Assembly (NCBI RefSeq): GCF_000518245.1
Contig: NZ_JADF01000008.1
Coordinates: 30,498 to 94,497, forward strand
Length of the DNA: 64,000 nt
Source of the DNA: Brachyspira alvinipulli ATCC 51933
GTDB lineage: Bacteria; Spirochaetota; Brachyspiria; Brachyspirales; Brachyspiraceae
Direction of reading: 5' to 3'
The position numbers and the translations under genes were made by a program. Below, one piece after another: positions 1-64,000 of this stretch. Positions within the stretch are counted from its first letter, which is position 1. Each line of letters opens with the position of its first letter. The notes below the pieces were generated by a model that worked only from the letters and a program-made list of their open reading frames with translations, had not been told where the DNA came from and searched no databases.

Positions 1-42
1 ATAGTCGATAGTCGATAGTCGATAGTCGATAGTCGATAGTTA
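1..42. repeat. 7-bp tandem repeat, unit ATAGTCG
   Basis: Five perfect head-to-tail copies of ATAGTCG are followed by one imperfect copy (ATAGTTA). The array touches the left window edge, so the true copy number may be higher. It lies about 130 bp upstream of the metH promoter. The remaining bases up to about 165 are AT-rich without a recognisable gene. A second 7-bp array with a related core (AGTC) lies at 19828-19900. Such arrays usually vary in copy number by slippage; no function can be read from the sequence. Confidence 0.9.
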
Positions 43-169
43 GATTTATTACGCATGTTAATAGTATACTATAGTTAGTTTTTTTGTCAATATAAATATT
101 TTGTTTGTATTTAATTTTTTAATATTATTATCACTATTTTTTCTGATGGATATAGATTAATAGATAAAC

Positions 170-198
170 TTGTTATATTTATGTTTTTATATTAGAAT
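170..198 (+). promoter_or_regulatory. sigma70-type promoter for metH
   Basis: TTGTTA (170-175) and TAGAAT (193-198) are separated by 17 bp, 42 bp before the metH start codon. A ribosome binding site TGGAG lies at about 227-231. No cobalamin or SAM riboswitch consensus was seen in the leader. Confidence 0.5.
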
Positions 199-239
199 AG
201 TAAAAATGCAGTTTTATATAAAAAATTGGAGCTTAAATA

Positions 240-2855
240 ATGAACAATACTAAAGAAAAATTGAAAGAACTTATAAAAAAACAGTATTTAATAATAGATG
301 GTGCCACAGGTACAGAACTTCAAAAGAAAGAAATAAAAAAAGAGTCTTGGATTATTAATGGAAATAATATAGAAGGCTGTAATGAAATACTTAATATAAC
401 CGCTCCAAATATAATGAAAGAAATACATATAGATTATTTAAATGCTAATGCTAATATAACAAAGACTAATAGTTTCGGTGCAATACCTTGGGTTTTGAGT
501 GAATATGATATCGCAGATAAAACTTATGAACTAGCAAAAAGTGCAGCATTAATAGCCAATGAAGCAAGGGAAGAATATTTAAAAAATACTGATTCAAAAG
601 GAGGTTTAAATAGAGATATATTTATTGCTGGAAGTTTAGGTCCTGGGGTAAAACTTCCAAGTTTGGGTCAAATTAGTTTTGATGAAATGTATAATGGGTA
701 TACAGAAGCTGCAAAAGGTTTAATAGATGGAGGAGTTGACATAATACTTCTTGAAACTGCTCAGGATGTTTTGCAATTAAAGGCAGCAATATTAGCCGTT
801 AATGATACATCTAAAAAATTAAATAAAGAAATTCCAATAATGGTTTCTGTAACTATAGAAAAAGAAGGTACAATGCTTTTAGGTACAGATATAAAAACTG
901 CCTATACAATACTTTCTAATTTAGATATATTTTCTATAGGTATGAATTGCGGTACAGGACCTGATATGGCAATGCGTCATATAAAAAAACTTTCAGAAAT
1001 ATCATGCCTTCCAATATCAATACATAGTAATGCTGGACTTCCAGAAAATAGAGGCGGAAAAGCATATTACAGTATGACGCCTGAAGAATTTGCTAATATT
1101 AATAGTGAGTTTTTTAATTTAGATGGACTTGCTTTTATAGGAGGATGCTGCGGCACTACCCCTCTTCATATAGAGGCGTTATCAAAAAAAGTTAAAGGAG
1201 TTATGCCTAAAAAAACTGCATTAGAAAAACCAAGACCTTATATAGCAAGTCTTTTTAATGTAGTTAGCATTAAACAAGAACCTGCCCCTTTAATGATCGG
1301 TGAAAGAAGTAATGCTACAGGAAGTAAGATATTTAGAGAGCTTATGATTGCTGGCGATATGGATGGCATGCTTGATGTTGGTATAAAACAGGTAAAAGCA
1401 GGAAGTCATGCGATAGATGTTAATGCTGCTTGGGCTGGACGTGATGAAATAGAAGATATTACAAAAATTATTGCTGCTTATGTTAAGCAAATTTCTTTAC
1501 CTTTAGTTATTGATGCTATAAAACCAAATGTTATAGAGGCAGCTTTAAAAATATACGGAGGAAAACCAGTAATAAATTCTGCTAATATGGAACAAGGAGA
1601 AGAAAAATTCGATGCTATATGTTCTTTAGCTAAAAAATATGGTGCTTCTGTAATGCTTTTAACAATAGATGAAAAATCAATGGCATTAACTTGCGAAGAT
1701 AAATTAAGAATGGCTGAAAGAATGTATGAAAGAGCTGTGAATACTCATAAAATACTTCCGCATGATATAATATTCGACCCTCTTACATTTACACTTGCAA
1801 GCGGAGATGAAAATAGTTTTATGGCAGGTGTTGAAACTTTAAATGCTATAAAAGAACTATCAAAAAGATATCCTGAAGCCTCTATAAGTTTAGGTGTATC
1901 AAATATATCTTTCGGACTTAAAGAAGAAGCAAGAAAAATAATGAATTCTGTATTCTTATATGAAGCTATTAACCATGGTCTTACTACTGCTATTGTTAAT
2001 GTAGCTCAGATACTTCCTCTTTCAAAGATAGATGAAAAAGAAATAGAGTTAGCAAGAGAATTAATATATAACAAAAACAATACTAAAGAACCTCTTATAA
2101 ATTATATAAATCATTTCTCTGACAAGAAAGAAAAAAAAGAATTAAGTAATGAAGAAAATATTAAAAAGCCTATAAGAGAAGCTATAAGGGATGCTATGAT
2201 TGATGGCGAGTGGAAAGATATGCAAAAACTTCTAAATGAGGTAAAAGAAAATAGTGAAGAATTCGGCGGAGAAAAGAAATTTGCACAGGCTATAATTGAT
2301 GAAATACTTCTTCCAACAATGGCGGATATTGGAGTGAAATTTGGAGAAGGTACAATACAGCTTCCTTTTGTTTTAGGTTCTGCTGAAGTAATGAAAAAGA
2401 GCGTTGATTTTTTATCTGAATTTTTAGAGAAAAAGAAACAGGAAAAAACTGCTAAAATAATACTTGGTACAGTTGCTGGCGATGTACATGATGTTGGTAA
2501 GAATTTAGTTGAAATTATAATAAAAAATAACGGATTTGAAACGGTTAATATTGGTACTAAAGTGCCTATAGAAAAATTTTTAGAAGCATATCATGAACAT
2601 AATGCAGACTGTATAGGAATGTCAGGACTTTTGGTAAAGTCTACTGAGGTTATGAAAGAAAATCTAGCTTATATTAGAGATAAAGGATTAAAGATACCTA
2701 TTCTTTTGGGAGGAGCTGCTTTAACAAAAGAATTTGTAGAAAATGATTGTAAAAAAGTTTATGGAGATAGTGGTAAAATTTTTTACTGTAAAGACGGATT
2801 CGATGATATTTTAGCAATAAAAGAAATAATAGCTGATAGAGATAAAGAAAAATAA
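240..2855 (+). CDS. metH: Cobalamin-dependent methionine synthase, core without activation domain
   Basis: This enzyme transfers a methyl group from methyl-tetrahydrofolate via methylcobalamin to homocysteine. The domains run in the MetH order. A homocysteine-binding barrel (about 1-325) has the zinc ligands in GMNCGTGPD and GGCCGTTP. A pterin-binding barrel begins around MIGERSNATGSK (about 345-600). A helical cobalamin cap follows (about 650-735), then a B12-binding Rossmann domain with the DVHDVGKN motif, whose His is at about residue 750. At 871 residues it is about 350 shorter than E. coli MetH (about 1,230) because the C-terminal AdoMet-dependent reactivation domain is absent. That domain appears to be encoded separately by the next gene (3089-3901). 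The start follows TGGAG with good spacing. Confidence 0.93.
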   Translation: MNNTKEKLKELIKKQYLIIDGATGTELQKKEIKKESWIINGNNIEGCNEILNITAPNIMKEIHIDYLNANANITKTNSFGAIPWVLSEYDIADKTYELAKSAALIANEAREEYLKNTDSKGGLNRDIFIAGSLGPGVKLPSLGQISFDEMYNGYTEAAKGLIDGGVDIILLETAQDVLQLKAAILAVNDTSKKLNKEIPIMVSVTIEKEGTMLLGTDIKTAYTILSNLDIFSIGMNCGTGPDMAMRHIKKLSEISCLPISIHSNAGLPENRGGKAYYSMTPEEFANINSEFFNLDGLAFIGGCCGTTPLHIEALSKKVKGVMPKKTALEKPRPYIASLFNVVSIKQEPAPLMIGERSNATGSKIFRELMIAGDMDGMLDVGIKQVKAGSHAIDVNAAWAGRDEIEDITKIIAAYVKQISLPLVIDAIKPNVIEAALKIYGGKPVINSANMEQGEEKFDAICSLAKKYGASVMLLTIDEKSMALTCEDKLRMAERMYERAVNTHKILPHDIIFDPLTFTLASGDENSFMAGVETLNAIKELSKRYPEASISLGVSNISFGLKEEARKIMNSVFLYEAINHGLTTAIVNVAQILPLSKIDEKEIELARELIYNKNNTKEPLINYINHFSDKKEKKELSNEENIKKPIREAIRDAMIDGEWKDMQKLLNEVKENSEEFGGEKKFAQAIIDEILLPTMADIGVKFGEGTIQLPFVLGSAEVMKKSVDFLSEFLEKKKQEKTAKIILGTVAGDVHDVGKNLVEIIIKNNGFETVNIGTKVPIEKFLEAYHEHNADCIGMSGLLVKSTEVMKENLAYIRDKGLKIPILLGGAALTKEFVENDCKKVYGDSGKIFYCKDGFDDILAIKEIIADRDKEK

Positions 2856-2970
2856 TAATTCTTATTAGCTAAACAAATTGCAGACTTATGCAAGCGAATA
2901 GTCACACTTATGCGTAACGTATCAATAAATAAAAGCTAGAACGAGATTTTAAGTAAATTTGTTTGCTTGA

Positions 2971-3066
2971 AACTATTTGGAGAGAATAACAATAATTAAA
3001 AAAGTGAACCGACCAAGTAGGTAGCAGCTAGTGAGTTTATTAGATAGCTTATTTTAGCCTGAAGCA
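2971..3066 (+). ncRNA. Candidate signal recognition particle RNA-like sequence
   Basis: The gap between the two methionine synthase genes contains, in order, GTGAACC (3004-3010), GGTAGCAGC (3020-3028), GTGAGT (3031-3036) and TAGCCTGAAGC (3055-3065). This order and rough spacing resemble bacterial SRP RNA: GUGAACC, then GGAAGCAGC, then a UGCC/GCCUGG segment. Possible stems include GAATAA (2984-2989) with TTATTT (3049-3054) and AATAA (2991-2995) with TTATT (3037-3041). Against this, the tip is about five bases shorter than the canonical CAGGUCCGGAAGGAAGCAGC and lacks the GGAA tetraloop. It may be a divergent or decayed copy, or a chance match; the motifs were compared from memory. Confidence 0.27.
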
Positions 3067-3088
3067 ACATAATAATAAAGGAATGAAT

Positions 3089-3901
3089 ATGCCGGAGATA
3101 AATCATAAAAATCATGAACATTATATAAATAAACCTCCATTCTATGGAAGGAAAGTTTTTGAGTTTAATAAGCAAATAGAAAAAGAAGCTTTTGATATGA
3201 TTGACAAGGTTAGACTTTTCAGAGTTGGATTTGGTTATTCTACAAAGAATCAAGATATGGAAAAATATAATGAAATGATTAAAACTAAAGTTGAGCCTAA
3301 ATACGAAGAAATGAAAAATAATATTATAGAAAATAATTTAATGGAACCTGTAATGATTTACGGATTTTATAAAACTATTACAGAAAATGATAAATTATAT
3401 ATATATGATGTTGATTTTAATACCAATGAATTAAAAGATGAAAAAATAGAACTTCCTTTAGAGCGTATGGAAAATGAACCTTATAATTCTATAGCTGATT
3501 TTTTTGATAAAGAAGAAGATACTATAGGCTTCACTCTTGTAAGTCTTGGAGTAAAATTTGCTGACTTTTTGAAAACTTTATATGATAATGATGATTATAA
3601 AGATTATTATTTCTATAATGCCATAGGAATACATATTATAGAAAATTATGTTGATATACTTCAAAGTCATATGGATAATTTACTAAAATTAAAAAATAAT
3701 GGTAAAAGAAAGCATGTTGGATGCAGATATTCTTTTGGTTATAAAGCGCTTAAAAATATGTATGGAAATAGAATCATATTTGACAAATTAAAACCTGAAG
3801 AATTTAATGTTACGCTTACAGAAAGCTATATGATGTATCCTGAACTTAGTACTTGTGCGATAGTTTCATTCTGTGAGGATGCATATTATTTTGCCAATTA
3901 A
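3089..3901 (+). CDS. Stand-alone MetH reactivation (AdoMet-binding) domain protein
   Basis: The C-terminal half matches the activation domain of methionine synthase. There is a conserved helical segment (IGFTLVSLGVKFADFL), then CRYSFGY in the position of the RPAPGYP motif that binds AdoMet, and then LTESYMMYPELST corresponding to LTESFAMWPGAS. It ends in YYFAN, like YFAV in MetH. In full-length MetH this domain supplies AdoMet for reductive methylation of inactive cob(II)alamin; here it probably does so in trans for the enzyme encoded 230 bp upstream. AAGGA at 3078-3082 is correctly spaced for ATG 3089 but abuts ATG 3083, so 3089 is preferred (270 residues). The 3' end overlaps the convergent MetF-like gene by 4 bp. 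Confidence 0.8.
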   Translation: MPEINHKNHEHYINKPPFYGRKVFEFNKQIEKEAFDMIDKVRLFRVGFGYSTKNQDMEKYNEMIKTKVEPKYEEMKNNIIENNLMEPVMIYGFYKTITENDKLYIYDVDFNTNELKDEKIELPLERMENEPYNSIADFFDKEEDTIGFTLVSLGVKFADFLKTLYDNDDYKDYYFYNAIGIHIIENYVDILQSHMDNLLKLKNNGKRKHVGCRYSFGYKALKNMYGNRIIFDKLKPEEFNVTLTESYMMYPELSTCAIVSFCEDAYYFAN

Positions 3902-4824
3902 TTTATATTTTTTAATAAATTAACAACAAAGTCATAATTGTTCATACTCATTATATGCATCTTTTTATGAACTTTGATCATATCATTAAATAGATTAATA
4001 GATAATTCTTCGGCAATCTTTTTTTCTTCTTCTGGAGATTTATCGCTAGCCTCTTTTAATTTATTAAGCCATGTTTCCGGTATATAAGCTCCTGGTAATT
4101 TATAGTATATGAAATAAGCTGTTTTATAAGTTAGTATTGGGAAAAATCCTGGTATTAACATAGGTTTTTCTTTTAATGGAAGCTCATCTATCCATTTTAA
4201 TAAAATCTCTAATCTTTCAACTTCATATATAGGCTGAGTAAATATAGCTTTAACTCCTGAATTTGCTTTTTTGGCTAGTCTTACTTTTAAACTTTCATTA
4301 TTTTTTGCATAACTATTAATAACACAAAACGGATATATAGGTTTCAATGGTTCTTTAAAAGTGAAATCTCCTAAACTTTTTGAATTATTTAAATTATTAA
4401 TTATTTTTATCAATAGTTCTGAATTTCCTTCAAATACACCTTTTGCTTGTTTTTGATTTCCATTGGCAACAGCATCTCCTGTAACAGCAAGCACCATTCT
4501 TATATCAAAATAATTTGCTCCTATTAAATCATTTTGTATAGCTATTGAATTTTTATCTCTCATAGTTTGTGTTGTTATAAAAGGTTTTACATTATTCAAT
4601 CTTTGCTGTAGTTGCAATGCTGCAAGTATTGATGATATTTTTAAATTTGCAAATGGAGAATCAGTTACAACAAAAGCATTAATATATTCATCGATTTTTG
4701 ATTGATTTATTTTGTCTTCAATATATCCTAAATCATATTTTGCCTGAGGAGATATTTCTAATGTAAAAGTATATTCATCTTTATTTAATAAAGTAGAAAT
4801 AAAATTTTCTATGCTGTTATTCAT
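3898..4824 (-). CDS. MetF-like methylenetetrahydrofolate reductase
   Basis: The 308-residue protein has the features of the MTHFR barrel. An early acidic residue lies in LEISPQ (Glu23, corresponding to the catalytic Glu of MetF). TGDAVANGN is the flavin/folate loop, and FTQPIYEVERLE matches the usual ITQLFFD-type strand. It should reduce 5,10-methylene-THF to methyl-THF, the methyl donor for the adjacent methionine synthase. The family is normally about 290-300 residues, so the gene looks complete. It converges on the activation-domain gene with a 4-bp overlap of stop codons. The sequence is divergent from E. coli MetF (EISP instead of EFFPP), so a specialised or corrinoid-linked MetF paralogue is possible. 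Confidence 0.75.
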   Translation of the reverse strand: MNNSIENFISTLLNKDEYTFTLEISPQAKYDLGYIEDKINQSKIDEYINAFVVTDSPFANLKISSILAALQLQQRLNNVKPFITTQTMRDKNSIAIQNDLIGANYFDIRMVLAVTGDAVANGNQKQAKGVFEGNSELLIKIINNLNNSKSLGDFTFKEPLKPIYPFCVINSYAKNNESLKVRLAKKANSGVKAIFTQPIYEVERLEILLKWIDELPLKEKPMLIPGFFPILTYKTAYFIYYKLPGAYIPETWLNKLKEASDKSPEEEKKIAEELSINLFNDMIKVHKKMHIMSMNNYDFVVNLLKNIN

Positions 4825-4856
4825 TATTTTACCCGTATATTATTATGTTTACTTAT

Positions 4857-4884
4857 ATCGTACTAGAAAAATAAAAAAAGTCAA
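4857..4884 (-). promoter_or_regulatory. Possible promoter for the MetF-like gene
   Basis: On the minus strand TTGACT (4884-4879) and TACGAT (4862-4857) are 16 bp apart, about 35 bp before the start codon. The -35 is good and the -10 is only 4/6. Confidence 0.35.
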
Positions 4885-4897
4885 ATAAAAAATAATA

Positions 4898-4925
4898 TTG
4901 AAGTTATATAAAAAAGTTATATACT
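4898..4925 (+). promoter_or_regulatory. Promoter for the MATE transporter gene
   Basis: TTGAAG (4898-4903) and TATACT (4920-4925) have a 16-bp spacer. The predicted transcript start at about 4932 gives a short leader before ATG 4969. Confidence 0.45.
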
Positions 4926-4968
4926 TTATATATCGCTTGGAATATATTTTTATTGATTGGTGTTTGAT

Positions 4969-6357
4969 ATGGGAGATGAAATAATTAATAATGATTCTAA
5001 AAGACAAGAATTGAAATATAAAGAATTAACAGAAAAACCAGTAGAGAAACTTGTAGCTAAAATGGCAGTTCCAACAATAATAAGTATGCTTACAACTTCA
5101 TTTTATAATATGGCAGATACTTTTTTTGTGAGTAAAATAAATACTCAATCAACAGCAGCTGTAGGTATAGTATTTTCTATGATGGCAATAATACAGGCTG
5201 TAGGATTTTTCTTTGGACATGGTTCCGGAACATATATTTCTATAAAATTAGGTTCTAAGGATACTTCGGAAGCATCTAAAATGGCGGCCACAGGTTTTGT
5301 ATCATCTATTATGATGGGTTTTCTTATACTAGTATTTGGGATAATATTTATAAAACCTCTTGCTTATATTCTAGGTTCAACGGAAACTATATTGCCCTAT
5401 TCTATAGAGTATATGAAATATATTTTAATTGGGGCCCCGTATATGACAGCATCTTTAGTATTAAATAATCAATTGAGACTGCAGGGTAATGCTATTTTTG
5501 CTATGGTTGGACTTATAACAGGAGCCATAACCAATATAATATTAGATCCTATACTTATATTCACTTTTTCAATGGGTATAAAAGGAGCCGCAATAGGAAC
5601 TATAATAAGCCAATTTATAGGTTTTTGCATACTTTTAGTTGGTACTAATGTTTGGGGTACTCTTCCTATAAAAATAAAAGATTTCTCCCCTAGTTTTCAA
5701 AAATATAAAGCTATTATAGCAGGAGGTCTTCCAAGTCTTTGCAGGCAGGGAATTGCAAGTGTATCAACTATGCTTTTAAATATAGCTGCCGGACCTTTTG
5801 GAGATGCTGCTATTGCGGCAATATCAATAGTTAACAGAGTTGCTATGTTTACAAATTCTGCTGTTATAGGTTTTGGTCAGGGATTTCAACCTGTATGTGG
5901 TTTTAATTATGGTGCTAAAAAGTATGATAGAGTAATTAGAGCATATTATTTCTGTATAAGAATATCAACGATTATACTTTTGATATTTTCTACTATCATA
6001 TTTATAAATGCTTTTAACATATCTATGTCTTTTAATGAAAAAGATCCTGTACTTGTAGATATAGCAGAAAGAGCATTAAGATATCAAGCATTAACTATTC
6101 CATTATGGGGAGTGATAACATTATCAAGTATGATACTTCAAACAACAAGAAAAACATTTAGAGCTTCTTTACTTGCTATATCTAAACAAGGGTTGTTTTT
6201 AATCCCTGTAATATTTTTACTTCCTAAATTTTTTGGATTAACTGGCATAGAAACTGCACAGCCTGTTGCAGATATTCTTACTTTTTTGCTATCAATACCT
6301 CTTGGATATAGCATAATAAAAGAAATGAAATCAGACACTAAAAACTATATTAAATAG
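4969..6357 (+). CDS. MATE family multidrug/sodium antiporter
   Basis: This integral membrane protein has about 12 hydrophobic segments in two similar halves. The opening motif KMAVPTIISMLTTSFYNMADTFFVS is typical of the bacterial NorM/DinF-type MATE family, which exports cationic drugs or metabolites using Na+ or H+ gradients. The second half carries GLPSLCRQGIASVS and GFGQGFQPVCGFNYGA, the repeat-equivalent motifs. At about 462 residues it is full length. The reading frame is open upstream to a TTG at 4957, but ATG 4969 is the more likely start. It stands alone between its own promoter and the promoter of the next gene. Substrate cannot be told from sequence. Confidence 0.9.
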   Translation: MGDEIINNDSKRQELKYKELTEKPVEKLVAKMAVPTIISMLTTSFYNMADTFFVSKINTQSTAAVGIVFSMMAIIQAVGFFFGHGSGTYISIKLGSKDTSEASKMAATGFVSSIMMGFLILVFGIIFIKPLAYILGSTETILPYSIEYMKYILIGAPYMTASLVLNNQLRLQGNAIFAMVGLITGAITNIILDPILIFTFSMGIKGAAIGTIISQFIGFCILLVGTNVWGTLPIKIKDFSPSFQKYKAIIAGGLPSLCRQGIASVSTMLLNIAAGPFGDAAIAAISIVNRVAMFTNSAVIGFGQGFQPVCGFNYGAKKYDRVIRAYYFCIRISTIILLIFSTIIFINAFNISMSFNEKDPVLVDIAERALRYQALTIPLWGVITLSSMILQTTRKTFRASLLAISKQGLFLIPVIFLLPKFFGLTGIETAQPVADILTFLLSIPLGYSIIKEMKSDTKNYIK

Positions 6358-6436
6358 TTTAACATAATATATTATAAATTGTTATATTTATTGATATAGT
6401 TTGTTTTTTATTTAGGTCAATACTTTAAATTAATGC

Positions 6437-6464
6437 TTGAACTTTAATATTATAAGTATATAAT
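6437..6464 (+). promoter_or_regulatory. Strong promoter placed directly before an ATG
   Basis: TTGAAC (6437-6442), 16-bp spacer, TATAAT (6459-6464). The start codon follows only 8 bp after the -10 box, so transcription would begin at or within 2-3 bases of the ATG. No Shine-Dalgarno sequence is present. Confidence 0.6.
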
Positions 6465-6472
6465 AGAGAAAT

Positions 6473-6976
6473 ATGGAAATAAAAGATTCTACAAGAAGTG
6501 CTTTGATTAGAAAAGGAAATGAGCTTTTTAATCAAAAAGATATAGATGGAGCTTACCGTTGTTATTTGACAGCTTCATATTTTGGAGGTATCGAAAAGAT
6601 AGCTGACTATTATAATTTTGAAAAGAAAAATGTTATAAAAGCCATGCAATTATATAAATTTATTCTAAAAGAAGACTCAAACTTAGGAGGTAATGTAAGA
6701 GCTAAACAAAAATTAGATAAATTATCAGAATCTGTAGTTAAAGTTTTGAGGAAGTGGCTAAAAGAAGATGAAACTTTTGAAGAAAAGAAGAGTGATAAAT
6801 TAGAATTAGACAGTAAAAATGCGATACTTCCTGTTAATTATGAAAAAAATAGTTTAGAGGATATTTTAAAGGCAAAAGATAAAATAGAAGAAAAAACTGA
6901 AGAATATTATAAGGCACCCAATATTAAAAAACCTGTTTTTGAACAAATATACAAAAATAAACAAAATAAAAAATAA
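6473..6976 (+). CDS. Small helical-repeat protein of unknown function
   Basis: This 167-residue soluble protein is not assigned to a named family. The N-terminal 90 residues look like one or two TPR-like helical hairpins (GNELFNQKDIDGAYRCYLTAS, then AMQLYKFILKED). The C-terminal part is lysine/glutamate-rich and probably disordered or coiled. There is no signal peptide. It is the first gene of a run that continues with the GlmU-like enzyme 33 bp downstream, so a scaffolding or regulatory role in envelope precursor synthesis is conceivable but unproven. The start codon sits 8 bp after a TATAAT box without a ribosome binding site (see findings). Confidence 0.75.
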   Translation: MEIKDSTRSALIRKGNELFNQKDIDGAYRCYLTASYFGGIEKIADYYNFEKKNVIKAMQLYKFILKEDSNLGGNVRAKQKLDKLSESVVKVLRKWLKEDETFEEKKSDKLELDSKNAILPVNYEKNSLEDILKAKDKIEEKTEEYYKAPNIKKPVFEQIYKNKQNKK

Positions 6977-7009
6977 AAACTATTAAACACAAAATTAGGA
7001 GTTCTCTTT

Positions 7010-8545
7010 ATGGAAAAAAATGTAGTAGAAATTGAAAATGCTCTCGCTTCATTATCATCAAAATTTTCAAAAAATGATACTTTGGTTATTATATTGGCTG
7101 CTGGTCATGGTAAAAGAATAAGAAGTTCCACTTCAAAGATGCTCCATACTATTTGGGGAGTACCTAGTATAGAAAGAGTTAGACTTGCAGTTAGAAATGG
7201 TATGCCTAAAAGTAATATTACTATAGTTGTTGGAATAAAAGCCTTAGATGTTGCAAATGCAGTTGGAAAACAAGCAAATACAAATTTTGCTTATCAGGAA
7301 GAGCAAAGAGGTACAGGACATGCTGTTAAAGTTGGGCTTGAAAAGAGTGATTTAAAAAATATTAAATATTGTTATGTAATATATGCTGATATGGGACTTA
7401 TAGATTCTGAAACTATGAAAGAATTTCATGAAGAGTTTATTAAATCAAAAACTGATATGATAGTTATGACTGCTTTGTATGACGGACCTAAAGGAAGCAA
7501 TTATTATGGAAGGATACTTAGAAGCAGAGGATTAACTTATGATCGTAAAGTAAGTAAATATAAGCAAAAATCTCAAGGCAATGTATTGGGAGTTATAGAA
7601 TATAAAGATATACTTGCTATGAAAGATGATGAGAAATTATATAAAACTTATAAAGATGAGAAGTTCTCTTATGAAAAAGATGAACTTTTAGATAATTTTA
7701 ATGAATATGTGGCAGGTATATATGGTTTCAAAATGAAGCCTTTAGAAGAGTTGATACAAACATTACAGGCAAATAATGCCCAAAATGAATTATATTTAAC
7801 TGATTTAATAGAAATTTTCTTTAATAATAATTTATCAATTTCTACATATATGCCTAAAGACAGCAGAGTTGTTTTAGGATTTAATGATAAAACAGTTCTT
7901 AAAGAAATGGAATCTATTGCTAGATCTAATGTTTATGATAAATTGAAGAATATTATTACTATATATGATGGAGAAGATTTCTTTATAGATGACAGTGTTG
8001 TTGATCAAATATTAGAAATAGATAAAGATGAAAAACCATTAGATATATATGTTGGAAAAGGTGCATATATTGGTAAAGGTGTAAAAATAAATTATGGTGT
8101 TACTATATCGCATGGAGCTAAGTTAGAAGGAAATGTTTATCTTGGAGAGCATACCTATATAGGAGATAATGCACTTCTTTCATGTTTAGATAATCAAAAG
8201 CTTATAATTGATGATAATGTTCAAATATATTCTGGAAATCAGATTAAAGGAAATGTGTATATAGGTAAGAATACAATACTAGAAAGAGGCGTAAATGTTA
8301 CAGGAAGTGATAATCACCCTGTAAATATAGGAAGTAATGTACTTATTAAAGGTGTTAGTTATTTATATGGTTCTATAGTTGATGATAATGCATATATAGA
8401 GCATTGTATATTCTATTATTCGCATATAAAGGCATTGCTTGATGATAAAGGAAATGTAATTAAATGCAGATTTATAAGACCTAAAGAGGAAGGTTTAGAA
8501 TCTGTAAGTAAAATAGATGATGGTAAAAAAGCTAAGAAAAAATAG
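7010..8545 (+). CDS. GlmU-like UDP-N-acetylglucosamine pyrophosphorylase
   Basis: The N-terminal nucleotidyltransferase domain (about 25-300) shows LAAGHGKRIRS with SKMLH (the nucleotide-binding loop and lysine of GlmU), QEEQRGTGHAV, YADMGLID in the place of GDVPL, AGIYGF, and NNAQNELYLTDLIE. A left-handed beta-helix of hexapeptide repeats covers about residues 345-470. The usual GlmU acetyltransferase signature (NYDGxxKxxT region) is not seen. The protein may therefore only form UDP-sugar from sugar-1-phosphate, with acetylation done elsewhere. GlmU is normally about 455 residues; this one has extra N-terminal and C-terminal stretches. AGGAG lies upstream of the ATG. The next gene starts inside its 3' end. 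Confidence 0.8.
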   Translation: MEKNVVEIENALASLSSKFSKNDTLVIILAAGHGKRIRSSTSKMLHTIWGVPSIERVRLAVRNGMPKSNITIVVGIKALDVANAVGKQANTNFAYQEEQRGTGHAVKVGLEKSDLKNIKYCYVIYADMGLIDSETMKEFHEEFIKSKTDMIVMTALYDGPKGSNYYGRILRSRGLTYDRKVSKYKQKSQGNVLGVIEYKDILAMKDDEKLYKTYKDEKFSYEKDELLDNFNEYVAGIYGFKMKPLEELIQTLQANNAQNELYLTDLIEIFFNNNLSISTYMPKDSRVVLGFNDKTVLKEMESIARSNVYDKLKNIITIYDGEDFFIDDSVVDQILEIDKDEKPLDIYVGKGAYIGKGVKINYGVTISHGAKLEGNVYLGEHTYIGDNALLSCLDNQKLIIDDNVQIYSGNQIKGNVYIGKNTILERGVNVTGSDNHPVNIGSNVLIKGVSYLYGSIVDDNAYIEHCIFYYSHIKALLDDKGNVIKCRFIRPKEEGLESVSKIDDGKKAKKK

Positions 8546-9656
8546 TATATTATTGATAATAGCAGTATTAATTATTTTTTTATGTGCTAGTTTAACTGCT
8601 CAGTATCAAAAAGATTTAAGAAACGATGCTCCTCCTATTACAGAGCATTATATTAGAATGAGCGGAGTTGAAACGCTTTTAACATGGTCTATTGCTTCTT
8701 TAAGGGAAGATCCTTATATTACTGATTTATATGTTGATGCTAAAAATAGCATACACTTTGCATATTATGATAACATATTAAATACTGCTGTTTATGTTAC
8801 AGGAAAAGATGGAAAATTCAGCAGAACTTTGCTTGATGATAATAGAGATATAGGCGGATTTATTAGCCTAGCAACCAATGAGAATAATATTCATACAGCA
8901 TATAACAGAGGTAATAGATTATTATACGCTAATAATAATGGCGGTTCTTTTAATAATTATGCTATGGATTTAACAGAAAATAAAAAAATAATAGATTTGA
9001 AATTGGTTATATCAGCATTCTATTATCCTACATTATTTTTTATAAATAGTAAAGGAGTTTTATCTGTATCAAGATTCTACAGAGATAATTTTTTTACTGA
9101 TTTTGTATATACAAATAATATAGTTGATAGTGTTTATCCTGTAGCAGAAAAAGATGGATATGCTTTATTTATACGAGATTATCAAACAGGAAATATATTT
9201 TATGGTTCAAGGAAAACTAATACAGCCTTTAGATTCTTTGATGATAAAGCAATAGTAACTAATTCTGATATTTATAGTGTAATTCATGAAGAGCATAATA
9301 GATTTAATGTACTTTATACAACAAAAGATAATAAAAATACAATACGTTATATGAGATTCTATCATGGAAGTTTTAGTAATGGTATTCTAGTAGAAGATGA
9401 TAAAAATATTATTTCTTTAGATGCCAAATTAAATTATGGTTTTGAGGTAACTGCTTTATATCTTAAAGAGGATGGAAATAAAAGTTTATTTATGGATGGC
9501 AGAATAATAGATTTATCGGTATTAGGAACTAGTAAAGGGAATGTAAAAGTTGCTGCGGCACAGTATCCTTATTTTTATCTTTTATATTATAATGATATAT
9601 TTCAAGAATTGAGGGTAACTAAGATAAATATAAGTGATGTTGAAAAATTAAAATAA
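8517..9656 (+). CDS. Exported protein of unknown function, possibly beta-propeller
   Basis: The N-terminus has a basic start (MMVKKLRKNS) and a hydrophobic stretch (ILLIIAVLIIFLCASLTA), so it is a signal peptide or membrane anchor. The remaining 345 residues repeat a pattern of short strands with motifs such as NSIHFAYYDN, NNIHTAYNRGN and NGGSFNNYAMD. This resembles sialidase/BNR-type propeller blades, but no known family is recognised. The start overlaps the end of the GlmU-like gene by 29 bp, suggesting translational coupling; ATG 8520 is an equally possible start. Its operon neighbours suggest an envelope role. Confidence 0.7.
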   Translation: MMVKKLRKNSILLIIAVLIIFLCASLTAQYQKDLRNDAPPITEHYIRMSGVETLLTWSIASLREDPYITDLYVDAKNSIHFAYYDNILNTAVYVTGKDGKFSRTLLDDNRDIGGFISLATNENNIHTAYNRGNRLLYANNNGGSFNNYAMDLTENKKIIDLKLVISAFYYPTLFFINSKGVLSVSRFYRDNFFTDFVYTNNIVDSVYPVAEKDGYALFIRDYQTGNIFYGSRKTNTAFRFFDDKAIVTNSDIYSVIHEEHNRFNVLYTTKDNKNTIRYMRFYHGSFSNGILVEDDKNIISLDAKLNYGFEVTALYLKEDGNKSLFMDGRIIDLSVLGTSKGNVKVAAAQYPYFYLLYYNDIFQELRVTKINISDVEKLK

Positions 9657-9727
9657 ACCGATAATTTATTTGACGTTTTTATATTTAAAATGTTTAATTA
9701 AATAATTGTAAAAAATAGGATGTTTTT

Positions 9728-10609
9728 ATGAGTGATGAACAACCAAAAGTGTCTTTTATAGAAAAAAATCCAAGAACATGTCCGGTATGCAAAGGAGAAT
9801 TTTATCATGAGATGCTTCTTAGTGGCGGCGGAAGATTAATAGCAGGAAAATTAAGAGATGATTTAAGAAGGACTTATGAAAAGAGTAAGAGATATGGAAC
9901 AGTATATCCATTAATATATGTGGTTGTAGTTTGTCCAAATTGCTTATATGCCGCTTTTCAGGAAGATTTTCAATTGATAGATCCTAAGAAAAAAAATATA
10001 GCATCTGATTCAGCTGCTCAAAGAGCTAGATATATGAAAGAGTTTTTTGGAGATGATGTAGATTTTACAAGAAATAGAACATTATTAGAGGGTGCGGCAA
10101 GTTATTTTTTAGCATTGGATGGTTATCATTATCATGGTAAGGATACAGCCCCTACTTTAAAAAAGGCATTATGTTCTTTAAGATTAAGCTGGACATTAGA
10201 AGATTTAGCTACAGCTTATCCTAATGAAAATTATGATAGACTTATACCATTTTTCCAATATAAAGCAAGTGAGTTATATTCTGCTTCTATAGAATGTATG
10301 CAAAATGGAAAAGAGAATTTTGAGAAATTAAAGTCTTTCGGACCTGATATAGATAATAATTTTGGCTATGAAGGTATGCTTTATATGGGGGCATTGCTTG
10401 GTATGGATGCTTCTAAATTTATACCGGATCCTAAAGTTAAAGCAGAAACTTTAGTTCAAGCTAAAAGAAAGATAAGTAAAGTATTCGGTTCTGGTAAAAC
10501 AAGCAAATCTAAACCATCAGCATTGCTTGAAAAAATAAAAGAATTGCATAATAATATAACTGAAGAATTGAATCATCTTAATGAAGAATATGGTATAGAT
10601 GTGAGTTAA
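9728..10609 (+). CDS. DUF2225 family protein
   Basis: The N-terminus has CPVCKGEF followed about 45 residues later by CPNCLYAAF, giving two CxxC pairs likely to bind zinc. This pattern is typical of the DUF2225 family of spirochaetes and Firmicutes, whose function is unknown. The C-terminal 180 residues are helical (KALCSLRLSWTLEDLA, KASELYSASIECM) and TPR-like. There is no signal peptide, so it is probably cytoplasmic. The stop codon TAA overlaps the ATG of the LptF/G-like gene by one base, a tight translational coupling that ties it to lipid export. Confidence 0.8.
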   Translation: MSDEQPKVSFIEKNPRTCPVCKGEFYHEMLLSGGGRLIAGKLRDDLRRTYEKSKRYGTVYPLIYVVVVCPNCLYAAFQEDFQLIDPKKKNIASDSAAQRARYMKEFFGDDVDFTRNRTLLEGAASYFLALDGYHYHGKDTAPTLKKALCSLRLSWTLEDLATAYPNENYDRLIPFFQYKASELYSASIECMQNGKENFEKLKSFGPDIDNNFGYEGMLYMGALLGMDASKFIPDPKVKAETLVQAKRKISKVFGSGKTSKSKPSALLEKIKELHNNITEELNHLNEEYGIDVS

Positions 10610-11679
10610 TGAAGAAGTTAAATCTGTATTTATTAAAAGAGTTCCTTTCTTTTTTCTTTGGATCATTATTTTTATTTGTTATTTTAGTTACAATAGCAGA
10701 AATAAGTGCAAGATTATCTCATTATACTCAGCATATAGAGTTGATGAAATATTTTATTACTTATCACACCTTTAGAATACCGCATAATATATATTATATT
10801 TTCCCTGTAGCATTGATGTTTTCTTCCACATATGTGTTAGGAACTTTTGTAAAAAATAAAGAAATGATTGCAGTAGAAAATTCGGGTATAAGTTTATTTC
10901 AATTTTCAAGCCCAATATTTGTAATAGTTATTTTTCTATGTTTATTTCTTGTATTTTTTTGGCAATTTGTGGCAGCCCCATTTAATAAAAAAGCTTTTAT
11001 AGCCAATGATACAATAAATGGTTATGGACAGGCTACTGAAAGTGGACCTTGGCAATTGTTTGGAGGAAATAATTATATTTATTTTATAGATACTTATTTT
11101 TATGAAGAACAATATATGACAAATACAATAGTATTAAAATTGAATGATGATGGTTCTATAAAAATGAGAATATCAAGTCCTTATATTCAATGGAATAATA
11201 ATGATAGAAAATGGTATGTATCCAGCGGTATATTAACTACATTTAGTGATAGTAAAGAAATAACTGTTCAAGAGATAACAAATTATAAATTGGACGTTTT
11301 AGAAAGGCCGGAACATTTTTACGGACGTCCTTTATTAGATTCTATGAGTCTAACTGAGGAAGTACGTATTATAAGATTACAAAAAGAAGTAAATATGAAT
11401 ACATCAAAATTAGAAACGGATTTGCATTATAGAATATCATACTGTTTTTCTGGATTTATTATAGTTTTATTAGCGTCTTTGTTTTCTAAATTTTCTACAC
11501 AAAGTGTATTAGTTGTAAGTTTGGTATTAGTTATATTAGTTGCATTATTCTATTATTCTATTGTTATGATATTCAGATCTATGGGTGAAGCAGGAAATAT
11601 GAATGCTTTTATTGCTGCTTGGATGCCTAATATAATATTTGGTATACTATGTATATTGGCTTTTAAGAAATTCCATTAA
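10609..11679 (+). CDS. LptF/LptG (YjgP/YjgQ) family permease
   Basis: The 356-residue protein has the LptF/G layout. It begins LNLYLLKEFLSFFFGSLFLFV with a first membrane span, followed by two more spans to about residue 125. A soluble beta-rich periplasmic domain of about 150 residues follows, then three C-terminal spans ending GILCILAFKKF. LptF/G proteins form the membrane part of the ABC transporter that extracts lipopolysaccharide or lipo-oligosaccharide from the inner membrane. The gene starts on the last base of the DUF2225 stop codon. Its end overlaps the convergent acetyltransferase gene by 17 bp. A partner permease and LptB are not in this window. Confidence 0.85.
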   Translation: MKKLNLYLLKEFLSFFFGSLFLFVILVTIAEISARLSHYTQHIELMKYFITYHTFRIPHNIYYIFPVALMFSSTYVLGTFVKNKEMIAVENSGISLFQFSSPIFVIVIFLCLFLVFFWQFVAAPFNKKAFIANDTINGYGQATESGPWQLFGGNNYIYFIDTYFYEEQYMTNTIVLKLNDDGSIKMRISSPYIQWNNNDRKWYVSSGILTTFSDSKEITVQEITNYKLDVLERPEHFYGRPLLDSMSLTEEVRIIRLQKEVNMNTSKLETDLHYRISYCFSGFIIVLLASLFSKFSTQSVLVVSLVLVILVALFYYSIVMIFRSMGEAGNMNAFIAAWMPNIIFGILCILAFKKFH

Positions 11680-12121
11680 TATTATCAATGCGTTTTTCCA
11701 TTATAATAGCGTCAAATTGATTGTTATAATATTTGTTTCTAATTGATATTTTTTTAAAACCATTTTTTATATAGAAGTTTTTAGCAACAGTATTATTTTC
11801 ATGCAAATCTAACTTTATGCTATTAATATTATTTTTTGCAGCGTCATCAAATAAATATGATAATAATTGTTTTCCGTATCCTTTATTATTAGGATATGAA
11901 GCTATAAATATTATATCTATTTCAGGAGATAATAAAAAATATATCAGAAATCCAACAATTTGTTCTTGAACTTTGATTATAATGACATTATGGAATTTAT
12001 CTTCTATATAATGTTTTATATAATCTTTAGATAAAATTGTATATTCACTTTTAGAAGCTATAGAATAAATAGAATCTATTATATCGCTATTATAACTATT
12101 GATGATTTCTATATTTTTCAT
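11663..12121 (-). CDS. GNAT family N-acetyltransferase
   Basis: Residues of the GNAT fold are clear: a central strand VIIIKVQEQIVGFLIYFLL, then the acetyl-CoA loop NNKGYGKQLLSYLF (Q/RxxGxG/A type), then SIKLDLHENNTVAKNFYIKNGFKK, the usual N-x-x-A-x-x-F-Y-x-x-x-G-F motif. It would acetylate a small molecule or a protein N-terminus (RimI-like), substrate unknown. The frame extends upstream to 12175, but those 18 residues fall inside the proS terminator hairpin, so ATG 12121 (MKNIEIINS, 152 residues) is preferred. No clear ribosome binding site is seen at either start. Confidence 0.75.
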   Translation of the reverse strand: MKNIEIINSYNSDIIDSIYSIASKSEYTILSKDYIKHYIEDKFHNVIIIKVQEQIVGFLIYFLLSPEIDIIFIASYPNNKGYGKQLLSYLFDDAAKNNINSIKLDLHENNTVAKNFYIKNGFKKISIRNKYYNNQFDAIIMEKRIDNINGIS

Positions 12122-12140
12122 AATTGAAAATGTTAAAAAT

Positions 12141-12179
12141 AAAAATGAATAAGAAAGATAAACTTCCCTATTCATTTTT
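12141..12179 (-). terminator. proS transcription terminator
   Basis: AAAAATGAATA (12141-12151) and TATTCATTTTT (12169-12179) form an 11-bp perfect stem. It lies just past the proS stop on the minus strand and is followed by T-rich sequence. Confidence 0.65.
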
Positions 12180-12186
12180 TTATATA

Positions 12187-13923
12187 TTATAATTTGCTGT
12201 TTATTGCAGCAAATAATTCCTGTTTTTTATTTTTTATAAAATCTACTATTTCTTCAACTTTTACTTCTATACTCTCAGATGAATTTCTTAGTTTAAATTC
12301 TACTACACCTCTTTGAAGAGATTTTTTTCCAACCATTATTCTCATAGGTATTCCTATTAAATCACAGTCATTAAGTTTTACTCCAAGTCTCTCTTCTCTA
12401 TCATCAAAAATAGTTTCAATTCCAAGACTATTAAGAGACTTATATATTTCTTCAGCTTTTTTGAATGAGTCTTCAGTTTTTTTATCAATAGCAACTACAA
12501 TAGCTTCATAAGGAGCTACACTTATAGGAAATATAATTCCTTTATCATCATAGTTTTGTTCTATAACAGAAGCAAAAGCCCTAGTAACTCCGATACCATA
12601 GCATCCCATTATAGGTATTATTTCTTTATTATTTTCATCTAAAACCTTAAAATTAAATGCTTCAGTATACTTATCTCCAAGTTTAAAAATATGTCCTAAT
12701 TCTAATCCTTTCTTTTGATAAAGAACTTCACCGCATTCAGGACATCTATCCCCTTCTTTTGCTGCTCTAAAATCTCCCCAAACATCAATATTAAAATCTC
12801 TGTTTATATTAACATTTTTTATATGCGTATCATCTTTATTTCCACCTACTATAGCATCTGATACAGATTTTATTGTATGATCAGCAAAAATTCTAATTTT
12901 CTTTTTTAATCCTATTGGAGAAGCAAAACCTACTCTAGCTCCTGTAACTTCTTTTACAATATTTTCATCAGCAAGTTCTATTTCTAGTCCGCCTAAAGCA
13001 TTGCATAGTTTAGTTTCATTAATTTCTAAATCACCTCTAATTACAACAAGTATAACTTCTCCCTCTTCTGTTTTGTATATTATACTTTTTATGAAATGAT
13101 CGGCAGTTGTATTGAAAAACTTTTCCAAATCATTAATAGTTCTTATATCTGGAGTATGTATTTCTTCTAATGGTTTATCTGTGTATGTATTTGCAGGTTC
13201 TTCATTTTTTACATTTGCCTTTTCTACATTCGCTCTATAACTGCATTTAGAACAGAAAATTATTGTTTCCTCACCTACTTCGCTTAAAACCATAAACTCT
13301 TCACTGCCTTCTCCGCCCATGGCACCGCTGTCTGCTTTTACGCTTACAGTATCAAGTCCCATTCTTTTAAAGATTTTTGTATATACTCTGCTCATATCAT
13401 TATAAGTTTTATCTAAACATTCTTTTGTTATGTGAAATGAATAAGCATCTTTCATTATAAACTCTTTTGAGCGTATAACTCCGAATCTTGGACGTATTTC
13501 ATCTCTAAATTTTGTATGTATTTGATATAAAGTAAGCGGAAAATCTTTATATGATTGTATCTCATTTTGTGCTGTTATGGTGAAAGCCTCTTCATGTGTA
13601 GGTCCCATAGCCATATCAACATTATTTCTGTCTTTTAATCTGAATAGTTCTTTTTTAAATCTTTCCCATCTTCCTGACGGAGTTAATAATTCTTTTGAAA
13701 CAAGTATCGGCATTATGCATTCATTTGAATCTATAGCATCCATTTCTTCACGTATTATATTTGATATTTTATTTAATACTCTAACACCAAGCGGCAAGTA
13801 TGAATAAAGTCCATTAGATATTTTTCTTGCAAGTCCTGCTCTCAACATTAATTTATTTGAAGCTATTATAGCATCGCTAGGTGCTTCTTTTAATGTTGGA
13901 ATAAACATTTTTGATAAACGCAT
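12187..13923 (-). CDS. proS: Prolyl-tRNA synthetase, bacterial type
   Basis: This class II aminoacyl-tRNA synthetase charges tRNA-Pro. Motif 1 includes LMLRAGLARKISNGLYSYLPLG and motif 2 RFKKELFRLKDR followed by GPTHEEAFT. Motif 3 is GCYGIGVTRAFAS. The YbaK-like editing insertion lies at about 225-385 between motifs 2 and 3, as in bacterial-type ProS. The anticodon-binding domain forms the C-terminal 110 residues. At 578 residues it is the usual length. The start codon follows AAGGA. The gene has its own promoter (13959-13987) and terminator (12141-12179). No T-box leader was found. Confidence 0.96.
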   Translation of the reverse strand: MRLSKMFIPTLKEAPSDAIIASNKLMLRAGLARKISNGLYSYLPLGVRVLNKISNIIREEMDAIDSNECIMPILVSKELLTPSGRWERFKKELFRLKDRNNVDMAMGPTHEEAFTITAQNEIQSYKDFPLTLYQIHTKFRDEIRPRFGVIRSKEFIMKDAYSFHITKECLDKTYNDMSRVYTKIFKRMGLDTVSVKADSGAMGGEGSEEFMVLSEVGEETIIFCSKCSYRANVEKANVKNEEPANTYTDKPLEEIHTPDIRTINDLEKFFNTTADHFIKSIIYKTEEGEVILVVIRGDLEINETKLCNALGGLEIELADENIVKEVTGARVGFASPIGLKKKIRIFADHTIKSVSDAIVGGNKDDTHIKNVNINRDFNIDVWGDFRAAKEGDRCPECGEVLYQKKGLELGHIFKLGDKYTEAFNFKVLDENNKEIIPIMGCYGIGVTRAFASVIEQNYDDKGIIFPISVAPYEAIVVAIDKKTEDSFKKAEEIYKSLNSLGIETIFDDREERLGVKLNDCDLIGIPMRIMVGKKSLQRGVVEFKLRNSSESIEVKVEEIVDFIKNKKQELFAAINSKL

Positions 13924-13958
13924 AATATTTCCTTATAAAGATTTAAAATTTTATATAA

Positions 13959-13987
13959 ATGATATACTATAAAAGTAAAATTATCAA
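13959..13987 (-). promoter_or_regulatory. proS promoter
   Basis: On the minus strand TTGATA (13987-13982) and TATCAT (13964-13959) are separated by 17 bp, about 35 bp upstream of the proS start. Confidence 0.55.
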
Positions 13988-13993
13988 CTATAT

Positions 13994-14036
13994 AAAAAAG
14001 ACTTACTATATTTATTTTATATAGTAAGTCTTTTTT
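13994..14036 (-). terminator. Terminator of the epimerase/permease/hydrolase operon
   Basis: This is an 18-bp perfect inverted repeat (13994-14011 with 14019-14036) around a 7-base loop, with A6 and T6 outer ends. It lies 12 bp beyond the stop codon of the CocE-type hydrolase. It could act in both directions. Confidence 0.8.
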
Positions 14037-14047
14037 GTAATAATTAA

Positions 14048-16105
14048 TTAAAAAGTATATAGTTCTACAAATGAAGGATATTCTTTAGAACTTATAATTG
14101 TTTGTTCAGCATTTATAAATTCTGTATCTTCAAAGATATTGTTTCCTGTATTTTGATTTGGGAATATATAATTTTTAGCTCCTGACATTACCTGCAATCT
14201 TAGTTTTGTTCCTTTTAAGAAAGTATTTGCTATTTTCGTGGTTACTATTTCGTATTTATATATTTTTCCAGGTTCTAAGAGAGATATTTTATCTACACCT
14301 TCTCTGAATTTTGCTCTTATGAAACCGTCACATAATCTCATAGATCTTCCTTTAGAATCTACTTCTGTTAATCTAACGACGAAATCTGTATCTTTAGCAG
14401 AACTTTTTGCATAAAATGTTATTTTAGCACTTCCAACTATTGTGGTTTCTTTTTCAAACTCTTCTGTTGTAAATATTATAACATCATCTCTTTTTTCTAT
14501 TTCCTGATAATCTGCAGGAACACATATTTCATTTTGGGATATATCTATTAAATGTTCCGGAGCATCTTTAGGATTGAATATATATTTTTCTTCAACGTCA
14601 GTTTCAGGTACATTTAATGATAATTTGTTATTTGCTGATAGATAATAGTTTACAGGTTTTGAATATTCAGGATACCATTTATTTGCTTGTTTCCATTCAT
14701 TTTTACCAACAGCATAATATTCAACATTAGGTCTATTTTCTATATCATTATTAATATTTTTTAGTTTCTTATCGAACCATTTTAAAAATATTAAATCTAT
14801 ATCATATCTTAATGCATTTGTTCCTAATTGCAAAGAATTTATATTTCTTGTAGAATTACCATCATGCATCCAAGCACCTAATATTATTTTTTTATCGCTG
14901 TCATTTTTATATTTACTTACTACATCAATAGCTAAACTTGTAGCATCTCCATTGTCATCATACCATCCGGATACTATTAATGCAGGAGTTTTTATATTAT
15001 CTCTTTTTTCATACCAGTTACAATGAGCCCAAAATTCATCATATACTTCATGACTGCACCATTTATCCCAAAAACCTATATTATGTCCTAATGCTTTAAT
15101 AGGTATGTCTTTAATAGGTCTTATATTTATTACTTCATCCCAATCCGTTCTTTGCATATTGTTTTTATCATGAACTTTATCTTTAACAGAAAAAGCCCAA
15201 GCTAATACTCCGGATGAAAAGGTACCATTTTTTCTAGGTAAATCTACAAATGGGTTTCCTGATGTAACTATACTTATTAATGCTTTTAAATGTTCATTGC
15301 CGCTTCCTGCAGCTGACCATTGTACACATCCCAAATATGAGCCGCCTATCATACCAACTGAACCATTACACCATTGTTCATTAGCTATAAAATTGATAGT
15401 ATCATCACCGTCATCAACTTCATGATATTTTGGTATCCATTCTCCGTCAGAATCCCCTCTTCCTCTTACATCCTGAACGCATACTGCATATCCTCTTAAA
15501 ACATATCTATAATAAGTTTCTATTTTATTTAATCTGTTATAAGGAGTTCTAACGAGTATAGTAGGTACTTTTTCTTTTACATTTGGAATTAAAACCTCTG
15601 TTGCAAGTTTTACTCCATCTCTCATTGGTATATAAACTGTTTTTTGCTCTTTTATACTGTTTAGTTTTTCATTAGGAATTTGTTTTTTCCATTCTTTTAT
15701 AAAAGTATTATCTTCATAACCTTCTTCTATAAAAATAGAATTACTATCCCTAGATGCTATTATGAAACCTTTTACAGAATTTTCTGCAACAATTATATCA
15801 AGAGGATTTTTACCGCTCATAGCTGCATATATATTATTAAAGTCTGAATGTTTTTTATATAATATATTATTAATATTTATCTCATCTTTAGAAAAATCAT
15901 TATCTTTAATATTCAAAATTTTATCAGCTAATTCCAAATCCATATAATATAGAAATATATATCTTTTTATGTCTTCTTTGTTTATTTCTCTTTTTTCTTT
16001 GAAAGATAAATTAAAAAAATCCAGCTCTTCTAAATATTTAAATGAATTATCAAAATGAAATTTAGATATTAATATGCCGGATTGATATAAATTAAATATT
16101 CTCAT
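14048..16105 (-). CDS. CocE/NonD family hydrolase (X-Pro dipeptidyl-peptidase-like)
   Basis: An alpha/beta-hydrolase begins at about residue 155 with IPMRDGVKLATEVLIPN and VRTPYNR. The nucleophile elbow is GGSYLGCVQW. An acid/His region follows (VSGWYDDNGD, GAWMHDGN), and a C-terminal jelly-roll domain from about residue 480. This is the X-Pro dipeptidyl-peptidase/cocaine esterase family (S15-like). An extra N-terminal domain of about 150 residues is not recognised. There is no signal peptide, so it should be cytoplasmic. It is the last gene of an operon with a dipeptide epimerase and a DUF819 permease, which suggests cleavage of imported peptides or acylated amino acids. TGGAGA precedes the start. 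Confidence 0.85.
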   Translation of the reverse strand: MRIFNLYQSGILISKFHFDNSFKYLEELDFFNLSFKEKREINKEDIKRYIFLYYMDLELADKILNIKDNDFSKDEININNILYKKHSDFNNIYAAMSGKNPLDIIVAENSVKGFIIASRDSNSIFIEEGYEDNTFIKEWKKQIPNEKLNSIKEQKTVYIPMRDGVKLATEVLIPNVKEKVPTILVRTPYNRLNKIETYYRYVLRGYAVCVQDVRGRGDSDGEWIPKYHEVDDGDDTINFIANEQWCNGSVGMIGGSYLGCVQWSAAGSGNEHLKALISIVTSGNPFVDLPRKNGTFSSGVLAWAFSVKDKVHDKNNMQRTDWDEVINIRPIKDIPIKALGHNIGFWDKWCSHEVYDEFWAHCNWYEKRDNIKTPALIVSGWYDDNGDATSLAIDVVSKYKNDSDKKIILGAWMHDGNSTRNINSLQLGTNALRYDIDLIFLKWFDKKLKNINNDIENRPNVEYYAVGKNEWKQANKWYPEYSKPVNYYLSANNKLSLNVPETDVEEKYIFNPKDAPEHLIDISQNEICVPADYQEIEKRDDVIIFTTEEFEKETTIVGSAKITFYAKSSAKDTDFVVRLTEVDSKGRSMRLCDGFIRAKFREGVDKISLLEPGKIYKYEIVTTKIANTFLKGTKLRLQVMSGAKNYIFPNQNTGNNIFEDTEFINAEQTIISSKEYPSFVELYTF

Positions 16106-16128
16106 AATAATATTCTCCAGAATTTATA

Positions 16129-17295
16129 TTAGTATTTAAATATAAATTTAATTAAATATGCCATGCCTATTCCAACGTAATTTCCTACAGCTCCGCCTAA
16201 AACACCAAGTATAACAGCTACACTTATTAAGCTTTCCCATCCAGCAGAAGCCGCCAATACTGTTGAGCTTGAAGATGAACCTATAGCTGATTGCACAGCA
16301 ACTAATACATATTGATATTTTATTTTGAACAGTCTGCATAATATAGCATGTACTGTTAAAGTTATAAACATTACTGAAGCACAGAATAAACTTGATAATA
16401 TAGCAGATTTTAAGAATTCCATTATATTTATTGTTAAACCTATTCTAGCTAAAAAGAATAATGATAAAAATAAACCTATATCCATAGTACCTTTTAAATC
16501 CTGTACTTTTTTAAATTGTGCAACAATTATAGATATAGTAGTTAATATAATAATTTTCATTGTGCTTTGTAATGAACTTGGAAATAAACCGGATATAAAT
16601 CCGCTAGCAGCAACTATACAATACCCTAAAGTTAATATCCATGCTATATCATGTATACTCCATTCTTTTGGTTTTAAGAATGTGCTTCCGCCTTTTAAAA
16701 GCAATTCATCTTCTTCAAGTCTGTATGGCCATATTTTTTCAAACCATTTAAATCTTCTAAGATTTGAAGCTAAATACATTACTAAAACTATATAAAATGG
16801 ATAAGCAGCATAGTCAGCAGCATTTGCAGCGGCTATTAAATCTTCAGATGCATTCAATCCAACAGCTATAGCATTTAAATTTGGACTTCCTCCTGTATAT
16901 GTACCAACTAACATACCAGCTAATTTCCAACCTTCTGGAATTATAGGTACAAATATAAATGATAAAGCAAATACAACTACACATACAGTAATTACTGCTA
17001 ATGCCATAGCCACAAGAGGTTCTTTAGATAATTTTATTAAACCTTTTAAATCAACGTTTAACAACATAACAGCAATACCTAACATGATTACTTCTCCAGA
17101 TATATATGAATATACCGGTGAAGAAAAAGGCATAACACGTATATTTGATAATAATAAACCTGCTAATATACATATTAATGCCGGTCCTAAAGATTTAAAA
17201 AATCTGAATTTAATTAGATATAAACTCATTGTGGCAATTAAGATTATACCTGCGGTAACACCTGGGACAGATGTTATTAGAGATGTTTTTTCCAT
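16129..17295 (-). CDS. DUF819 family membrane permease
   Basis: The 388-residue protein has about ten hydrophobic segments. The glycine-rich motif GTYTGGSPNLNAIAVGL (about residue 130) and its counterpart near the C-terminus (AIGSSSSSTVLAASAGW) are typical of the DUF819 (YjcL-like) family. These paired re-entrant-loop-like motifs resemble secondary transporters. It lies between a dipeptide epimerase (upstream, 23-bp gap) and a CocE-type hydrolase (downstream, 23-bp gap), so uptake of dipeptides or cell-wall peptides is a reasonable inference. GGGGGA precedes the ATG. The transported compound is unknown. Confidence 0.8.
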   Translation of the reverse strand: MEKTSLITSVPGVTAGIILIATMSLYLIKFRFFKSLGPALICILAGLLLSNIRVMPFSSPVYSYISGEVIMLGIAVMLLNVDLKGLIKLSKEPLVAMALAVITVCVVVFALSFIFVPIIPEGWKLAGMLVGTYTGGSPNLNAIAVGLNASEDLIAAANAADYAAYPFYIVLVMYLASNLRRFKWFEKIWPYRLEEDELLLKGGSTFLKPKEWSIHDIAWILTLGYCIVAASGFISGLFPSSLQSTMKIIILTTISIIVAQFKKVQDLKGTMDIGLFLSLFFLARIGLTINIMEFLKSAILSSLFCASVMFITLTVHAILCRLFKIKYQYVLVAVQSAIGSSSSSTVLAASAGWESLISVAVILGVLGGAVGNYVGIGMAYLIKFIFKY

Positions 17296-17318
17296 TACTT
17301 TCCCCCAAATTATTAAAA

Positions 17319-18386
17319 TTAAAATTCTATATCTAAACCAAGTCCTGGTTTATCTAAAAGTGTTATAAGACCATTTTCTGCTGTAAAACCTCCGCTTACA
17401 AATGGCAATTCTTTTGTTAGAACATATCCGTCTAAATCAGCATCTAATATATTTGCTTTGCTTGCAGCAAAATGAGCACCAGCTGTTATTGCTACTCTGC
17501 TTTCAACCATACATCCAACCATACAATGTATGCCTGCAGCTTCGCATACAGCATTTATTTTTTCTGCTTTAAATATTCCTGAAGATTTTGTAAGTTTTAT
17601 ATTAACTTTATCACAAGCTCCTGCTCTGATAAATTTCATTGCATCATGATGATCTTTTACAGATTCATCAGCAACTATTTCCATAGATGTTTTTTTTCTT
17701 ACTTCTGCCATATTATTTATATCCCAGTATGGAACCGGTTGCTCTATACCGTGAACATCATATTTCAATAGTTCATTGAAAACATTAACAGCTTCTGCAA
17801 CTGTATAACCTTGATTGGCATCTGCTTTGATGATGATATCATTTCCAACGGCTTCTCTTATCATTTTTATAGTTTCTATATCTTTTTTTGGTTCAAGTCC
17901 TATTTTTACTTTTAATATTCTGAAACCTGCTTTTACATATTTAATAGCTGATTCAACCATTTCTTCTTTCTTATTTATAGACAATGTTACATCTGATTCT
18001 ATTTGATTTGAGAAACCTCCTAGAACTTTGTATAATGGCTGATTCATTAATTTGCCTTTTATATCGTATAATGCTATATCAATACCTGCTTTTGCTCCAT
18101 TATTTCCAACTATAAATTTATCCATAGTTCTATGTATTCTTTCAATATCTAAAGGGTTTTCACCTTTTATTTTATTTTCAATTTCTTTTATTATGATTTC
18201 TATAGAATCAGGTGATTCTCCAACTATATGTCTAGTTGGTACACTTTCACCGTATCCAATTATTCCTTCATCTGTTTCTATCTTTACTAATATAGTAGGC
18301 TGACTAGTTCTTGATAAAGCAGCTGTTACAAATGGTTCTTTTAATTCCAATTCTACTTTTTTAGTTTTAATGGATGTTATTTTCAT
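17319..18386 (-). CDS. Dipeptide epimerase (L-Ala-D/L-Glu epimerase family)
   Basis: This is an enolase-superfamily enzyme. The N-terminal capping domain starts MKITSIKTKKVELEL. The barrel has the base KVKIG (KxK), metal ligands in ADANQGY, EQP and ADES, and the second catalytic lysine in VNIKLTKSSG. The C-terminal region has a DADLDGY motif, typical of Ala-Glu and related dipeptide epimerases. The probable reaction interconverts L-Ala-D-Glu and L-Ala-L-Glu during reuse of murein peptides; other dipeptide specificities are possible. It is the first gene of a three-gene operon with a permease and a hydrolase. AAGGA precedes the ATG. Confidence 0.88.
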   Translation of the reverse strand: MKITSIKTKKVELELKEPFVTAALSRTSQPTILVKIETDEGIIGYGESVPTRHIVGESPDSIEIIIKEIENKIKGENPLDIERIHRTMDKFIVGNNGAKAGIDIALYDIKGKLMNQPLYKVLGGFSNQIESDVTLSINKKEEMVESAIKYVKAGFRILKVKIGLEPKKDIETIKMIREAVGNDIIIKADANQGYTVAEAVNVFNELLKYDVHGIEQPVPYWDINNMAEVRKKTSMEIVADESVKDHHDAMKFIRAGACDKVNIKLTKSSGIFKAEKINAVCEAAGIHCMVGCMVESRVAITAGAHFAASKANILDADLDGYVLTKELPFVSGGFTAENGLITLLDKPGLGLDIEF

Positions 18387-18503
18387 GATACTGATCCTTA
18401 TATTGAATTATAATTTTCATACAACAAATTCTACCATTATAAATATTTTTTATTATTTTTCAATATGTAGAAATTATATTGTGACAATAAATTAATATAA
18501 TAT

Positions 18504-19652
18504 TTAAATATTATTAATTATCCAAGCTGTTTCTTTTCTTATTTCGCTATCCATATTAATAATATTATCTATAGTTAATGGAATATTGATATTTCTATCA
18601 CATATTTTTGATACTATATCAAATATATTTGTGAATTTTATTCTTTTTTCTAAAAATGAATAGACACATATTTCATTAGCGGCATTCAATACACAAGGAT
18701 AAAGTCCTCCTTTCATACCGCATTCATATGCTAATCTAAGCATTATGAATTTATCTAAATCCATTTTGTAGAAATTTATTTCAGGATGTTCATATAATTT
18801 TAATTTTTCAAAAGGAGTACTTCTAATTTCTGGATAAGTTAAAGCATGCTGTATAGGAAGACGCATGTCATTTTTACCAATCTGTGCATAAATCTCTCCG
18901 TCATTCATTTCAATCATAGAGTGTATTAAACTTTGAGGGTGAATTATCGTTTCTATTTTATCATAATCCAAATTAAATAAATGATGTGCTTCTATAACTT
19001 CAAAGCCTTTATTCATCATAGTTGCACTATCTATTGTTATTTTGCTTCCCATAGACCAAGTAGGATGTTTCAATGCCATTTCTACTGTAACATTTTTTAA
19101 TTCTTCTTTAGGTGTTCTAAAAAATGGTCCTCCTGATGCTGTTATTATAACTTTATGTAATGAAGTTTTTGGAAAATGCCTTAGCATTTGAAATATTGCA
19201 GAATGTTCACTATCTATAGGTATTAAGCTCGCATTATGTTCTTTTAATAATTGATTTATTATATCTCCGCCTACAACTAATGTCTCCTTATTTGCTAATG
19301 CGATGGTTTTTCCTTTTTTTATTGCCTCTATTGTAGGTAGAAATCCCGCATAACCCGTAAGGGCATTAACTAATATATCAAAGTCTGTATGCTTTACAAA
19401 ATCTGCAATAGTTCCTTCATAAATATTTATATCTTTAGCGCAATCATAGTCTTTAAAAATATTCTCTGCATTCTTATCAGATATATTAACAATTCTAGGT
19501 TTGAACTCTGTACATAAAGTATTTAGTATATCTATTTTGCTATTTGTTGACATACCAACAATTTCAAAGTCATTATTAAACTCTCTTACAACAGAGCATG
19601 TATTTGTGCCTATAGAACCTGTAGCACCTAATAGAAGAATTCTTTTTTTCAT
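18504..19652 (-). CDS. dxr: 1-deoxy-D-xylulose 5-phosphate reductoisomerase
   Basis: This second enzyme of the MEP isoprenoid pathway reduces and rearranges DXP to MEP with NADPH. The N-terminal nucleotide loop is LLGATGSIG. Further motifs are ALANKETLVVGG, PIDSEHSAIFQ, ITASGGPF and HPTWSMGSKITIDSATMMNKG (substrate and metal binding). The frame extends to a TTG at 19664, but ATG 19652 puts the Rossmann loop at the usual distance and gives 382 residues, a normal length. It appears monocistronic; upstream is the 7-bp repeat array. Confidence 0.95.
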   Translation of the reverse strand: MKKRILLLGATGSIGTNTCSVVREFNNDFEIVGMSTNSKIDILNTLCTEFKPRIVNISDKNAENIFKDYDCAKDINIYEGTIADFVKHTDFDILVNALTGYAGFLPTIEAIKKGKTIALANKETLVVGGDIINQLLKEHNASLIPIDSEHSAIFQMLRHFPKTSLHKVIITASGGPFFRTPKEELKNVTVEMALKHPTWSMGSKITIDSATMMNKGFEVIEAHHLFNLDYDKIETIIHPQSLIHSMIEMNDGEIYAQIGKNDMRLPIQHALTYPEIRSTPFEKLKLYEHPEINFYKMDLDKFIMLRLAYECGMKGGLYPCVLNAANEICVYSFLEKRIKFTNIFDIVSKICDRNINIPLTIDNIINMDSEIRKETAWIINNI

Positions 19653-19827
19653 GTTACAACTCAATAAAAAAATATTTGCTAAATGATAGATTTATTTTTA
19701 AATTATTTCAACATAAAAAATAATTATGGTTTATATAAATTTCAATAAATATAAATTTCACTAATTGCAATATTTATTAATTATTGTTATAATTTTTACG
19801 ATAATTGATAGCTTAAGGGAACTCATG

Positions 19828-19900
19828 GTCAACAGTCAACAGTCAACAGTCAACAGTCAACAGTCAACAGTCAACAGTCAACAGTCAACAGTCAACAGTC
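19828..19900. repeat. 7-bp tandem repeat, unit GTCAACA, 10.4 copies
   Basis: Ten perfect copies of GTCAACA plus GTC lie in the 340-bp gap between divergent dxr (starts 19652) and the YidC-sulfatase gene (starts 19993). Nothing else in the gap is recognisable except a ribosome binding site (GGGAG) before 19993 and AT-rich DNA. On the minus strand each unit reads TTGACTG, close to a -35 box. The last unit toward dxr gives TTGACC, then 16 bp, then TATCAA. Copy-number change could therefore affect the spacing or number of promoter-like elements. This is inference. Confidence 0.95.
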
Positions 19901-19992
19901 CATAACTTTTATATTTTACTATATAGAAAAAACATATCATTTGTTTATCAAAAAAATCATAAACTCAAAGAATCTAATTTCTTGGGAGTATT

Positions 19993-22983
19993 ATGATGTT
20001 TTTTGATATTCTCTATAATATTACAATATACCCAATAGAATTTATTATAGAAACATTGTTTTATTTATTTAATGTTGTATTTAAATCAAGTTATGGTGTA
20101 AGCTTATTTTTTCTTAGTTTATGTATAAATTTTTTATCTCTTCCATTATACAATATAGCTGAATCTTGGCAGGCTAAAGAAAGAGCTATTCAAGATAAAA
20201 TGAAGCCGATGATAGATAATATAAAATCGGTATATAAAGGTGATCAAAGATATTTATTAATTAGAACTTGCCAGAGAATTAATGGTTACAAAACAATATA
20301 TGCTTTTAGAGGTACTTTAGGTCTTTTGATACAGATACCATTTTTTATGGCAGCATATAATTTTGTTCATAATTTGTCAGGATTAAGCGGTGTTTCTTTT
20401 TTTATTATTAAGGATTTATCTAAACCAGATGCTTTAATTCATATTGGTAGTTTTAGTATAAATTTACTTCCATTTTTGATGACTTTATTTAGTTTATTAG
20501 CTGGTTTTGTTTATGCTAGAAAATTAAAATTTAAAGAGAGTTTGCCATTATATATAGTTTCATTAATATTTTTATTGATATTATATAATTCACCATCCGG
20601 ACTTTTATTCTATTGGACTATTAATTGCTTATTTTCATTAATTAAAAACATTATAATAGAGTATAAACTTTATAATATATTTATTATAAATAAACATAAG
20701 CTATTAAAAATTTACAATATAGTTTTTATGGTTATTGCGGTATTATTTGTATTAATTATATTTTTATCAAATATAGAAAGAAAATGTTATTTGGATGATT
20801 TTAAATTATCTTATAAAGATGGTGAAGTATATGTATATGATGCTACTATAAAATATTATAGTAAAATATTTAAAAGTAGTGATATATTTGAAATAAAATT
20901 GAATACAGATATTTTTTTGTCAGATAGTATAAAGGGTTTATTATTCGTTGACAGTGGTATAAACACTAAATATGTAAAAATATCATTCGATAAAACTATA
21001 GAAAATATTGATGAAACTATAAATGTATATTATAGATTGTATTTAAAAGATTATGCTATAAATATTTTTTACTTGATATTAATTTTATTTATACTATTAA
21101 ATATTGGAAAAATATTTAATTTAATTTTTAATAATAATACAGCATTGAATTTTTATTTGAAAAATAGATATAAATTGATGTTAATTAGCTGTTTTGTTAT
21201 TACGATATTATCAGGAGCTTTTATACCTAGCTCATTAATAGGAGCATCTCCTCATGAATTTAAATATCCGTTTTATTTGATATTTAATGATTTATCAATG
21301 AGTATTGGGTTGTTTTTAATATATCCTCTTTTTATATATTTAATACTTCCTGAAAATATCAAAAACTATATTACATTGATATTTATTTTTCTTGTTTCTA
21401 TAATATTAGTAAATACTTTTATTATGAAAGGTAGTTATTTAAATATAAATTCTGATTTTGTGTTTGATAATACTGATTTACTTAAAGCTTCATCTAAAGA
21501 AATAGTTATAAGTATAGTATTATTTTTATTGGTTATATTAATTCTAATTTTATTTTTTAGGAAAAATAAAATGAATTTAATAATAAATGTATATTTTGTA
21601 ATAATTATTACTCTATTCTCTATTTCTATTTTCAATATTGTTAATATAGTTAAAGAGCATAATAAATTAATTAGTATATCTAGGAACAATGACCATAATA
21701 ATATAAAAATATTTAATTTATCAAAAAAAGGTGATAATATTTTTGTTATTGTATTAGATAAAGCTTTGGGTTTATATTGGTTAGATGCCTTTGAGAGATT
21801 TCCTGAGTATAAAGAAAAATTAGATGGTTTTGTGTTTTTTAAAAATAATTCTTCTTTTGGTGTTAATACTATGACCATATCTTCTTTGTATGGTGGATAT
21901 GAATATTTACCTTATGAATTAAGTATAAATGGTAACTATAATATAAAGGATAAACATAATGAATCTATACTAATGCTTCCTATGTCACTAGAAAAATATG
22001 GGTATAAATCTTCTATTTTTGAACCAGTTTATGTAAATTTAAAATCTTATACTGATTTAAGTATTTTTGAAGAATATACTAATATATCAGTATATGATTC
22101 CAGTCAATTATATATTTATTCTTTACAAAAATATCTTGGTGTTACAAATACAAATATAGATGATTATTCTTTGGAGTATCAAAAGAATAAAATGGTTAGA
22201 TTTTCTATGTTTAGAATGATGCCGATAAATTTTAGATATAATTTTTATGATAATAAAAATTGGTTTATTTATTCTATTGCTGGAGTTAATTCTACAATTT
22301 ATAATTATGCTATATTATCAAATTTAAAATATTTTATTAATATAAATGATAGTGATGATAATTACTATAATTTGTTTTATAACGGTACTACTCATGAACC
22401 ATATTTTTTTAATTCTGATTATACTGCAGGTTATGAGGCTAAAGAAGTTGATAAAAGAGATTTAGATATATATAAAAGTGATTATTCGACAAGATTCTTT
22501 TATGCAAATGCAATATCTTTAAGAGAACTTACTCATTTTATAGAATTCTTAAAAGAAAATGAAATATATGATAATACTAAAATTATATTAGTATCTGATC
22601 ATGGAGTTGAAATACAGTCTACATATCTTTACAAAAATTTAGATGGTATTGGGCAAATATCTCCATTTAATGCATTATTAATGTATAAAGATTTTAGTTC
22701 CAGAGGCAAATTAGAAATTAATACGAATCTTTCTACAATAGCAGATATGCCTTATTTAGCTACAAAGCATATTACAAATATTCAAAATTATTTTACGGGT
22801 AATTTGATAAGCAATAATTATACTAATGTAGTACATGCTATAGATATAAGAGATTTTATTAGAAATGATAATAGATATGGTTTTGATATATTTTATACAA
22901 TACAAAATGATATATTTGATATAAATAATTGGAAAAAATTTGAAATTGATTGGAATACTAAGAATGCCCGAGAAATAAAATAA
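19993..22983 (+). CDS. YidC/Oxa1-like insertase fused to a sulfatase/LtaS-like domain
   Basis: Residues 1-230 look like the YidC/Oxa1 core. A membrane span is followed by a basic helical hairpin (AIQDKMKPMIDNIKSVYKGD), then LLIQIPFFMAAYNF (the LLIQxPIFxxxY signature), and finally GLLFYWTINCLFSLIK, matching GLxLYWxxxNLFS. Next come several membrane spans (about 235-260, 350-375, 390-580) with an extracytoplasmic loop at about 265-345. From about 590 an alkaline-phosphatase-superfamily domain follows: IFVIVLDKALGLYW (first metal Asp), VNTMTISSLYGGY (likely Thr nucleophile), GTTHEPYFF and ILVSDHGVEI (metal His). Such domains in LtaS or phosphoethanolamine transferases act outside the membrane on lipid head groups. 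The role of the fusion is unknown. GGGAG precedes the start. Confidence 0.8.
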   Translation: MMFFDILYNITIYPIEFIIETLFYLFNVVFKSSYGVSLFFLSLCINFLSLPLYNIAESWQAKERAIQDKMKPMIDNIKSVYKGDQRYLLIRTCQRINGYKTIYAFRGTLGLLIQIPFFMAAYNFVHNLSGLSGVSFFIIKDLSKPDALIHIGSFSINLLPFLMTLFSLLAGFVYARKLKFKESLPLYIVSLIFLLILYNSPSGLLFYWTINCLFSLIKNIIIEYKLYNIFIINKHKLLKIYNIVFMVIAVLFVLIIFLSNIERKCYLDDFKLSYKDGEVYVYDATIKYYSKIFKSSDIFEIKLNTDIFLSDSIKGLLFVDSGINTKYVKISFDKTIENIDETINVYYRLYLKDYAINIFYLILILFILLNIGKIFNLIFNNNTALNFYLKNRYKLMLISCFVITILSGAFIPSSLIGASPHEFKYPFYLIFNDLSMSIGLFLIYPLFIYLILPENIKNYITLIFIFLVSIILVNTFIMKGSYLNINSDFVFDNTDLLKASSKEIVISIVLFLLVILILILFFRKNKMNLIINVYFVIIITLFSISIFNIVNIVKEHNKLISISRNNDHNNIKIFNLSKKGDNIFVIVLDKALGLYWLDAFERFPEYKEKLDGFVFFKNNSSFGVNTMTISSLYGGYEYLPYELSINGNYNIKDKHNESILMLPMSLEKYGYKSSIFEPVYVNLKSYTDLSIFEEYTNISVYDSSQLYIYSLQKYLGVTNTNIDDYSLEYQKNKMVRFSMFRMMPINFRYNFYDNKNWFIYSIAGVNSTIYNYAILSNLKYFININDSDDNYYNLFYNGTTHEPYFFNSDYTAGYEAKEVDKRDLDIYKSDYSTRFFYANAISLRELTHFIEFLKENEIYDNTKIILVSDHGVEIQSTYLYKNLDGIGQISPFNALLMYKDFSSRGKLEINTNLSTIADMPYLATKHITNIQNYFTGNLISNNYTNVVHAIDIRDFIRNDNRYGFDIFYTIQNDIFDINNWKKFEIDWNTKNAREIK

Positions 22984-23110
22984 ATAAAGTAAGTATATAA
23001 ACTGTCGATAATTTGTGATAAATAAGTATAACTAAACATAACTATTGAAATTTATATTGGTTTATATATAATATTTATTCAAATTAATTTATAAAATGGA
23101 TTATTAACTG

Positions 23111-24739
23111 ATGTCAAATAAAAAATTTAATTTAAAAATTGCTACAATAGCATCTTGGGTATTATTATTTTTCGCTTGGATTTTCTTTTACGCTGTAACT
23201 CAAACACGTACCCCCGTTTTTTGGGTGGTACTTGCATTATCTTCTATTTTAACTATTACAACATTGATAATAGATAGAAAAAATATTATATCTCTATTAA
23301 AAATGAGATTTGTACATAAAGCATTTTTTGGAATATTATCTCTTGTTATAATATTAGCTATACTTGTAGGGCTTTATATAATAAGTATAAACTTCCCTAT
23401 AAGATTCGATTTGACTCAAAATAAATCATATACTGTATCGCAGCAAACTATGGATGTACTTTCAAGAATAGATAGCCCTCTTTCTATAGTAGTATTAAGA
23501 TCTCCTAGTACAGATCCTACTTCAGCAGACTGGAAAGCTGATTTGTTGTTAGAACAGTATGAAAGAATAAATAAACATATAACTGTTGAATATATAAACC
23601 CTATAGAAAAACCTTCTGCTAAAAGTAAATATCAAATGACTCAGGTTGGTGAAATAGTATTTACTTATGGACAAGGAAAACAAGTTAGAGTATATAGAAA
23701 AGATTTAACTACTCAATCTAAAGTAACTTCTGATCCTTTATTTGTTGGAGAAGAAAAATTTACTCAATCTATATATACATTACTTGATTCAGAATCTTAT
23801 ACTATATATTTCACAGTAGGACATGGTGAAAGACAAATACAAGACAGAGGCGGAGAAGGTTTATCTTATGTTAAAACTTATTTGGAAAATGAAAATTATA
23901 AAGTAAAAGAATTAAATATTATACTTGAAAATATACCTACTGATGCATCATTAATAGTAATAGCAGCTCCAGTTGAAACATTCAGTGATTTTGAAATAGA
24001 TAAATTAAATAATTATGTAAAAACAGGCGGAAAACTTCTTGTTCTATATGATAGTTTCTTAGATAGAAGTAAATTTAATACTAATTTAGGTGATTTCTTA
24101 TCAGCTTGGGGATTTAAAACTAAAAATGACTATATAATAGATACAGCTTCAAGTGTTGTTATACCAGTTAATATAGTTCCTCAATATACTTCTCATCCTA
24201 TAACACAAACTCTTAAAGAAGGAAATGTATTTGCTTGTTTAGTTGTTGCAAGAAGTATATTAAGCGGAGAAAATCAATATAATGGCAGCTTTGAAAATAT
24301 AATCACTACTACTCCTCAAGGATATGGAAAAGAAGAAGCTACTTTTGATTTGTCAAGAGCTAGATTTAATCCTAAAACAGATATTTCAGGTCCAGTGCCT
24401 CTAGCTATAAGCGGTACTTATGAAATAGAAGGAAGAAAAGAACCAGCAAGAATAGTAGTATTTGGAGATGCTACATTTGCTTTGAATGCATATATTAATC
24501 CAGAACAAGGTCAGTCTGTTGATATTGCTTTTGCTGGAAATAAAGATTTATTTATGAATACAGTTGCTTATCTTTTGGAAGCAAGACAAAAAATTACTAT
24601 AAGACCAAAAGAAGCAAGCATTAAAAATCTTACTCTTACTACAACACAAACTAATTTTATTAGATATGTTGCTCAAATTGGATTGCCTTGTTTATTTGGT
24701 ATATTAGGTATACTAATTTGGTTCTTAAGAAGAAGATAA
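23111..24739 (+). CDS. GldG-like ABC transporter auxiliary protein
   Basis: The protein has two N-terminal membrane spans (about 15-50 and 68-92). A large extracytoplasmic region follows, starting RFDLTQNKSYTVSQQTMDVL, the signature of the GldG/ABC-type uncharacterised family. Inside are FTVGHGERQI and SLIVIAAPVETFSDFEIDKL, then GGKLLVLYD, a flavodoxin-like or glutamine-amidotransferase-like fold. A single C-terminal span ends in LRRR. In other bacteria it is encoded beside an ABC ATPase and a permease (GldA/GldF); neither is in this window. At 542 residues it is full length. Its role, possibly in surface or motility-linked transport, is not established here. Confidence 0.75.
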   Translation: MSNKKFNLKIATIASWVLLFFAWIFFYAVTQTRTPVFWVVLALSSILTITTLIIDRKNIISLLKMRFVHKAFFGILSLVIILAILVGLYIISINFPIRFDLTQNKSYTVSQQTMDVLSRIDSPLSIVVLRSPSTDPTSADWKADLLLEQYERINKHITVEYINPIEKPSAKSKYQMTQVGEIVFTYGQGKQVRVYRKDLTTQSKVTSDPLFVGEEKFTQSIYTLLDSESYTIYFTVGHGERQIQDRGGEGLSYVKTYLENENYKVKELNIILENIPTDASLIVIAAPVETFSDFEIDKLNNYVKTGGKLLVLYDSFLDRSKFNTNLGDFLSAWGFKTKNDYIIDTASSVVIPVNIVPQYTSHPITQTLKEGNVFACLVVARSILSGENQYNGSFENIITTTPQGYGKEEATFDLSRARFNPKTDISGPVPLAISGTYEIEGRKEPARIVVFGDATFALNAYINPEQGQSVDIAFAGNKDLFMNTVAYLLEARQKITIRPKEASIKNLTLTTTQTNFIRYVAQIGLPCLFGILGILIWFLRRR

Positions 24740-24774
24740 TATTACTATAATGAAGGTTATTAAGTTAATATAAT

Positions 24775-26058
24775 ATGAATAATATTAAAGAATTATATAA
24801 AAAATATTCATATTATATTAACTATGCTTCATTAGTATTTATCAATGGTATAGCAAGTGTATTAAATTATGTATCTTCTATTTATACTAATAGAAGTTTA
24901 TCAATATCTGATTTTGCTCATTATAATGGTATAATTAATATATATTCCATAATAGTTTTAACAGTTTCTAGTTTTAGTTATTATATAATGCATCACTATA
25001 AAGATGATGAAGATGCAAAAGCTTATTGGGCTTATGGATATATAATTGCAATTATAATATTTATAGCATATATCTTATCAATACCGCTCATGGATATATT
25101 ATTCAATATTAAAAGTTACAGTTCGCTTTTTATAATGTCCATTGGAATATTTGCTTCAATTTTGGTTATAGTTTCACAGTCTATATTAAAGATTAATAAT
25201 TATATAGCTTATGATTATATGGCAAGTCTGACAGCAATATTCATAGCTAAAATATTACTCTTGGCATATTTTATTATAACAGGATTGACATTAGAAAAAT
25301 CAATTATATCAGTATCATTATTTTGCGTTTTATATCTTATTATAAATTTGATAGAATTAAAGAAAGTTAATCTACCCTATTATACATCTTTTAAAAATAT
25401 AAAAAAATATTTTACCTCTCCAAATTTATCTGTACTATTAAGATATATAATTAATATAGTTGTTATAAACTTTATATTTAATTGGATATCATTAAGCGAT
25501 GTTTTAATGGCAAACAGATATTTGGATAAAACAAGTGCAGGCTACTACTCTACTATATCATTGATAATAAAAATGTTTTTCTATATTGGCACTCCTATAG
25601 CTTCAGTAATGTTTTCTTATATATTAATAGCTATGAGAGAAAATAATAAAAGCAAAGAAAAAAAGGTAGTTTATTATTCTATAGCTCTTTTGGTATTAGC
25701 TTCACTTTTTCTATCAATATTTTTAATTGTATTTGCTAAGCAGATAGTATTAATACAATTTACAAGCAGATATGAGGCTATCATCCCATTAATTCCGCAG
25801 GCTGTAATATTTGGTTTTTCTCTAGCTTTTACAGTACTTACATTTAATTATGGGCTTGCTTATAAACTATTTGCTCCATTTTACGGATACTTGATTATAT
25901 TTGCTTATGTATATTTCTCATTAAGAAACGGACTTAGAAGCTTTGAAAATTTTATGTTCATAATGAAAATATTTTTTATAGCATTACTTATATATAATAT
26001 TTTAATTATATTAATACATAGAATAATATTAAAAACTAATGAAAAACTAAAGTTATAA
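24775..26058 (+). CDS. MOP-superfamily flippase (Wzx-like membrane protein)
   Basis: The 427 residues are almost wholly hydrophobic, with about 12 spans. The start, SLVFINGIASVLNYVSSIYTNRSLSISDFAHYNGI, is the typical polysaccharide-flippase opening (small exchange near the first helix, then xLSxxDFGxYN). It would move a lipid-linked sugar or oligosaccharide across the inner membrane. It lies 35 bp after the GldG-like gene and may share its transcript. No glycosyltransferases are nearby, so its substrate is unknown. Confidence 0.75.
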   Translation: MNNIKELYKKYSYYINYASLVFINGIASVLNYVSSIYTNRSLSISDFAHYNGIINIYSIIVLTVSSFSYYIMHHYKDDEDAKAYWAYGYIIAIIIFIAYILSIPLMDILFNIKSYSSLFIMSIGIFASILVIVSQSILKINNYIAYDYMASLTAIFIAKILLLAYFIITGLTLEKSIISVSLFCVLYLIINLIELKKVNLPYYTSFKNIKKYFTSPNLSVLLRYIINIVVINFIFNWISLSDVLMANRYLDKTSAGYYSTISLIIKMFFYIGTPIASVMFSYILIAMRENNKSKEKKVVYYSIALLVLASLFLSIFLIVFAKQIVLIQFTSRYEAIIPLIPQAVIFGFSLAFTVLTFNYGLAYKLFAPFYGYLIIFAYVYFSLRNGLRSFENFMFIMKIFFIALLIYNILIILIHRIILKTNEKLKL

Positions 26059-26095
26059 TTTTTTAATATTATAAAGCTAGTTATAAAAATTACTT

Positions 26096-26899
26096 TTAGA
26101 ATCTACCTCCTTTTTCAGAAATTAGCTTCGTTATTTTCCTATTATTTCTAGTAAATGCATAGTATAATGCTGTGTTTCCATCTTTATCTTTAGCATTAAG
26201 ATCAGCTCCAGCTTCTATCAATAACTCAGCTAATTCTGTATTATAATCAAAAATTACCCACATTAAAGGAGTAATATTTTCTAATTGTATATCTCTTGAA
26301 TCATCTTTTATAGATAATCTAGTATTAATTTTAGCTCCATGCTCTATTAATAATTTTGCTACTTCTTTATCTACATTAAATGTCAAAGGAGTAAAATCTT
26401 TTAAATATAATCCATCTGTCTTGAATGTGATTTTTGTATTTACATTAGCTTTTCTTTTTATAAGCATTTTTGATATGTCTGTTTTCTCACGTTGTATAGC
26501 ATGTACTAAAGCTGTAAATCCTGCCTTATCTTTTATATTAACATTAGCCCCTTTTTCTATTAGAATTTTTGTTATTTCATATCGCTCATAGATAATAGAT
26601 AAGATTAAAGGTGTAGCACCGCTTTCTTTCTCTTTTTTATTAAGATCAGCACCTTTTTCTATTAGAATCTTTGCTATTTCATCTTGCTTATAAATAATAG
26701 ATAAGATTAAAGGGGTAATACCATCCATGAAATTTACATTTATATCAGCTTTTTTATTATTTAAATAATCCAAAACCTCTTCTTTATCACCATTCGCTAT
26801 ATACGATGCAAATTCTTTTTCATCTTTACTAGGCTCTGGATACAAAGCTTGAAAACTAAATAAAGCACACAATACTGCCATTAATACAATTTTTTTCAT
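26096..26899 (-). CDS. Exported ankyrin-repeat protein A
   Basis: It has a signal peptide (MKKIVLMAVLCALFSFQALYP) and then about seven ankyrin repeats, with signatures such as GITPLILSIIYKQDEIAKILIEKGADLN and GNTALYYAFTRNN. Exported ankyrin proteins probably bind other proteins in the periplasm or at the surface; no enzyme domain is present. A paralogue with the same signal peptide and promoter lies just upstream (27111-27809), showing tandem duplication. This copy has one repeat more than its neighbour. AGAGG precedes the start. Confidence 0.85.
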   Translation of the reverse strand: MKKIVLMAVLCALFSFQALYPEPSKDEKEFASYIANGDKEEVLDYLNNKKADINVNFMDGITPLILSIIYKQDEIAKILIEKGADLNKKEKESGATPLILSIIYERYEITKILIEKGANVNIKDKAGFTALVHAIQREKTDISKMLIKRKANVNTKITFKTDGLYLKDFTPLTFNVDKEVAKLLIEHGAKINTRLSIKDDSRDIQLENITPLMWVIFDYNTELAELLIEAGADLNAKDKDGNTALYYAFTRNNRKITKLISEKGGRF

Positions 26900-26928
26900 A
26901 TAAACCTCTTCTTAAATATTCTATACAA

Positions 26929-26957
26929 AATATATACTGATTATATTGTTTTGTCAA
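26929..26957 (-). promoter_or_regulatory. Promoter of ankyrin gene A
   Basis: A consensus TTGACA (26957-26952) and TATATT (26934-26929) are 17 bp apart on the minus strand. The block is similar to the promoter of ankyrin gene B. Confidence 0.7.
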
Positions 26958-27110
26958 TTATGTACTTCATTAGAGTATACAATTTTATGATGTTCACATT
27001 TAATTACTTATGCTATTTTATGTATATTCGTAATATTTGCATATTTAACTTTTTATAGTTATTATAATTTTAAATATATAAACAATTAACTGAAAACTTT
27101 ATATTTTTTA

Positions 27111-27809
27111 TTATTTAGCACCTTTTGATATAAGCAGCTGTTCTATTTTAGTATTGTTTTTTTCTTTCGCATAATCTAATGCTGTTTTTCCGATTTTATC
27201 TTTAGTATTGATATCAGCTCCTGATTCTATTAATAACTGAGCTATTTCAGTATTATCATTCAAAATAAACCACATTAAAGGTGTAGCATTTTCTAATTTT
27301 ATATTTCGTCCAGGATATTTTGCAGTAAATTTTATATTAATTTTAGCACCAGCATTTATTAATGATTGCGCTACTTCTTTATTTTCATTAACTATTAAAG
27401 GAGTAAAATTTTTTATATGTACTCCATTTTCATTTAATGATACTTTTGTATTTACATCAGCTTTTTTTTCTATAAGTAGTTTTGATACTTCTGTTCTATT
27501 ATACATTATAGAATGTATTAAAGCTGTTAATCCTGCTTTGTCTTTTCTATTAAGATTTGCACCTTTTTCTATAAGCATTTTTGCTATTTCATCTTGCTTA
27601 AAAATAATAGAAAATATTAATGGGGTTGCACTATCTTCTATTATAGCATTTATATTAATTTTCTTATTATCTATAAAATTTGAAACTTCTTCAATATCAC
27701 CAGATGCTATATACGATAAGAATAGTGCTTCATTTTCAGCTTTTTCTGGATACAGTGCATTAAAACTAAATAAAGTATACAATACTGCCATTAATACAAT
27801 TTTTTTCAT
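27111..27809 (-). CDS. Exported ankyrin-repeat protein B
   Basis: It has a signal peptide (MKKIVLMAVLYTLFSFNALYPE) and about six ankyrin repeats, for example SATPLIFSIIFKQDEIAKMLIEKGANLN and IGKTALDYAKEKNN. It is a clear paralogue of the gene at 26096-26899: the signal peptides differ at only a few positions and the repeats align one for one, except for one repeat missing here. AGAGG precedes the ATG. There is no terminator between the copies, but each has its own promoter. Confidence 0.85.
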   Translation of the reverse strand: MKKIVLMAVLYTLFSFNALYPEKAENEALFLSYIASGDIEEVSNFIDNKKININAIIEDSATPLIFSIIFKQDEIAKMLIEKGANLNRKDKAGLTALIHSIMYNRTEVSKLLIEKKADVNTKVSLNENGVHIKNFTPLIVNENKEVAQSLINAGAKINIKFTAKYPGRNIKLENATPLMWFILNDNTEIAQLLIESGADINTKDKIGKTALDYAKEKNNTKIEQLLISKGAK

Positions 27810-27840
27810 ATAAACCTCTTTTTAAAAATATTTTACAAAA

Positions 27841-27869
27841 AAGATATATTAATTATATTATTTTGTCAA
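27841..27869 (-). promoter_or_regulatory. Promoter of ankyrin gene B
   Basis: TTGACA (27869-27864) and TATCTT (27846-27841) are 17 bp apart on the minus strand. The sequence from the -35 box to the start codon resembles that of ankyrin gene A. Confidence 0.6.
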
Positions 27870-28030
27870 TATGAATATTTTATTATCAACAATAAAATTC
27901 TGTATTATATATATTAATATTCTAATATTATGAATTATCATGTTATTAATATGTGTTTTTAAGTGAATATAGTTGAATAATTAATGAAAAATAAATATTT
28001 TTTACATGATTATAATGTTGTTAATAAAAT

Positions 28031-28067
28031 AAAAGCTGATAACCGAAATAATCAGTCATCAGCTTTT
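28031..28067 (-). terminator. Terminator of the Crp/CNB-TPR operon
   Basis: AAAAGCTGAT (28031-28040) pairs with ATCAGCTTTT (28058-28067). It lies about 33 bp past the Crp-type gene on the minus strand, with T-rich sequence after the stem. The rest of the gap 27870-28030 is AT-rich with nothing recognised. Confidence 0.65.
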
Positions 28068-28099
28068 TTATCAAGTTTATAGAAAGAAATAATTTTTTA

Positions 28100-28735
28100 T
28101 TATGATTTCTTTCTTTTTAAGTCAATTTGTCTTTGAATTTCTTTTAAATTTTTTACATAAATTGTATTAGTTTTAATATCAATTTTACCTGTTTTTACCA
28201 AGTTATTTAATACTTTTTGAACATCAACTACTTTAACACCGCACCAGTTGGCAATATCATTTATAGTAGCATTTAATTCCTGAGGTTCATAATAATGATC
28301 TCTAGGAATGTTTTGAAGTTCAGCAAGTAAAAGCAAACAGTCATAAATTCTTAAATCTGTTTCATTTAACTGTAATATTAAAAGTCTTCTTTTGGCATCG
28401 AATATTCTTTTAGCAAACATTTTTGAAAGTTTAAGAGCCATTGCTGTATTATTTGCTAATATATTTTGGAAATTTTCCTTTCTTAATTCTAATAAAACAG
28501 TAGGTTCATTAGCTATTGCAGATGCACTTCTAGTAGTGTCTTCAAGTATGGCCATTTCACCAAAAAAATCACCTGGATAAACTATGTCTAATAATTTTTC
28601 AACATCTTTAATAACTTTAGTAATCTTTACAGAACCGCTTTGAACCATGTAGAATTTATCGCCTTTTTCATATTCCAAGAATATAACATCATCAGTATTG
28701 TATTTTTTTGTATGAGAAGATAAATTATTATCCAT
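28100..28735 (-). CDS. Crp/Fnr family transcription regulator
   Basis: An N-terminal cyclic-nucleotide-binding barrel (about 10-120) contains YPGDFFGEMAILEDTTRSASAIA, very close to the phosphate-binding cassette FGEMALLxxxxRSA. This suggests it can bind cAMP or a related nucleotide. A dimer helix follows, then a winged helix (about 150-205) with TINDIANWCGVKVVDVQKVLNNL as the probable recognition helix. The 211-residue length is normal for Crp. It is 21 bp downstream of, and in the same direction as, a second cyclic-nucleotide-domain protein. AAGGA precedes the start. Confidence 0.9.
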   Translation of the reverse strand: MDNNLSSHTKKYNTDDVIFLEYEKGDKFYMVQSGSVKITKVIKDVEKLLDIVYPGDFFGEMAILEDTTRSASAIANEPTVLLELRKENFQNILANNTAMALKLSKMFAKRIFDAKRRLLILQLNETDLRIYDCLLLLAELQNIPRDHYYEPQELNATINDIANWCGVKVVDVQKVLNNLVKTGKIDIKTNTIYVKNLKEIQRQIDLKRKKS

Positions 28736-28756
28736 ATCAATTTTCCTTAATTAAAA

Positions 28757-29752
28757 TTATAACCTAGAAGCATTAGCATAAGCCTCTTTAGAGAAATTAT
28801 CCATAGGAGGTATAGAAATAACTTTTTGATAATATGCTTTGGCTTTAGTTTTATCACCTTTAGCTTCACAAGTTTTAGCTAAAAAGAGTATAGCTTCTTT
28901 TACATTTGAAGATTTAGGATATTTCTTTATAGCAGAAAGAAGCACTGTAGAAGCATTATCATATTTATTTATATTGTAATAACATTTTCCCATATAGAAA
29001 ATAGCATTCTCAGCTACAATAGCATTTGTACTCTTTAATAAACTATTAAATATTTTGATAGAATTAATATAATCATTATTATTATATAAATCTACTGCTT
29101 TATTGTAATTTGGATCATTAATAGTAACATTCTGAGATTTTGCATCAGGTTTAGCACTTGATGAAATAGGCGCAGAAGTAGGAGGAGCTATATCACTGTC
29201 ATCAGTTATATCTAATTCTTCCTTACATTCTTCTATCTTTTCTTTAGCAGTATTATAGAATGATGAGTCTTCATCAGCATATTGTATGTATCTTTTATAG
29301 GCATATAAAGCATTTCTATATTTTTTATTTTTGAAATAAAACTCTCCAATACCATACAAACCTTCTAAAGTATCAATAGTATCTTCACTTGTATCGTTTT
29401 CAACTAATTCTCTAACTCTCTTATTTATCCTTCTAAGCTGGGTAGAAAAAACTTTTAACATTTTTATAATGATAGGTTTATTTTTTTCAATCAGACTTTC
29501 AAATTCTTCATAAGTAATAATAATAACAACACAATCTGTCAAACATTGAACAGTATCTTCTTGCGGATATGTTCCCAGTATACTTTTTACGCCAAAAAAC
29601 TCACCAATATTTATAAGTTCTCTAGTTTCATAGCCTGTTTCTTCTGACAAAAATATGCTTTGAGCCTGACCTTGTTTTAATATGTAAACTCTATCAGAAG
29701 TATCCCCAGTAAAGTATACTATAGAGCCTGCTTTATATACTCTTGTTTGCAT
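28757..29752 (-). CDS. Cyclic-nucleotide-binding domain protein with TPR repeats
   Basis: Residues 1-120 form a cNMP-binding barrel (GSIVYFTGDTSDRVYILKQG, then NIGEFFGVKSILG). The usual RSA arginine is not evident (the segment reads GTYPQEDTVQC), so ligand binding may be altered. No DNA-binding domain is present. Instead there is a TPR-like unit (about 125-175), a Ser/Pro/Ala-rich linker (about 185-205) and three more TPRs (about 210-331) of the YbgF/BamD type. It is co-transcribed with the Crp-type regulator downstream, so it may sense the same signal and recruit a partner. No signal peptide is seen. Confidence 0.8.
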   Translation of the reverse strand: MQTRVYKAGSIVYFTGDTSDRVYILKQGQAQSIFLSEETGYETRELINIGEFFGVKSILGTYPQEDTVQCLTDCVVIIITYEEFESLIEKNKPIIIKMLKVFSTQLRRINKRVRELVENDTSEDTIDTLEGLYGIGEFYFKNKKYRNALYAYKRYIQYADEDSSFYNTAKEKIEECKEELDITDDSDIAPPTSAPISSSAKPDAKSQNVTINDPNYNKAVDLYNNNDYINSIKIFNSLLKSTNAIVAENAIFYMGKCYYNINKYDNASTVLLSAIKKYPKSSNVKEAILFLAKTCEAKGDKTKAKAYYQKVISIPPMDNFSKEAYANASRL

Positions 29753-29867
29753 TTAATTTGTCCTCAATTAATATTTATTCTAATTAATATATTTTAGAAT
29801 AAAAGAGATGGTTTTTTACCTTAACTTTTATTCTATCACTTATAATACTTTTTTCAAGTTATTTTTT

Positions 29868-30455
29868 CTATTTTCTTGTTTTATTTATCATGTCTACTGT
29901 TTCTATATCAAGTTTTGTTCCTCTTGTTTTTAGGTCATTAATTATAATTTTTATTTCATCATCAAACATATTTTGACCAAATTTAGCTTTTGCTGTGATG
30001 TTTTTTATATTTATAATACCTATTAACATGTTATTTTGAGCATAATTAAACATTTTATCGTCTATTGATAAATTATTATTATTGGGTTCATATTTTTTTA
30101 CCAATTCGTACAAAATACTTCTTCTTTCTTCTGTATCTTGTATAGTTTCAAATTGACCTTCAATAAACACAGAAAAGAAAAATTGAGTAGGTATCATTTT
30201 ATTGTTCATAAATGTAGATGGTATATATGAATATACTTTTGAAGCTGTGAAAGAAATATTAGGATTATTTTTTAAAATTTCGTATTTTCTTCCAGACTTA
30301 GCACCATGAAAATATATTTTATTATCTTTGTAACAAAAACTAATTGGTACAGCATAAGGTATAGTATCTGGTAAAGCCATAACGCCAAATTCTATATTAT
30401 TTAGCATGGTTTCTATTTCATTCATATTTTCAAATATAAAATCTTTCCTTCTCAT
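29868..30455 (-). CDS. Pyridoxamine 5'-phosphate oxidase-like flavin-binding protein (NimA type)
   Basis: The 195-residue protein has the FMN-binding split-barrel pattern of NimA-like proteins: EFGVMALPDTIPYAVPISFCYKDNKIYFHGAKSGRKYEIL, then NPNISFTASK and FFSVFIEGQFETIQD. Members reduce nitro compounds or bind flavin/heme; the exact substrate is not deducible. AGGGA precedes the ATG. It stands alone, divergent from the NAD synthetase gene across a 132-bp gap that holds no clear further feature. Confidence 0.8.
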   Translation of the reverse strand: MRRKDFIFENMNEIETMLNNIEFGVMALPDTIPYAVPISFCYKDNKIYFHGAKSGRKYEILKNNPNISFTASKVYSYIPSTFMNNKMIPTQFFFSVFIEGQFETIQDTEERRSILYELVKKYEPNNNNLSIDDKMFNYAQNNMLIGIINIKNITAKAKFGQNMFDDEIKIIINDLKTRGTKLDIETVDMINKTRK

Positions 30456-30587
30456 TCCATTTCCCTATTTATATTTGACATACAGTAATAAAAAATAATA
30501 TATATTATATAACGGTTTATTGTGTTTTTTCTTTAATTATATTATTATAGTTATTGATTGTAATAAAACATATTTGGAGATTTTATT

Positions 30588-32486
30588 GTGAAAATAGCTA
30601 TTGCTCAAATTGAAATAATACCATCAATACCTTGTGATAATACAGTTAGAATTATAAGTGCTATAAGTTCTGCTAAAAAAAATAATGCTGATATAGTAAT
30701 ATTTCCTGAATTAGCTGTATCTGGATATATGCTTGGAGATATGTGGGAAAGTGAAGGATTTATAAGAGAATGCGAGGAACTTGGTGAAGAAATTGTCAAG
30801 ACTTCTAATGGTATATATGTTATTTTTGGAAATGTAGCATCAGATAGAACTAAGAAAAACTTTGATGGAAGAATAAGAAAATATAATGCCTTATTCGTAG
30901 CAAAAGATGGAAAGTTAATACATAATAATTCCACTTCCTACCCTTTTATAATAAAATCTTTACTTCCTAATTATAAGGAATTTGAAGATCCAAGGCATTT
31001 TTTCAGTTTAAAGGATTTGGCTTTTGAAAATAATGCTGATATAAAAGAATATTTGAAGCCATTAGAAATAGAATGCAATGGCGATAAAATTAAACTTGGT
31101 TTGACAATATGTGAAGATGCTTGGAGCAGTAACTATTCATTTTCTCCTATGGATATAATAAATAGCAATAAAGATGTTGATCTATTTGTTAATATATCAA
31201 GTTCTCCATATACTTTGGTAAAAGACACTAAGCGTCATAAAATGTATGGAGATATAGCAAGTAAACATAATATTCCTTTAATATACGTTAATAATGTAGG
31301 AATTCAAAATAATGGAAAAACAGTTTATACTTTTGATGGCGGAAGTTCTGTTTATAACAATAATGGCGAATTATTAATAAGTGCTGATAGATATGAAGAT
31401 AATTTGTATTATGTAGATATAGATGTAAAAAATAAAATATTCCCAAATCCTATAGAAATAAAAGAGGAAAATGAATATAAATTAATATACGATACAGTTA
31501 TTTATGGTATAAGAAAATTCATGAAGTCTATAGGGATCAGTAAAGTAGTTATAGGTGTATCAGGGGGGATTGATTCTGCATTATCATCAGCTATGTATGT
31601 AAATGCTATTGGTAAAGATAATGTTCTTTTGGTAAATATGCCAAGTAAATTTAATTCTAATACTACAAAAAATCTTGCCAAAACATTAGCTGATAATTTA
31701 GGCTGTGCATATATGGTAGCTCCTATACAGGAATCGGTAGATTATACGGTAAAACAATTAGAAACTTCCCCTATTATAAAAGACGGAAAAGAAAGTAATT
31801 TAACAGTATCATCTTTTGTTATAGAAAACATACAAGCAAGGGATAGATCTTCAAGAGTTTTAGCTTCTATTGCTGCAAGTTTTGGAGGTGTATTTACATG
31901 CAACGCTAATAAGACAGAAACTATGGTAGGATATTCTACTATGTATGGTGATGGAGCTGGATTCTTTGCATGTCTTGCTGATTTATGGAAGTATCAAATA
32001 TACGGACTTTCTAATTATGTTAACAAAGAAGTATTTAAAAAGGAAATTATTCCTGAAGGTACTATAAATATTGTTCCAAGTGCAGAACTTTCAACTGCTC
32101 AGGCTGTAGATGAAGGTAAAGGTGATCCTATAAAGTATGATTATCATGATTATTTGTTTAAAACTTTAATTGAATCTTGGAACAGACCTATATTAGAGGA
32201 TGTTTTAGGATGGTATATTGAAGGTGTTTTAGAAGAAAAAATCGGATGCAAAAAAGGTATAATAAAAGAATATTTTAAAACTGATATAGATTTTATAGAT
32301 GATTTGGAGAAATGGTGGTGTCAATATATGGGTATGGCTATTTCAAAAAGAATACAGTCTCCTCCAATACTTGCTGTAAGTAGAAGAAGTTTCGGATTTG
32401 GAAACAGAGAGGCACAAAACAGAGTTTATTATACTTCAAATTATTTATATTTAAAAAGTGAAATACTGAACGGAAAACAAAAGTAA
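30588..32486 (+). CDS. nadE: Glutamine-dependent NAD+ synthetase
   Basis: This enzyme makes NAD+ from deamido-NAD+ using glutamine. The N-terminal nitrilase-type glutaminase domain (1-280) carries the Glu of FPELAVSGY and the Cys of LTICEDAW. The C-terminal synthetase domain (about 305-632) has the ATP-pyrophosphatase loop GVSGGIDSALS and CNANKTETMVGYSTMYGD. The 632-residue length is in the range of two-domain bacterial NadE. The start is GTG 30588, supported by TGGAGA at about 30575-30580. It is probably monocistronic. Confidence 0.95.
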   Translation: MKIAIAQIEIIPSIPCDNTVRIISAISSAKKNNADIVIFPELAVSGYMLGDMWESEGFIRECEELGEEIVKTSNGIYVIFGNVASDRTKKNFDGRIRKYNALFVAKDGKLIHNNSTSYPFIIKSLLPNYKEFEDPRHFFSLKDLAFENNADIKEYLKPLEIECNGDKIKLGLTICEDAWSSNYSFSPMDIINSNKDVDLFVNISSSPYTLVKDTKRHKMYGDIASKHNIPLIYVNNVGIQNNGKTVYTFDGGSSVYNNNGELLISADRYEDNLYYVDIDVKNKIFPNPIEIKEENEYKLIYDTVIYGIRKFMKSIGISKVVIGVSGGIDSALSSAMYVNAIGKDNVLLVNMPSKFNSNTTKNLAKTLADNLGCAYMVAPIQESVDYTVKQLETSPIIKDGKESNLTVSSFVIENIQARDRSSRVLASIAASFGGVFTCNANKTETMVGYSTMYGDGAGFFACLADLWKYQIYGLSNYVNKEVFKKEIIPEGTINIVPSAELSTAQAVDEGKGDPIKYDYHDYLFKTLIESWNRPILEDVLGWYIEGVLEEKIGCKKGIIKEYFKTDIDFIDDLEKWWCQYMGMAISKRIQSPPILAVSRRSFGFGNREAQNRVYYTSNYLYLKSEILNGKQK

Positions 32487-32536
32487 TATTTATGTAAAAA
32501 TTTATTATAAAACTACAAACTAATCAAATATTTTAC

Positions 32537-32565
32537 TTGCAAAAAGCAATAATAAATGTTATATT
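32537..32565 (+). promoter_or_regulatory. Promoter of the chemotaxis operon
   Basis: TTGCAA (32537-32542), 17-bp spacer, TATATT (32560-32565), about 48 bp before the GTG start of the first gene. Confidence 0.55.
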
Positions 32566-32613
32566 TAGTTTGTAATTTATTTAAATACAATAAAATGTTA
32601 GGATAATATATAA

Positions 32614-34545
32614 GTGGGAATATCTACTGTTATAGATAACAACATACATCAAGACATACTTGATTATTCGGCAATACTTGAAACAACCGTAAAAGATATA
32701 CATTCTTTTTTGGATGAGGTTGGAAGAGTATATAGCTTTATAGGTGAGAAGTTTCCTATTATTGAACAGGAAATGAAAAACGAAAATGAAAAAGCAAATG
32801 GTTTGTTGTCGTATTTTACAGATAAAGAAAAAGGTAATAAGAATTTCTCAAATGATTTAGAAGAAAATCAGGAAGACTTTTTTAGATCATTTGAAAGAAT
32901 GCAAGGGTTTATTAATCAGGATAATGAACTTTCAGATTCTTTAGTAGAAGACGTTGGTAAAACAAGTAATATAATGGATTCCATTGAGCAAATAAGGATG
33001 CTTGCGGATCAAATTAAAGTTTATTCATTAAATGCTATCATTATATCTTCTAAATATGGTGCAGGCGGTAAGGCTTTCGGAGAAATATCTAAGAACATTA
33101 TTAAAATGTCTGAGACTTCTAACGAACAGGCAGACCAAATGAATAGAATTGGTAAAGAGTTGTTTGTAAGATTTGAGTCATTTAAAACAGAAATCCTTAA
33201 GGCAAATGAACTTCAAAGACAGAATTTTACCATAATGAGAGAACAGCTTGATAAAGAGCATAACAATATGGTTAATTCTTTTGCTGTGTTTTCAAATATT
33301 ATATCAGATATAATATCAAGAGTTGATAATACTTATGATTATATATTTGAAATAATGATGGTTCTTCCTAGAGAGGATATTGTAAGACAACAGACAGAAC
33401 ATATTATAGAATCTATTAATTCTATAGTTTATGAAAATAGAAACTTTATTAATTCTTATGGCAAAGAAGTTGATAATATGAATGCTGAAGATTTGGAAAA
33501 ATCTGAAAATGAAAATTTGGAACATAAACTATTAGATTTATTAACATTTGATGATCTTGTTCTAACTCTTATTATTGAGAATTTTAAATCTATACATGAA
33601 GAAATTAGTTTAACAAATTCTGATATATATAAAAGTTTAAAGGGTTTGAAAGATGCACTATTTGATATTGCTTCTGATAGAACAACTATTGTAGAATATA
33701 TGATAGGTGGTGAAAGCGGTAAATCAGAATTTCCATTTACTGTATCAGAATCTTTATTTAAAGAATATATGGGATTTATTAAACTTTATTTAGAGAATTT
33801 TAAATTATTTTTAACAAATAAATATAGAATATCAGATAGTAACATTGCTATAATTGACTCTATTGAAGAACTAGAAAGTATGTTTTTAGAGACAAAAAAT
33901 ATAGCTAAGACATTTAACTCAATTAACTTTTTGGCTAAAATAGAACTAGAGAAAAATAGTAATATATTTAATAATTCTCAGACTTTTTCTATTGAAAGTG
34001 TAGAAGCTATAGCTACAAATATTACTGATACAGTTGATGGATGTTTGGAGCAATTCCATAATATTAAATCTGCTATATTTAGTTCTATTAATAAATTTAA
34101 GTCAAATATTAATCATCAGTCAAGTGAACATACTTTTATAGAATCTATGACTGATAGTGTAAGTAAACGTTTAGATGAATCAAAATTTATTATTAATAAC
34201 AACATAAAAAGATTAGAAAGTTATGCCAAGGAATTATTTGGACTTATAGATAAAACTTTAATAGATTTGAGTTCTTTGAGTACATTGCTTACAAAAATTA
34301 ATGAGATTATAGAAATCTTTAACAGTATGAGAAATGTTATAAGAGATAAAAAGAATGAATATTATAGTTCATTAGGTATTGATAATTGGAAAATAGAAAG
34401 TAATAAATATTTAGAAATAGTTAATTCTTATACTATAAAGAAAGAAAGAGCTATTGCTAATAGTATTTTATCCGGCGAGGAAGCGCCAAATGTCGATATA
34501 AGTATAGATGTAGGTGCTGATAGCGGAGATTTTACTATGTTTTAA
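32614..34545 (+). CDS. Soluble MCP-like chemotaxis protein
   Basis: The 643-residue protein is almost entirely helical/coiled coil and has no membrane span. Residues about 115-185 (IRMLADQIKVYSLNAIIISSKYGAGGKAFGEISKNII) resemble the signalling hairpin of methyl-accepting proteins, where the consensus reads NLLALNAAIEAARAGExGrGFaVVA. The EAARAGE core is replaced by SSKYGAG, so CheA/CheW contact may differ. The remaining two thirds are long helices without a recognised sensor domain. The start is GTG with TTAGGAT upstream. It is the first gene of a nine-gene che operon and may be its dedicated cytoplasmic receptor or scaffold. Confidence 0.7.
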   Translation: MGISTVIDNNIHQDILDYSAILETTVKDIHSFLDEVGRVYSFIGEKFPIIEQEMKNENEKANGLLSYFTDKEKGNKNFSNDLEENQEDFFRSFERMQGFINQDNELSDSLVEDVGKTSNIMDSIEQIRMLADQIKVYSLNAIIISSKYGAGGKAFGEISKNIIKMSETSNEQADQMNRIGKELFVRFESFKTEILKANELQRQNFTIMREQLDKEHNNMVNSFAVFSNIISDIISRVDNTYDYIFEIMMVLPREDIVRQQTEHIIESINSIVYENRNFINSYGKEVDNMNAEDLEKSENENLEHKLLDLLTFDDLVLTLIIENFKSIHEEISLTNSDIYKSLKGLKDALFDIASDRTTIVEYMIGGESGKSEFPFTVSESLFKEYMGFIKLYLENFKLFLTNKYRISDSNIAIIDSIEELESMFLETKNIAKTFNSINFLAKIELEKNSNIFNNSQTFSIESVEAIATNITDTVDGCLEQFHNIKSAIFSSINKFKSNINHQSSEHTFIESMTDSVSKRLDESKFIINNNIKRLESYAKELFGLIDKTLIDLSSLSTLLTKINEIIEIFNSMRNVIRDKKNEYYSSLGIDNWKIESNKYLEIVNSYTIKKERAIANSILSGEEAPNVDISIDVGADSGDFTMF

Positions 34546-34569
34546 TAAAAGTAATGGAGGTGTTATAGC

Positions 34570-34833
34570 ATGGCAGTTTTAGAAATTAATGATAATCTTA
34601 ATATAAGAACTATGAGTAAGTATTTTAAGAATGTCATAAAAAGTGCTGATTATAATGAGGATATGACAATCAAATTTAATACTGAAGGTGATGCACATGT
34701 TGATTTGGCAGGTTTACAAATTTTATATGCTATAAAAAAAGAGCTTGCTAAAAATCAAAAAAACCTTATAGTAGAAGGTATGGATAACTTGTTTGTAGAA
34801 TATTTAAAAATAATTAATGATAAAAATAATTAA
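34570..34833 (+). CDS. STAS-domain protein
   Basis: This 87-residue single-domain protein has a STAS-like pattern. The strand DMTIKFNTEGDAHVDLAGLQILYAIKKEL matches the segment ending in DSSGLxxL, with DLAG in place of DSSG, so the phosphorylatable serine of anti-anti-sigma factors is missing. The strand NLIVEGM follows. It probably acts as a binding module rather than a phospho-switch. GGAGG lies 10 bp before the ATG. It sits between the MCP-like gene and cheY. Confidence 0.75.
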   Translation: MAVLEINDNLNIRTMSKYFKNVIKSADYNEDMTIKFNTEGDAHVDLAGLQILYAIKKELAKNQKNLIVEGMDNLFVEYLKIINDKNN

Positions 34834-34853
34834 TGATATAAGAGGTTAAATGT

Positions 34854-35222
34854 ATGGCTAAAACAATACTAATTGTAGACGATTCAAATACAGCTAGAGC
34901 ATCTGTTGAATATACCTTGAAGAAGGGCAGTTATAGTGTAGTATCTGCAGATGATGGTACTACAGGATTAGAGGTTCTAGGTAAAACTCCAAATGTTGAT
35001 ATGATAATAACTGACCTTAACATGCCTAAAATGGATGGTATAGAGTTTATTAAGCATGTAAGACAGGTAGATCAACATAAATATACCCCTATTCTTATGC
35101 TTACAACAGAATCTCAAGATGAGAAGAAGATGGAGGGTAAAGCTGCTGGAGCAAGCGGCTGGCTAGTAAAGCCATTTAACCCAACTCAGCTTTTAGATGT
35201 AGTAAAACGTTTTTTAAGTTGA
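34854..35222 (+). CDS. cheY: CheY chemotaxis response regulator
   Basis: This single receiver domain of 122 residues has the acidic pair Asp9-Asp10 (VDDSNTARAS), phospho-acceptor Asp54 (IITDLNMPKMDG), the switch threonine in MLTTES and the lysine in LVKPFN. Phosphorylated by CheA, it should act on the flagellar switch. AGAGG precedes the start. A hairpin (35239-35265) separates it from cheA. Confidence 0.92.
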   Translation: MAKTILIVDDSNTARASVEYTLKKGSYSVVSADDGTTGLEVLGKTPNVDMIITDLNMPKMDGIEFIKHVRQVDQHKYTPILMLTTESQDEKKMEGKAAGASGWLVKPFNPTQLLDVVKRFLS

Positions 35223-35238
35223 TGTTTTGTAGAAAAAA

Positions 35239-35270
35239 CCTTATTATATTCATATATTAATAAGGATTTT
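35239..35270 (+). terminator. Intra-operon hairpin between cheY and cheA
   Basis: CCTTATTA (35239-35246) and TAATAAGG (35258-35265) form an 8-bp perfect stem with an 11-base loop followed by ATTTTATT. It could be a weak terminator, attenuator or mRNA processing/stability element. Confidence 0.4.
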
Positions 35271-35293
35271 ATTAAAAGGTAGAGGTTTAATAT

Positions 35294-37471
35294 ATGTTTG
35301 ATAGTGATGAATTTATTTCGATATTTTTAAGTGAAGCTAATGAGATAGTAGAAGGTCTGGAAAATGATTTAGTGCTTTTAGAGGATAATAAAAGTGATGA
35401 AGACCTTTTAAATAAAATATTTAGAAGTGCTCATACTTTAAAATCATCTGCTGGTACAGTTGGTTTTACAACTATGAGTGAATTAAATCACGTTGCAGAA
35501 AACTTATTAGAAAAGGTAAGAAGCGGTAAATTAGATGTTACTCCGCAAATGATTACCGTTCTTTTGGAGTTTTTAGATACTGTTAAATTAATGCTTCAAA
35601 ATATTGTTGATGGTAAAAGTGAAACTGACGGTGTTACTAATATAGAATCTTTGAAAGCTAAAATTAAAGCTATAGCTGATGGAAATGATGTAAGTACTGC
35701 AGCACCTGCTCCATCAAAAGCAGCACCTGCTTCAGAGGCTAAAAAAGAAGAGCCTAAAGTTGAAAAAGCAGCAGATGAGGAAAAAAAGGAAGAGGTAAAA
35801 GAAGGTGCTGAATCCGGTTCTAATTCTTTTCATATTGAAATGGGATTCAAAGCTACTATTTTTGATAATGGTATAGACCCTCTTATGTTTTTAAATGACC
35901 TTAGGGCTATTGGTACTATTAGTAATTTGAAAATAGAATGTAATAGTTTGCCAAGTATTTTAAATCTTGAAGATCCTTATGTTTGTTATACACAATTTTC
36001 ATTAGATTTTGATACTAATGCTCCTGAAGATCAAGTTCAAAATATTTTCTTATTTGTTATAGATGATAATGATATTAACATAATAAATACTAAAGCTGAA
36101 ATAAAAGATGGTGAAGAACAAGCAAAAGAGGAAGAAAAAGCTCCTGAAGCAGCAGTAGCAGAAGAAGAAAATACTAAAGCTGATGCAAGCCAGAATGAAG
36201 CTTCACATCAGGATACTTCACATACTACAGAATCTTCAAAATCTCCAGCAGCAGCTCCTCAAAAAACTGCAGCAAAAGTTCAAGCTCCTTCTACAGTTAG
36301 GGTTGATACAAGGAAACTTGATAGTTTAATGAACCTTATAGGAGAGCTTGTAATTGCTCAATCAAGAATAATGCAGCTTACACAAAGTTTAGATATAGAT
36401 AATGGTTTGAAAGAAGCTGTTAGTTCTATGGATAGAACTTCTAGACAAATACAAGAAGAAGTTATGAATATTAGGATGATGCCTATTGGCCCTATATTTA
36501 ACCAATTCCATAGATATGTTAGAGACCTTAACTTGGAATTAAATAAAGAAGTTAAGTTGGTGTTGAAGGGAGAAACAACAGAAATAGATAAAAACATGTT
36601 GGAGCAATTATCTGACCCTCTAAAACACATGATAAGAAATTCTATGGACCATGGAATAGAAAAGACTAAAGAAGAAAGAATTGCTAGAGGTAAACCTGAA
36701 TACGGTACAATAACAATGTCAGCAGCGCACCAAGAAGGACATGTTGTTATAGAAGTTGCAGATGATGGTAATGGATTAAATAAAGAAAAAATATTAAGTA
36801 AAGCTATTGAGAAAGGTTTGCTTTCAAAAGATGGCAAATACTCAGATGGAGAAATATACAGAACTATATTCTATCCTGGTGTTTCAACTGCTGAGAAAAT
36901 TACTGATATCTCAGGAAGAGGTGTTGGTATGGACGTTGTTAGAGCTAATGTTGAAAAGATGAAAGGTAAAATAGAGATTAAATCTGTAGAAGGTCAAGGC
37001 AGTACATTCATAGTAAAACTTCCTTTAACATTAGCAATTATTGAAGGTATTACATTTGCTTTAGGAAAGCAAATATATATAATGCCTCTTATATCTATTA
37101 TTGAACAAATAAAAGTAAAGAATGAACAAGTAAAACCTTTTGAAGGTAAAGGTGAAATGATAAAAATAAGAGATGAATATTTACCTTTAATTAGATTGCA
37201 TAAGGTTTTTGAAATAGATACACAAGTTGAAAATATAGAAGATGGTATTGTTGTAGTGGTAGAAGCTGGATATAGAAGATGTGCTATATTTGTTGATGAG
37301 CTTTTAGATCAGCAGCAGGTAGTTATAAAATCTTTGGATTCTGCATTTAGTAAACATGCAGGAATAGCTGGTGGTACTATACTTGGAGATGGTAAGATAG
37401 CTCTTATCATTGATATACAAGGATTGGTTAATATGTCCTTACAAGGAAAAATAAACAACGGCGTAAAATAA
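35294..37471 (+). CDS. cheA: CheA chemotaxis histidine kinase
   Basis: The domains are in standard order. The P1 phosphotransfer domain has His47 in RSAHTLKSSAGTVGF. Alanine/glutamate-rich linkers (about 135-175 and 275-330) flank a P2-like domain (about 178-270). The P3 dimerisation domain starts VRVDTRKLDSLMNLIGELV. The P4 kinase has the N box NSMDHGIE, G1 VADDGNGLN and G2 GRGVGMDVV. The P5 CheW-like domain is at the C-terminus (about 590-725). The 725-residue length is typical. It phosphorylates CheY and CheB of the same operon. Confidence 0.96.
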   Translation: MFDSDEFISIFLSEANEIVEGLENDLVLLEDNKSDEDLLNKIFRSAHTLKSSAGTVGFTTMSELNHVAENLLEKVRSGKLDVTPQMITVLLEFLDTVKLMLQNIVDGKSETDGVTNIESLKAKIKAIADGNDVSTAAPAPSKAAPASEAKKEEPKVEKAADEEKKEEVKEGAESGSNSFHIEMGFKATIFDNGIDPLMFLNDLRAIGTISNLKIECNSLPSILNLEDPYVCYTQFSLDFDTNAPEDQVQNIFLFVIDDNDINIINTKAEIKDGEEQAKEEEKAPEAAVAEEENTKADASQNEASHQDTSHTTESSKSPAAAPQKTAAKVQAPSTVRVDTRKLDSLMNLIGELVIAQSRIMQLTQSLDIDNGLKEAVSSMDRTSRQIQEEVMNIRMMPIGPIFNQFHRYVRDLNLELNKEVKLVLKGETTEIDKNMLEQLSDPLKHMIRNSMDHGIEKTKEERIARGKPEYGTITMSAAHQEGHVVIEVADDGNGLNKEKILSKAIEKGLLSKDGKYSDGEIYRTIFYPGVSTAEKITDISGRGVGMDVVRANVEKMKGKIEIKSVEGQGSTFIVKLPLTLAIIEGITFALGKQIYIMPLISIIEQIKVKNEQVKPFEGKGEMIKIRDEYLPLIRLHKVFEIDTQVENIEDGIVVVVEAGYRRCAIFVDELLDQQQVVIKSLDSAFSKHAGIAGGTILGDGKIALIIDIQGLVNMSLQGKINNGVK

Positions 37472-37482
37472 AGGATTGAAAT

Positions 37483-38013
37483 ATGTTAGATAATCAAAAA
37501 ATAAATGCTGATAGTATACCTCAAGTTGGAGGACCATCTTTAGATCATGAAGATAATATTTCTACAGAACCAAGTCAGCAGTTTTTAGTATTTAAAATTG
37601 ATAATGAGGAATATGCCCTTGATGTTTTAAGTATAGATGGTATAGTTGGAGTTACTAATATAACTCCTGTACCAGGAAGTCCTAAATACATGAGAGGTTT
37701 AATGAATTTGAGAGGTAATATTCTTCATATCGTTGATATTAGAATAAGATTTGGATTAGCTAGAAGAGATGATCATTCTATAGAAGATGATGTTATTATT
37801 GTAATAGCAACTACAAATAGAAAATTTGGAATATTAGCTGATATGGTGAGTGATGTTATTACAGTTTATGAGAGTCAAATGACAGAAACTCCTATAGATA
37901 ATATGAGAGGACTTCAAATTTCTAACGTTATTAGATTAGAAAATAAAATTATAATGGTTCTTCCTATAGAAGAAATTATTAAATCTGGTAACGAAGAAAC
38001 TAAAAATTTATGA
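37483..38013 (+). CDS. cheW: CheW adaptor protein
   Basis: The 176-residue protein has a CheW SH3-like double barrel: QFLVFKIDNEEYALDVLSIDGIV, then PVPGSPKYMRGLMNLRGNILHIVDIRIRFGL (the conserved RGxxxLRGxxxPVxDL region). It couples receptors to CheA. The first 30 residues are an extra acidic tail not seen in short CheW proteins. It lies 11 bp after cheA. Confidence 0.93.
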   Translation: MLDNQKINADSIPQVGGPSLDHEDNISTEPSQQFLVFKIDNEEYALDVLSIDGIVGVTNITPVPGSPKYMRGLMNLRGNILHIVDIRIRFGLARRDDHSIEDDVIIVIATTNRKFGILADMVSDVITVYESQMTETPIDNMRGLQISNVIRLENKIIMVLPIEEIIKSGNEETKNL

Positions 38014-38032
38014 TTTTATTTAAGGAATAACA

Positions 38033-38884
38033 ATGGATGATTTAAATGCCAATATGCCAGCCTTAAGTGATTCTGAGTTTGCAGAATTAGTTAAGATTAT
38101 TTATGATAAAACTCGTATACAGATGTCTAATCATAAAAGAGCTTTGGTTACATCTAGATTAAGTAAAAGGCTTAGAGCCTTACATATGGATTCTTTCAGA
38201 GAATACATAGATTTTGTAAAAAATGCTAAAGATGAAGAGTTAACAAATTTTGTAAATGCTGTAACTACTAATAAAACTGATTTCTTTAGAGAAAACAAAC
38301 ATTTTGAGTATATGAAAAGTACTTTTCTTCCAGATTGGGAGAAGAATTTTAAAGATGGAAAGGTTAAAAATCTTAGAATTTGGTCAGCGGCTTGTTCTAC
38401 AGGTGAAGAACCTTACACCATACAGATGACATTGCATGAATATTTCGGAGCTAATTATGACAGATATGATATCAAAGTATTAGCTAGCGATATAGATACT
38501 AATGTGCTTGCTCATGGGAGAGCTGGTATTTATAGAGAAGAATCAGTTGAACCTATACAAGATAATATTTTAAGAAAATATTTTTTGAAAGGTACTGGCG
38601 ATAAGGAAGGTCTTTATAAAGTAAAAGATATTTTGAAAAAGAATTTGTTTTTTAGACAGTTAAATTTTAAAGATGAAGATTTTGATATACATACTCAATT
38701 TGATTTAATATTTTGTAGAAATGTTATAATTTATTTTGATAAAGAATTCCAAAAAGAATTGTTTAATAAGTTTCATAGATATCTAAAGGAAGACAGTCTT
38801 GTATTTATTGGGCATTCTGAAACTTTATTTGGAGTATCAGATAAGTTTAAATATGTAACAAGCAATATTTATAAAAAGATTTAA
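38033..38884 (+). CDS. cheR: CheR chemotaxis protein methyltransferase
   Basis: It methylates receptor glutamates with AdoMet. The N-terminal helical domain (about 10-80) includes YDKTRIQMSNHKRALVTSRL. The AdoMet site is WSAACSTGEEPYTIQM, with VLASDIDTNVLAHGRAGIY, and the late motif is FDLIFCRNVIIYFD. The 283-residue length is typical. TAAGGA precedes the ATG. Confidence 0.95.
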   Translation: MDDLNANMPALSDSEFAELVKIIYDKTRIQMSNHKRALVTSRLSKRLRALHMDSFREYIDFVKNAKDEELTNFVNAVTTNKTDFFRENKHFEYMKSTFLPDWEKNFKDGKVKNLRIWSAACSTGEEPYTIQMTLHEYFGANYDRYDIKVLASDIDTNVLAHGRAGIYREESVEPIQDNILRKYFLKGTGDKEGLYKVKDILKKNLFFRQLNFKDEDFDIHTQFDLIFCRNVIIYFDKEFQKELFNKFHRYLKEDSLVFIGHSETLFGVSDKFKYVTSNIYKKI

Positions 38885-38902
38885 AAATTAGGGGTAATAA
38901 TA

Positions 38903-39496
38903 ATGATTGATTTTCCAGCAGCAGCCAATAGTAATTTTAAGAGAATAACTATTTATATAGGCGGTTACTATGCCTCTAAAGAGCCAGCTGTTATTAAAAC
39001 TGTTTTAGGTAGTTGTATATCAGTTTGTCTCTTTGAAAATAAGTTAAAATTTGGCGGTATGAACCATTTTATGCTTCCAGAAATGAGAGAATGGGAAAAT
39101 CCTGCGGAAGACTATAATAATACAAGATATGGTGTTTTCGCTATGGAAGTTTTGATAAATGAAATTATAAAATTAGGCGGCAAAAAAGAAAATCTAACAG
39201 CTAAAATATTTGGAGGTGGACATGTTTTATCTGGTATGACAAGTAATATTCTTCAAGTTCCTGATAAAAATATTCAATTTGCTAAAAAATTTTTGGCTGA
39301 TGAAAAAATACCCATAGTAAGTGAGGATATAGGTGGATCTTGGCCTAGAAAAGTTTTTTTCTTTAATACAGAAAATAGAGTTCTTATGAAAAAACTAGAA
39401 GGCAAAACTAAAGAATTCTCAGCTGAACAAGAGCTTAAATATTCTAAAAACTTGCAGCATAAACTTGAGGAAAAATCAGATATCACACTGTTTTAA
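38903..39496 (+). CDS. cheD: CheD receptor glutamine deamidase
   Basis: The catalytic Cys lies in VLGSCISVCLF and the His in GGMNHFMLP, both typical of CheD. Further conserved parts are KIFGGGHVL and IVSEDIGGSWPRKVFFF. CheD converts receptor glutamines to glutamates. In many bacteria it works with CheC, which is not seen here. At 197 residues it has a longer C-terminal tail than most (about 160). Confidence 0.93.
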   Translation: MIDFPAAANSNFKRITIYIGGYYASKEPAVIKTVLGSCISVCLFENKLKFGGMNHFMLPEMREWENPAEDYNNTRYGVFAMEVLINEIIKLGGKKENLTAKIFGGGHVLSGMTSNILQVPDKNIQFAKKFLADEKIPIVSEDIGGSWPRKVFFFNTENRVLMKKLEGKTKEFSAEQELKYSKNLQHKLEEKSDITLF

Positions 39497-39522
39497 TATA
39501 TTAATAATTAGGAAGGATTTTT

Positions 39523-40659
39523 ATGGCTACAAAAATTAAAGTATTAGCTATTGATGATAGCGCATTAATTAGACAATTACTCACTAAAATAGTAAATTCA
39601 GATCCTGCATTGGAAATGGTTGGAACAGCAGCAAATCCTATTTTAGCAGAAAGTAAGGTTAAAAATCTTAAACCTGATATTATTACTTTGGATATAGAAA
39701 TGCCAGAAATGGATGGAATTACCTACCTAAAAAAGCTTATGCTTAATAATCCTATTCCAGTAATAATGTTCAGTTCTTTATTGGATAAACATAGAGAATT
39801 AGCTCTTGATGCTTTGAATATAGGTGCTTTTGATTATGTTATAAAGCCATCTGCAAATGTTAGAGATGGTGTTGAGGAATTAGCTACAGATTTAGTGGAA
39901 AAAATAAAAAATGCTTATGCTAATAGAGCAAAATTCTATAGAAAACATGGAGTTAGTGTTCCAGCAGAATCTCCTGCATCTGCTACAGAAAGAACACCAT
40001 TAAATTTAGAAGCTCCTAAGACTTCTGGATTTAAAGTGTATCAGAAAAATTCAGCAGATATTATACTTCCTCTTACTCCTTCTAGAGAAACACCTATGGA
40101 TAAAATTATTCTAATAGGTTCTTCTACTGGAGGTACAGAGGCTTTGATAGAATGTTTAAAAAATGTTACACCTTCAGCGCCTCCTATTGTTATAACTCAG
40201 CACATGCCTGAACATTTCACCACTTCTTTTGCTAAAAGATTAAATAGTTTATTAAAAATAGAAGTATTTGAATCTGAAGATGGTATGTCTGTTGGAAGAG
40301 GACAGGCTATATTAGCACGTGGTGGTAAGCATACTATGATTAAAGTTAGAGGCGGTAAATATTATGTTGAAGTAAAAGATGGAGAACCTGTAACTAGGCA
40401 TAAGCCTTCTGTAGATGTATTATTTAGAAGCGGTGCTGTTTATGCTAAGAATAAGGCTATAGGTATAATATTAACTGGTATGGGTGATGATGGTGCTAAT
40501 GGTATGAAGGAAATGAAGGATGCAGGTGCATATAATATAGCCCAAAATGAAGAAACTTGTACTGTATTTGGTATGCCTAGAGAAGCAATAGCTAGAGGCG
40601 GAGTTGATGAAGTTTTACCATTAGATAAAATTCTTGCTGCTGCTTTAAAAAGAGTATAA
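39523..40659 (+). CDS. cheB: CheB chemotaxis methylesterase/response regulator
   Basis: An N-terminal receiver domain (Asp11-Asp12, phospho-acceptor Asp57 in LDIEMPEMDG, lysine in VIKPS) is joined by a Ser/Pro-rich linker to the methylesterase domain. The catalytic triad is in GSSTGGTEA (Ser), TQHMPEHF (His) and GMGDDGANG (Asp). It removes methyl groups placed by CheR. The full length is 378 residues. AGGAAGG precedes the start. Confidence 0.95.
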   Translation: MATKIKVLAIDDSALIRQLLTKIVNSDPALEMVGTAANPILAESKVKNLKPDIITLDIEMPEMDGITYLKKLMLNNPIPVIMFSSLLDKHRELALDALNIGAFDYVIKPSANVRDGVEELATDLVEKIKNAYANRAKFYRKHGVSVPAESPASATERTPLNLEAPKTSGFKVYQKNSADIILPLTPSRETPMDKIILIGSSTGGTEALIECLKNVTPSAPPIVITQHMPEHFTTSFAKRLNSLLKIEVFESEDGMSVGRGQAILARGGKHTMIKVRGGKYYVEVKDGEPVTRHKPSVDVLFRSGAVYAKNKAIGIILTGMGDDGANGMKEMKDAGAYNIAQNEETCTVFGMPREAIARGGVDEVLPLDKILAAALKRV

Positions 40660-40665
40660 GTCAAA

Positions 40666-41484
40666 ATGGATTCAAATATAGATTTATATCAATATGTAAA
40701 TAAATGGGTAGATGGTACTGCTATCTACCCATCATATAAAATTGATAAACAGCTTGATGCTGTATCACAATTAATATCTTCTCATAAATCTTTTAATAAT
40801 ATTTCTCTAATAGCTACAGGTGCAAAAAGAAATGGAACAAATATAAGTTATATGGAATATTTAAATATCTATATAATTTTAGATGATATTTCTAATGGAA
40901 ATGATACTAGAAAATTTAAAAATTCTATACTTGAACTTATTAAGAAAAATGATAATTATTCTAATAAAATTATTGAAATATCAAATTCTTTAATACTTGA
41001 TTATGACAATGAAAAGATAGCTTTGTTTCCATGTTTTAAGGTAGTTGAGGAAAATAAGGTTGAGGGTGTGCTGATTACATCTGTTGATGCTCTTAATGAT
41101 ATGGATTATCCTAAATTAGATAATAAAAATTTTGATAAGAAAGAACATGATTGCGGAAAGAATTTTATTAATTTAGTTAAAATCTTCAAGTATATATTTT
41201 CTACTTTTTCATCTGAAGTTAAAGCTATAAATGAACTTTCACCAAATATTATAGAGGCATTAATTTGGAATTTACCTGATGATTATTTTAAATTTAAAGA
41301 TTATGATGAAGGAATAGTTAATGCTATAGATTATATATACGATGTTATAGCTAGTGATGATTATATGTCTCTTTCTGAAATTAATGATATTAAGGTTTTA
41401 TTTTCAACAAGAAATAATCTTCATAGAAAAGAAATTCTAAAAGCTTTGTACGAAATTAAGGATTTTATTCATAAAAATATTTAA
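40666..41484 (+). CDS. Degenerate nucleotidyltransferase-fold protein
   Basis: This is the last gene of the chemotaxis operon, 6 bp after cheB, without a clear ribosome binding site, so probably coupled. Residues 52-72 (TGAKRNGTNISYMEYLNIYIIL from Thr51) align with the nucleotidyltransferase motif GSxxxGTxxxxxSDIDIxxxL. However, the two metal Asp positions are Tyr65 and Asn67. The third acidic position, usually in VDLVPCFKV, is Ala119 in IALFPCFKV. The C-terminal half (FINLVKIFKYIFSTFSSE, then SPNIIEALIWNLPDDYF) resembles the helical domain of CD-NTase/OAS-type enzymes. The fold therefore seems kept but catalysis lost, pointing to a nucleotide-binding or protein-binding role. The assignment rests on motif alignment only. 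Confidence 0.6.
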   Translation: MDSNIDLYQYVNKWVDGTAIYPSYKIDKQLDAVSQLISSHKSFNNISLIATGAKRNGTNISYMEYLNIYIILDDISNGNDTRKFKNSILELIKKNDNYSNKIIEISNSLILDYDNEKIALFPCFKVVEENKVEGVLITSVDALNDMDYPKLDNKNFDKKEHDCGKNFINLVKIFKYIFSTFSSEVKAINELSPNIIEALIWNLPDDYFKFKDYDEGIVNAIDYIYDVIASDDYMSLSEINDIKVLFSTRNNLHRKEILKALYEIKDFIHKNI

Positions 41485-41531
41485 AAAATTTATTTTTTCT
41501 TAATTTTTTTCAATAACTACTAATAGTAATA

Positions 41532-41559
41532 TTGCATTAATTCTAAGTAGTGATATAAT
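41532..41559 (+). promoter_or_regulatory. Promoter of the glutamine synthetase gene
   Basis: TTGCAT (41532-41537), 16-bp spacer, TATAAT (41554-41559). AGGAG follows shortly before the ATG at 41603. Confidence 0.65.
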
Positions 41560-41602
41560 AGAAAAATTTATATTATAATTTTTTTTAGGAGAAAATACTA
41601 AA

Positions 41603-43690
41603 ATGAAAAAGATACCAGAAATTTTTGGTAGTATGGTTTTTAATGATAATGTTATGAAGGATAAACTTCCTAAAGACATTTATAAAAAATTAATAAAGAC
41701 CATAAAAAATGGAGAGCGTTTAAATTTGGAAGTTGCCAATGTTGTTGCTCATGCTATGAAAGAATGGGCTATTGAAAAGGGAGCTACTCATTTTACTCAT
41801 TGGTTTCAGCCTATGACAGGAATAACAGCAGAAAAACATACAAGCTTTATAACTCAAACTGATGATGGTTCTATACGTATGGAATTTACAGGTAAAGAAC
41901 TAGTACAAGGCGAACCAGATGCATCCAGCTTTCCTTCTGGAGGTCTTAGAGCTACATTTGAAGCCAGAGGTTATACTGCTTGGGATCCTACTTCTTATGC
42001 TTTTATAAAAGATGATACTTTATGTATACCTAGTGCATTTTGTTCATACAGCGGGGAATCATTAGATAAGAAGACTCCCCTACTCCGCTCTATGGAGGTA
42101 ATTGAAAAGGAAGCAAAAAGAATATTAAAGTTATTCGGACATACAAATATAAGCAGAGTATTTACAACTGTTGGAGCTGAACAAGAATATTTTTTAATAG
42201 ATAGAGAACTATATTTGCAAAGAGCAGATTTAAGATATTGTAAAAGAACTCTTTTTGGTGCTTGTCCTCCTAAAGGTCAGGAATTAGAGGATCATTATTT
42301 TGGTGCAATAAAGCCTAGAGTACTTGCATTTATGAAAGAACTAGACAATGAGCTTTGGAAACTTGGAATAGTTGCTAAAACAGAACATAATGAAGCAGCA
42401 CCTGGTCAGTATGAATTGGCTCCTGAGTTTACAGTTACTAATATGGCTACAGATCAAAATCAGCTTACTATGGAGCTTATGAAAGTAATTGCCGAGAAAC
42501 ATGATTTAGCTTGTATTTTACATGAAAAACCATTTACTGGTGTTAATGGAAGCGGAAAACATAATAACTGGTCTATGGCAACGGATACAGGTATGAATTT
42601 ATTAGATCCTGGTGATAATCCTTCACAAAACAAACAATTTCTTTTATTTTTAATTGCTATAATAAAGGCCGTTGATGAATATCAAGATTTACTTAGAGTT
42701 ACAACAGCAAGTGCAAGTAATGATCATAGACTTGGTGCTGCTGAAGCTCCTCCTGCTATTATCTCTATATTTTTAGGTGATGAATTAACTGACATACTAG
42801 AATCTATGGAAAATTCTAAAAATTATAAAGGTAAAGCAAAAGTTGAAATGGAAATGGGTGTTAATTCTTTGGCAAGACTTACTAAAGATACAACAGATAG
42901 AAATAGAACTTCTCCTCTAGCCTTTACAGGAAATAAATTTGAATTTAGAATGGTAGGTTCTAGCCTTTCAGTTTCTGGTCCTAATATAATAATGAATACT
43001 ATAGTAGCTGAAGCATTATCACAATTTGCTGATATACTTGAGAAATCAACAAGTTTTGAAAAAGATTTAGATAATCTAATAATAGATACAATAAAAAAAC
43101 ATAAGAGAATAATTTATAATGGAAATAATTATTCTGAAGAATGGGTTAAAGAAGCAGCTAAAAGAGGATTATTTAATTTAAAAACTACTCCAGATGCTTT
43201 GCCTCATTTTATATCAAAAAAGAATATAGATGTTTTAACTAAGCATAAAGTATTAACAGAAACTGAAATACATTCAAGATATGAAATAAGTATGGAAGAA
43301 TATGTTAAAGTAATTAATATAGAAGCTTTAACATTGATAGATATGGTGCATAAACAAATATTGCCTTATTCTATAGAATATACTGGTGAATTAGCTGATA
43401 TAGCGGATAAGAAAAGAAATCTAAAACTTAAATTTGATGTTGAAAAAGATTTAATTACTAAACTTAATGAATTAATAAAATTATTAGACTACAAATTGAA
43501 TAAATTAGAAGGTTATATAGTAGAGGGTAAAAAAATTAATGATATATCTAAATCAGCAAAATTTTATAGAGATAAAATTTTTACATGTTTAGAAGATATG
43601 AGAATTACAATAGATGAACTAGAAAAAACAGTATCCAAAAAGTATTGGAAACTTCCTACTTATGGAGATATGCTTTATAGTCTTTCATAA
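41603..43690 (+). CDS. glnN: Glutamine synthetase type III
   Basis: It makes glutamine from glutamate, ammonia and ATP. The 695-residue length and start ([21 protein letters not shown]) are typical of the GSIII (GlnN) class. Active-site motifs are [13 protein letters not shown] (metal Glu residues), [27 protein letters not shown] and the [15 protein letters not shown] segment. The C-terminal helical region (about 590-690) is characteristic of GSIII. It has its own promoter and a terminator. No regulatory PII gene is adjacent. Confidence 0.95.
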
Positions 43691-43698
43691 ATTGTTTT

Positions 43699-43740
43699 AA
43701 TGGGAATAGATATTTATTATATTTATTCCCATTATTTTTT
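43699..43740 (+). terminator. Terminator of glnN
   Basis: AATGGGAATA (43699-43708) pairs with TATTCCCATT (43724-43733), followed by T6. The stem reaches into the stop codon of the convergent WYL gene. Confidence 0.75.
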
Positions 43741-44751
43741 ATTCATAATATTTAATGCCTTATTAAGATAATCTATAAACTCTGTGCGGAATTCTTCTGG
43801 TGATATGATTCTAAAGTATCCAATCCAAGGACTTAAAAATATTCTAAGTTCTGTAAACGATGAAAAGTTAAATGAAACTTCAATAGAGCCATCATCTAAT
43901 TCTTTTTTTACTTTTTGATTAAATCCATAGTATCTGTTTTTGAAGAAATGTGCAACATCAGAATTGAAATTAATTACTGTTTTTATTAATTTATCATCGC
44001 TCCAGTATATACTTCTTTTACTTTCTATTAAATCTATTAATTCTTCACGCTTCTTTAATCTTTTATTGTATTCATTATCATATTCTTCTTTTTCTTTTTG
44101 CGAATGAAATTTTAATTGTTTATGCATTTGTATATTAGATATATTACTTATTATATAGGTTTTAATCTTATTATGTTTATTATCATTTGCTACCAAATAC
44201 CATATACCTTGAAAATAATATAATAAATACGCTACAGCATTGACTCTATAAACAACATCTTCACTTTGAAGATAATAATCAAAACTTATATCATTTAAAT
44301 CTTTTATATAGCATATTAATTTATCCAAAATATCATTATCCATAGATATATTATTTATATCATTATTTGCTATTATAATAACGTCATAATATTCATTATC
44401 AACATTTTGAGGTAATAATTTAGATATTGTAGAATGAGGTATTAATGATAAATTACTGCTTATTTTTTTTATAAATACAGAAAATAATTTATCAAAATTT
44501 TCTTTTAAATTTTGATTGTCTAAATTAACTCCTTTTCTTAATTTTTTTAAATCTTCTTTTTCTACATAATATTTGTCATTATCTGAATTTAATTTTATTT
44601 TTAAATATTTTTGTATATCTTCAATATCGCGTTGAGCTGTCCTTGTTGACATATTATTTGAATTCATAATTTTGTTTTTAGGAATAAATCCATCAATTAG
44701 AAGCGAACTATAAAGTTCAAATAATCTTTCAAATTTTTTCTTTTCAGTCAT
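43732..44751 (-). CDS. WYL-domain transcription regulator
   Basis: The N-terminal helix-turn-helix (NMSTRTAQRDIEDIQKYLKIKL, about residues 35-58 of the longer frame) is the DeoR-like type found in WYL proteins. The middle contains a WYL-like strand set (AVAYLLYYFQGIWYLVANDNKHNKIKTYIISNI) and the C-terminal WCX-like extension (VAHFFKNRYYGFNQ, ending SPEEFRTEFIDYLNKAL). WYL domains sense nucleic acids or nucleotides. The frame is open to 44772, but AGGAG lies 7 bp before ATG 44751, which is chosen (339 residues). It is the last gene of a three-gene minus-strand operon. Confidence 0.82.
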   Translation of the reverse strand: MTEKKKFERLFELYSSLLIDGFIPKNKIMNSNNMSTRTAQRDIEDIQKYLKIKLNSDNDKYYVEKEDLKKLRKGVNLDNQNLKENFDKLFSVFIKKISSNLSLIPHSTISKLLPQNVDNEYYDVIIIANNDINNISMDNDILDKLICYIKDLNDISFDYYLQSEDVVYRVNAVAYLLYYFQGIWYLVANDNKHNKIKTYIISNISNIQMHKQLKFHSQKEKEEYDNEYNKRLKKREELIDLIESKRSIYWSDDKLIKTVINFNSDVAHFFKNRYYGFNQKVKKELDDGSIEVSFNFSSFTELRIFLSPWIGYFRIISPEEFRTEFIDYLNKALNIMNKK

Positions 44752-44761
44752 ATATAATCTC

Positions 44762-45889
44762 CTAAAAAACACTATGAATGAATTCTTTTACGGCATTTCC
44801 ATTTATTTTAAATTGTTCATCGTTTATAGTAAAGTATCCATCTAATACCCCATTAACTATTTCAAGATCCATTTTTCTAAAATTGCCAAATGAATCATAT
44901 AAATATCTTCCAGTAGCATTGAATACGAAACTAAATCCATCTTCTTTAGAATAATAATCTATCACATCTTTATATTCATGCGACTCAAAATTTTTATACA
45001 TATACCATTTTCCTTTATATAAAAATTTTATAATTTTAGAATTCTGAGATTCAGGTTTTGGATCATAAATAAATACTGGTATAGGTTCTGTTGTATATGA
45101 TGTATATACTAAAGCAGCTATAATATTATGAGTATATCTTGATGGAATTCTTCCTACTGTATTAATTGCCAAAATGGAACTTGTGTCGGATATAACATTC
45201 TCACTTCCTGGTACAACTAAATACCCTGCAGGAATTCCATAATAAAATGATGTATATAATGCTCTATTTCTTGCCCAGTTTACCATAGAAGCATTAAAGT
45301 TAGTAAATTTAAATGAAAATTCAGTATCTATTAAATTGGTTATTGATGTTTTTAAAGATATTTTAGTATTATAAAAATTTGGTATTTCTAAATTTAATTC
45401 TCCTACATTCTTTCTAAATTGAGAGCGTATAAAATTGTCATAAAAGTCTAAAAAATCTTTTTCATCTTCTTTTATAATAAAATTTTGAGAATCTCCATCT
45501 AATATATTAAATGCATTATATGAAAAATATCTTTTTAATCCTTTTTTGTATAATTTCCAAAATATTATATGATTATCATGAAATAAATATAAATATAAAT
45601 TTTCAACCATATTATCATTTATTTGTATAGATTTAGGTACCTCAGAAAAAGTACCAGTATAATATATTCCTCTAGCATTTGTAATAGAAGTTATAGTACT
45701 ATCCAAAGTTGGTAAATCATTTCTGCTGTATGATTTATTTGGTATAACTTTATAGTTAATATATATAAAAAGAAATATAGATATTGCTATAAGTAAAATT
45801 ATAGATACTATTAGAATATACTTTTTTATATAACTAGCAGAATATTCATAATAATCATCTTTTTCTATAAGACGTTTTTTTATACGCAT
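44762..45889 (-). CDS. Membrane-anchored protein of unknown function
   Basis: This 375-residue protein has one membrane span near the N-terminus (YILIVSIILLIAISIFLFIYI, about residues 25-47) preceded by basic residues, so the remaining about 325 residues should be outside the cytoplasm. That part is rich in aromatic and polar residues (RGIYYTGTFSEVPKSI, GIPAGYLVVPGSENVI) with no recognised domain. Its start overlaps the end of the DUF1385 gene by 10 bp, and the WYL gene begins just after its stop, so the three are translated together. Confidence 0.7.
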   Translation of the reverse strand: MRIKKRLIEKDDYYEYSASYIKKYILIVSIILLIAISIFLFIYINYKVIPNKSYSRNDLPTLDSTITSITNARGIYYTGTFSEVPKSIQINDNMVENLYLYLFHDNHIIFWKLYKKGLKRYFSYNAFNILDGDSQNFIIKEDEKDFLDFYDNFIRSQFRKNVGELNLEIPNFYNTKISLKTSITNLIDTEFSFKFTNFNASMVNWARNRALYTSFYYGIPAGYLVVPGSENVISDTSSILAINTVGRIPSRYTHNIIAALVYTSYTTEPIPVFIYDPKPESQNSKIIKFLYKGKWYMYKNFESHEYKDVIDYYSKEDGFSFVFNATGRYLYDSFGNFRKMDLEIVNGVLDGYFTINDEQFKINGNAVKEFIHSVF

Positions 45890-46926
45890 AACTTTTCTTC
45901 TAAATTTGATTGATTTTCAGCTTTTTTAATATCATTTTGCACATCTTCTTCCGTTCTATTTGCTACAGAACTATCTAACAGCTTACTTAATGCAAATAAA
46001 GCCACTTCTATTTCATCATCTTGAGGCCTTCTTGTAGTAATTTTCTGAAGCAATAAACCAGGTAATATAGCAAGTCTCATAAGAGGGAAATTATAAAACT
46101 TGAAACCTAATTTTAATATTTCATAAGAAATTCCAGAAACTATAGGAAATAGTATTATATTAATAGCAAGTACTGTTAAATTTCCAATTATTTTAGGAGG
46201 AGTATAAGAAGCATAAATATATGTATAAACAAAATAACTTGTAAACATATAAAGCAAAATAGAAACTGTTAATACTAAAAACATAAATGTAGTACCGCAT
46301 CTTGGATGTATAGTAGTATAATCTCTTATATTTCCTGTATCCGGATCAAGTCCATGCTCATAAGCATTAACCACCATATGTTCTGCTCCATGATATTCAA
46401 ATACTCTTTTTATATCTTTAAAAAATGATATAATAAGCAAATACAAAACAAATATTGCTAATTTAATACCACCTCTTGCTAAATTAAAAATAACAAAATT
46501 TTCTTTTTCATTTATACCTATGAGAGTTGTAATAAAATATGGCAATGCTATAAAAAGACCTACAGCAAAAGCTAATGATACTAACATGCTTAATGTCATA
46601 GCAATATTATCATTTTTTTCTGATTTTTCTTTAGTTTTTTTGGTATCCTTTTTTTCTTCTTCAATTCCAGCAGTATTAGCAGAAAATACTAAAGTTTTGT
46701 ATCCTAATTTCATCATATCTATAAAATTAACAATACCTCTGAAAAAAGGCATTTTGCTTAATTTATTTTTATTCTCAGGTATGCTTTGTTTTATAAAATC
46801 AATCTGTTTATCAGGCTTTCTTATAGCAACTACATAATGACTTTTATTTCTAAGCATTATGCCTTCTATAACAGCCTGCCCTCCTACGCCTTCTTTTATT
46901 CTATTTTCATCTAGTTTTCTATTCAT
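45880..46926 (-). CDS. DUF1385 family membrane protein (YqhQ-like)
   Basis: The start VGGQAVIEGIMLRNKSHYVVAIRKPD is the DUF1385 signature. Membrane spans follow at about 108-130, 148-170, 213-235 and 242-262. Between them lies YHGAEHMVVNAYEHG, and then HPRCGTTFMFLV, conserved His/Glu/Cys motifs suggesting a metal site. The family is widespread in Firmicutes and spirochaetes and its role is unknown. The C-terminal 40 residues are acidic. AAGGA precedes the ATG. Confidence 0.88.
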   Translation of the reverse strand: MNRKLDENRIKEGVGGQAVIEGIMLRNKSHYVVAIRKPDKQIDFIKQSIPENKNKLSKMPFFRGIVNFIDMMKLGYKTLVFSANTAGIEEEKKDTKKTKEKSEKNDNIAMTLSMLVSLAFAVGLFIALPYFITTLIGINEKENFVIFNLARGGIKLAIFVLYLLIISFFKDIKRVFEYHGAEHMVVNAYEHGLDPDTGNIRDYTTIHPRCGTTFMFLVLTVSILLYMFTSYFVYTYIYASYTPPKIIGNLTVLAINIILFPIVSGISYEILKLGFKFYNFPLMRLAILPGLLLQKITTRRPQDDEIEVALFALSKLLDSSVANRTEEDVQNDIKKAENQSNLEEKLCV

Positions 46927-47015
46927 TCAATAAATATCCTTATATATTTAAATTTTAATATTAAAGTAGATATATAATATAATAAATATCATATTCTTTC
47001 AAGCATAAAAAAATC

Positions 47016-47044
47016 TTGAAATTGTCAAAAAAAAATCATATATT
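47016..47044 (+). promoter_or_regulatory. Promoter placed directly before the lipoprotein ATG
   Basis: TTGAAA (47016-47021), 17-bp spacer, TATATT (47039-47044). Only 8 bp separate the -10 box from the ATG at 47053, and no ribosome binding site is present. Confidence 0.55.
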
Positions 47045-47052
47045 ATATATGT

Positions 47053-47463
47053 ATGAAATCTTTATTTATTATTTTATTTTTTATTAGCATTTCTTTTATA
47101 TCATGTAAAAGCACAAATACACAGACAGTATCATCGCTAGAATATCATAATAAAGAAGAAGTAGTAACAGTTAAAGTGATTAAATTAAAAGACAGAGCTG
47201 GTTATTATAAGAGTAAAAGCCCTTATTTCACATTTAATATTGATTTGAAAGAAAATGGATATGCTAATGTTGTATTAAAGGGATGGATGGTTTATAGAGG
47301 AGTGGTAAAAGTAGGAGACCCTTCATCCGAAGCAACGAAATTTAGACTAGATATTGATAATGTTACTTATGTTATATTAGAGTTTAAAGATTTAAACAAT
47401 GCTAAGGCTTCTATAATATTAAAAGATGTTGTTCAGCAGTCTTTAGATATGACAAAAATTTAA
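47053..47463 (+). CDS. Small lipoprotein
   Basis: A type II signal peptide (MKSLFIILFFISISFISC) has its lipobox Cys at residue 18, so the mature protein should be lipid-anchored in the envelope. The rest (118 residues) is beta-rich, with lysine-rich and aromatic patches (GYYKSKSPYFTFNIDLKENGYANVVLKGW reads like one sheet of a small barrel). No family is recognised. The 3' end faces gpsA with 2 bp between stop codons. The start has no Shine-Dalgarno sequence (see findings). Confidence 0.75.
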   Translation: MKSLFIILFFISISFISCKSTNTQTVSSLEYHNKEEVVTVKVIKLKDRAGYYKSKSPYFTFNIDLKENGYANVVLKGWMVYRGVVKVGDPSSEATKFRLDIDNVTYVILEFKDLNNAKASIILKDVVQQSLDMTKI

Positions 47464-47465
47464 TT

Positions 47466-48467
47466 TTAAAAGAATCCTTCACTTTTAGCATCTTTACTCA
47501 TAAGTTCTGTTAAAGTATCTTGTATATTTGCATTATTAAAAAGTATATTATATATTGCTTCTGTTATAGGCATATAAATATTATTTTTTTGTGCATATTC
47601 ATAAGCTGCAGTAGTAGCATATACCCCTTCTGCAACCTGACCGTGATTTTCAGCTATTACATCCTGATATTTTTTTCCTTTGGCAAGTTCTCTTCCAAGT
47701 CTATTATTTCTACTAAGTCCGCTAGAACATGTAACTATTAAATCTCCTATACCTGAAAGTCCGTACATTGTATCTATTCTTGCACCTTTGCTTAAGGCAA
47801 ACCTTACTATTTCATGTAAACCTCTTGTTATTAGTGCAGCTTTTGTATTATCTCCAAGATGAAGACCATCAACTATACCGCCTGCAATGGCTATAATATT
47901 TTTTAATGCTCCTCCTATTTCAACACCTTTTTGATCTGTTGAATTGTATATTCTAAATTTTGGAGGAACAGTTAATGTATCTCTAACATATTCAGAAACG
48001 CCTTTTTCGCCACCTATTACAACTGCAGTAGGTGTTCCTCTAGCAACTTCCTCGGCATGAGAAGGACCGGAAAGAGTAAGTATTGATAAATCTCCTGATA
48101 TTATACTTCTAGCAACTTCACTCATCGTTTTACCAGTTTTTCTATCAAGACCTTTTGTGGCCGATACAAGTATTTGTTCATTGCTTATATATGGTTCTAT
48201 ATTTTCGCAGGCTTGAGAAAATGCAAATGATGGAGTTACTATTATAACTATTTCTTTATCATTTACTGCTTCTCCAACTTCTGTTGTAAATTCTATATTT
48301 TCATTTAGTTTTATATTTTCTAAATAATTGTCATTTTCATGGGTTGTACTTAATAACTTATAGCTTTGTTCACTATGTACCCATACTTTTACATTATGCT
48401 TTTCTGAAAATATGTTTGCAAGAGCAAGACCCCATCCGCCAGCACCAATAATACCGATATTTGACAT
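47466..48467 (-). CDS. gpsA: NAD(P)-dependent glycerol-3-phosphate dehydrogenase
   Basis: It reduces dihydroxyacetone phosphate to sn-glycerol-3-phosphate for phospholipids. The Rossmann loop is IGAGGWGLALA. Conserved parts are VSATKGLDRKTGKTMSEV, LSGPSHAEEVARGTPTAVV, EIGGALKNIIAIAGGIVDGL (catalytic lysine) and GLSGIGDLIVTCSS. The length of 333 residues is normal. GAGGGG lies before the ATG. Confidence 0.96.
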   Translation of the reverse strand: MSNIGIIGAGGWGLALANIFSEKHNVKVWVHSEQSYKLLSTTHENDNYLENIKLNENIEFTTEVGEAVNDKEIVIIVTPSFAFSQACENIEPYISNEQILVSATKGLDRKTGKTMSEVARSIISGDLSILTLSGPSHAEEVARGTPTAVVIGGEKGVSEYVRDTLTVPPKFRIYNSTDQKGVEIGGALKNIIAIAGGIVDGLHLGDNTKAALITRGLHEIVRFALSKGARIDTMYGLSGIGDLIVTCSSGLSRNNRLGRELAKGKKYQDVIAENHGQVAEGVYATTAAYEYAQKNNIYMPITEAIYNILFNNANIQDTLTELMSKDAKSEGFF

Positions 48468-48496
48468 AAACCCCTCATTATATTTTTATAAATTAT

Positions 48497-48524
48497 AGTA
48501 TATATAAAAAATAACTATTATCAA
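48497..48524 (-). promoter_or_regulatory. gpsA promoter
   Basis: On the minus strand TTGATA (48524-48519) and TATACT (48502-48497) are 16 bp apart. Confidence 0.5.
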
Positions 48525-48574
48525 GTCAGAATAGTAAAAATATTATGTAAACTTAAAAAATTAATGCATAATTT

Positions 48575-49147
48575 TTATTTTAATGATTTTTCTAATAAGA
48601 TGCATATATTATTAAGTAAGTCTTCTTTTTTTATTTTATCATCATCTTTAACCCAGCAAAATATAACAGATACTAAGGCTCCAGAAAAAAATTGAGACAT
48701 TATTTTAGTATTTTCAATATTATCGCATTTCATAGTTTCGTATAAATATTCTGTAAATATTTTATATAATGATGATACAAATAATGATGTATTGTTATAA
48801 TCTATTAAAGAAACATTAAAATAGTGCTTGTTATCATTAAAATAGTTTATAACTTTCTCTAAAATCTTTCTGTAATTTTTTCTAAAATCATATATTGAAT
48901 TATCTTTTTTTAATTCTTTTATAATATCCTGTTTTATATCTTCAATGATTGAATTTAATAATTCTTCTTTATTATTAAAATGATCATAAAATGTAACTCT
49001 ATTTATCATAGCATTATCGCATATTTCTGTTACACTTATGTCTTTAAGAGAATTAGTTTTTAAAAGCCCAAGTAATGATTCTTTCAGCAGTTTTTCAGTT
49101 TTTAATATTCTTAAATCTTTTTTTTCTTTTTTCATAAATAAAAACAT
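48575..49147 (-). CDS. TetR family regulator
   Basis: The N-terminal helix-turn-helix is typical: LKTEKLLKESLLGLLKTNSLKDISVTEICDNAMINRVTFYDHFNNKEELLNSI. The C-terminal domain (about 75-190) resembles the TetR_C_8/DUF type found with short 190-residue regulators in Firmicutes. The effector is unknown. The start may be 49147 or the internal ATG 49135 (MKKEKK); neither has a clear ribosome binding site. It is divergent from the PadR/HAAS pair and might control it. Confidence 0.85.
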   Translation of the reverse strand: MFLFMKKEKKDLRILKTEKLLKESLLGLLKTNSLKDISVTEICDNAMINRVTFYDHFNNKEELLNSIIEDIKQDIIKELKKDNSIYDFRKNYRKILEKVINYFNDNKHYFNVSLIDYNNTSLFVSSLYKIFTEYLYETMKCDNIENTKIMSQFFSGALVSVIFCWVKDDDKIKKEDLLNNICILLEKSLK

Positions 49148-49275
49148 ATTTTATCAAAAAATTATTTAAATAATATTACAACAAAAATAAAGTTTGTCAA
49201 AGAAAATTTATTTTAGATATTGATATATTGTGTATTACACAGTATAATGTATTATATAATATATTAAAGGAATTA

Positions 49276-49611
49276 ATGTTGAATTATGATGATATAATAT
49301 CAAATTTGATGCAGGAATTAAGAAGGGGAACATTGATAATAGTTGTGCTTAGTCAATTAAAAAAAGAAGAGTACGGATATAATTTGATAGCTAAATTAAA
49401 AGAACATGGTATTACTGTTGAAGCCAATACTTTATACCCTCTTTTGAGAAGATTGGAAAATCAAGGACTTTTAAAAAGTGAATGGAACACTAAAGAAGAT
49501 AAGCCTAGAAAATATTATTTAATAACAGAAGATGGAAATAAATTTTTAAAAAAGGCTGTTAATCATTGGAAGGAATTTTCATCCAATATTAATAAAATTA
49601 TTAATGAATAA
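49276..49611 (+). CDS. PadR family regulator
   Basis: The winged helix has the PadR pattern: RRGTLIIVVLSQLKKEEYGYNLIAKL, then EANTLYPLLRRLENQGLLKSEW and PRKYYLITEDGNKFL. The frame opens at 49228, but ATG 49276 (MLNYDD) has AAAGGA upstream and starts close to the domain (111 residues). It overlaps the frame of the following HAAS-type gene only through that gene's spurious upstream start. PadR plus a HAAS-domain membrane protein is a common pair. Confidence 0.9.
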   Translation: MLNYDDIISNLMQELRRGTLIIVVLSQLKKEEYGYNLIAKLKEHGITVEANTLYPLLRRLENQGLLKSEWNTKEDKPRKYYLITEDGNKFLKKAVNHWKEFSSNINKIINE

Positions 49612-49627
49612 TATATTAGGAGTTTAT

Positions 49628-50602
49628 ATGAATGAAAATAAAAAAATAGAAGATATTATTGAAAGATATATTTATGCTGTTACAAAATCAATGCCTTATA
49701 AAATTAGAGAAGATGTTTCAAATGAAATAAGAACTTTAATTGATGATATAATCAAAGAAAGATTTTCTAACTCATCTTATGAAATAAAAGACATTAAAAA
49801 TATATTAATGGAAATTGGAAACCCTTATGAACTTGCTCATAAATATGATACCGATTACAATAAATGCTTAATAGAATATCCGTATTACATATATTATAAA
49901 CTTATATTAAAAATTGTATTATCTTCAACATTGCTAGGTGTAATAGTTTCATCAATAATTAATATATTTATAAATAATGAATATTTGAATTTGATTAATA
50001 TAGTAAGCGATATTTGTACTTCAATGTTATTAGCATTCTCTTTTGTAACATTAATATTTTTATTTATTTCAAAGAGAAATATTAATATTTCTAATCTTAT
50101 AGACTTTGATAATCTTCCAAAACCTCCTAATGAAAAAGCAAATATATATAAATCAATCATTACAATAGCAGCATCAATTATATTTTTATTACTTTTATTA
50201 TTATCTCCTAAAATATTTTCATTTAAAATAAACAATGAATATTTGGAATTTTTTAATACTGATATTATAAATAAAAGTTTTTTATTTCCTGTAGTATTTA
50301 TTTTAATGCTTGTATCAAGAGAAATTATCAAATTAATTGGAAATAGATATAATAGAAAAACTGTTAGCTTATTTATTGGAATTGATATAGTATCTGCTAT
50401 TGCTGCTTCATTATGGCTTTTATTATATGATATAATTAATATTGATTTTACAAATGCATTAATCAAATTAGCGGCAGTAAATTCAATCTCTTTTAAAATA
50501 TTTAATAATTTTCAACCATTTTGTTTAATTTGCATATTATTTGCTCTATTACTTGATAGTATATACATCATAATAAAATTAAATAGTACTAATAAAATAT
50601 AA
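49628..50602 (+). CDS. HAAS-domain membrane protein
   Basis: The N-terminal helical domain (about 1-75: YIYAVTKSMPYKIREDVSNEIRTLIDD, then ILMEIGNPYELAHKY) matches the HAAS/DUF1700 signalling domain that is regularly encoded next to PadR regulators. Six or so membrane spans follow. TAGGAG is 5 bp before ATG 49628, chosen over the ATG at 49604 that lies inside padR. In other bacteria such pairs respond to envelope stress or antibiotics; the role here is inferred only from the pairing. Confidence 0.8.
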   Translation: MNENKKIEDIIERYIYAVTKSMPYKIREDVSNEIRTLIDDIIKERFSNSSYEIKDIKNILMEIGNPYELAHKYDTDYNKCLIEYPYYIYYKLILKIVLSSTLLGVIVSSIINIFINNEYLNLINIVSDICTSMLLAFSFVTLIFLFISKRNINISNLIDFDNLPKPPNEKANIYKSIITIAASIIFLLLLLLSPKIFSFKINNEYLEFFNTDIINKSFLFPVVFILMLVSREIIKLIGNRYNRKTVSLFIGIDIVSAIAASLWLLLYDIINIDFTNALIKLAAVNSISFKIFNNFQPFCLICILFALLLDSIYIIIKLNSTNKI

Positions 50603-50683
50603 TTTTATAAAAATTATAATATAAAAAATAATTTACAAAAATAAAAAAATGTAGCTTATCATACAATAGTAATTTTCTTGTAC

Positions 50684-50711
50684 TTGATAAAAAATGCAAA
50701 AATAATAAAAT
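50684..50711 (+). promoter_or_regulatory. Promoter of the tolC-RND pair
   Basis: TTGATA (50684-50689) and TAAAAT (50706-50711) are 16 bp apart, about 30 bp before the GTG start of the TolC-like gene. Confidence 0.45.
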
Positions 50712-50741
50712 ACAAAAATATTTTTAATAGGGTGTTATAAA

Positions 50742-52253
50742 GTGTTTAAGAAATTTGCATATATTATTTTTTTACATTCAATTTTTTTAAGTATTTTTGT
50801 TTTTGCTCAAACTAACAACACAAATACGGTAGTGCTTCCATACACACAATATATGGAGAGAATAAAATTATTAATACCAGAAATGAAATTAACAGCATCT
50901 CAAGAAAGTAATGCTGCAAATAATTTAACAAAAGCAAAAAGTTCTGGAGATTTAAAATTTGATTTGCAGGCAGGTGCTATAGGAAAGCAAAGCCATTTTG
51001 ATGAATACAATTTTTTACCAACATCAGACTTTAATTATAATGGTTTTAGAATAGGAGCAGGATTCAGCGGACTTGTACCCTACTCTGGAACCAGATGGTC
51101 TGTGGAAATAAAACATGACAGTTTTTTTGGTGATTTTAATACAGGAGATATTATACTTCCTGTAGATACTCCTATTGGTACAATAAATGGAAAACTTCCT
51201 AATTTAGGTACTAATAATTTTAAATACTATTATCCTAGTATTAAAATACAAATAGCTCAGCCTATACTTAGAGATTTTTTTGGTAAACTTGATAGATACC
51301 CAATAAAAGATGCAGAATATCAGCTTACTATAGCTAAATTAAAAAGAATAATAGATGATCAAAGTGTATTGATATCATATCAAAAAATGTACTATCAATG
51401 GATAATGTCAAGAAAATTAATAGCTTTATATAATGAAATGATAAGAGAAGCAAGAAGTTTTGAAAATCAAGTTTATAAAAGATATAAAAGCGGAGTGATA
51501 GATAATGATTCATATCAAAATGCTAGAAGACAAACATTAAAATATATAGAAGCTAGAGATAAATCAGAATTAATGCTTAAAAAAGTTATTAGAAATATAC
51601 AATTTTTTATACCAGAAGAAAATATAATACCTAATGAAGATGATTGGAATCAGACATTAGAAACATCTATAAATGCAGAAATAAATATAGTACCATTTTT
51701 AGAAAGTGCTCAAGGACAAATGGCTTATCAATTAAAATTAAGAAGCGAATACGCTATTTCTATAATGAAAAATAATGCATTGCCTGATCTATCTATAGTA
51801 GGAAGCGTATCATTATCAAGTTTAGATGACAGCGGATATTTTAAATCTTTTTCTACTATGACTAATGTTGATTATTTTGTAGGGCTTATGTTTTCCTACC
51901 CTATAGGCGGAAGAGATGCTAAAGCTAAAATGGAAGATGCTTATGCTGCTTTAAATGCTGTTACTGCTGATTTTGACAGAGTTAATAGAGATTTCGATGT
52001 GCAGATAGGTACTTACTATGATGAGTTTGAGGCCTACAAAAAAATGCTTGAAAATAAAAAATTAGAAGTTAATGCTATAGTATCAAGGATAAATACACAA
52101 AATGCCAAATTCAGACAAGGAAGGCTACCTACAGATGAAATAATAAATGCAAGACTTGATTTAGCTCAGGCAAGGGCAGAACTTCTTAATTTACAGTATC
52201 TCATCATAACTACTGTTATGGATTATAATTCTCTGGTACTGCTTAATAATTAG
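50742..52253 (+). CDS. TolC family outer membrane efflux protein
   Basis: A signal peptide (about 1-22) is followed by two outer-membrane-efflux repeats with long helices: RSFENQVYKRYKSGVIDNDSYQNARR and NTQNAKFRQGRLPTDEIINARLDLAQARAELL, the typical FxxGxxxxxExxxAxxxLxxAxxxL pattern. It should form the outer membrane channel for the RND pump 28 bp downstream. The start is GTG; a weak AGGG is upstream. A membrane-fusion protein gene, usual in such operons, is absent. Confidence 0.85.
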   Translation: MFKKFAYIIFLHSIFLSIFVFAQTNNTNTVVLPYTQYMERIKLLIPEMKLTASQESNAANNLTKAKSSGDLKFDLQAGAIGKQSHFDEYNFLPTSDFNYNGFRIGAGFSGLVPYSGTRWSVEIKHDSFFGDFNTGDIILPVDTPIGTINGKLPNLGTNNFKYYYPSIKIQIAQPILRDFFGKLDRYPIKDAEYQLTIAKLKRIIDDQSVLISYQKMYYQWIMSRKLIALYNEMIREARSFENQVYKRYKSGVIDNDSYQNARRQTLKYIEARDKSELMLKKVIRNIQFFIPEENIIPNEDDWNQTLETSINAEINIVPFLESAQGQMAYQLKLRSEYAISIMKNNALPDLSIVGSVSLSSLDDSGYFKSFSTMTNVDYFVGLMFSYPIGGRDAKAKMEDAYAALNAVTADFDRVNRDFDVQIGTYYDEFEAYKKMLENKKLEVNAIVSRINTQNAKFRQGRLPTDEIINARLDLAQARAELLNLQYLIITTVMDYNSLVLLNN

Positions 52254-52281
52254 AATTAATATTTTTATTGGAATTGAAAAT

Positions 52282-55200
52282 ATGGATAGAATAATAGAAT
52301 TATTTGCCAAAAACAGATTATTAGTTAATGTTATTATTTTGGTTACTTTAGCTGTAGGAATATACTCTTATCTTAATATAAAAAAAGAAGCTTTCCCATC
52401 AACTAACTTTGATGTTATGATAGTTCAAGTTATATATCCAGGTGCTTCTCCTGAAGATGTTGAGCAGTATGCTATGATTCCAATAGAAGATGAACTCCAG
52501 ACTATAGCAGGAATTGATGAGTTTTATTCTATAATAATAGAAAATGCAGGAATACTCACTATAAGAATAGATATGAATCTTAAGGATTCAAGACCTGTGA
52601 AAGATGAAATATTCAGACGACTTCAGAATGCTCCTAATGTATCAAAAGATGTTTCAGAAATAAAAATTTTTGAAGCTAATGCAAACAGACTTCCCATATA
52701 CAATTTAGGCATAAGATTCAAAAAAGGAATGGAAGGAAGTGAAAAAGAACTTTATGATATATCCAAAAAATTTGAAAAAGAATTGAAATATGTAGACGGA
52801 GTTGCAAATATTGAAGTTTATGGAAGAACAGATCCAGAAATTCAAATACTGGCAGATCCTAATAAATTAAGCGAATACTATACTTCATTATCAGAAATTG
52901 TGCAGGCATTATCTTTAAGAAATATACGTTCTACAAGCGGAAGTATGAAGCCTGATGAAAATGCTGATTTAGAAGAAAAAAATAAACTTCTTGTAACTAC
53001 AGGACAATTTCAAGATCCATTATCTATTACAAATGTTATTATACGTTCTATATTCAATGGTCAGCCAGTAAGAATCGGAGATGTGGCAAGAGTTGAAGAA
53101 TTATTCGTTGATAAAAGCGTATATATGAGGGTTAATAGTCAGCATGGATATTCAATAAACATTATAAAAAAAGAAGATGCGGATATATTGAAAACTATAG
53201 ACAATGTTAATAAATATTTTGAAAATAATAAAGCGTCCATACCAAATAATATAGAAATAGTACCTATGGCTGATAACTCAAGAACGATTAATGATTTACT
53301 TAATGCAGTTTCTTCAAATATTATTACAGGATTTATTATAATATTTATAATACTTATAATATTTTTAGATTTCAAAAGTGCAATATTTACTTCGCTTGGA
53401 ATGCTTATAGTTATTTCTGTTTCTCTTATTTATATGACATATTCAGGAATAACTTTCAATATAATTTCTTTAGGAGGAATTATAACGGTTTTAGGTATGA
53501 TAGTTGACAACTCAATAGTAGTTTCAGAAAATATTTTTAATTATCATCAAAGAGGAATCAAAGGACTTAATGCTACAAAAAGTGCTGTAGGCGAAGTATT
53601 TATGCCTATGCTTGTTTCTACTCTCACCACTGTTGCATCTTTTGCTCCTATAATATTTGTTACTGGAACTATGGGAAGATTAATCAATCAATATCCTAGA
53701 GTTGTAATTGTTGCCTTGATTGTAAGTATATTTCAGGCTGTTTTACTTCTTCCTAATAATTTAATAACTAAAGAAGAACTTACAGGAGAACATAAAAGAA
53801 AAAGATTTAATTTCAAAAATCCTCTTGATTTTGATAAAGATAAATTATTCAATAAATTAAAAATACCTTTTGTTAAATTTTTGAGATTTACATTAAGATT
53901 TAGATATATTGTATTTATCTTTTTTGTAATTACATTGCTCATCACTTTAGCAATAGCAAAAATAATATTTGCAAAGTTTACTTTAGTTTATGATACCAGT
54001 GCTGATGTTATAGTTGTTAATATAGATACAGGTGTTGGAAGCTCATTATATAAAACTGAAAAATATCTTCAGCAGGTAGAAAATATTATTTATAATACAA
54101 TAGATACTAATGATATAATAGCAGTATACAGTTTATTAGGAAAGCAATTAGATAAAAATACTGTTGAAGTATCCGAAGAAATGGATAATCTTGCGGGTAC
54201 TATGATATATTTAGTTCCTGCTAATAACAGAAAAAAAATTGCTTATGATATAGTTGATGATTTAAATTTAGCAATAGAAAAAAGCGGAATTAAAAATGAA
54301 TTAGAATTAATAACAGTAAATACCAAACTTCCTATAAACCCTGGTAAAGCAGTTGATATAAAAATAATAGGAAATGATACTGCTATGGTTAAAGAAGTAA
54401 AAGATAAAATGAAAGAACATCTTTTAAGTTTAGATGGAATAATAAACTATGATGATGATGATAAAATCGGACAAGAAGAATTAAGAGTAATATTCGATTA
54501 TGACAGAATGTCAGAACTTGGAGTGAATGTTGCTTATGCAGCAAGAGAATTAAGAGCAGCTTATGCTGGAATAGTAGCTACTTCAATTCAGCAATTTGAA
54601 AATAAATTAGACTTCAGAGTAAGATTAGATAAAAAATATACTTATGACACAAATGTGCTTAATAATCTTTATATACCAAATACATATTACAGACTAATAC
54701 AATTAAAAGATATAGCAGACATATATATTACAAATAATCAATCAAGCATAAGACATTATAATGGTAAAAAATCTATAACTATGACAGCAGATATTGAACA
54801 AGGAAAAAATACTGCTATACAGGTAACCTATGCAATGCAGGATTATTTTAATTCAATATCAAAAGAATATCCAAATATAAGCGTAGAGTTTGCAGGAGAG
54901 GTAAAAGAAACTAGAGGATCTATAATCGGTATTGCTTGGGGATATGTTATTGCTTTAATTGCAATATATGTAATACTTCTTCTTCAATTTAATAAATTCG
55001 TTCAGCCTTTCATGATTTTAGGTATAATACCATTTGGAATAATAGGAGTTATACTTGGATTTGCTGCACACAGAATGCCTATGTCATTTGTTGGTGCTGT
55101 TGGTATAGTTGGGCTTGCAGGTGTAGTTGTAAATAATGGTATTATAATGGTAGACTTGATAAATAGAATACTTGAGCAAGGAAACATACATACAAAAGAA

Positions 55201-55455
55201 GATGTACTTAATGCAGTTGTAGAAGGTGCCGGAGACAGATTCAGAGCAATATTCTTAACAACAGTTACTACAATATTCGGACTTCTTCCTACAGTTTATG
55301 GTATAGGAGGACGTGCTGATTTGATAGTACCTATGGTTATGGCTATGGCTTATGGACTTTTATTTGCTGCCCTTTTGACATTAGTGCTTTTGCCTTGTCT
55401 ATTTATGATATCAGCAGATTTGAAACTTATAAAAATAAATTATAAAAATAAGTGA
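52282..55455 (+). CDS. RND efflux transporter (AcrB/MexB type)
   Basis: The 1057-residue protein has the RND layout: N-terminal span, large periplasmic domain (about 35-335), five spans, second periplasmic domain (about 560-870), and the last five spans. Landmarks are IQVxYPGASPEDVEQ-like sequence at about 47-60, ITVLGMIVDNSIVVSENIFNYH in TM4, and VGAVGIVGLAGVVVNNGIIMVDLINR near TM10-11. AcrB has two adjacent Asp residues in TM4 (VDDAIVVVEN); here it is VDNSIVV, so only one Asp remains, as in some metal or lipid RND exporters. Export of drugs, bile acids or lipids is possible. Confidence 0.92.
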   Translation: MDRIIELFAKNRLLVNVIILVTLAVGIYSYLNIKKEAFPSTNFDVMIVQVIYPGASPEDVEQYAMIPIEDELQTIAGIDEFYSIIIENAGILTIRIDMNLKDSRPVKDEIFRRLQNAPNVSKDVSEIKIFEANANRLPIYNLGIRFKKGMEGSEKELYDISKKFEKELKYVDGVANIEVYGRTDPEIQILADPNKLSEYYTSLSEIVQALSLRNIRSTSGSMKPDENADLEEKNKLLVTTGQFQDPLSITNVIIRSIFNGQPVRIGDVARVEELFVDKSVYMRVNSQHGYSINIIKKEDADILKTIDNVNKYFENNKASIPNNIEIVPMADNSRTINDLLNAVSSNIITGFIIIFIILIIFLDFKSAIFTSLGMLIVISVSLIYMTYSGITFNIISLGGIITVLGMIVDNSIVVSENIFNYHQRGIKGLNATKSAVGEVFMPMLVSTLTTVASFAPIIFVTGTMGRLINQYPRVVIVALIVSIFQAVLLLPNNLITKEELTGEHKRKRFNFKNPLDFDKDKLFNKLKIPFVKFLRFTLRFRYIVFIFFVITLLITLAIAKIIFAKFTLVYDTSADVIVVNIDTGVGSSLYKTEKYLQQVENIIYNTIDTNDIIAVYSLLGKQLDKNTVEVSEEMDNLAGTMIYLVPANNRKKIAYDIVDDLNLAIEKSGIKNELELITVNTKLPINPGKAVDIKIIGNDTAMVKEVKDKMKEHLLSLDGIINYDDDDKIGQEELRVIFDYDRMSELGVNVAYAARELRAAYAGIVATSIQQFENKLDFRVRLDKKYTYDTNVLNNLYIPNTYYRLIQLKDIADIYITNNQSSIRHYNGKKSITMTADIEQGKNTAIQVTYAMQDYFNSISKEYPNISVEFAGEVKETRGSIIGIAWGYVIALIAIYVILLLQFNKFVQPFMILGIIPFGIIGVILGFAAHRMPMSFVGAVGIVGLAGVVVNNGIIMVDLINRILEQGNIHTKEDVLNAVVEGAGDRFRAIFLTTVTTIFGLLPTVYGIGGRADLIVPMVMAMAYGLLFAALLTLVLLPCLFMISADLKLIKINYKNK

Positions 55456-55473
55456 TTATTATAAAATGTATAT

Positions 55474-56433
55474 TTAAAAATCTGTGCAAAAGCCTTGATA
55501 TTTTTCAACATATCCTATAGGGTTATATGACATCTTAGCTTTTCTAAGTCCTAAATCTCCAACATCCTGTTCGCGGTTTACAAATTTAAATCTATTATCA
55601 CTATCAATTAAATTTTCTAAAAATAATCTATTAATAGCCTGGTAGCTTCCTTTATAGTCCCTATCTCCTCTTTCTGAATGAACTACTATAGTATCTCTCA
55701 TACTTAAATCAGCTATAGTATATGCAGCAATTTTTTTATTTATATATATAACACCTCCTGATATATGGTTTATATTATCCCAATTATCTAATAATGTTTT
55801 TATCATTGCAATATCCGCTTCGGCTCTTATTTCATGTGATATTAATTTTGATGTTTCAAAAGCTTCGCATGATTCTATAGCTTCATCATTATTATTGATA
55901 TTCTCAGCATTATTATTTAATTCATCTATCTCCCATTTACTTTCAAAATCAAATATTTTATTTACCATAGAACTATCTATATGTTTGTATTCAAAATCAT
56001 TTTTTATGAATTGATTATATAAATTTTTCTTTTTATGAAATTTTTTTCCTGATAAGTTTTTAAGTTCATCTAAATCATATATATATTCCCATTCATCTCT
56101 GGATTCTTTTACTTTTATTTTTGTTGTTTTTTCCCAGAATAATGCAAGTTCTTTAGGAATTCTTATTATGCTTTCTCCTGATATTTCACATGGGCTCATA
56201 TCATTGCAAAAATTACTATTAAACCAATCACCAATAGGAGCCCAATAAATAGTATACGGGGATTTTTGCCTTATCCAAACCAATTTTTCAGTAAAAGCCC
56301 ATTCAAGCATATAAATATCTTTAAGACCAAATAAGTTCATAAATGTATAATCTGCTGACTGCTGAGGTGTTATAGAAAAATATTTATGATAAAGTTCTTG
56401 TTTTTCTAATGTTATTGGTTCAAAATTTAGCAT
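55474..56433 (-). CDS. DUF2156 family acyltransferase-fold protein
   Basis: The opening EPITLEKQELYHKYFSITPQQSADYTFMNLFGLKDIY, then YTIYWAPIGDW and FHKKKNLYNQFIKN, are typical of the DUF2156 family. This family has a tandem GNAT fold related to the C-terminal part of lysylphosphatidylglycerol synthase and to FemX-like transferases. The C-terminal part (GGVIYINKKIAAYTIADLSMRDTIVVHSERGDRDYKGSYQAINRLF) fits an aminoacyl- or acyl-transferase. No membrane span is seen, so it is cytoplasmic. The substrate is unknown. It converges with the RND gene; AAGGA precedes the ATG. Confidence 0.82.
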   Translation of the reverse strand: MLNFEPITLEKQELYHKYFSITPQQSADYTFMNLFGLKDIYMLEWAFTEKLVWIRQKSPYTIYWAPIGDWFNSNFCNDMSPCEISGESIIRIPKELALFWEKTTKIKVKESRDEWEYIYDLDELKNLSGKKFHKKKNLYNQFIKNDFEYKHIDSSMVNKIFDFESKWEIDELNNNAENINNNDEAIESCEAFETSKLISHEIRAEADIAMIKTLLDNWDNINHISGGVIYINKKIAAYTIADLSMRDTIVVHSERGDRDYKGSYQAINRLFLENLIDSDNRFKFVNREQDVGDLGLRKAKMSYNPIGYVEKYQGFCTDF

Positions 56434-56520
56434 ATAAAATCCTTAATTATATTTTAGATATCATATAATTTTATTAATTGTTGACCATATATTATATATT
56501 AAAAATAATTAATGTAAATA

Positions 56521-57075
56521 TTACATTATAGATTTTCCCATTTCAAAAACATTTTTTAATTCTTCTTTGCCTTTTATATCTCCAATATTAAATACTCCAC
56601 CTGCTATTAAATATCCTAAATCTTTCCATCCAAGATAATTTAATAAACATTGATAATATTCTATAACAGGCTTAGAATTATTTTCATCATTTCCTTCAGC
56701 AGCCATTAACATAAAACATTCTTTATAAGGTGTTTTATAATTAGGATCTATTTCAGTTACTGCAAATAACCTATCTATAGCCATTTTTAATTGAGCAGAA
56801 AAAGCCCAATAATACATAGGTGAAGCTAATACCAATATATCAGCTTCTTTATAATATGGATATATTTTTAACATATCATCTTTTTGAGAGCATGGACTTT
56901 CTTTATCTTTTCCTCCTTTCAAACATCCTTTACAGCAATGAATATTCATTTTATCTAAGTCAAATCTTATTACATTATGCCCTTTATCTCTTGCTCCTTT
57001 TGTGAATTCTTCTATTAATGCATAAGTATTTCCATTCATTCTAGGACTTCCATTTAATATTAATATTTTTTTCAT
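56521..57075 (-). CDS. NADPH-dependent FMN reductase-like flavoprotein
   Basis: It has a flavodoxin-like fold. The phosphate loop is LNGSPRMNGNTYAL, and the second FMN loop is ASPMYYWAFSAQLKMAIDRLF. A cysteine-rich insert (IHCCKGCLKGGKDKESPCSQKDDM) is typical of iron-sulfur-flavoprotein-like and NAD(P)H oxidoreductases of anaerobes. It probably transfers electrons to quinones or nitro compounds. It is divergent from an HxlR-type regulator (57200-57532), a usual arrangement for flavoprotein genes under HxlR control. AGGAG precedes the start. Confidence 0.88.
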   Translation of the reverse strand: MKKILILNGSPRMNGNTYALIEEFTKGARDKGHNVIRFDLDKMNIHCCKGCLKGGKDKESPCSQKDDMLKIYPYYKEADILVLASPMYYWAFSAQLKMAIDRLFAVTEIDPNYKTPYKECFMLMAAEGNDENNSKPVIEYYQCLLNYLGWKDLGYLIAGGVFNIGDIKGKEELKNVFEMGKSIM

Positions 57076-57143
57076 TTTATTACTCCTATATTATAAATTA
57101 TTATTGATATTATTATTATAGTATTATATATTATTAATAACAA

Positions 57144-57151
57144 GTACGTAC
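57144..57151. promoter_or_regulatory. Possible HxlR operator
   Basis: The palindrome GTACGTAC lies in the divergent gap between the flavoprotein gene and the HxlR gene, and could bind the regulator. It is short and was judged by position and symmetry only. Confidence 0.3.
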
Positions 57152-57199
57152 AAAAATGTTATATACTAACTATAAGTAAAGTATTAGGAGTATAAAATT

Positions 57200-57532
57200 A
57201 TGGAAAAAAATAAATTAAAAGAAAAATACATGGAAGATACAGGTTTTGCTTATACTATGTCATTAATATCAGGTAAATATAAGATGATAATATTATATAT
57301 ATTATCAGAATTAAAAGTTGTAAGATATAATGAATTAAAAAGAATAATATCAAATATATCTCATAAAACGTTGAGCTTATCTTTAAAAGAATTAGAGAAA
57401 GATGATTTAATAGTAAGAAAAGAATATCCTCAAATACCGCCAAAAGTTGAATACAGTTTATCGAAAAGAGGAAAATCTCTTATACCTATATTAGATGCTA
57501 TATGTATTTGGGGTGAAAAAAATAAAAAATAA
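57200..57532 (+). CDS. HxlR family regulator
   Basis: The winged helix of HxlR type is evident: LISGKYKMIILYILSELKVVRYNELKRIISNISHKTLSLSLKELEKDDLIVRKEYPQIPPKVEYSLSKRGKSLIPIL (GKW-like start, ISxKxLxxxLKELExDGLIxRxxYPxxPPxVEYxLTxxG). HxlR proteins usually have a redox-active Cys just before the GKW motif; here the segment is GFAYTMSLISGKY, without Cys. A non-thiol signal is therefore likely. AGGAG precedes the ATG. It is divergent from the FMN reductase-like gene. Confidence 0.9.
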   Translation: MEKNKLKEKYMEDTGFAYTMSLISGKYKMIILYILSELKVVRYNELKRIISNISHKTLSLSLKELEKDDLIVRKEYPQIPPKVEYSLSKRGKSLIPILDAICIWGEKNKK

Positions 57533-57574
57533 TTTTATTAATCCAAACTATTAAATAATAAAAAATTATTTTTT
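57524..57574. terminator. Bidirectional terminator between convergent genes
   Basis: AAAAAATAATTTT (57524-57536) and AAAATTATTTTTT (57562-57574) form a 13-bp perfect A/T stem. It overlaps the 3' ends of the HxlR gene and the SRPBCC gene. Confidence 0.4.
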
Positions 57575-58096
57575 GCTGTTTTTAATAAACTTTTTTATAT
57601 TTTTTAAGAAGTCAGACTTTCCATTTTCATCTATAAGAATATATTTAAGCATAAATCTTAAATAAGGATGATAAACATATAAAGTTTCTTTTATAGTCAT
57701 TTTTGTTTTATTATTATCTGCATCTTCTAGTATATAAGTCCATAAAACAGTAAATTCATTTTCCATTTTTACTATTGATATTTCACTATTTTCAACCCTT
57801 CTAACTTCTACGAATTCCTGATATGTTCTTCTATTAGTATAAGTTTGCATTACTTTTAATTTATCGCCTTCTAATCTCTGGGTATTAACTACAGATATAT
57901 ATTTTAGCCATATAGGATAATTATCATAATCCTTTAATAAACTATATAATTCATTTCTTGGTATATCCAATATTTCTGTTTTCTCTTTAGAAAAAGAAGG
58001 AGGCATTTTTTTACCTATTGATGTAGGAAGCAATATCATAATACCCATTAAAAATAAAGGTAAGATTATAAATACTGGAACTAAATAAAATAACAT
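57566..58096 (-). CDS. SRPBCC (START-like) family protein with membrane anchor
   Basis: A hydrophobic N-terminus (about 1-28) anchors the protein. The rest has the SRPBCC pattern: ILDIPRNELYSLLKDYDNYPIWLKYISVV, then DKLKVMQTYTNRRTYQEFVEVRRVE and FTVLWTYILEDADNNKTKMTIKETLYV. Such domains bind lipids or other hydrophobic ligands. It lies 2 bp after the AI-2E family gene and is probably co-transcribed with it. Confidence 0.8.
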   Translation of the reverse strand: MLFYLVPVFIILPLFLMGIMILLPTSIGKKMPPSFSKEKTEILDIPRNELYSLLKDYDNYPIWLKYISVVNTQRLEGDKLKVMQTYTNRRTYQEFVEVRRVENSEISIVKMENEFTVLWTYILEDADNNKTKMTIKETLYVYHPYLRFMLKYILIDENGKSDFLKNIKKFIKNSKK

Positions 58097-58098
58097 TT

Positions 58099-59418
58099 CT
58101 ATTGTCCTTTTTTTATTAAAGTATAAAATTTAGAATGATAATATTTATTGAAAAAATTCCTAGATATAATGAGTATTATACCGCAAAAAGGAACTGCAAA
58201 TAATACACCAAGTATACCAAATAATACCCCGCCTATTATAGTGCTGAACATTACTGCTATAGGATGTATCTGTACGGATTTTCCTAATATTTTAGGTGCC
58301 ATTAAACCTGAATCTAGTATTTGTATAACTCCGTATATTATAATCATTTTTAAGGCACCATGCCACCATATAGGTTCGGTAATAACACCTACAAACATAG
58401 CTGCTAAAAATGCTATGAAAGGTCCTATAAATGGTATATAATTTAAAAGCCCTCTAAGTAATGCAAGCATAAATGCATATTTAGTAGATGTTATAGACAG
58501 CAGTATGTAGCTTATAATAAAAAATGATACAGCAAGTATAGTCATTCCTCTTATATAGCTGTTAATAATATCATTTGATTTAATTATTATATCACTGATT
58601 GATGTCTGCCATCTCATAGGAAGAAGTTTAATAATTTTAGATTTTATATTTTGAAAATCAAGCATCAAATAAAAAGTAACAAATGGCAATATAACAAAAT
58701 ATGAAAATATTATGCTGAATATTGTTGTAATACTATTGATATTCTGGAATTTTAAATCTGTAACTCTTTTATATAATAAAGTGAGCATACCATTGCTTCC
58801 AAATAGAAAATCTTTTATGGAATCAGAATCTATAGCCATATCTATATTAAAACTTTTTCCAACAGTTCTATTCAATCGTTCAGATATATATATAAGCAAT
58901 GAAGAAATAGAATTATATATCTTATCAACATATTGAGGTAAATTTCTTAATATAACATCCATTTCTTCAATAGTCCTAGGCAGAATAAACATAAAAAATA
59001 TTATGGCTAATATAACCAGTGGTATGAATATTAATAAAACTCCTATTATTCTAGGAATTTTTTTTTCCATTTTTGTAATCAAAGGATCAAACATATATGC
59101 TAAAAATATACCCCATAGAAAAGGAGCTACTAAATATCCAGCCTCTTTTATAACCCATAACATAAATAAAAAAGATACTAGGCATACCATAGTTTTAGCC
59201 CATATATATCTCCAAAATGGAATTATTGCAGATATTAAAATTATATATAATATAATTGGGTTAATAATATTTCTTATTAAGAAACAAAAATAAAAAAAAG
59301 CAGAAGATACACTTATAACTAATAATATTTCTCCGCCGTTTATTAATATTTTATTATGGTTTAATATATGTCCGTTTTTTTCTTTTTTGAAAAAACTATT
59401 TTTATTATTGTCCATCAT
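58099..59418 (-). CDS. AI-2E family transporter
   Basis: The 439-residue protein has about eight spans. Its family signature is near the C-terminus: LLRGLLNYIPFIGPFIAFLAAMFVGV, then IIYGVIQILDSGLMAPKILGKSVQIHPIAVMFSTIIGGVLFGILGVLFAVP. The middle has a long amphipathic region (about 150-205). Members export small molecules or Na+ (PerM/YdiK-like). Co-transcription with the SRPBCC gene is likely. No good ribosome binding site is seen before MMDNNK. Confidence 0.88.
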   Translation of the reverse strand: MMDNNKNSFFKKEKNGHILNHNKILINGGEILLVISVSSAFFYFCFLIRNIINPIILYIILISAIIPFWRYIWAKTMVCLVSFLFMLWVIKEAGYLVAPFLWGIFLAYMFDPLITKMEKKIPRIIGVLLIFIPLVILAIIFFMFILPRTIEEMDVILRNLPQYVDKIYNSISSLLIYISERLNRTVGKSFNIDMAIDSDSIKDFLFGSNGMLTLLYKRVTDLKFQNINSITTIFSIIFSYFVILPFVTFYLMLDFQNIKSKIIKLLPMRWQTSISDIIIKSNDIINSYIRGMTILAVSFFIISYILLSITSTKYAFMLALLRGLLNYIPFIGPFIAFLAAMFVGVITEPIWWHGALKMIIIYGVIQILDSGLMAPKILGKSVQIHPIAVMFSTIIGGVLFGILGVLFAVPFCGIILIISRNFFNKYYHSKFYTLIKKGQ

Positions 59419-59532
59419 ATTATATTATCTTTATAAAGTTATTAATAGTTTTTAATAATATAGTAGAAACATATTTTTTACAATATCATAAAAGAAAAAT
59501 TAGAAAAAATATTATTTTTAACCAAAAAAGAC

Positions 59533-59561
59533 TTGATATTTTTTTTGTAGTATGATATACT
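59533..59561 (+). promoter_or_regulatory. Promoter of the tRNA-Ile/tRNA-Ala unit
   Basis: TTGATA (59533-59538), 17-bp spacer, TATACT (59556-59561), 26 bp before tRNA-Ile. Confidence 0.65.
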
Positions 59562-59587
59562 CTAGTTCATATCGTTGATGATTAAAA

Positions 59588-59661
59588 GGGCCTGTAGCTC
59601 AGATGGCTAGAGCGTTCGACTGATAATCGAAAGGTCGGTGGTTCAATTCCTCCCAGGCCCA
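59588..59661 (+). tRNA. tRNA-Ile (GAT)
   Basis: The acceptor GGGCCTG (59588-59594) pairs with CAGGCCC (59654-59660), followed by discriminator A. The D-arm is GCTCAGATGGCTAGAGC, the anticodon arm TCGAC/TGATAAT/CGA with anticodon GAT, and the T-arm contains GGTTCAATTCC. It is 74 nt. CCA is not encoded. Confidence 0.96.
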
Positions 59662-59689
59662 CACGCTCAGGTTCTTTAATATATAATAC

Positions 59690-59763
59690 GGGGGTTTAGC
59701 TCAGTTTGGGAGAGCGACTGCCTTGCACGCAGTAGGTCGTGGGTTCGATCCCCATAACCTCCA
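59690..59763 (+). tRNA. tRNA-Ala (TGC)
   Basis: The acceptor GGGGGTT (59690-59696) pairs with AACCTCC (59756-59762) with one G-T pair, then A. The anticodon stem ACTGC/GCAGT holds loop CTTGCAC with anticodon TGC. The T-arm contains GGGTTCGATCCCC. It is 74 nt and 28 bp after tRNA-Ile. Confidence 0.96.
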
Positions 59764-59773
59764 CAGTTTTAAT

Positions 59774-59817
59774 AAACGATTTCTAAATTATGATATTTGG
59801 GAATCGTTTTATTTTAT
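59774..59817 (+). terminator. Terminator of the tRNA unit
   Basis: AAACGATT (59774-59781) pairs with AATCGTTT (59802-59809), followed by a T-rich tail, just after tRNA-Ala. Confidence 0.65.
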
Positions 59818-59839
59818 TAACTTTTAAAGGAGATTCTTT

Positions 59840-60184
59840 ATGATAAAAAAATCATTAATAGCATTAATTGTAATATCTTTAATATTAATTCCTTTAAATA
59901 CCGCATACTCTCTTACTCAAGATGAAGAGACTTTTTTGGATGCTGCTATATTCGGCGATGAGGATGTTATAGAAAAAATACTTAAAAAAAATATTAATAT
60001 AAATATTCAGGATGATGTTGGAAATACAGCATTAATATTAGCAAGTATGGAAGGACATATTAAAGTTGTTAAACTATTAGTTGAAGCCAATGCTGATAAA
60101 TCAATAGTAAATAAATATGGAAATAATGCCCTATTTTATGCTAAACAAAAAAATTATCCTGATATAGTAAAGTTGATACAATAA
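59840..60184 (+). CDS. Short exported ankyrin-repeat protein
   Basis: A signal peptide (MIKKSLIALIVISLILIPLNTAYS, about 24 residues) is followed by about two and a half ankyrin repeats: EETFLDAAIFGDEDVIEKILKKNININIQ, GNTALILASMEGHIKVVKLLVEANADKS and GNNALFYAKQKN. It is related in type to the ankyrin proteins at 26-28 kb but shorter. AAAGGAG precedes the ATG. It lies right after the tRNA terminator and converges with the channel array. Confidence 0.85.
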   Translation: MIKKSLIALIVISLILIPLNTAYSLTQDEETFLDAAIFGDEDVIEKILKKNININIQDDVGNTALILASMEGHIKVVKLLVEANADKSIVNKYGNNALFYAKQKNYPDIVKLIQ

Positions 60185-60188
60185 TATA

Positions 60189-61945
60189 TTATTCATCTGT
60201 AATAATTATTATTTCATGAGAATTATTTATCTTTTTATTTGAATGAGGATTTAATATTACTGTTGACTGTTCTTTTAATCCTATTGCTATTTTCTTCTTA
60301 TCTAATAAATAGTTATATATATCTAAAAAAGTTATTTCGCTATTTTTATCAAAGTATTTATTATAAGGTATCATTATAATATCGCTTACATTTTTAGTTA
60401 ATAGATCATTAAATATATAAAGCAAATTAGAGTCTTTTGATGATGTTCCATTAGAGTACCTATTAATTTACCGCTTACTATAAAATCTCTAATATCATCT
60501 GAATATACTAAATTTCTATTTTCTATAGAATTTATTAATGATAATATTGGTATATTATATTTATCTTTCACTATACGTCTTATTATTACTAATAAATTAA
60601 TAGCTTCAATATCTGTTTCCATAGTTTCTGATATTAATACAATTTTTGTTATTTTATTATCTTCTATTTTTTTCTCTATAAACTCTTTTTTGTATTCCTG
60701 TTCTATAATATCAGAATAATATATTTTTATTATATTTTTTTCTTCTACATATTCATGTATTTCTTTCATTATTTCATTTTCTTTATTTTTTTCTAGTATA
60801 AGCAAAACATTATGATTGTAAGATATATTATTATCAATATGATTAGTTATGTCTATAATATCATCATCATCACCATTTCTAAATAAAACAACAAGTTTAT
60901 CCTCTTTTTTTATTCTATAGTCTACATCTGGTATATATAAACTTCTAAGTTCAGACTCTTTTTTTACTAATCCTAATAATATTTTATTTTTATCTATATA
61001 CTTTAGAGAAAGTTCTTTAAAACTCATATTATCAATATTATGATTATAATTTATTTCTATATCTATACCTTTTATATCAAATAGTTCCTCATAAATACTA
61101 CTTAAGCCTGTATAGATAATGCTTTGACCTATAAGTTTATATAGAATTTCATATTTATAAATTATATGTATATTAAAGAAATTAGTATCATTTATAGATG
61201 ATATAATTTCTATGCTTTCTTTCTTATTTACTAATACACATATATCTATTTTTACTTTATGTTTATAATTACTATCTTCCATTATTCTTTTAAGAGAAAG
61301 AAGTATTTTTAATGATTCTGTATCATTATTATTAACTATAGAAATACTTGTAGCTTTTTCTATATTAAGCAGTAGTAAATTTTCATATATACTTGGATTT
61401 CCCTGTCTTATTATAATATTGCTTTTTTTATAGTTTTTTAAAAATGATATTCTTTTCTTTATTGTATTATGATCATATTCTGAAAGAAGAACTATTTTTT
61501 TAGCCCTTCCCTTTATAAACTCATCTATTATAGTTAAAACCTCTTCTCCGTAACCTAATATTATTGAGTGATTACGCTCCATTATAAAAGCATTGCCTTC
61601 TGTAAGATTTTTTATCCTTTCCTGCAATGAGTTATTTATCATTGCAATAAGTAAACCCCATCCGCAAACTCCAAAAAAAGTTACAGCTAAAAAAGTTATG
61701 ACAACACCATTAAACCCTCTTTCTGATTCAGCTGCTGATATATTACCGGTATCTATAAACTGCATCAAACTGTCCCAGAATGCATCAAAAATAGGATAGT
61801 TAAATGCTAGATTCATAAACAATGATATAATAAAAAGTATTGATAATATTATAATGATTAATACTACTAATTGATGCAATAGCCCTTTATTAAATATTCT
61901 ATCTATTCTGTATCTTATATATTTTAAAATTCTATAAAAAAACAT
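60189..61945 (-). pseudogene. CASTOR/POLLUX-type ion channel, copy 1, one-base frameshift
   Basis: Without the frameshift the product would be about 585 residues. A first membrane span (about 20-50) leads to a pore loop FWDSLMQFIDTGNISAAE, like the ADxGNHA filter of CASTOR/POLLUX channels. A second span (GVVITFLAVTFFGVCGWGLLIAMINNSL) follows, then two RCK/TrkA-N-like domains (MERNHSIILGYGEEVLTIIDEF first). The main frame (60398-61945) ends in an unrelated tail after SGKLIGTLMEHHQ. A separate frame (60189-60425) continues with LLYIFNDLLTKN, matching the paralogues. One extra base in the T4 run at 60435-60438 (A4 on the coding strand) would restore the frame. TGGAG precedes the start. Confidence 0.8.
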
Positions 61946-61960
61946 AACATAATCTCCAAA

Positions 61961-63710
61961 TTAATTATTTTTCATAAGATCGTAATTAGTAATAACAACT
62001 ATTTCATCTGTAGTATTAATTATAACATTAGCCATAGGATTTAATACTATTTTAGAAATACTTTTAATTCCAATAACAATAATACCTTTTTTTAACAGTT
62101 CTAAATGTACATCCATAAATTCTTTAGGTTCATTGAAATGATCTGAATATTTTTGCATAATTATATCCTTACCATTTTTACTAAACAACCCATTAAATAC
62201 AGACAATATATCAGGATTAAGTGAAGCATGTGCCATAAGCATCCCTATAAGTTTACCGCTTACTATAAAATCTCTAATATCATACGAATATATTAAATCT
62301 CTATTTTCTATAGAATTAATCAGTGATAATATAGGTATATGATAATCATTTTTTCTAATAATTTGTCTAATAATAAGAAGTATATTGATTGCTCTCACAT
62401 CTGTATCTATATTTTCAGATATAATTATAATTTTAGTTATATGATTTTCATTTATATTTTTTAATAAATATTCATATTTAATTTTAACATTATCTATGTC
62501 GCTGTAATCTAATTGTATAATTTCACTATCATTATTATATATTGATATTATTTCCATGATTTCAGAACTTATAATATTATTACATATTAATAATACTTTA
62601 TGTTTGTATTTAGGTTCTATGCCTACATGTGAACTAATATGTATATTTTCTTTTCCTTTATTTTTGTATAATATAATTAAATCATCTTTATTTTTAATTA
62701 GACTATTATATCCTGGACTAAATAAAGTTTTATCTTTGTTATCAATAAATCCTAATAATATTTCATTTTTATTTAACATTTTTCTGCTGGCATCTATAAA
62801 TTTCATATTTTCAAGATTATAGTCTTTTTCTATTTTTATATCATTTCCATTATAAGAAAAAAGTTCTTCATAAACGCTGCTTAAACCAGTATATACTATA
62901 CTTTGAACTATAAGTTTATAAAAGTATTTCATATTTGTACACAGCATGTATTTTAAATATTTTATCTTCTATAGATTTTATTATTTCTATACTTTCCATA
63001 TTATTGAGGAGAACACAAATATTCATAGTATTATGTCTATTATCAGATTCATCTGAAATTTTTTTAAGAGATAATAATATTTTTAATGATTCTGTATCAT
63101 TATCATTTATAATTGATATACTATGTGATTTTTCTATATTTAATAATTTGAGATTTTCTATTATGTTAGGATTGCCTTCTCTTATGATAATGTCAGCTTT
63201 ACCATGTTTTTTTATAAATACTATTCTCTTTTTTATACTGTCAGCATCATGTTCAGATAGAAGAACTATCTTTTTAGCTCTTCCTATAATAAATTCTTCT
63301 ATAATAGTTAAAGCCTCTTCACCATATCCTAATATAATAGAATGATTACGTTCCATTATAAAAGAATTTCCTTTACTTAAATTATATATTCTTAATTGCA
63401 ATGAATTGTTAATCATTGCAATTAAAAGACCCCATACACATACACCAACGAAATTAATAATTAAAAATATTATTACAATACCAAAATGTCCATCAACTGC
63501 TGATATATTTCCAGTAGCAATAAATTGATTAACTACTTCCCAAAATGCTTTTTCTAATGGGTAGTTAAATAAAAAACGCATAAATATGGAAGTTACCAAA
63601 AGCATACATAAAATACCCAAAACTAATATGATTAATTGATATACTAAGCCCTTATTAAAAAGTCTGTCTATTCTGTATTTAATATATTTATGTATGCTTT
63701 TAAATATCAT
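61961..63710 (-). pseudogene. CASTOR/POLLUX-type ion channel, copy 2, one-base frameshift
   Basis: It is a paralogue of copy 1 with the same layout: filter region VNQFIATGNISAVD, second span ending WGLLIAMINNSL, and RCK start MERNHSIILGYGEEALTIIEEF. The upstream frame (62916-63710) stops after IHAVYKYEILL. The downstream frame (61961-62947) resumes YKLIVQSIVYTGLSSVYEELF, exactly where copy 1 reads YKLIGQSIIYTGLSSIYEELF. Removing one base from the A4 run at 62920-62923 (T4 on the coding strand) restores a frame of about 583 residues. The start codon overlaps the end of the next upstream paralogue by 11 bp, with GAGGAG before it. Confidence 0.8.
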
Positions 63711-64000
63711 AAAATATTAACTCCTCGCTTTCTTCAGCTAAAATATAATTTGTTATAATTATAATTTCATCTTTATTATCTAATAAGCATTCATTATTAG
63801 GATTTAATATGACATCATTATATCTTTTTACCCCTATCAATATTATTTTTTTATTTAATAAAGATAAATAAACTTCTTTGAATGTCTTTGGTTCTTTAAA
63901 ATAATCAGAATATGGAGACATTATTATATCTTTTCCGTTTTTGCTTAGAAGACCATAAAAAATATACAATATATTTGAACTTAGAGAAGCCTGTGCCATA
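63700..64000 (-). CDS. CASTOR/POLLUX-type ion channel, copy 3, C-terminal end only
   Basis: The frame runs off the right window edge. The visible part (MAQASLSSNILYIFYGLLSKNGKDIIMSPYSDYF..., to ...EIIIITNYILAEESEELIFYDI) aligns with the C-terminal 100 residues of copy 2 (MAHASLNPDILSVFNGLFSKNGKDIIMQKYSDHF). The apparent first Met is internal to the full gene. The stop overlaps the start of copy 2 by 11 bp, so the array is an operon of at least three members. Confidence 0.8.
   Translation of the reverse strand, partial: MAQASLSSNILYIFYGLLSKNGKDIIMSPYSDYFKEPKTFKEVYLSLLNKKIILIGVKRYNDVILNPNNECLLDNKDEIIIITNYILAEESEELIFYDI

Follow-up and report, generated by a model that had tools for sequence, protein, structure and literature searches.

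The window, a stretch of 64,000 nucleotides from a contig of Brachyspira alvinipulli ATCC 51933, carries a fused gene (Table 1) whose product runs from a YidC-like domain through seven further membrane spans to an extracytoplasmic domain of the alkaline phosphatase superfamily. A first-pass annotation of the sequence had described it as a YidC/Oxa1-like insertase joined by extra membrane spans to a sulfatase/LtaS-like domain, and the reading frame was recovered exactly at the position given there, with every motif that had been quoted. The extra spans were likewise found, about seven by hydropathy after the YidC-like domain (residues 243–261, 361–379, 395–413, 434–452, 460–478, 504–522 and 529–547), and the charges of the loops place the C-terminal domain outside the cytoplasm. 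The beta-rich stretch sits between spans 6 and 7 and is missing from the aligned paralog L015. A full-length AF2 model had a pLDDT of 52, too poor for relative placement of the domains. Chance or a sequencing artefact was ruled out as the origin of the fusion, because 35 full-length relatives share the domain order and the catalytic residues.

Table 1. Features of the fused gene; positions are counted from the first nucleotide of the window.
Feature	Position	Strand	Basis or remark
Whole fused gene	19993..22983	+	ATG start, 996 aa, without internal stop
YidC/Oxa1-like domain, residues 34-223	20092..20661	+	PF02096 E 1.6e-21; Foldseek
Groove position Asn46	20128..20130	+	Equivalent of YidC Arg/Lys (E. 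coli R366, B. halodurans/S. mutans R73)
Membrane span 6, residues 243-261	20719..20775	+	Hydropathy
Extracytoplasmic beta-rich stretch, residues about 262-352	20776..21048	+	Secondary structure of low-confidence model
Membrane spans 7-12, residues 361-547	21073..21633	+	Hydropathy, loop charges
Alkaline-phosphatase-superfamily domain, EptA/LtaS type (predicted), residues 574-996	21712..22980	+	Foldseek, profile matches
Asp589, metal ligand	21757..21759	+	Aligns with EptA Glu244 in one of two alignments
Thr626, presumed nucleophile	21868..21870	+	Aligns with EptA Thr282 (hhalign, MAFFT)
His801, active-site His	22393..22395	+	Aligns with EptA His385
Asp869-His870, metal ligands	22597..22602	+	Align with EptA Asp455-His456

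The neighbours of the window copy are dxr, a GldG-like protein and a MATE-like protein; none is a gene for Glyphos_transf (PF04464), a partner described below. The GldG-like ABC auxiliary protein (PF09822) and the weak MATE-like protein lie directly 3' of the fusion (23111-26058), an order that is conserved in loci L006 and L007. They are followed at 26096-27809 by tandem paralogous ankyrin-repeat-like proteins with signal-peptide-like starts, of which the relative L007 has a third copy.

The N-terminal domain was matched by PF02096 (60KD_IMP) with a score of 77 bits (cut-off 35), and the YidC Pfam match was present in all 22 relatives. A model of residues 1–260 (pLDDT 59, moderate confidence) was assigned by Foldseek to the YidC structures 3wo6 and 3wo7 with a TM-score by target of 0.62, matches with E below 0.1 being exclusively to YidC, so that the proposed YidC part was confirmed by structure prediction as well as by profile. 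Only YidC models were hit in NCBIfam, all below their cut-offs, and there is no dedicated family for the fusion. The module also has motifs of its own, IKxVFKGDER and QIPFFxAAY. The separate canonical yidC that the annotation had suggested looking for is present in the same genome (one gene, 618 aa), together with four fusions of roughly 900–1000 aa each: the window copy, two on contig C4 at about 138–152 kb and one on contig C9.

In the window copy the C-terminal domain stayed under the Pfam cut-offs (Phosphodiest 0.0033, Sulfatase 0.13), while Sulfatase (PF00884) was matched by 16 of the 22 relatives at E <= 0.001. Searching Foldseek with the low-confidence full-length model returned MCR-1, LtaS and YejM (E about 1e-5, probability 1.00) as well as sulfatases; the profile matches were to sulfatases, LtaS and MCR-1, and also to choline-sulfatase and phosphonate monoester hydrolase. 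Membership of the alkaline phosphatase superfamily, as first proposed, is further borne out by intact metal ligands, since D589, T626, H801, D869 and H870 are invariant in 35/35 aligned full-length relatives. T626 was aligned onto E. coli EptA T282 by hhalign and by two MAFFT alignments, and D869/H870 onto EptA D455/H456 by the MAFFT alignments; by motif comparison, we take the MCR-1 nucleophile T285 to be the EptA T282 position. A type I sulfatase was ruled out, as the C/S-x-P-x-R formylglycine motif is absent and NTMTISSLYGGY is found with the invariant Thr626; 'sulfatase' was therefore the wrong catalytic type. The alignment of Thr626 with EptA T282 and the missing formylglycine motif lead to the prediction that the enzyme is a membrane phosphoalcohol transferase of the EptA/LtaS type.

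Of 296 sampled Spirochaetota genomes, 65 were strongly matched by a profile built from the C-terminal domain of the fusion, and most of these matches fell in open frames of 850–1030 aa. The fusion is a widespread spirochaete family and not a singular event. In the public genome collection every relative that turned up was from Brachyspira, and viral contigs, phages and plasmids contained no relative apart from a canonical-like YidC match on one plasmid. Similar sequences presumably occur in polysaccharide clusters of Bacillota and Bacteroidota.

Several fusion loci have a layout of their own. Tandem arrays of three to four consecutive or nearly consecutive fusion genes were seen in L047 (7665-19900) and L050 (7111-15527), perhaps one copy for each acceptor or donor. 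In a sister genus of Brachyspira (L059 5588-15665), two near-identical fusions flank a lipid transporter set that looks Mla-type by eye, with three MlaD-like proteins, an ABC ATPase and an MlaE-like permease. In G173, a genome that looks complete, fusion genes next to Glyphos_transf (L071 12709-19900) appear broken into a YidC-like and an enzyme ORF, whether by decay, by a frameshift or by natural fission.

The partner gene encodes a CDP-alcohol phosphotransferase-like protein, Glyphos_transf, which the Pfam model (PF04464) covers partly and which has a conserved N-terminal YIDPGTGS-hydrophobic segment (the DPGTGS membrane segment). Glyphos_transf was found in 65/296 genomes and the fusion in 65/296, with both in 62 (Fisher 3e-56, kinship ignored). 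Of 77 Glyphos_transf genes, 48 directly adjoin a fusion and share its strand, and 65 lie within 5 kb of one, as measured with an approximate 5' end for the fusion. Within Brachyspiraceae alone, 13 genomes have both, 3 the fusion only, none Glyphos_transf only and 13 neither; the three fusion-only genomes are assemblies 85–91% complete. Nine near-complete Brachyspira genomes (G009, G058, G083, G088, G108, G123, G132, G136 and G151) have neither gene; the trait is therefore variable within the genus, and surface differences may rest on it.

The other genes in the operons point to what might be transferred. In some fusion operons there are genes for PEP mutase, phosphonopyruvate decarboxylase and a 2-aminoethylphosphonate (AEP) transaminase with a nucleotidyltransferase. 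The B. alvinipulli genome itself has, outside the window, a complete AEP set flanked by the C4 fusion pair (L013/L014), made up of PEP mutase, phosphonopyruvate decarboxylase, AEP transaminase, a LicC-like nucleotidyltransferase and Glyphos_transf (PF04464); a search of the literature on phosphonates in Brachyspira found no paper on this gene set. PEP mutase was present in 22/65 fusion genomes, B. alvinipulli included, against 14/231 others. Phosphonate as sole or general substrate was ruled out on this count; AEP would be one substrate among others. In other operons a LicC-LicA fusion (nucleotidyltransferase with choline/ethanolamine kinase) occurs with the ethanolamine transporter EutH. Other Brachyspira have this pair next to the YidC-enzyme fusion (L010 3377-7492, L012 11156-15295, L061 and L075). 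In genomes that seem Treponemataceae-like (the family is a guess), Glyphos_transf adjoins a fusion of a nucleotidyltransferase with a HisC/CobD-like aminotransferase (L060 11795-13762, L073 8534-10600), perhaps a route from a phosphorylated amino acid to a CDP-amino-alcohol. Judged by gene content, the theme common to these operons is a putative CDP-activated amino alcohol or aminophosphonate. Activation to CDP-AEP by PntC-type enzymes for surface tailoring is established (PMC6697681). The idea of a lipid-modifying enzyme in the first-pass annotation thus gains from the operon context, with its AEP and CDP-amino-alcohol genes, which supports the prediction of a lipid- or surface-modifying enzyme.

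The two halves also occur apart. Three genomes have Glyphos_transf and no detected fusion (G092, G182 and G221). In G092 and G182 an operon-like run consists of a solo YidC-like protein (227 or 280 aa; PF02096 2.5e-23 and 1.2e-21), Glyphos_transf and a sulfatase-family membrane protein of roughly 600 aa (PF00884 1.4e-8 in G092, the G182 counterpart being 55% identical). The small solo YidC-like gene lies directly 5' of Glyphos_transf, and the runs adjoin PEP mutase, the decarboxylase and an AEP-transaminase/nucleotidyltransferase fusion. The truncated contig of G221 carries Glyphos_transf and two sulfatase-family membrane proteins. Two kinds of protein that are fused in most genomes thus stand apart in others, in the same context, which is the strongest argument, from gene arrangement, that the YidC-like protein and the sulfatase-family enzyme would act together. 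That the unfused outer domain is simply a cut-off half of the fusion was rejected, as the wide fusion profile gave no match to it at E 1e-5; in hhalign only a stretch around the nucleophile aligned between the two. In the tree the solo YidC-like proteins are placed within the fused copies; they may have arisen by fission, for which this nesting is not decisive.

From this we propose, at about an even chance, that the fusion is a phospho(no)transferase of the EptA/LtaS type which decorates a surface lipid or glycan, with the YidC-derived part either handling a lipid-linked donor or coupling the enzymes. The group transferred is probably an amino-alcohol phosphate or phosphonate, that is 2-aminoethylphosphonate, phosphoethanolamine or phosphocholine. 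In this scheme we infer every catalytic step, the identity of donor and acceptor and the handling of lipid by the YidC part, as follows. Cytidylyltransferases of the LicC/PntC type would make the CDP-activated amino alcohol or aminophosphonate in the cytoplasm, and Glyphos_transf, held by its N-terminal DPGTGS anchor, would move the activated group onto a membrane-bound acceptor at the inner face. The YidC-derived module and the spans that follow it would then carry the lipid-linked product to the outer face, or couple the two enzymes; the shortest operons contain no other recurring transporter that could connect both membrane faces. Finally, the extracytoplasmic domain would load the group on Thr626 with its metal site and hand it to the final acceptor. 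The lipid-moving role would be chemically reasonable by analogy, because YidC scrambles lipids in vitro (PMC10491306, preprint). The stronger version, in which a YidC/Oxa1 insertase has turned into a dedicated flippase or scramblase, so that one protein both flips a headgroup-modified lipid donor across the inner membrane and uses it for surface phosphonate or phosphate tailoring, is in our view rather unlikely.

Coupling could also be the whole function. The YidC-like groove would then bind the DPGTGS helix of Glyphos_transf as a docking scaffold and join the cytoplasmic and outer enzymes, and no lipid would pass. The Glyphos protein is the closest partner both by gene order and by phyletic pattern, its YIDPGTGS-hydrophobic segment is conserved, and the gene order of the unfused form fits as well; however, some fusion copies, that of the window among them, lie away from any Glyphos gene, and we hold pure docking to be improbable.

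Less probable still, the module would work as an insertase or chaperone dedicated to one of the pathway's membrane proteins, for instance Glyphos_transf or the membrane part of the fusion itself. The YidC fold and most of the core are kept, but the genome also encodes a canonical YidC, and the positive charge of the groove is missing. At the position of the groove charge, Asn, Thr or Ser was found in 43/43 YidC-like copies (Asn in both solo proteins), against Lys or Arg in 20/20 canonical YidCs that could be aligned, the majority of which come from these same genomes; a 21st canonical YidC, taken in its proper reading frame, has Lys as well, which brings the count to 21/21. This positive charge has been stated to be strictly conserved across all YidC homologs (2022 study, PMC8920935), and its absence from every YidC-like copy suggests, at the level of sequence, that insertase activity may have been lost. 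The groove residue is still polar, and in E. coli YidC a neutral residue is tolerated there if residue 517 is aromatic (PMC8920935). An invariant Trp208 was matched by eye to residue 517, so insertase activity could persist despite the missing charge. In the tree, a single branch with 100/100 support divides the YidC-like copies from the canonical ones, which sets the module apart as a separate clade. Because the charge is missing, the label 'insertase' would describe the ancestry of the YidC part and not necessarily its function.

Least probable of all is an outer domain that acts as a hydrolase (phosphodiesterase or sulfatase) trimming or recycling surface decorations: the superfamily and the profile matches do include hydrolases, but the invariant nucleophile is a Thr outside any formylglycine motif, it aligns with the phosphoethanolamine transferase EptA, and the fusion genes sit in biosynthetic operons.

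The YidC family is known as insertases, and the lipid scrambling by purified YidC is without an assigned physiological use; a YidC module that lacks the groove charge and is tied to headgroup-transfer enzymes would offer a concrete example of a non-insertase role, in which an insertase fold may have found a second use in the construction of the cell surface. In spirochaetes (Treponema, Brachyspira), where little is understood of the cell surface, the proposed transferase also suggests a late step that has been missing from phosphonate and phospho-amino-alcohol tailoring. For such genes the automatic label 'membrane protein insertase YidC' would mislead.

The novelty that had been claimed for the architecture holds in one respect, as a literature search found no paper describing YidC joined to a domain of the sulfatase/alkaline phosphatase superfamily, or YidC with LicD; the fusion is however not a one-off, given the 65/296 Spirochaetota genomes that carry it. 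Known systems resemble it in part. The Glyphos_transf partner belongs to the same Pfam family (PF04464) as the CDP-glycerol glycerophosphotransferases TagB/TagF of teichoic acid synthesis, and differs from them by its DPGTGS membrane anchor, the partial coverage by the model and the pairing with a YidC-enzyme fusion. Pnt pathways (PMC6697681) have genes for PEP mutase, decarboxylase, AEP transaminase and nucleotidyltransferase in common with some of the fusion operons, whereas the Pnt paper names LicD-like transferases and glycosyltransferases and its text contains neither YidC, insertase nor sulfatase. With YidC/Oxa1 insertases the fusion shares the five-span core fold, the C1 hairpin region and PF02096; unlike them, its module has no groove charge (43/43), has its own motifs, forms a separate clade, is fused to an enzyme and occurs beside a normal yidC. 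Enzymes of the EptA/MCR and LtaS/YejM types are like the fusion in their N-terminal spans, extracytoplasmic catalytic domain and matching Thr nucleophile and metal ligands, but they lack a YidC fold and their own spans number about five, where the fusion has a YidC-like domain and about seven spans ahead of the catalytic domain. What we rate as new, with its breadth judged within Spirochaetota, is a predicted EptA/LtaS-type transferase with a YidC-derived membrane module.
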